From assembly GCA_029210545.1 (NCBI GenBank), contig JARGFV010000034.1, positions 1-22,501 on the forward strand: a DNA stretch of 22,501 bases, read 5' to 3'. The translations under genes were made by a program, and so were the position numbers. Below, piece by piece: positions 1 to 22,501 of the stretch. The DNA is from a bacterium (GTDB lineage Bacteria; BMS3Abin14). Under the pieces are notes generated by a model that did not search any database, was not told the origin of the DNA, and saw only the letters and a list, made by a program, of their open reading frames with translations. The number at the start of each line of letters is the position of its first letter. Position 1 is the stretch's first letter.

Positions 1-75
1 AATGACTTACGGAGTGAGTCATTGATTTGGGCGCCCCGCGCGGGGCGCGTTGATGGACTTTTTGCGAGTCCATCA
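1..75. repeat. Three-hairpin palindromic repeat, possibly truncated by the window edge
   Basis: Three inverted repeats follow one another. Positions 1-10 pair with 14-23 (AATGACTTAC / GTGAGTCATT, one G-T wobble). Positions 31-48 form a perfect 18-bp palindrome, GCGCCCCGCGCGGGGCGC. Positions 51-59 and 67-75 form TGATGGACT / AGTCCATCA around a TTTTGCG loop. Read on the - strand, the last hairpin carries the core GACTCGCAAAAAGTC, which recurs in the ispA insert and in the 10046, 14900 and 22427 copies. It is non-coding and may extend beyond the window's left end. Confidence 0.75.
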
Positions 76-129
76 ACAATAATTATGAAGGAGAAGAGTA
101 TTCTGAAGAAGTTCATCTGTCAAGAGATC

Positions 130-167
130 CCCAAAATCTCCCAAAGACCGGCAACAGCGATTTTGGG
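130..167. repeat. Inverted repeat upstream of xseB
   Basis: CCCAAAATC (130-138) and GATTTTGGG (159-167) are perfect 9-bp arms around a 20-nt loop. There is no following T-tract, so an intrinsic terminator is unlikely. The function is unknown. Confidence 0.4.
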
Positions 168-255
168 ACGTTTGCGTTGGATGTTTTTCATGGTATCGTT
201 ACTGCTTAACACTTCAGGGTTGAAGGCGGAAGCGTGAAAATGGCAACCTTTCATC

Positions 256-276
256 CTCAATTCTCAATTCTCAATT
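256..276. repeat. Heptamer tandem array (CTCAATT x3)
   Basis: Three perfect tandem copies of CTCAATT end 23 nt before the xseB start. This is one of several short arrays of 7-8 bp units sitting just upstream of genes in this window. Confidence 0.8.
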
Positions 277-299
277 AAATCTCTCCGCAGAGGTGACCA

Positions 300-560
300 T
301 TGACTGCAGGCAGCAAGGATGGGAAGCGGTTCGAGAAAAAGCTCAGCGATCTCGAGGAGATCGTGGCCCGGCTCGAATCAGGCGACACGACCCTGGAAGA
401 TTCCCTGTCCCTTTTTGAAAAGGGGACGAAGCTCCTCAAGGATCTCACAGGGATCCTCGAGGAGGCCGAGCGAAAGGTTCAGATCCTCACAAAGGACGCT
501 TCCGGGAACCTGGATATACAACACTTTGCCGGTGAAGACGAAGGGGAGCCGGAGGAGTGA
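300..560 (+). CDS. xseB: Exodeoxyribonuclease VII small subunit
   Basis: Small subunit of exonuclease VII, a cytoplasmic nuclease that degrades single-stranded DNA. Several XseB chains bind the catalytic XseA. The 86-residue product is slightly longer than the usual 70-80. It shows the family pattern: FEKKLSDLEEIVARLESGD in the first helix, then TTLEDSLSLFEKG, then a second helix ending KVQIL, followed by an acidic tail. The start is TTG at 300, chosen because AGAGGTGA lies just upstream and the family N-terminus fits. xseA is not in the window. The TGA stop overlaps the GTG start of ispA, so the two are probably translationally coupled. Identification is by family pattern and by the xseB-ispA-dxs order, which is common in proteobacteria. 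Confidence 0.93.
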   Translation: MTAGSKDGKRFEKKLSDLEEIVARLESGDTTLEDSLSLFEKGTKLLKDLTGILEEAERKVQILTKDASGNLDIQHFAGEDEGEPEE

Positions 561-1597
561 TCGACGAGACTTTCATGGACAAAAGGAAACAGGCTGTCGA
601 CGGGGCACTGGAATTTTTCATGCCGCCTGAGGGCACTCATCCCGCCCGACTGGTGGCGGCCATGCGTTACAGCCTGTTCGCCGGGGGCAAGAGGATAAGG
701 CCCATTTTGACTTTGACGGCTTCCGAGGCGGCAGGCGGCAGGATGGAGGACGGCCTTGTGCCGGGCTGTGCCGTGGAGCTGGTGCACACCTATTCCCTCA
801 TCCACGATGATCTGCCGGCAATGGACAACGATGATTTCAGGCGGGGAAGCGCCACCTGCCACAAGGCGTTCGACGAGAGTACCGCGATCCTTGCGGGGGA
901 CGCGCTTCTCACCATGGCTTTCGATCTGCTGTCCACAGGAGAAATGAACGTGTCCGAGCACGTCAGGCTCCGGATGGTCCAGGAACTGTCCCGGGCAGCC
1001 GGATGGCGGGGCATGGTCGGCGGCCAGCAGGTGGACATGGACAGCGAGGGAATGATGGACTCGCAAAACGTCCATCAAGCAGATCACGCCGTGAGGCGGG
1101 AGCTGGGGTGGGGGTGGAACCAGGCGGATTCACTCCGCCTGGAGGGGGAGTCACGCCGGTGGCGTGATCGCGAAATGGCTCGAAGAGACTTTTTGCGAGG
1201 TTATCAGGGAACGGTGCCGGAACTCCCAGTGCTGGAGTATATCCACACCCACAAGACGGGGGCCTTGGTCCGCTGTTCGGTCATCCTGGGCGCACTCGCG
1301 GCCGGCGCGGGGGAAGAGGTTCTGCGGGCTTTCAATACCTATGGTGAAAAGGTAGGCCTGGCCTTCCAGGTCGTGGACGATATCCTGGACGTGATCGCGT
1401 CCACCGAGGAGATGGGCAAGGACCAGGGCAGCGACGCGGCCCGGGGAAAGATCACCTATCCGGCGATCTATGGTCTCGAAGGGGCCAGAGAAAGGGCATT
1501 CCAACTCATCGAGGACGCGAAGGCGGCCGTTGCCGATGTCGATCCCACCGGGCACCTCTCCGGGATCGCGGATTTTGTGCTCCTCAGGAGGCTTTAG
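557..1597 (+). CDS. ispA: Polyprenyl (farnesyl/geranylgeranyl) diphosphate synthase with a 53-codon in-frame insertion
   Basis: Short-chain trans-prenyltransferase that condenses isopentenyl diphosphate with allylic diphosphates to make FPP or GGPP. The first Asp-rich motif is DDLPAMD (residues 84-90) and the second is DDILD (274-278). GMVGGQ and HTHKTGAL are also intact. The 346-residue product is about 50 longer than the family. The excess sits between DMDSEG (ending at G165) and TVPELPVLEYIH (from T219). Removing residues 166-218 leaves 293 residues and restores the usual 7-residue spacing before LEYIH. The extra DNA is a palindromic repeat (separate entry). Start GTG 557 overlaps the xseB stop, and dxs begins 2 nt after the ispA stop. 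Product chain length cannot be decided here. Whether the enzyme remains active is inferred only from the intact frame and motifs. Confidence 0.93.
   Translation: MIDETFMDKRKQAVDGALEFFMPPEGTHPARLVAAMRYSLFAGGKRIRPILTLTASEAAGGRMEDGLVPGCAVELVHTYSLIHDDLPAMDNDDFRRGSATCHKAFDESTAILAGDALLTMAFDLLSTGEMNVSEHVRLRMVQELSRAAGWRGMVGGQQVDMDSEGMMDSQNVHQADHAVRRELGWGWNQADSLRLEGESRRWRDREMARRDFLRGYQGTVPELPVLEYIHTHKTGALVRCSVILGALAAGAGEEVLRAFNTYGEKVGLAFQVVDDILDVIASTEEMGKDQGSDAARGKITYPAIYGLEGARERAFQLIEDAKAAVADVDPTGHLSGIADFVLLRRL
1053..1205 (+). mobile_element. MITE-like palindromic element inserted in frame in ispA
   Basis: A 153-bp element flanked by the direct repeat AGGGAA (1047-1052 and 1206-1211), which looks like a 6-bp target-site duplication. 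Element plus one duplication is 159 bp, exactly 53 codons. Terminal inverted repeats: GATGGACTCGCAAAACGTC (1054-1072) against the complement of 1187-1205, 15 of 19 identical. Internal pairs are 1053-1060 with 1070-1077 (TGATGGAC / GTCCATCA), 1082-1090 with 1161-1169 (GATCACGCC / GGCGTGATC), and 1120-1128 with 1134-1142 (CCAGGCGGA / TCCGCCTGG). The ends share the TCGCAAAA-GTC core with the intergenic repeats of this window. It encodes no transposase and has no stop in the ispA frame. Confidence 0.8.
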
Positions 1598-1599
1598 AT

Positions 1600-3495
1600 T
1601 TGGGTGACGTTATCAAGAGGGATTCGATCCTTCCGACCATAGATTCTCCAGCGGACCTGTGGGACCTGCCTGTCGTCGACCTGGAAGCGCTTGCCGGAGA
1701 GATCCGGACAGTGATCCTCGGGGTGGTTTCCAGAAACGGCGGTCACCTGGCGTCCAACCTGGGTGTCGTGGAACTCACCCTGGCGCTGCACAAGGTGTTC
1801 AGGATGCCCCTCGACAAGATCATCTGGGACGTCGGGCACCAGGCCTACACCCACAAGCTGGTCACCGGCCGACGCGACAGCTTTGATACATTACGCAAGA
1901 GGGGCGGGGTGAGCGGGTTCCCCAAGAGAGTGGAAAGCCCCTACGATGTGTTCGATGCCGGTCACAGCGGCACATCCATCTCGGCGGCTCTGGGGATCTC
2001 GGAAGGGATGCGTCATCAGGGAGAGGCCGGGAAGGTCGTCGCCGTCATCGGGGACGGCAGTATGACAGCCGGTATGGCGCTGGAAGGGCTCAACCAGGGC
2101 GGAGAGATAGGAAAGAACCTTGTGGTCGTTCTCAACGACAACGAGATGTCCATCGCTCCCAACGTGGGCGCCATGTCCTCCTACCTGTCCAGGACCCTCA
2201 CCGGACATTTCGTGAACCGGGTCAAGAGGGAGACCGAAAGTTTTCTCAACAAGATCCCGAAACTGGGGGAACCTTTTCTCCAGGTGGCCCGGAGGGCGGA
2301 AGAGTCGTTCAAGCAGCTCATCTACCCCGGTATGCTGTTCGAGGAACTGGGGTATGAGTATATCGGTCCCATCAAGGGGCACCGGCTGGACCGTCTCATC
2401 GAAGCTTTCACCAACGCCCGGCGTATCGACGGCCCTGTGCTGGTCCACGTGGGGACCGAAAAAGGGAAAGGGTACGCTCTCTCGGAGACCAACCCTACCT
2501 CATTCCACGGGGTAGGGCCCTTTGACCTGGAGACGGGACAGCCCTGCGGAAAAGGTGGGCCGCCCTCCTACACGAGTGTCTTTTCCGGCGCCATTGTGGA
2601 GGCGGCGGAAAAGGACGGGAAGATCATCGCCATTACCGCCGCCATGCCGGAGGGAACCGGCCTGGACGAGTTCGCCAGGCGGTTCCCGGACCGTTTCTAC
2701 GATGTCGGTATCGCCGAGCAGCACGGGGTGACCTTCGCGGCCGGCCTGGCCACCCGGGGCTACAGGCCGGTTGTGGCCATCTACAGCACTTTTCTCCAGC
2801 GGGCCTATGACCAGATCGTCCACGACGTCTGCCTCCAGGGGCTGCCGGTCATCTTCGCCATGGACCGCGGCGGCCTGGTGGGGGAGGACGGTCCGACCCA
2901 TCACGGGACTTACGACCTGTCTTACCTGAGGCACATCCCCAACATGGTCGTCATGGCGCCAAGGGATGAGAACGCCCTTACCGACGCCCTCCAGACGGCC
3001 CTGTCCCTGGACGTTCCGTGCGCTTTCCGGTATCCGAGGGGGGCAGGGGAAGGGGTGCTTATCACCGAACCGGTGGTGTGGGATATCGGTAAGGGAGAAC
3101 TGCTCCGTGAGGGGAGCGATGCCCTCCTCGTAGGCATCGGCTCCACCGTTCACCCGTGCCTGGCGGCAGCCGAAACCCTGGCTCGCGAAGGGATCGACAC
3201 TGCGGTCATAGACGCCCGTTTCGTCAAGCCCCTCGACACCGATCTGATCTTCCAGTGGGGAAGGAAGTGCCGGGTGACCCTCACCGTGGAGGAGAACGTG
3301 CTCATGGGCGGTTTCGGTTCCGCTCTTCTGGAAGCGGCTGCCGATGCCGGTGAAAAGTTCCCTGTCCATCGAGTGGGGCTGCCGGATGCCTTCGTGGAAC
3401 ATGCCACCCTTGAGGAGCTTCGATCCGGGCTCGGTATCGATGCCGAGGGTATCCGCAGTGCTCTGAAGGGAGTGCTGTCCCGTGTCGGAGAGTAA
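1600..3495 (+). CDS. dxs: 1-deoxy-D-xylulose-5-phosphate synthase
   Basis: Thiamine-diphosphate enzyme that joins pyruvate and glyceraldehyde 3-phosphate into DXP, the first MEP-pathway step (also feeding thiamine and pyridoxal synthesis in many bacteria). The 631-residue product is of normal length. The N-terminal domain has H49 in GGHLASNLG and the ThDP/Mg signature GDGSMTAG (GDG at 151-153) with NDNEMSIAPN further on. The pyrimidine domain carries the catalytic Glu E373 in GIAEQHG and DRGGLVGEDGPTHHG. A transketolase C-terminal domain follows. The start is TTG 1600: AGGAGG at 1586-1591 gives ideal spacing. It begins 2 nt after ispA and overlaps tlyA by 14 nt. dxr lies at the other end of the window. 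Confidence 0.97.
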   Translation: MGDVIKRDSILPTIDSPADLWDLPVVDLEALAGEIRTVILGVVSRNGGHLASNLGVVELTLALHKVFRMPLDKIIWDVGHQAYTHKLVTGRRDSFDTLRKRGGVSGFPKRVESPYDVFDAGHSGTSISAALGISEGMRHQGEAGKVVAVIGDGSMTAGMALEGLNQGGEIGKNLVVVLNDNEMSIAPNVGAMSSYLSRTLTGHFVNRVKRETESFLNKIPKLGEPFLQVARRAEESFKQLIYPGMLFEELGYEYIGPIKGHRLDRLIEAFTNARRIDGPVLVHVGTEKGKGYALSETNPTSFHGVGPFDLETGQPCGKGGPPSYTSVFSGAIVEAAEKDGKIIAITAAMPEGTGLDEFARRFPDRFYDVGIAEQHGVTFAAGLATRGYRPVVAIYSTFLQRAYDQIVHDVCLQGLPVIFAMDRGGLVGEDGPTHHGTYDLSYLRHIPNMVVMAPRDENALTDALQTALSLDVPCAFRYPRGAGEGVLITEPVVWDIGKGELLREGSDALLVGIGSTVHPCLAAAETLAREGIDTAVIDARFVKPLDTDLIFQWGRKCRVTLTVEENVLMGGFGSALLEAAADAGEKFPVHRVGLPDAFVEHATLEELRSGLGIDAEGIRSALKGVLSRVGE

Positions 3496-4228
3496 ACGGG
3501 CGGACCTCCTGCTGGTGGAACTCGGACTGGCTGAATCCAGGACCAGGGCCCAGGCCCTCATCCTGGCGGGAAGGGTTTACTCGGACCAGGTCAGGATCGA
3601 GAAGGCGGGAACACGTCTGGCCCCCGGGACGACCCTCACCGTTACCGAATCCCTGCCTTACGTCGGCAGGGGAGGGTTGAAGCTGGCAGCCGCACTGGAC
3701 CGTTTCGGGGTCGATCCGCTGGATAAGGTATGCCTTGACGTGGGGGCTTCCACGGGAGGGTTCACAGACTGTCTTCTGCAACGCGGCGCCAGGAGGGTCT
3801 ACGCCGTGGATGTGGGTTACGGTCAGCTTGACTGGAACCTGAGGAACGACCAGCGTGTCACCGTGATGGAGAGGACCAACTTCCGGAATGTCGACAAAGA
3901 CGCCCTGCCCCACGACCTGGACCTCGCTGTCGTGGATGTTTCGTTCATCTCCCTCAGGCTCATCCTGCCGCGGCTCCGCGACTTTCTGGGAAAGGGAGCC
4001 GAGGCGGTTCTGCTGGTCAAACCCCAGTTCGAAGTTGGCAGGGGAAAGGTTGGCAAGGGGGGTATCGTGAGGGATGGCGATGTCCGGGAGGAGGCGTTGG
4101 AAGGGGTGCTCGAGGCGGCCGTCGCCCAACGGTTCGTCGTGGCCGGCCGCATGGAGTCGCCTGTCCGCGGCGCCGGCGGCAACGTGGAATACCTGGTGCA
4201 TCTGAAGTGGAGCGGGGAAGAGGCGTAA
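3482..4228 (+). CDS. tlyA: TlyA family rRNA (cytidine-2'-O)-methyltransferase / hemolysin-like protein
   Basis: Predicted SAM-dependent ribose 2'-O-methyltransferase acting on rRNA. TlyA homologues were historically called hemolysins. The 248-residue product has an N-terminal S4 RNA-binding domain (about residues 1-65: RADLLLVELGLAESRTRAQALILAG). A FtsJ-like Rossmann domain follows, with SAM motif LDVGASTGGFTD, catalytic-type residues in GRGGLKL, the DVSFISL segment and LVKPQFE. The start is GTG 3482, inside the last codons of dxs (14-nt overlap), and no later start preserves the S4 domain. The dxs-tlyA pairing suggests an operon rather than a shared pathway. The exact nucleotide methylated cannot be told from sequence. 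Confidence 0.92.
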   Translation: MSESKRADLLLVELGLAESRTRAQALILAGRVYSDQVRIEKAGTRLAPGTTLTVTESLPYVGRGGLKLAAALDRFGVDPLDKVCLDVGASTGGFTDCLLQRGARRVYAVDVGYGQLDWNLRNDQRVTVMERTNFRNVDKDALPHDLDLAVVDVSFISLRLILPRLRDFLGKGAEAVLLVKPQFEVGRGKVGKGGIVRDGDVREEALEGVLEAAVAQRFVVAGRMESPVRGAGGNVEYLVHLKWSGEEA

Positions 4229-4232
4229 TGCT

Positions 4233-4272
4233 AGTATGGAAGTATGGGAGTATGGGAGTATGGGGGTATGGG
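4233..4272. repeat. Octamer tandem array (AGTATGGG x5)
   Basis: Five contiguous 8-bp units starting 4 nt after the tlyA stop: AGTATGGA, three copies of AGTATGGG, then GGTATGGG. A degenerate sixth unit follows. Confidence 0.85.
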
Positions 4273-4309
4273 GGTGACTGTGAAAATCACATGTTCATTT
4301 TGATCTCTC

Positions 4310-4349
4310 CGATACATCGATACGCCGATACACCGATACGATCGGTACA
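4310..4349. repeat. Octamer tandem array (CGATACRY, 4-5 units)
   Basis: Units CGATACAT, CGATACGC, CGATACAC, CGATACGA, then a decayed TCGGTACA. The array ends 18 nt before the chosen nadK start and just before its ribosome binding site. It is unrelated in sequence to the octamer array at 4233-4272. Confidence 0.85.
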
Positions 4350-4367
4350 CCTTAAAGGATGTGCTCC

Positions 4368-5234
4368 ATGAACAACATCAAGAAGATCGGGATCGTGGTC
4401 AAGACGACCAGTCCCCATGCCGATCAGGTCATGGGGCAGCTGGTCCCCTGGCTCGTGGAAAGGGGGGTCTCGGTCCGCGTCCAGGGAGACTACCGGGAAC
4501 TGGCGGGGCCCGCGGTGACCGCCGTCGACAGGGATCACATCCCGGATGGAGTGGACATGGTCCTGGTCCTGGGCGGCGACGGGACCCTGCTCTCGGTGGC
4601 CAGGCTCCTGGAAAAGAGCAACAAGCCCATCCTGGGGATCAACCTGGGTTCACTGGGGTTCCTCACCGAACTGGGCCTGGATGACCTGTACCCCTCCCTT
4701 GAAAAAGTCCTGATGGGACAGTACGAGATCGAAAAGCGGGTGCGCCTCGAAGCCCGGCTTAACCGTGGCGGTCAGATCATAGAAAAGTACCGGGTCCTTA
4801 ACGACGTCGTGATCAACAAGGGGGCCCTCGCCAGGATCATCGATCTGGAGACGTTCGTCGATGGCCGTGAAGTGACGATCTACAAGGCCGACGGGCTCAT
4901 CGTCTCCACACCGACAGGTTCAACGGCATACTCCCTGGCGGCCGGGGGGCCGATCATCGAACCCACCCTCGATGTCATCGTGGTGACTCCCATCTGTCCG
5001 CACACCCTGACCAACCGGCCCCTTGTCGTGCCTGGCGGGTCTGAAGTGGAACTCCACCTCCTGAGCGACTCGGGGAAGGTCTACATTACGCTGGACGGCC
5101 AGGAAGGGGTCAACCTCATGCAGGGAGACAGGGTCTTCATCAAGGCATCGGACCAGAAGGTCAACCTGGTCAGGACCGGCACCAAGAACTTTTACCAGGT
5201 GCTCAGCACGAAGCTGCACTGGGGTCACAGGTAA
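4368..5234 (+). CDS. nadK: NAD kinase
   Basis: ATP/polyphosphate-dependent kinase that phosphorylates NAD to NADP in the cytoplasm. The 288-residue product is of normal size. It shows the catalytic GGDGT motif (VLGGDGTLLSVARLL), NLGSLGFLTE, VLNDVVINKGALARI and the NAD-binding TPTGSTAYSLAAGGPI, ending with LDGQEG and the C-terminal beta-rich region. I prefer ATG 4368 (MNNIKKIGIVVK) because AAAGG at 4354-4358 is well spaced for it. ATG 4359, three codons upstream, overlaps that ribosome binding site and would add only MCS. The gene stands alone between two repeat-rich gaps. Its TAA stop lies inside a perfect 17-bp inverted repeat. Confidence 0.95.
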   Translation: MNNIKKIGIVVKTTSPHADQVMGQLVPWLVERGVSVRVQGDYRELAGPAVTAVDRDHIPDGVDMVLVLGGDGTLLSVARLLEKSNKPILGINLGSLGFLTELGLDDLYPSLEKVLMGQYEIEKRVRLEARLNRGGQIIEKYRVLNDVVINKGALARIIDLETFVDGREVTIYKADGLIVSTPTGSTAYSLAAGGPIIEPTLDVIVVTPICPHTLTNRPLVVPGGSEVELHLLSDSGKVYITLDGQEGVNLMQGDRVFIKASDQKVNLVRTGTKNFYQVLSTKLHWGHR

Positions 5235-5263
5235 TTGAGCTCTGCGGAGCTCAATTACCTGTG
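5226..5263. repeat. Perfect 17-bp inverted repeat spanning the nadK stop codon
   Basis: Arms 5226-5242 and 5247-5263 (CACAGGTAATTGAGCTC and its exact complement) flank a TGCG loop. The TAA stop (5232-5234) is within the left arm. No T-tract follows, so it is not a canonical intrinsic terminator. It may still act as a transcript 3'-end stabiliser or a factor-dependent pause. Confidence 0.8.
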
Positions 5264-5268
5264 AGTTA

Positions 5269-5294
5269 ACTGTGAACAGTTTACAGTTCACAGT
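5269..5294. repeat. Inverted repeat containing a heptamer array (CAGTTYA)
   Basis: ACTGTGAAC (5269-5277) and GTTCACAGT (5286-5294) are perfect arms around an 8-nt loop. Positions 5277-5294 also read as tandem CAGTTTA-CAGTTCA-CAGT. These heptamers are the reverse complement of the array just upstream of recN (5351-5381). Confidence 0.65.
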
Positions 5295-5350
5295 CAGGAC
5301 TGAAGGGAGCTTTGTTTTGAACCGAATCAGCGATGATGACGATCTTTTTT

Positions 5351-5381
5351 CTGTAAACCGTAAACTGTAAACCGTAAACTG
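5351..5381. repeat. Heptamer tandem array (CYGTAAA x4)
   Basis: CTGTAAA, CCGTAAA, CTGTAAA, CCGTAAA, then CTG. It ends 5 nt before the recN ATG, so it occupies the place where a Shine-Dalgarno sequence would normally be. Confidence 0.85.
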
Positions 5382-5386
5382 CCGCT

Positions 5387-7033
5387 ATGCTGGAATTCCT
5401 GTCCATCCGCGACTTTGCCATCATCGACGAAGTGGATCTCCCTTTCGAGCCGGGACTCACGGTGCTGACGGGGGAGACGGGCGCGGGGAAGTCGATCATC
5501 GTCGACGCCCTGCAGGTCGTCCTCGGAGAGAAAGTGGACACCTCCGTTGTCAGGACCGGTGCGACCTCGGCCAGGGTTGAAGCGGCTTTCAGTGCCGGAA
5601 ACTGCCGGCTGCCCGAGGGGTTGGACATCCTGGAGGAGCAGGTCATCATGACCAGGGAGGTCCGCCGTGAAGGGCGGGGCCGGGCCACCGTCAACGGCTC
5701 AATGGTCACCATTCCCATCCTGCGTGAACTGGGCGACGGTATGGTGGACCTGCACGGTCAGCACGAGCACCAGTCACTGCTCAAAACCGCCCATCACCTC
5801 GATGCCCTCGATGCCTTCGCCGGTTCATGGCCCCAAAGGCACGAGGTTGCCGACGTCTTCGATGAACTTTCCGGGATCCGAAGGCAGATCCAGAACCTGG
5901 AGAAGGGGAGCCGGGAACGGCACGCGAGGAAGGACTACCTGCGTTTTGTGGTGGCAGAACTCACAGGCGCAGACCTTTCCTCCGGCGAGGAAATAACATT
6001 GATGGAGGAGGAACGCATCCTGGGTTCGGCGGAAAAGCTCCTTCACAACGCTTCCGATGCCCTGGAAAGCCTTTACCAGGGCGAAGGTTCCGCGGCTGAC
6101 CGGACACGGACCGCTGCCGGTTCCCTGGGAGCCCTGGTGGCCACGGACGCCCGCCTGAGGGAGATCGTGGAACTCGTCGAGGCTGCCGGCACCCAGATCG
6201 AGGAAGCGGCCTACCTGCTCAGGGATTACACGTCGAGGGTCCAGACCGACCCTCACCGTCTCGAGGAGATCGGTGATCGTCTGGCGCTACTGCAGAACCT
6301 GAAGAAAAAATACGGACCGACCCTGGAAAAGGTCATGGAAACCCTGGCCGAGTCCCGACGGGAGCTGGACCAGATGGAAGAGGGTCAGTTCAATATGGAA
6401 GAGCTCCAGGAAAGGGAAAAGAGTCTGGAGGAACAGGCGAGCGACCAGGCCGGGAAGCTCAGCGTAAAGAGAGTTGGCGCCGCCGGGGACCTGGAAAAGC
6501 GGGTCGAGACGGAACTGGCCGACCTGGCCATGGAGAAGGTGCGCTTTTCGGTGGTTTTCGACGAGATCGAGATGGGTCAGACCGGTATCGACGATGTCGA
6601 GTTTCTCATTTCCTCCAACCCCGGTGAGCCGCTCATGCCCTTGAGGAAGATCGCCTCCGGTGGAGAGCTTTCCAGGATCATGCTGGCTCTCAAGAGGATC
6701 CTGGCCGGGGCAGGAGCTGTTCCAACCCTCGTGTTCGATGAAGTGGACGCGGGGATCGGCGGGAAGGTGGCCGCCATCCTTGGCCGCAAGTTGAGAGAGA
6801 TCTCCGCTCACCACCAGGTTCTTTGTATCACGCATCTGGCGCCTGTGGCCGCCTGCGCCGATCAGCACATCAAGGTGGAGAAGATCCAGGATCAGGGGAG
6901 GACAGTGGTCAGGGCCAGGTACCTCGGCGAAGAGGAACGTGTGGCTGAACTGGCCCGGATGATGGGGGGGATAGAGGTGACTTCGGGGATCGAAAGATCA
7001 GCGAGGGAACTGCTGGAGGAAGCCCGTGGATAA
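5387..7033 (+). CDS. recN: DNA repair protein RecN
   Basis: SMC-like ATPase that helps hold and repair DNA at double-strand breaks. The 548-residue product has an N-terminal ATPase lobe (MLEFLSIRDFAIIDEVDL) with Walker A GETGAGKS (about residues 29-36). A helical coiled-coil middle (about 150-380) follows. The C-terminal lobe has the signature ASGGELSRIMLALK, Walker B TLVFDEVDAGIGG and the ITHLAPVAA switch. The N-terminus matches the family, so ATG 5387 is secure. However, no Shine-Dalgarno is visible, because the sequence before it is a heptamer array. The stop overlaps the next gene by 8 nt. No standard LexA box was found, so SOS control is not shown. Confidence 0.95.
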   Translation: MLEFLSIRDFAIIDEVDLPFEPGLTVLTGETGAGKSIIVDALQVVLGEKVDTSVVRTGATSARVEAAFSAGNCRLPEGLDILEEQVIMTREVRREGRGRATVNGSMVTIPILRELGDGMVDLHGQHEHQSLLKTAHHLDALDAFAGSWPQRHEVADVFDELSGIRRQIQNLEKGSRERHARKDYLRFVVAELTGADLSSGEEITLMEEERILGSAEKLLHNASDALESLYQGEGSAADRTRTAAGSLGALVATDARLREIVELVEAAGTQIEEAAYLLRDYTSRVQTDPHRLEEIGDRLALLQNLKKKYGPTLEKVMETLAESRRELDQMEEGQFNMEELQEREKSLEEQASDQAGKLSVKRVGAAGDLEKRVETELADLAMEKVRFSVVFDEIEMGQTGIDDVEFLISSNPGEPLMPLRKIASGGELSRIMLALKRILAGAGAVPTLVFDEVDAGIGGKVAAILGRKLREISAHHQVLCITHLAPVAACADQHIKVEKIQDQGRTVVRARYLGEEERVAELARMMGGIEVTSGIERSARELLEEARG

Positions 7034-7496
7034 GGCAGATTGGACGTTGCGAAAAGCCCGGATGGACGACATCCCCCGGATCCACAGCCTGGTGAACGAA
7101 TTCGCTTCCCAGGGGGAGATGCTGGGGCGTTCCCGCAGTGAGCTTTACGAGGGATTGAGGGATTTCTTCGTGGTGGAGGAGGACGGGATCGTGCTCGGCT
7201 GTTCGGCCCTTCACATCAACTGGGAGGACCTTGCCGAGGTCAGGTCCCTGGCAGTGGTCCCTGAGCTTCAGGGCAAGGGCTTGGGCAAGGTGCTGGTCAA
7301 GGCGTGCGTGGACGAGGCCCGTGATCTGGGTGTCGCCCGGGTCTACGCCCTGACCTACCGGCCGGAGTTTTTCGAAAAACTCGGGTTCAAGAGGGTTGAC
7401 AAGGATTCACTGCCCCACAAGGTCTGGGGAGATTGCCTGAAGTGCCCCCAGTTCCCCAACTGCGACGAGGATGCTGTCCTTATGGAGGTGATCTGA
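7026..7496 (+). CDS. argA: GNAT N-acetyltransferase, probable short-form N-acetylglutamate synthase
   Basis: The 156-residue GNAT-fold acetyltransferase has acetyl-CoA-binding motif A LAVVPELQGKGLGKVLVK, followed by YRPEFFEKLGF. The end, SLPHKVWGDCLKCPQFPNCDE, is what I recognise from the stand-alone ArgA-type synthases of deltaproteobacteria and relatives. These lack the amino-acid-kinase domain of E. coli ArgA. The predicted reaction is acetyl-CoA plus glutamate to N-acetylglutamate, the first step of arginine synthesis. It begins at GTG 7026 inside the end of recN, and TldE/PmbA starts on the base after its stop, so it is probably in one transcript with its neighbours. argJ at 15044 supports an arginine role. 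The GNAT call is firm; the substrate is inferred. Confidence 0.85.
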   Translation: MDKADWTLRKARMDDIPRIHSLVNEFASQGEMLGRSRSELYEGLRDFFVVEEDGIVLGCSALHINWEDLAEVRSLAVVPELQGKGLGKVLVKACVDEARDLGVARVYALTYRPEFFEKLGFKRVDKDSLPHKVWGDCLKCPQFPNCDEDAVLMEVI

Positions 7497-8840
7497 TTGG
7501 CTGTGCCTGAGCTGGAAGAACTGGCCCGACAGATCGAGGAAACGGCCCGCAAGGCGGGCGCCGACGACGCTGAATGCCTCGTGCGCCGTGTGAGGTCTCT
7601 CAGGGTGGAGGTGAAAAACGGCGAGCCGGAAGGAGTCAGACGAGTGGACGAGACGTCGGCCGCCCTCAGGGTCATCGTCGAAGGGAAGGAAGGGTTCGCC
7701 TGCACCACGGCGCCCGGGGATGACGTCATCGGGATGCTGGCCAGGGATGCCCTGGACGGCGCGAAACTCCTGGAGCCCGCCGTGGAGAACCGTTTCTCCA
7801 CGGTCGACACTCACCCCGGGCCGGTCACGGGGCTCATGGACGCAAAAGGAGCCGCTGCAACCTTCCGGGAGAAGGTGGAGATAGCGGCCGTTATCGAGGA
7901 TGCCGTACTGCGGGCTGATCCAAGGATCCGGCAGGCCCATAAGCCTTCCTACCAGGAGGCCATGCGTCAGACGGCCATCGCCTCCGGGGCCCGCGTCTGG
8001 TCCTACGAGGATTCGGTTTACGCCATCTCTGTCCAATCCGTGGCCCGGGATTCAGAGGAGTCCCAGTCCGGATACGATTTCATGGCTTCCAGGAGGTCCG
8101 GCGACCTCGATCCGGTCAAGGTGGGGAAAGAGGCCGGCATGGAGGCCGTCGGGCTCCTGGGCGGAACCCCACCCCGAACGGGGACCTATCCGGCCGTTTT
8201 CCCCCCAAGGGTGGCCCTGGATCTTCTGGGTGCCCTTATCTCCTCCTTTTCGGCGGAGGAGATGCAAAAGGGGCGCTCCCGTCTCGCGGACCGTCGGGGC
8301 GATATCGTTTTTTCCAGGGAACTGACCATCATGGACGACGGGACGATGCCGTTCATGACCGGTTCCGTCCCCTTCGATGATGAGCGGGTCCCGGTGACGC
8401 CGCGCAAACTGGTGGACCAGGGAGTCATGACCGGTTGCCTCCATACCCTGAAGACCGCGGCGAAATGGTCGGAAAAACCCACCGGAAACGCCTTCAGGGC
8501 TTCCATGTCCAGCGCTCCGGCCCCCGGGTCTTCCAACCTGTTCATCCAGCCTGGACCGGTTCCCGTCACCGGTCTCCTTCCGTCCGGGCCGTCCGTCCGA
8601 TTCAGCTCTCTTTTGGGCTCCCACACCGTGGACCGGGTGTCCGGGGATTTCTCCCTGGGTGCGGCAGGGTTCATCCTGCAGGACGGCCAGCCGGTCAAGC
8701 CGTTCAGGAACGGCACCGTGAGCGGCAACCTGTTCGACCTGATGCTCTCGCTGGCGGCTGTGGGTGACGACCTGAAGTTCTACGGCTCCATGGGGTCACC
8801 TTCACTTCTTTTCGAGTCGGTCATTGTCACGGGAAACTGA
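7497..8840 (+). CDS. pmbA: TldD/PmbA family protein (TldE/PmbA type)
   Basis: The 447-residue member of the TldD/TldE family, whose two subunits form a metalloprotease complex that degrades or matures small peptides (known for microcin B17 and CcdA in E. coli). It shows the family C-terminus: GDFSLGAAGFILQDGQPVKPFRNGTVSGNLFDLM, then AVGDDLKFYGSMGSPSLLFE. I find no HExxxH zinc motif, which fits the non-metal TldE/PmbA subunit rather than TldD. No tldD partner is in the window. The start is TTG 7497: GGAGGTGAT at 7484-7492 is well placed and the codon follows the GNAT stop directly. GTG 7503 is a weaker alternative. Peptide substrates are unknown. Confidence 0.9.
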   Translation: MAVPELEELARQIEETARKAGADDAECLVRRVRSLRVEVKNGEPEGVRRVDETSAALRVIVEGKEGFACTTAPGDDVIGMLARDALDGAKLLEPAVENRFSTVDTHPGPVTGLMDAKGAAATFREKVEIAAVIEDAVLRADPRIRQAHKPSYQEAMRQTAIASGARVWSYEDSVYAISVQSVARDSEESQSGYDFMASRRSGDLDPVKVGKEAGMEAVGLLGGTPPRTGTYPAVFPPRVALDLLGALISSFSAEEMQKGRSRLADRRGDIVFSRELTIMDDGTMPFMTGSVPFDDERVPVTPRKLVDQGVMTGCLHTLKTAAKWSEKPTGNAFRASMSSAPAPGSSNLFIQPGPVPVTGLLPSGPSVRFSSLLGSHTVDRVSGDFSLGAAGFILQDGQPVKPFRNGTVSGNLFDLMLSLAAVGDDLKFYGSMGSPSLLFESVIVTGN

Positions 8841-8913
8841 CTGCCGCCGTGACCACGGGGGTTGTCGGAAGGTGCGGTCGCGGACGGGGAACGAGGTCCG
8901 GAAGGGGAGCTTT

Positions 8914-8964
8914 ACCCGAAATCCACCGATGGGGACCGAATTTTACCCATCGCGGATTTCGGGT
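8914..8964. repeat. Large imperfect inverted repeat upstream of the M23 peptidase gene
   Basis: ACCCGAAATCC followed by GATGGG on the left (8914-8933) pairs with CCCATCG then GGATTTCGGGT on the right (8946-8964). Only the CC/CG junction is mismatched and the loop is about 12 nt. There is no T-tract. It lies 75 nt after pmbA and about 95 nt before the M23 start, so it could be a 3' end structure or an operator/leader element. Confidence 0.55.
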
Positions 8965-8992
8965 GGCATCTTGCATTTGGTCGTCGATTATG

Positions 8993-9020
8993 TTAGTTTT
9001 TTCGGGATTTTATTGATAAT
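8993..9020 (+). promoter_or_regulatory. Possible sigma-70-type promoter for the M23 peptidase gene
   Basis: GATAAT at 9015-9020 matches the -10 consensus at five of six bases. The candidate -35, TTAGTT (8993-8998), is weak, with 16 nt between them. The local DNA is distinctly AT-rich compared with the flanks. Confidence 0.3.
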
Positions 9021-9059
9021 AATGGTGGCGAACCTGCTTCCAGGGGGAGAGTTTGTGAA

Positions 9060-9971
9060 GTGACAACTAAAAAATTTACCATCATGATCCTGCCCGATGA
9101 GACCACGCGGGTCCGGAAATACAGGCTTCCCAAGATGGTTGTCCGTGGGGGGCTGGCCGTCCTTGCGCTGCTCGTAGTCGGACTCGGGTACCTGGTCACC
9201 GATTACATCGGCGTCAAAAAGATGGTGACGGAACTGGAAAGGCTGCGAATGGAAGCTCGCCAGCAGCGCCAGCAGCTTGTCACCTTCGCCAAGTCCATCG
9301 ACGACTTCCAGGTCGAGATGGGCAGGCTGCGGCAGTTCGACATGAAGCTGAGGGTCATGGCCGATCTGGACGGCGTTGTATATCCGGAGCAGATCATGGG
9401 TATCGGTGGGGAAAACCCGGATCCGTTCAACCCCCTGGAAGCGGAGCTCTCCTTCCAGGACCAGACCATGATCAACAGCATGAGCAAGGGACTCGACAAG
9501 CTCCAGACCGAGGTGAGCATCCAGGAACGAAGTTTCCAGGAACTGGTCGAATACCTCGAAGACCAGAAATCCCTTCTCTCCTCCACGCCGTCCATCTGGC
9601 CTGTCAAGGGGTGGCTGACCTCGACCTTCGGTTACCGCACATCTCCTTTCACAGGCCGCAGGGAACTGCACAAGGGGCTCGACATCGCCACACGGAGCAA
9701 TACCCCCATCATATCCCCGGCTGACGGACTCGTGGTCTTTGCCGGCCGCGAGGGCGGTTTCGGCAACATGATCATCGTCGACCACGGTTACGGGATCATG
9801 ACGCGGTACGGGCACTGTTCGAGCCTGGAAGCCAAGTTGGGTGACAAGGTCAAGAGGGGAGATGTCGTCGCCCGGGTCGGGAGCACCGGACGCAGCACCG
9901 GCCCGCACCTGCATTACGAGGTCGCCGTCAACGGGGTCGCGATCAACCCCAACAGGTACATCCTCAACTGA
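9060..9971 (+). CDS. Membrane-anchored M23 family metallopeptidase
   Basis: Predicted peptidoglycan endopeptidase, or an activator of other wall hydrolases, of 303 residues. A short basic cytoplasmic N-terminus precedes one transmembrane segment (about residues 27-47). A coiled-coil region follows (about 48-80 and 135-175: ELERLRMEARQQRQQL). The C-terminal M23/LytM domain carries zinc ligands H204 and D208 (HKGLD) and H283-x-H285 (HLHYE), with the usual GNMIIVDHG and GDVVARVGSTGRSTGPH motifs. The ligands are intact, so an active enzyme is likely, unlike degenerate EnvC/NlpD types. The start is GTG 9060, with GGGGGAGAG at 9043-9051 as ribosome binding site. It is monocistronic, closed by a strong terminator. 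The specific cell-wall bond is unknown. Confidence 0.92.
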   Translation: MTTKKFTIMILPDETTRVRKYRLPKMVVRGGLAVLALLVVGLGYLVTDYIGVKKMVTELERLRMEARQQRQQLVTFAKSIDDFQVEMGRLRQFDMKLRVMADLDGVVYPEQIMGIGGENPDPFNPLEAELSFQDQTMINSMSKGLDKLQTEVSIQERSFQELVEYLEDQKSLLSSTPSIWPVKGWLTSTFGYRTSPFTGRRELHKGLDIATRSNTPIISPADGLVVFAGREGGFGNMIIVDHGYGIMTRYGHCSSLEAKLGDKVKRGDVVARVGSTGRSTGPHLHYEVAVNGVAINPNRYILN

Positions 9972-9998
9972 GTTGAATCCGGTTAACTGGAAATCCAC

Positions 9999-10037
9999 AT
10001 CGGCCCCGGAGGTTAAAACCGGGGCCGATTTTTATTT
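9999..10037 (+). terminator. Intrinsic terminator after the M23 peptidase gene
   Basis: ATCGGCCCCGG (9999-10009) pairs perfectly with CCGGGGCCGAT (10019-10029) around AGGTTAAAA. A TTTTTATTT tract follows. It is the only textbook rho-independent terminator I find in the window. Confidence 0.92.
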
Positions 10038-10045
10038 GTAATATT

Positions 10046-10115
10046 GATGGACTCGCAAAGCTTTTCCCTTTCCGTGGAGCGAAAAGTCCCGGATTGGACT
10101 TTTTGCGACCCTATC
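10046..10115. repeat. Partial/chimeric copy of the TCGCAAAAAGTC repeat
   Basis: Left end GATGGACTCGCAAA is the type seen at 1-75 and in ispA. From GCTTTTCCCTTTCC onward it follows the 14900 and 22427 type, ending GGACTTTTTGCGACCCTATC. Stem GCGAAAAGTCC (10079-10089) pairs with GGACTTTTTGC (10096-10106) through one G-T wobble. The partner arm of CTTTTCCCTTTCC is missing, so the element looks internally deleted. It starts 9 nt after the terminator. Confidence 0.75.
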
Positions 10116-10277
10116 TGTTGAAGTTCACAGGTTTTCAACCGGCGGCACCGGTGCTATTCTATTCGATTAGAACACAGAACAGATTAGCCTTCGCACCTCT
10201 CATAAATCACCTTCGTTGAAGCTTCCCATGTCAGAATCTTCGGCGGACAGGGAACACAGATCACAGAAGGAAATACA
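10116..10277. other. Upstream region of secA
   Basis: About 160 nt between the repeat and the leader ORF. It holds the putative promoter listed separately. I see no larger ORF or RNA gene here. The sequence is richer in A+T than the coding DNA around it. Confidence 0.5.
10132..10160 (+). promoter_or_regulatory. Putative secA promoter (extended -10)
   Basis: TTTTCA (10132-10137, four of six -35 matches), a 17-nt spacer, and TATTCT (10155-10160), preceded by TG at the extended -10 position. It would give a leader of about 210 nt before secA. Inferred from consensus only. Confidence 0.4.
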
Positions 10278-10364
10278 ATGACATACCATCTGGAATTTGG
10301 AATCTGGCATTCGATCCCGCCAGGGCGGGACTCATGGCCCCGAGCTTGTCGAGGGGGAATTTGA
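10278..10364 (+). CDS. Possible 28-codon leader peptide upstream of secA
   Basis: ATG 10278 is preceded by a good Shine-Dalgarno (AGAAGGA, 10265-10271, 6-nt gap). It reads 28 codons, [18 protein letters not shown] then [10 protein letters not shown], to TGA 10362-10364. The stop lies 16 nt before the secA ATG, whose own ribosome binding site is weak. This arrangement suggests translational coupling or a leader-peptide control of secA, as the arrest peptide SecM provides in E. coli. The peptide has no SecM motif and no signal sequence, and much of it is encoded by repeat DNA (TYTGGAA heptamers and the TCGATCCCGCC repeat), so it may be fortuitous. Confidence 0.35.
10289..10309. repeat. Heptamer tandem array (TYTGGAA x3)
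   Basis: TCTGGAA, TTTGGAA, TCTGGCA in tandem, 71 nt before the secA ATG and within the possible leader ORF. Confidence 0.65.
10311..10357. repeat. Dispersed repeat with TCGATCCCGCC hairpin (copy 1)
   Basis: TCGATCCCGCC-AG-GGCGGGA forms a hairpin, followed by CCCCGAGCTTGTCGAGGGG. The same layout recurs at 22189-22236 (TCGATCCCGCC, GCGGGACTC, GAGCCTGTCGAAGG). The second half, read on the - strand, resembles the TTCGACAAGCTC-type intergenic repeat common in many bacterial genomes. Confidence 0.65.
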
Positions 10365-10380
10365 AATTGGAACTCTCATT

Positions 10381-13011
<2,631 letters not shown>

Positions 13012-13073
13012 GGGATTGTGAATACGTGGAGCGTGCGTGCGTGAACGCGAAAGATCTAGCGCGATAACGCCTT

Positions 13074-13092
13074 ACGCACATACGCACACACG
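13074..13092. repeat. Octamer tandem repeat (ACGCACAY x2.4)
   Basis: ACGCACAT, ACGCACAC, ACG. A GTGCGTGCGTG run about 40 nt upstream could pair with it. Confidence 0.5.
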
Positions 13093-13103
13093 TTCATTGA
13101 CCT

Positions 13104-13124
13104 TGAACCTGGAACCTGGAACCT
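13104..13124. repeat. Heptamer tandem array (KGAACCT x3)
   Basis: TGAACCT followed by two GGAACCT units, then a short GCGAA/GCGA run (13126-13145) that leads right up to the kinase ATG. No Shine-Dalgarno is evident between the array and the start. Confidence 0.75.
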
Positions 13125-13146
13125 GAGCGAAGCGAAGCGAGCGAGC

Positions 13147-14886
13147 ATGACAAAGAGTTTAGCGAAAGGACATGTCCCGAAGGTCCTGGTCGTGGACGAC
13201 GACAGGTTCTTCCTGCGCCAGATGGTGGACATCCTCACAGGGGGCGGGTTCGATGTCGAGGGGGTCACCGGCGGTGTGGAGGCCCTCGAAAGCCTCCGGG
13301 ATGGGCAGTTCGATGTCCTCGTTACCGACATCGTGATGAAGGACATGTCCGGGATCGACCTGCTCCGCGAGGTGCGCAGGGAAGACCACCTCACCCCTGT
13401 GATCTGTGTCAGCAGTGTGCGTTCATTCGACAACGTTGTGGATATGATCCGCAACGGGGCATCCGATTTCCTTTCCAAGCCCTTCGATCCAGGTCAGCTC
13501 GTTTCCACCGTGAAGAGTGCCTTCGCCGACTACGAGGTCGCCCTCGAAAAGGAACAGATCGTCGCACGTTCCGACAAGTGGAGCAGGGAACTCCTGACAC
13601 TCCGGCAGCTGGGAGAGGCATCCAGCAAGGAGATGCTCCAGTCCCTGTTCAAACGCACCATAGAGGCGGTGTCAGACACGCTCCAGGTGGAGACAGCCTC
13701 CCTTATGCTCATGGAAGGAGATCACCTCCGGCTGGTGGAGGCCCTGGGCCTTCCCGAGGAGGTCATCGGAAAGGCCACCGTTCCCCTCGGCAAAGGGATA
13801 TCGGGGTACGTGGCCGAGACTGGGAAACCGCTTCTCATCAACGACATCAACAAGCACGAGAAGTTCAGGCCGTCGAAGTTCAAGGCCCAGTACTCGACCC
13901 AGTCGGCCCTTTGTGTGCCCCTTTCGAGGGGGGAGCGTGTTCTCGGGGTCCTCAACGCCAACAACAAGATCAGCGGAGAGGCGTTCACCGGGTCGGACAG
14001 GGACCTGCTGGTGACCATGGCGTCCCAGGTGGCCATGTCCATAGACAACGCACGGCTCTTCGCGGGGCTCGAGGAAAAGGCCGAGGCATTGGAACGGGCT
14101 CACGAGGAACTCGTACGCCTCGACAAGGACAAGACCGAACTGATCCTCAATATTTCCCATGAGCTCAAGACCCCCCTCACCTCCATCATCGGTTTCGCCA
14201 GCCTGATACCGACCCTGGAACTGACCGGGGAAACGGAAAGCCTCATGCAGTTCCTGGGGTTCCTGGAAAATTCCGCTTCCCATCTGAACTACCTCGTGGA
14301 AAGGATCCTGGAGCTTTTCAGGCTGGAGGCGGGCAGGGTGCCGACACAGCTGGAGGCATCCGCTGTGGCGCCCGGTGTCGGCGCCGCCCTGCAGAAACTC
14401 ACCAGTATGCTTGGCGGCCGCAGGACGGTCATGGACATGAGCGGTCTGGAGGATGTGCTGTTCCTTCGCGACAGCAGGCTGTTCACCAGGGCCATGGAAC
14501 TGGTCCTGGAGAACGCGGTGAAGTTCTCCGGGACAGAGACTTCCATTGAGATCGGGGGCCGGTGGCATGAGGTATGTCCGGAGGTCCCGCGGTATGCATT
14601 GGGGAATGATCCCCTGAAGGTTCCGACAGGCATGGCAGGGTGGGTCCAGCTCACGGTGCGTGATCACGGCAAAGGTATGAGAGAAAAGGACATCCCCCTC
14701 ATTTTCGAGAAGTTCAAACAGCTGGGGGATATCATGACCGAAAAGCCGGAGGGGATCGGCCTGGGGCTTTCCATCGCCCGGGCGATCATGGAAAGGCACT
14801 ATGGATCCCTCTGGGCCGATCTGGCCCCGGAAGGGGGAACGAGGCTTCACTTCCTCTTCGCGGGCGTAAGGAAGATGACCTCGTAA
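13147..14886 (+). CDS. REC-GAF sensor histidine kinase
   Basis: Soluble two-component protein of 579 residues with a receiver at the N-terminus. REC (about 11-125) has the acidic cluster D17-D19, phospho-acceptor D61 in VTDIVMKDMSG and K111 in SKPFD. A GAF-like domain (about 150-305: ETASLMLMEGDHLRLVEALG, KGISGYVAETGKPLLI) and a coiled-coil linker follow. The HisKA box NISHELKTPL has H338. A HATPase domain has N456 (N box), DHGKGM and GIGLGLSIARAI. All catalytic positions look intact. There is no transmembrane segment, so input must be cytoplasmic or come through REC phosphorylation. No obvious partner kinase or output regulator lies in the window. The start ATG 13147 lacks a clear ribosome binding site. 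The signal sensed is unknown. Confidence 0.93.
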   Translation: MTKSLAKGHVPKVLVVDDDRFFLRQMVDILTGGGFDVEGVTGGVEALESLRDGQFDVLVTDIVMKDMSGIDLLREVRREDHLTPVICVSSVRSFDNVVDMIRNGASDFLSKPFDPGQLVSTVKSAFADYEVALEKEQIVARSDKWSRELLTLRQLGEASSKEMLQSLFKRTIEAVSDTLQVETASLMLMEGDHLRLVEALGLPEEVIGKATVPLGKGISGYVAETGKPLLINDINKHEKFRPSKFKAQYSTQSALCVPLSRGERVLGVLNANNKISGEAFTGSDRDLLVTMASQVAMSIDNARLFAGLEEKAEALERAHEELVRLDKDKTELILNISHELKTPLTSIIGFASLIPTLELTGETESLMQFLGFLENSASHLNYLVERILELFRLEAGRVPTQLEASAVAPGVGAALQKLTSMLGGRRTVMDMSGLEDVLFLRDSRLFTRAMELVLENAVKFSGTETSIEIGGRWHEVCPEVPRYALGNDPLKVPTGMAGWVQLTVRDHGKGMREKDIPLIFEKFKQLGDIMTEKPEGIGLGLSIARAIMERHYGSLWADLAPEGGTRLHFLFAGVRKMTS

Positions 14887-14899
14887 TAAGTCATCGACT

Positions 14900-15027
14900 G
14901 ATAGGGTCGCAAAAGTCCGTGTGGGACTTTTGCGATATTCCAGTAATCTCCGTGAGGAAGGCGAAAACCACGCTTTTCGCCTTCCGTTGAGCGGAAAGTC
15001 CCGGATTGGACTTTCCGCGACCCTATA
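14900..15027. mobile_element. Full three-hairpin TCGCAAAAAGTC repeat element between the kinase gene and argJ
   Basis: About 127 bp bounded by ATAGGGTCGC (14901-14910) and GCGACCCTAT (15017-15026). Hairpin 1: TCGCAAAAGTCC / GGACTTTTGCGA (14907-14918 / 14924-14935), perfect. Hairpin 2: GGAAGGCGAAAA / TTTTCGCCTTCC (14956-14967 / 14974-14985), perfect. Hairpin 3: GCGGAAAGTCC / GGACTTTCCGC (14991-15001 / 15008-15018), perfect. No coding capacity and no clear target duplication. Its right end is 4 nt from the argJ ribosome binding site. Confidence 0.8.
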
Positions 15028-15043
15028 TAGAAAGGACCGGACG

Positions 15044-16228
15044 ATGAAGCTTGAAGTCCCTGGTTTTAAGGCAGCGGCCGTTGCGGCCGACATACGGGGC
15101 AAGGGCGACGGGCGTCTGGATCTCGGCCTCGTGTTCGCCGGGGACGGCGCTTCGGTCGCAGCTGTTTTCACCACCAACGCGGTCGCGGCCCCTCCCGTGG
15201 CCATCTGCCGTGAAAGGGTGGCAGACGGGACGGCACGGGCTATCCTGGTCAACAGCGGGAACGCGAACTGCATGACCCTGTCTCAGGGGAGGGAGGACGC
15301 GCTGAAGCTGTCAGGCCGTATCGCCGGGCTGCTGGGTGTTTCCGAGGACGATGTCCTGCCCTGTTCCACCGGGGTTATCGGCCAGAGGCTGCCGGTCGGC
15401 AGGATGATCGATGCGCTCGAACCGCTGGTGGACGGTCTCTCCCCGGACGGAATCGGGTCCTTTTCCATGGCCATCCTCACCACCGACACCGGACCCAAGA
15501 GATCGTCCCGGGAGATCTCCCTGGACGGCGGGACGGTCCGGGTCGTCGGGGTCGCCAAGGGCGCCGGCATGATCGCCCCCGACATGGCTACGATGCTGTG
15601 CTACATCCTAACCGACGGGGCCGTCGATCCCGGCAACCTGAGGGATATCCTCGTCCCGGCGGTGGACAGGAGTTTCAACGCCATCACCATCGACGGGGAC
15701 ATGAGTACCAACGACACGGTGATCCTCATGGCTTCCGGAAAGGGCCCTGAAGTCAGAGAGGCTTCCGACCTGAAGCTTTTTGCCGAAGCAGTGAGCCAGG
15801 TTTGCGAGGAACTGGCCGACATGATCGTGGCCGACGGCGAGGGCGCGACGAAAGTAGTGACAGTCAGGGTCTCCGGCGCCGTGCATGATGATGACGCGCG
15901 GCGGGCGGCCCGGTCCATCGCCGAGTCGCTGCTGGTCAAAACGGCCCTTGCCGCCGCCGACCCCAACTGGGGCCGGATCGCCGCCGCGGCCGGTTATTCA
16001 GGCGCCGTGATCAACCCCGGCCGGATCGCCCTTTCCATCGGAGACGTGACGGTCCTGGAGGATGGAGAGATCCTTGGCGGATACGATGAGTCGGAAGCCG
16101 TCAAGGTGATGAAACGGGACCGGTACGGGATCGGGATCACCATCGGTGACGGCCCGGGGACGGCGACGATCAAGACGTGTGATCTTACGGAGGAATACGT
16201 TCGCATCAACTGTGAATACAGGACGTGA
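15044..16228 (+). CDS. argJ: Glutamate N-acetyltransferase / possibly bifunctional ornithine acetyltransferase
   Basis: Transfers the acetyl group of N-acetylornithine to glutamate, closing the acetyl cycle of arginine synthesis. Some ArgJ also make N-acetylglutamate from acetyl-CoA. It is 394 residues, of normal length. The self-cleavage site is KGAGMIAPDMATML, with nucleophile T183 that becomes the N-terminus of the beta chain. NSGNANCMT, TTDTGPK, DGDMSTNDTV and DPNWGRI are conserved blocks. ATG 15044 (MKLEVPGFKAAAVAADI) has AAAGGA at 15031-15036. The longer frame from 14921 runs through the hairpin element and is rejected. The stop lies in an inverted repeat. With a separate ArgA-type gene at 7026, ArgJ need not be bifunctional here, but sequence alone does not decide. 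Confidence 0.95.
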   Translation: MKLEVPGFKAAAVAADIRGKGDGRLDLGLVFAGDGASVAAVFTTNAVAAPPVAICRERVADGTARAILVNSGNANCMTLSQGREDALKLSGRIAGLLGVSEDDVLPCSTGVIGQRLPVGRMIDALEPLVDGLSPDGIGSFSMAILTTDTGPKRSSREISLDGGTVRVVGVAKGAGMIAPDMATMLCYILTDGAVDPGNLRDILVPAVDRSFNAITIDGDMSTNDTVILMASGKGPEVREASDLKLFAEAVSQVCEELADMIVADGEGATKVVTVRVSGAVHDDDARRAARSIAESLLVKTALAAADPNWGRIAAAAGYSGAVINPGRIALSIGDVTVLEDGEILGGYDESEAVKVMKRDRYGIGITIGDGPGTATIKTCDLTEEYVRINCEYRT

Positions 16229-16236
16229 TGCGAACG
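16198..16236. repeat. Perfect 11-bp inverted repeat spanning the argJ stop codon
   Basis: CGTTCGCATCA (16198-16208) and TGATGCGAACG (16226-16236) flank a 17-nt loop. The TGA stop (16226-16228) opens the right arm. There is no T-tract. It recalls the stop-codon hairpin of nadK. Confidence 0.65.
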
Positions 16237-16458
16237 TGATCCGGTTAACAGAAAAACGGGAAGCCCTTAACACAGGAAGCCTTTAACAAAGTCTAAGCAT
16301 TGCTTGCTCTCTCCGGCTTTTTCTGTTACCTAAAACTGTTTGACCATTACGCACGCCCCGGGTCCCGGGGGGGGTGCCTGCCATCGCATGAGGCTGCGGC
16401 GGGTATCCCCGGGAATCGAAGGGGCGGAGGAAAAAAACCGTTCAAGGAGGAAGAGGAA
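16229..16458 (+). promoter_or_regulatory. rpsB upstream region / putative leader
   Basis: 230 nt between argJ and rpsB. It contains a 16-bp tandem duplication at 16259-16290 (GGAAGCCCTTAACACA, then GGAAGCCTTTAACAAA). It also holds a GC-rich imperfect hairpin, GCACGCCCCGGG with a G-rich partner ending GGGTGC (16351-16378). Ribosomal protein S2 operons are often autoregulated through their leader, so a regulatory fold is plausible, but I do not recognise a known motif. No convincing promoter was seen. Confidence 0.35.
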
Positions 16459-17352
16459 ATGGCAGTGATCACCATGAAACAGCTGCTGGAGGCCGGCGTC
16501 CATTTCGGCCACCAGACCCGCCGCTGGAACCCGAAGATGAAAAAGTACATCTTCGGTGCCCGGAACGGCATCTACATCATCGATCTGCAGAAGACCCTGA
16601 GGCAGTTCAAGGAGTCCTACAGGTTCATCCGGGAGCTGTCGGCCGGCGGGGGCAAGATCATGTTTGTAGGTACCAAGAAACAGGCACAGGAAGCCATCTT
16701 CGAGGAGGCCCAGCGGTGCGGCATGCCCTACGTGAACCACAGGTGGCTCGGCGGCATGATGACCAACTTCGCCACCATCAAGAAAAGCGTCGGCCGGCTC
16801 AAGAAATACGAGACAATGGAAGTGGAACAGAACTGGGGCGGGCTCACCAAGAAGGAGATCCTGAACCTGACCAAGGAAAAGGAAAAGCTCTCCATGTTCC
16901 TCGAGGGGATAAAAGACATGGGCAAGCTCCCCGAGGCGATGTTCGTGATCGATCCCAAGCGTGAGGAGATCGCCGTCAAGGAGGCCCGCAAGCTCGGCAT
17001 CCCTGTCATCGCCGTAGTGGACACCAACTGTGATCCTGACATGGTCGACCACGTTATCCCGGGTAACGACGACGCTATCCGGGCCATCCGCCTGTTTGCC
17101 TCCAAGGTCGCTGATGCCGTGATCGAGGGCCAGCAGCTGGTGGGTGCGGGTGAAGTGGGAATGGTCGAGGCTCCCGCAGGTGAGGAGCAACCCGCTCCCG
17201 TAGCGCCTGAAACGGCTGTTGAAGCTCCGGCCCCCGAGGAGGCTGTTGTAGACCAGGCCGTACCCGTGGAGACGGCTCCCGCCCGGAAAGTGACTGAGGA
17301 ACCAGTTCGGGATGAGGCTGAGGTAAAGGAAAATGAGGAGGAGAAGGCATGA
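16459..17352 (+). CDS. rpsB: 30S ribosomal protein S2 with acidic Pro/Ala-rich C-terminal tail
   Basis: S2 joins the small subunit late and helps S1 bind. It starts [27 protein letters not shown], with [29 protein letters not shown] and [23 protein letters not shown] all typical. ATG 16459 has AAGGAGG at 16444-16450; the longer frame is leader sequence. At 297 residues it is about 55-60 longer than E. coli S2. The extra part (from about residue 235) is low complexity, rich in E, A, P and V, and ends KENEEEKA. The tail is probably disordered. The stop overlaps the tsf start (ATGA), consistent with equal expression of S2 and EF-Ts. Confidence 0.97.
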
Positions 17353-17966
17353 GCATCAGCGCATCTTTGGTCAAGGAGTTGAGGGAGAAGACCGGTGCCG
17401 GTTTCATGGATTGCAAGGAAGCCCTGAAGGAGTGTGACGGCGATTCGGATAAGGCGGTGGATTACCTGCGCAAGAAAGGCCTCTCAGCAGCCTCGAAGAG
17501 AGCCGGTCGCGCCGCCAGCGAAGGGGTCGTCGGTTCCTATATCCACATGGGCGGCAAGATCGGTGTCATCGTCGAGGTGAACTGCGAGACTGATTTTGTG
17601 GCCCGGACGGACGATTTCCAGGAGCTGGTGGCCGATATCGCCATGCAGGTTGCCGCTGCGCGCCCCCTTTATGTGCGCCGCGACGAAGTGACTGCCGTTC
17701 ATCTCGAGAAGGAGAGGGAGATCTACAAGGCCCAGGCTCTCGAATCGGGCAAGCCCGAAAAAGTTGTGGACAAGATCGTTGAGGGCAAGGTGGAGAAGTA
17801 CTTCCAGGAGATCTGCCTTGAGGAACAGGAGTTTATCCGGGAGAAAGGCACCAGGATCCTGGATCACGTCAAATCGGTGGCCGGAAAGCTGGGTGAGAAC
17901 GTCCGGATCAACCGTTTTGCCCGGTTCGAGGTGGGTGAGGGGCAGGAGAAAGCTCCTGCCTGCTAA
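17349..17966 (+). CDS. tsf: Elongation factor Ts (short form)
   Basis: Guanine nucleotide exchange factor for EF-Tu. The 205-residue product is the short form, shorter than the 283 of E. coli, with a single core domain. The N-terminal UBA-like domain ([23 protein letters not shown] ending [12 protein letters not shown]) is followed by the EF-Tu-contacting block [19 protein letters not shown]. The end, [13 protein letters not shown], is typical. ATG 17349 overlaps the rpsB stop, with AGGAGG upstream inside rpsB. The last codons form an inverted repeat just before the stop. Confidence 0.97.
17941..17960. repeat. Inverted repeat at the 3' end of tsf
   Basis: GGCAGGAG-AAAG-CTCCTGCC, perfect 8-bp arms, ends 3 nt before the tsf TAA. 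No T-tract follows. It might attenuate or stabilise the rpsB-tsf message relative to pyrH. Confidence 0.45.
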
Positions 17967-18052
17967 CGCTGAGCATAGCGCTAAGAGATAAGAGCCAGGT
18001 TCTCCTTTTCATTCATAGTTGCCGGTACCTGGTTCTAACCTCCGGGGGTTTC

Positions 18053-18778
18053 ATGGGTAAATCACCCAGGTACAAACGTATCCTCCTCAAGATCAGCGGC
18101 GAGGCCCTGTTAGGGACCGAGCCCTTCGGTCTTGACATGGAGACGGTCAACGTTATCGCCTCGGAGGTCGCCGAGATCCATGCGCTGGGTGTCGAAGTCG
18201 CGGTCGTCATCGGGGGAGGGAACATCTTCCGGGGCGCGCGCAACAGCGGCACTGCCATCGAGAGGGCCACCGGTGATTACATGGGCATGCTTGCCACCGT
18301 GATCAACGCCCTGGCCGTCCAGAGCACTCTCGAAAAATCGGGCATGCCGACCCGGGTCCAGTCAGCTATTTCCATGAGCCAGGTGGCCGAACCGTACATT
18401 CGCAGAAAGGCGATCAGGCACCTCGAAAAGGGCCGGATCGTCATCTTCGCGGCGGGTACGGGCAACCCCTTTTTCACTACCGATACGGCCGCGGCCTTGA
18501 GGGCCATGGAGATCGGCGCCGACGTCCTCATGAAGGCCACCCGGGTGGACGGTGTTTATACCGACGACCCCGAGACCAACCCGAAAGCGGAGAAGTTCGA
18601 TGAGCTGACCTACCGGGAGGTCATGGATCGGGGGCTGAAGGTGATGGACGCTACGGCGATCGCCCTGTGCATGGACAATAATATGTCCATCATGGTATTC
18701 AACCTCAACAACCGGGGTAACATGGTGAGGGCCGTCATGGGGGAAAAGGTGGGGACGGTCGTAACCGGGGAGGTGTAG
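18053..18778 (+). CDS. pyrH: UMP kinase
   Basis: Phosphorylates UMP to UDP; in bacteria it is a hexameric amino-acid-kinase-fold enzyme, usually activated by GTP and inhibited by UTP. The 241-residue product has [38 protein letters not shown] and the [17 protein letters not shown] block. ATG 18053 is preceded by a GGGGG-type ribosome binding site. An 86-nt gap separates it from tsf. The TAG stop overlaps the possible GTG start of frr. Confidence 0.97.
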
Positions 18779-18783
18779 TGGAA

Positions 18784-19341
18784 ATGCTGTCGGAACTCTA
18801 CCAGGAAACCGAAAAAAAGATGGCAAAGACCATCGAATCCCTGGGAAGGGAGCTGGGCACCATCCGCACGGGACGGGCGTCCCTTTCGATCTTCGAGGGG
18901 ATCACGGTGGAGTACTACGGTTCCCAGTCCCCCCTCAACCAGGTCGCCACACTTTCGATCCCCGAGAGCCGGCTCATCGTCATACAGCCCTGGGATCCCT
19001 CGGTCATCAAGGATATCGAGAAGGCCATCATGCGTTCGGATCTGGGCCTGACGCCCAACAACGACGGAAAGGTCATAAGGCTCCCCATCCCTCAACTCAC
19101 GGAGGAGAGGCGGATCCAGCTGGTCAAGGTCGTCAAGAGGAACGGTGAGGACGCCAAGATCGCCATCCGCAACTGCCGGCGGGACTCCATCTCCGACGCC
19201 AAGGATTTCGAGAAGGAGAAGGCCATCTCCGAGGACGACCTTCACCGGGCCCAGGAAGAGATCCAGTCCATCACCGACCGATTTATCGAGAAGGTGGACG
19301 AACTCATCGAGAAGAAAGAGAAAGAGGTTCTCGAGGTCTGA
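18784..19341 (+). CDS. frr: Ribosome recycling factor
   Basis: Splits the post-termination ribosome together with EF-G. The 185-residue product equals the usual family length. It has the three-helix-bundle domain with the hallmark RELGTIRTGRAS near the N-terminus. RNGEDAKIAIRNCRRDS precedes the last helix ending KVDELIEKKEKEVLEV. I chose ATG 18784 (MLSELYQETEKKM) because it gives the family N-terminus, with GGGGAGG at 18767-18773. GTG 18778, overlapping the pyrH stop, would add two residues and is possible. Confidence 0.95.
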   Translation: MLSELYQETEKKMAKTIESLGRELGTIRTGRASLSIFEGITVEYYGSQSPLNQVATLSIPESRLIVIQPWDPSVIKDIEKAIMRSDLGLTPNNDGKVIRLPIPQLTEERRIQLVKVVKRNGEDAKIAIRNCRRDSISDAKDFEKEKAISEDDLHRAQEEIQSITDRFIEKVDELIEKKEKEVLEV

Positions 19342-19379
19342 GTTCGTGCCCCACCTGCCCACAGACCAGGGCGGTTTCA

Positions 19380-20111
19380 GTGAACCAGGATCATCCTCGC
19401 CACATTGCCATTATCATGGACGGCAACGGGAGGTGGGCTGCCCAGCGCGGTCTTCCCCGTATAGCGGGCCACCGGGCGGGCGTCAGCACCGTACGCCGCG
19501 TGGTGGAGGAGTGCGCCCGGCTGCGGATCCCCTACCTGACCCTGTTCGCCTTTTCCACGGAGAACTGGCGGCGCCCGGAAGAAGAGGTGGGCGCTCTCAT
19601 GGTCCTTCTCGAGCAGTACCTCAAGAGGGAACTTGCTAATCTCATGAAGAACAACGTGCGGCTCAACACCATCGGCCGCCTGAACGACCTTCCGGAGAAC
19701 GTGCGGCGGACCCTCGAGGACGTGACCGCGAGATCCTCCGCCAACACCGGCCTGACCCTTACCCTGGCCTTGAGTTACAGCGGCAGGGACGATATCGTCC
19801 AGGCCGTGCGCCGGATCGCCATGGATGTCAGCGACGGCACCCTGGATCCGGGGGCCATCGATCACGACGGGTTTTCCTCCCGCCTCGATACTCACGATAT
19901 GCCCGACCCCGACCTGCTTATCCGTACCAGTGGTGAGATGCGCATCAGCAACTTTCTCCTGTGGGAGATCGCCTACACGGAATTTTACGTGACCCAAAAG
20001 CTCTGGCCGGATTTCGGTGACGAAGATCTGCACGAAGCCCTGGATGAGTACAAAAGGCGTGAACGCCGGTTCGGGATGACATCCGACCAGGTCGGACCGG
20101 AGAGCCGATGA
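19380..20111 (+). CDS. uppS: Undecaprenyl diphosphate synthase (cis-prenyltransferase)
   Basis: Adds cis-isoprene units to FPP to give C55 undecaprenyl diphosphate, the lipid carrier for peptidoglycan and O-antigen. The 243-residue product has catalytic D14 in HIAIIMDGNGRWA, FAFSTENWRRP, and the C-terminal DLLIRTSGEMRISNFLLWEIAYTEF that binds isopentenyl diphosphate. GTG 19380 fits the family N-terminus, although its ribosome binding site (AGGGCGG) is modest. Its allylic substrate would come from ispA at the other end of the window. The TGA stop overlaps the cdsA ATG. Confidence 0.96.
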   Translation: MNQDHPRHIAIIMDGNGRWAAQRGLPRIAGHRAGVSTVRRVVEECARLRIPYLTLFAFSTENWRRPEEEVGALMVLLEQYLKRELANLMKNNVRLNTIGRLNDLPENVRRTLEDVTARSSANTGLTLTLALSYSGRDDIVQAVRRIAMDVSDGTLDPGAIDHDGFSSRLDTHDMPDPDLLIRTSGEMRISNFLLWEIAYTEFYVTQKLWPDFGDEDLHEALDEYKRRERRFGMTSDQVGPESR

Positions 20112-20914
20112 AAAGGGTTGTATCAGCCGTGATCCTGGGGGGAGCCTTTGTCGCCCTGTTGCTGGCTGCCCCGAGGGCCCCTGGCGCCGCAGGCGTGGCA
20201 GTGGCTGTTCTCATCGCGGCCCACGAGATGGCCGCCCTCCTGGAAAGGGCGGGGGCGAGCCTTCCCCGGGTTCCTGCCGTCGCTGCCGGCAGCCTTGTTC
20301 TTGCCGGCGCCTGGGCGGCCGGAGTTGCAGGCATGTCGGCTGGACTTGCCGTCGGTCTCGGGATCATCTTCGCCTCTGAGGTACTCACAGGGACAAGCAA
20401 GGGGTCGGTGACCAGGGTGTCGGGAGGGTTTCTCCTGATCCTGCTGCCCGTCTGGTCCCTGGCTCACCTGATCCTCTACCTGGAAAGTGAGACCACACGC
20501 CGGAGCCTCCTCTTCCTGCTACTTTGCGTCTGGGTATGTGATTCGGCGGCTTTCTATGTCGGATCCACCATGGGGAAACACAAGCTGGCACCCGGTATCA
20601 GCCCCAACAAGACCGTCGAGGGATCGGTTGCAGGCGTTCTGGGTTCCGTGGCGGCCGCCCTGCTGATGAGGGCCGTATCCCTGGTGACATGGCCTGTAGC
20701 CTTTGTTCTTTTCGCCGGTGCCGTGATCGCCGTCCTTGCCCAACTGGGCGACCTTGCTGAATCCATGATCAAGAGGGATGCAGGTGTCAAGGATTCCGGG
20801 AACCTGATCCCTGGTCACGGTGGGGTTCTCGACCGCGTCGACGCCCTCCTTTTCACGGTTCCGGTCTTCTATTACGCCCTTCTCCTGTTGAGAGGTCTTG
20901 GGGGCGGGGGATGA
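20108..20914 (+). CDS. cdsA: Phosphatidate cytidylyltransferase (CDP-diglyceride synthase)
   Basis: Integral inner-membrane enzyme making CDP-diacylglycerol from CTP and phosphatidate, the branch-point of phospholipid synthesis. The 268-residue product has about seven hydrophobic spans. The family signature is near the C-terminus: SPNKTVEGSVAG, then GDLAESMIKRDAGVKDSG and PGHGGVLDRVDALLF. ATG 20108 overlaps the uppS stop, and its own stop overlaps the dxr ATG (ATGA at both joints), so uppS-cdsA-dxr is a tightly coupled unit. Confidence 0.95.
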   Translation: MKRVVSAVILGGAFVALLLAAPRAPGAAGVAVAVLIAAHEMAALLERAGASLPRVPAVAAGSLVLAGAWAAGVAGMSAGLAVGLGIIFASEVLTGTSKGSVTRVSGGFLLILLPVWSLAHLILYLESETTRRSLLFLLLCVWVCDSAAFYVGSTMGKHKLAPGISPNKTVEGSVAGVLGSVAAALLMRAVSLVTWPVAFVLFAGAVIAVLAQLGDLAESMIKRDAGVKDSGNLIPGHGGVLDRVDALLFTVPVFYYALLLLRGLGGGG

Positions 20915-22089
20915 GCGGGACTCGGAGGATCAGCATCCTTGGCAGTACGGGATCGATAGGCCGCAACACCCTCGACATCGTTTCCCGTCACCGGGACACC
21001 TTCCCGGTGACCGCCCTGGCGTCCCGGTTCGACTGGAAGGGGATCGTCGAGCAGGCCCTGCGGTTCGATCCCTCTTTCGTGGCGCTTTTCGATGAAGGGG
21101 CTGCCGACAAGGCGCGGGAGGCTCTCCGGCCCCGCGGGATCGCGGTCCTTTCGGGGATCGACGGCGTCCTGGAGGCAGCGGCCTCAGAAAAGGCTGACAT
21201 CGTCGTGTCGGCCATCGTGGGAGCAGCCGGGATCATGCCCACCTTCGCAGCCGTGCAGGCGGGGAAGGTGGTAGCCCTGGCCAACAAGGAGGCCCTGGTG
21301 GCCGCCGGGCGGGTGATCATGGCCGAGGCCGAGCGCGCAGGTTCAACGATCATACCGGTGGACAGTGAGCACTCCGCCGTGTTCCAGGCCCTCATGGGAC
21401 AGGAGCGAAGTTCTGTGAGAAGGGTGCTGCTCACCGCATCGGGAGGCCCCTTTTTCGGGAAGAGCCCCGGGTTCCTCGCCCGGGTCACGCCTGAAATGGC
21501 CCTCGATCACCCGAGATGGAAGATGGGCCCCAAGGTGACCATCGATTCCGCCACCATGATGAACAAGGGCCTCGAAGTCATCGAAGCGAGGTGGATCTTT
21601 GATATCCCCGCCGACCGCATCGAGGTTCTCATCCATCCCCAGAGTGTCGTACACAGCATCGTGGAGTACCGGGATGGTTCCATGCTGGCCCAGATGGGTG
21701 TAACCGACATGAGGATCCCCATTGCCTTCGCCCTGAGCTACCCCCGGCGCCTCGATCTGGGACTCGAGCCTCTGGACCTGGCGAAGATCAGGTCCCTCGA
21801 GTTTCACACGCCGGATCCGGAGATGTTCCCGTGCCTCGGCCTTGCCTACGAGGCCCTCGGAAGAGAAAACGGGGCTCCCGCCGTGATGAACGCGGCCAAC
21901 GAGATCGCCGTGGAGGCCTTTCTGAACGGGGACCTGCCCTTTGCCGATATTCCCGGGGTGGTCCGGGCGGTCATGGATGACCCGCCCCCGTTCGATCCCG
22001 ACACCCTTTCCGGCATCCTGAAGGGCGATCAGGCGGCGCGGGTAAAAGCAAGGGAATCTGTCTCACACAGCTTGTCACGCCGTAGCTGA
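20911..22089 (+). CDS. dxr: 1-deoxy-D-xylulose-5-phosphate reductoisomerase
   Basis: NADPH-dependent enzyme that rearranges and reduces DXP to MEP, the committed MEP step and the target of fosmidomycin. The 392-residue product is of normal length. The nucleotide-binding motif GSTGSIG is at residues 11-17. Metal and substrate residues are D151 and E153 in VDSEHSAVFQAL, with E222 in NKGLEVIEA. HPQSVVHSIVEYRDGSMLAQMG is intact. ATG 20911 overlaps the cdsA stop. In many genomes rseP and proS follow; here the window ends in 412 nt of repeat-rich DNA, so that continuation cannot be judged. Confidence 0.97.
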   Translation: MSGTRRISILGSTGSIGRNTLDIVSRHRDTFPVTALASRFDWKGIVEQALRFDPSFVALFDEGAADKAREALRPRGIAVLSGIDGVLEAAASEKADIVVSAIVGAAGIMPTFAAVQAGKVVALANKEALVAAGRVIMAEAERAGSTIIPVDSEHSAVFQALMGQERSSVRRVLLTASGGPFFGKSPGFLARVTPEMALDHPRWKMGPKVTIDSATMMNKGLEVIEARWIFDIPADRIEVLIHPQSVVHSIVEYRDGSMLAQMGVTDMRIPIAFALSYPRRLDLGLEPLDLAKIRSLEFHTPDPEMFPCLGLAYEALGRENGAPAVMNAANEIAVEAFLNGDLPFADIPGVVRAVMDDPPPFDPDTLSGILKGDQAARVKARESVSHSLSRRS

Positions 22090-22426
22090 AAGTGGAGGCG
22101 GAAGTCACGGAGAACACAGAGAAATAAGCTTGTCATTGGGAGTTCAAATAAGTCATCTTCGACAATCTTCCACTCCCTTGAGGGCCCCTCGATCCCGCCA
22201 ACAGCGGGACTCGGGGTCATGAGCCTGTCGAAGGAGAGGGGATTGAGGGAAGGGTGAAAGGAACCTGCCGGGCGAAGCAATCTCAGGCCTTTTAGCGCAA
22301 AAGCCCGGATTCCACCGCGCACCTTGCGCTTCGCACAGCGAAATATGTAGAAAGAACAACGGACAATGAGGGAAGAACAAAGTGCGATGAGCCAAGTGCA
22401 GGGTCTTTCTTCGCGCTTCGAACTTT
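22090..22426. other. Non-coding, repeat-rich region after dxr
   Basis: I find no credible gene. It contains a nonamer pair CACGGAGAA-CACAGAGAA (22106-22123) and the dispersed hairpin repeat at 22189-22236. It also has a segment with partly self-complementary GCGCAC/TTGCGC motifs near 22310-22340. No intrinsic terminator with a T-tract follows dxr. Confidence 0.6.
22189..22236. repeat. Dispersed repeat with TCGATCCCGCC hairpin (copy 2)
   Basis: CTCGATCCCGCC, GCGGGACTC, then GAGCCTGTCGAAGG: same order of blocks as 10311-10357 upstream of secA. Flanking ACTCCCTTGAGGG (from 22172) and GATTGAGGGAAGGGTG (to 22257) form imperfect outer arms in this copy. Confidence 0.65.
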
Positions 22427-22501
22427 GACAGGGTCGCAAAAAGTCCAATCCGGGACTTTTTGCTCAACGGAAAGGGAAAAGCGTCGTTTTCCCTTTCCTC
22501 A
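22427..22501. mobile_element. TCGCAAAAAGTC repeat element, inverted relative to 14900 copy and cut by the window end
   Basis: Starts GACAGGGTCGCAAAAAGTCC. Stem GCAAAAAGTCC / GGACTTTTTGC is at 22436-22446 / 22453-22463. Stem GGAAAGGGAAAA / TTTTCCCTTTCC is at 22469-22480 / 22487-22498. Its reverse complement aligns without gaps to 14953-15027, with nearly all differences in paired stem positions. Confidence 0.8.

Follow-up and report, generated by a model that had tools for sequence, protein, structure and literature searches.

In-frame insertion of a MITE-like palindromic repeat in the farnesyl diphosphate synthase gene of an uncultured bacterium

The gene encoding farnesyl diphosphate (FPP) synthase, ispA, in the window analyzed here (the entire contig 34, 22,501 nucleotides, of a metagenome-assembled genome, MAG, comprising 241 contigs and 2.72 Mb with 97.5% completeness) is interrupted by DNA of a repeat family dispersed through the genome, and its reading frame remains open. 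We consider it very probable that a non-autonomous, MITE-like palindromic element of the family termed family B below was inserted into ispA with a target duplication of 5-6 bp, added 159 bp, and is read through to give an enzyme of 346 residues that tolerates the insert.

The insert in ispA and the empty site in relatives

The ispA gene extends from position 557 to 1597 on the forward strand, and its product (346 aa) was assigned by NCBIfam FPPsyn NF045485 and Pfam PF00348. The former gave 336 bits, above the cut-off, in two stretches parted by the insert. The gene is neighbored by xseB on one side and dxs on the other, and the order xseB-ispA-dxs is shared with relatives, in which dxs directly followed ispA where checked and xseB preceded it in all four genomes tested. 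The nearest named records among the search matches were the MAGs CP070698 (bin582), JALHUC010000161 (PFL40), and QIEJ01000268 (SZUA-204).

In a search of 41 genomes, the IspA sequences of relatives matched residues 1-166 and 217-346 of the window protein at adjacent coordinates, and an alignment with 29 relatives contained one 53-residue gap in the close relatives opposite the window IspA. Twenty-eight of the 29 span the site, and in these DMDSEG or its counterpart runs straight into the segment before LEYIH. The remaining one (L041) stops at the insertion site. Residues 166-218, suspected in the original prediction to be peculiar to this protein, are thus missing from all 28, and their removal leaves 346-53 = 293 residues with the predicted family spacing between DMDSEG and LEYIH. 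The identity to the proteins of the same bacterial family was approximately 66-76% in the N-terminal flank and 58-75% in the C-terminal flank. Judged from the empty sites in these sequences, the 53 residues are an insertion. Because all of the genomes compared lie outside the genus of the window, the age of the insertion is bounded only by the divergence from other genera.

At the nucleotide level, AGGGAA occurs at positions 1047-1052 and 1206-1211 of the forward strand, precisely 159 bp or 53 codons apart as originally described, and we regard the two as the left (AGGGAA or GGGAA) and right target-site duplications, since duplications of 5-6 bp are typical of the repeat family (see below). 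The element proper (153 bp; positions 1053-1205, forward strand) is read in frame as MMDSQNVHQ...RRDFLRGYQ, and the predicted translation of the insert includes, for example, the peptide ELGWGWNQADSLR. Its assignment to family B draws on the repeats of the genome, homologues in sister genera, the absence from the IspA of relatives, and hexamer use. The left end is a terminal palindrome, TGATGGAC-TCGCAAAAC-GTCCATCA (1053-1077, forward strand), of which the end motif also occurs in intergenic repeats. Two internal hairpins follow on the forward strand, namely CCAGGCGG..CCGCCTGG at 1120-1142 and TCACGCC..GGCGTGA at 1151-1167, and the right terminal inverted repeat, ACTTTTTGCGAGGTTATCA, lies at 1188-1206 on the reverse strand, this end being conserved in copies from three other genomes. 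The ends of the element are TGATGGACTCGCAAA. The predicted match of 15/19 between the terminal inverted repeats (TGATGGACTCGCAAAACGT vs TGATAACCTCGCAAAAAGT) holds if the terminal A at position 1206 is included. This base may be part of the element (154 bp, with GGGAA as a 5-bp duplication) or of the duplication (153 bp, with AGGGAA as a 6-bp duplication), alternatives between which a single copy cannot decide, and the family-wide statistics favor a duplication beginning with A for the repeat family.

The element was predicted to fold as RNA with -71.5 kcal/mol (z -4.4 against its shuffles), and no intron or other RNA family was matched in an Rfam search. In family B, RNAalifold found two-sided changes in just 5 of 31 pairs, and the support for a conserved RNA structure is therefore modest.

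The repeat family and its mobility

A 165-bp query yielded at least 47 BLAST matches in its own genome, four of which, including itself, were long (scores were computed for 40 of the 227 initial candidates). The end motif TTTTGCGAGTCCATCA occurred 238 times in the 2.72-Mb MAG with up to two mismatches, while its reversed control never occurred, bearing out the claim that the ends of the element resemble the intergenic repeats. With up to one mismatch, the motif was common in several genomes of the same bacterial family (32, 23, 19, and 13 matches) and had no match in 29 genomes outside that family. No match was found among plasmid records.

A profile search with nhmmer, covering 2.0 of the 2.72 Mb, distinguished the common family A (approximately 156 bp) from the rarer, ispA-like family B (153 bp for the ispA copy and 163 bp for a second copy in a gene, described below). 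As the iterated search slid from the ispA-type element toward the commoner family A, the two families were treated separately. Full-length copies of family B are present in sister genera. Repeat copies in these genera were intergenic or at gene ends, none being clearly within a gene. The ispA element is approximately 15% diverged from its own nearest sister copy, with its frame still undamaged.

The window itself contains four further copies, all of family A. An almost full-length copy was detected by nhmmer at 14874-15021 (forward strand), between the genes at 13147-14886 and 15044-16228, and a partial intergenic copy is supported by repeat and nhmmer matches at 10039-10115 (forward strand). 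The other two are ended by the contig ends, namely an intergenic copy at 1-85 (forward strand; nhmmer match 77-3) and a copy at 22427-22501 (reverse strand; repeat and nhmmer matches). Altogether, 63 of the 174 contig ends surveyed in the MAG fall within the repeat. Because contigs terminate inside the repeat so often, the family is probably a main cause of the fragmented assembly.

The features defining a MITE, apart from a known parent, are present: a length within 70-300 bp with no transposase gene, terminal inverted repeats (15/19 in ispA) with ends common to the copies, multiple dispersed copies, and target-site duplications. Among 62 copies with definable ends, 27 were flanked by exact direct repeats of 5 bp (shuffled mean 1.8) and six, the AGGGAA of ispA among them, by those of 6 bp (shuffled mean 0.17), such that around half of the intact copies bear exact duplications of 5-6 bp, far more than the shuffled controls. 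In the flanks of the family A copies (L141-L260), the duplications begin with A, and TG is frequently the next dinucleotide on the right side, which suggests ANNNN-TG as the target preference.

No transposase sharing the ends of the element was recognized by eye among the repeat-flanked genes in the 2.0 of 2.72 Mb surveyed. Multi-copy transposons are often absent from MAGs. Two genes for Y1 (IS200/RAYT-type) transposases were found (G000:C27:11754-12113, L315; G000:C150:1874-2200, L321), and no Y1_Tnp gene was detected in a repeat-rich sister genome (G011). Target duplications are not expected from the Y1 tyrosine transposase of a REP/RAYT system. Since the repeats bear such duplications and are units of 150-160 bp rather than the 20-40 bp of REPs, we set the Y1 transposase aside as the mover. 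An element of the repeat superfamily of this bacterial family would instead have been mobilized in trans, presumably by a DDE-type transposase, and would have landed in ispA with duplication of 5-6 bp of the target.

Copies within genes

The surveyed DNA is 85% coding, and approximately 185 of the 217 strong copies would be expected in genes if placement were blind. Only two clean interior insertions were found (approximately 1%), and the copies are overwhelmingly intergenic; note that the gene calls come from a simple, purpose-written hexamer gene finder and not from a curated annotation. The second case is a gene for a redox protein with a CCG domain (Pfam PF02754) on another contig (L197, C25; gene 16683-17873, element 17422-17584), which gained 56 residues in frame that are missing in five relatives. 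This copy has neither a clean target duplication nor matched edge codons, and retains the pairing of the hairpin corresponding to 1120-1142 via CCAGACG/CGTCTGG.

Two further genes were left uncounted. In an uncharacterized protein (C6 P0002; L154, 14687-16039), a mini copy of approximately 48 bp (LMDSQKVSSSHFAGLSS) lies at about 15369-15415 in a variable acidic linker, where sequence variability in the alignment prevents proof of an insertion. In a conserved uncharacterized protein (C61 P0003; L234, 12737-14488, reverse strand), repeat DNA makes up the C-terminal tail, beyond which lies an assembly gap given as a run of N.

The second insertion bears on whether ispA was assembled correctly. 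Reads from two places or strains could have been joined through the repeat within ispA, given that the repeat terminates many contigs of the MAG and that one such terminus is 1 kb away from ispA. A chimera of this kind would not give an exact 6-bp duplication, an open frame, no loss of any residue, and xseB upstream plus dxs downstream as in the relatives, and the CCG-domain gene shows the same pattern on its own contig. Thus, we regard an assembly error, raised as a caveat in the original prediction, as extremely unlikely. Neither of the other two grounds for rejection given there applies, as the residues are missing from relatives and the genome holds many more copies of the element.

The inserts in ispA and the CCG-domain gene are read in the same frame of the element, starting with MDSQ or VDSQ, and both contain SRRWRDR. 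The frame is preserved across ispA because the 159 bp added make up whole codons and the element can be read in one open frame (MDSQ...). Nevertheless, the MDSQ-type frame is open in around half of the related copies, and some open frame exists in most family A copies; we therefore rejected the open frame as a sign of selection. Among 6,583 coding windows, 99.6% and 100% had higher hexamer scores than the two inserts, whose flanks scored normally, and the codon use of both inserts is non-coding-like. The shared frame and SRRWRDR might be taken to mean that selection favored the 53 residues for a function of their own, for example as an interaction loop. However, the common stretch is explained by the shared DNA, the insert is poorly modeled (see below) with non-coding-like codon use, and most copies lie outside genes, making a selected function very unlikely.

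Alternatively, the insert could be removed or skipped at expression, by RNA processing or by ribosomal bypass of the hairpin. T4 gene 60, in which bypass takes place, has a GGA codon at both edges, and the ispA insert combines a strong hairpin with matched GGA codons at its edges. Matched edge codons are, however, an automatic result of the target duplication and are lacking in the CCG copy, the Rfam search gave no intron, and bypass would not need the inserted frame to be free of stop codons. We see hardly any probability in removal or bypass, and retain read-through as the preferred reading.

It is also conceivable, albeit rather doubtful, that family B constitutes a subfamily of MITEs adapted to life in genes, in which element and target duplication together add up to whole codons (as in both gene copies), the MDSQ frame tends to be open, and conserved enzymes are enlarged. 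If this were true, palindromes that code for protein would have arisen in an uncultured lineage independently of those in Rickettsia.

The enlarged enzyme and its counterparts in other bacteria

As originally claimed, the frame is open throughout and both Asp-rich motifs survive. GGQ-D and HKTG are also unbroken, and the alignment columns of D84, D85, D90, G156-Q157, D160, H230, K233-T234, and D274-D275 are invariant. An AlphaFold2 model of IspA with the insert (40 sequences) had a mean pLDDT of 86.7. Most core blocks exceeded 90, a few loops being lower, and those of the insert, which includes two low-confidence helices, were at 44-74. Its closest PDB matches were GPP and FPP synthases (Z approximately 40, rmsd 1.6-1.9). 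The model suggests that the insert is tolerated in a surface loop, and read-through would yield an FPP synthase in which 53 extra residues, probably flexible, protrude between the GGQ-D helix and the HKTG motif.

No further FPP-synthase-type gene besides ispA was found in the 97.5% complete genome; the one remaining prenyl synthase gene (C85) matched octaprenyl-type models best, under their curated cut-offs. As the sole gene of this type found, the enlarged ispA is probably still functional and probably the working FPP synthase of the genome. The insertion could also be real but have inactivated IspA, or be carried by no more than a fraction of the population, as a recent deleterious allele caught in the assembly, and the foreign codon use of the insert fits such a history. 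The intact catalytic motifs, the open frame, the well-formed core of the model, the sole gene, and a frame undamaged despite approximately 15% divergence from the nearest sister copy argue against this scenario, which we judge to be unlikely. In the reading we prefer, the insert would be translated, the enzyme active, and the effect on the host neutral, with selection retaining only those insertions that spare frame, fold, and activity.

The original prediction likened the element to the Rickettsia palindromic elements (RPEs) as a selfish repeat. This likeness is supported, as RPEs are, according to a review (PMC10969869), palindromes of approximately 150 bp found in frame in unrelated conserved genes, with compatible folds and a recurring peptide frame, and the present family likewise entered conserved protein genes (ispA and the CCG-domain gene) in frame. 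The likeness does not extend to frequency: nearly half of the RPE copies are reported in ORFs (Ogata 2000, 2002, as reviewed in PMC10969869), in contrast to the two clean cases here in another host lineage. Compared by description, the ORF share is far lower, and we therefore do not file the ispA element as an RPE.

QMITE1 and QMITE2 of Coxiella share terminal inverted repeats, direct repeats, truncated REP-like forms, and a chiefly intergenic location with a few in-frame fusions (PMC5896051). The direct repeats of QMITE2 are 7-9 bp, in contrast to 5-6 bp here, and the gene cases quoted for QMITEs are hypothetical proteins or C-terminal extensions, whereas the present ones lie in the middle of conserved enzymes (PMC5896051). 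The GTAG/CGTC REPs are likewise palindromic repeats within conserved genes of several free-living bacteria but are 20-40 bp long, carry a GTAG or CGTC tag, and are tied to tyrosine (RAYT) transposases, in contrast to the units of 150-160 bp with target duplications found here (PMC3733652). On this comparison, the ispA element has the defining features of a MITE, a known parent excepted, and works like an RPE. As the mechanism resembles those of RPEs and of the REP/MITE insertions in other bacteria, the type of event is already known; within the limits of the search, repeat family, lineage, and target enzyme are all new.

In-frame palindromic insertions became famous through Rickettsia, in which they could be put down to genome decay and to selection being relaxed. 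A similar mechanism is considered conceivable in other prokaryotes (PMC10969869, a 2024 review). The present ispA is a case with good support from a different lineage, one not yet cultured, with the sole FPP-synthase-type gene found, empty sites, target duplications, and a second gene, and offers a clean system in which to examine how enzymes accommodate around 50 foreign residues.
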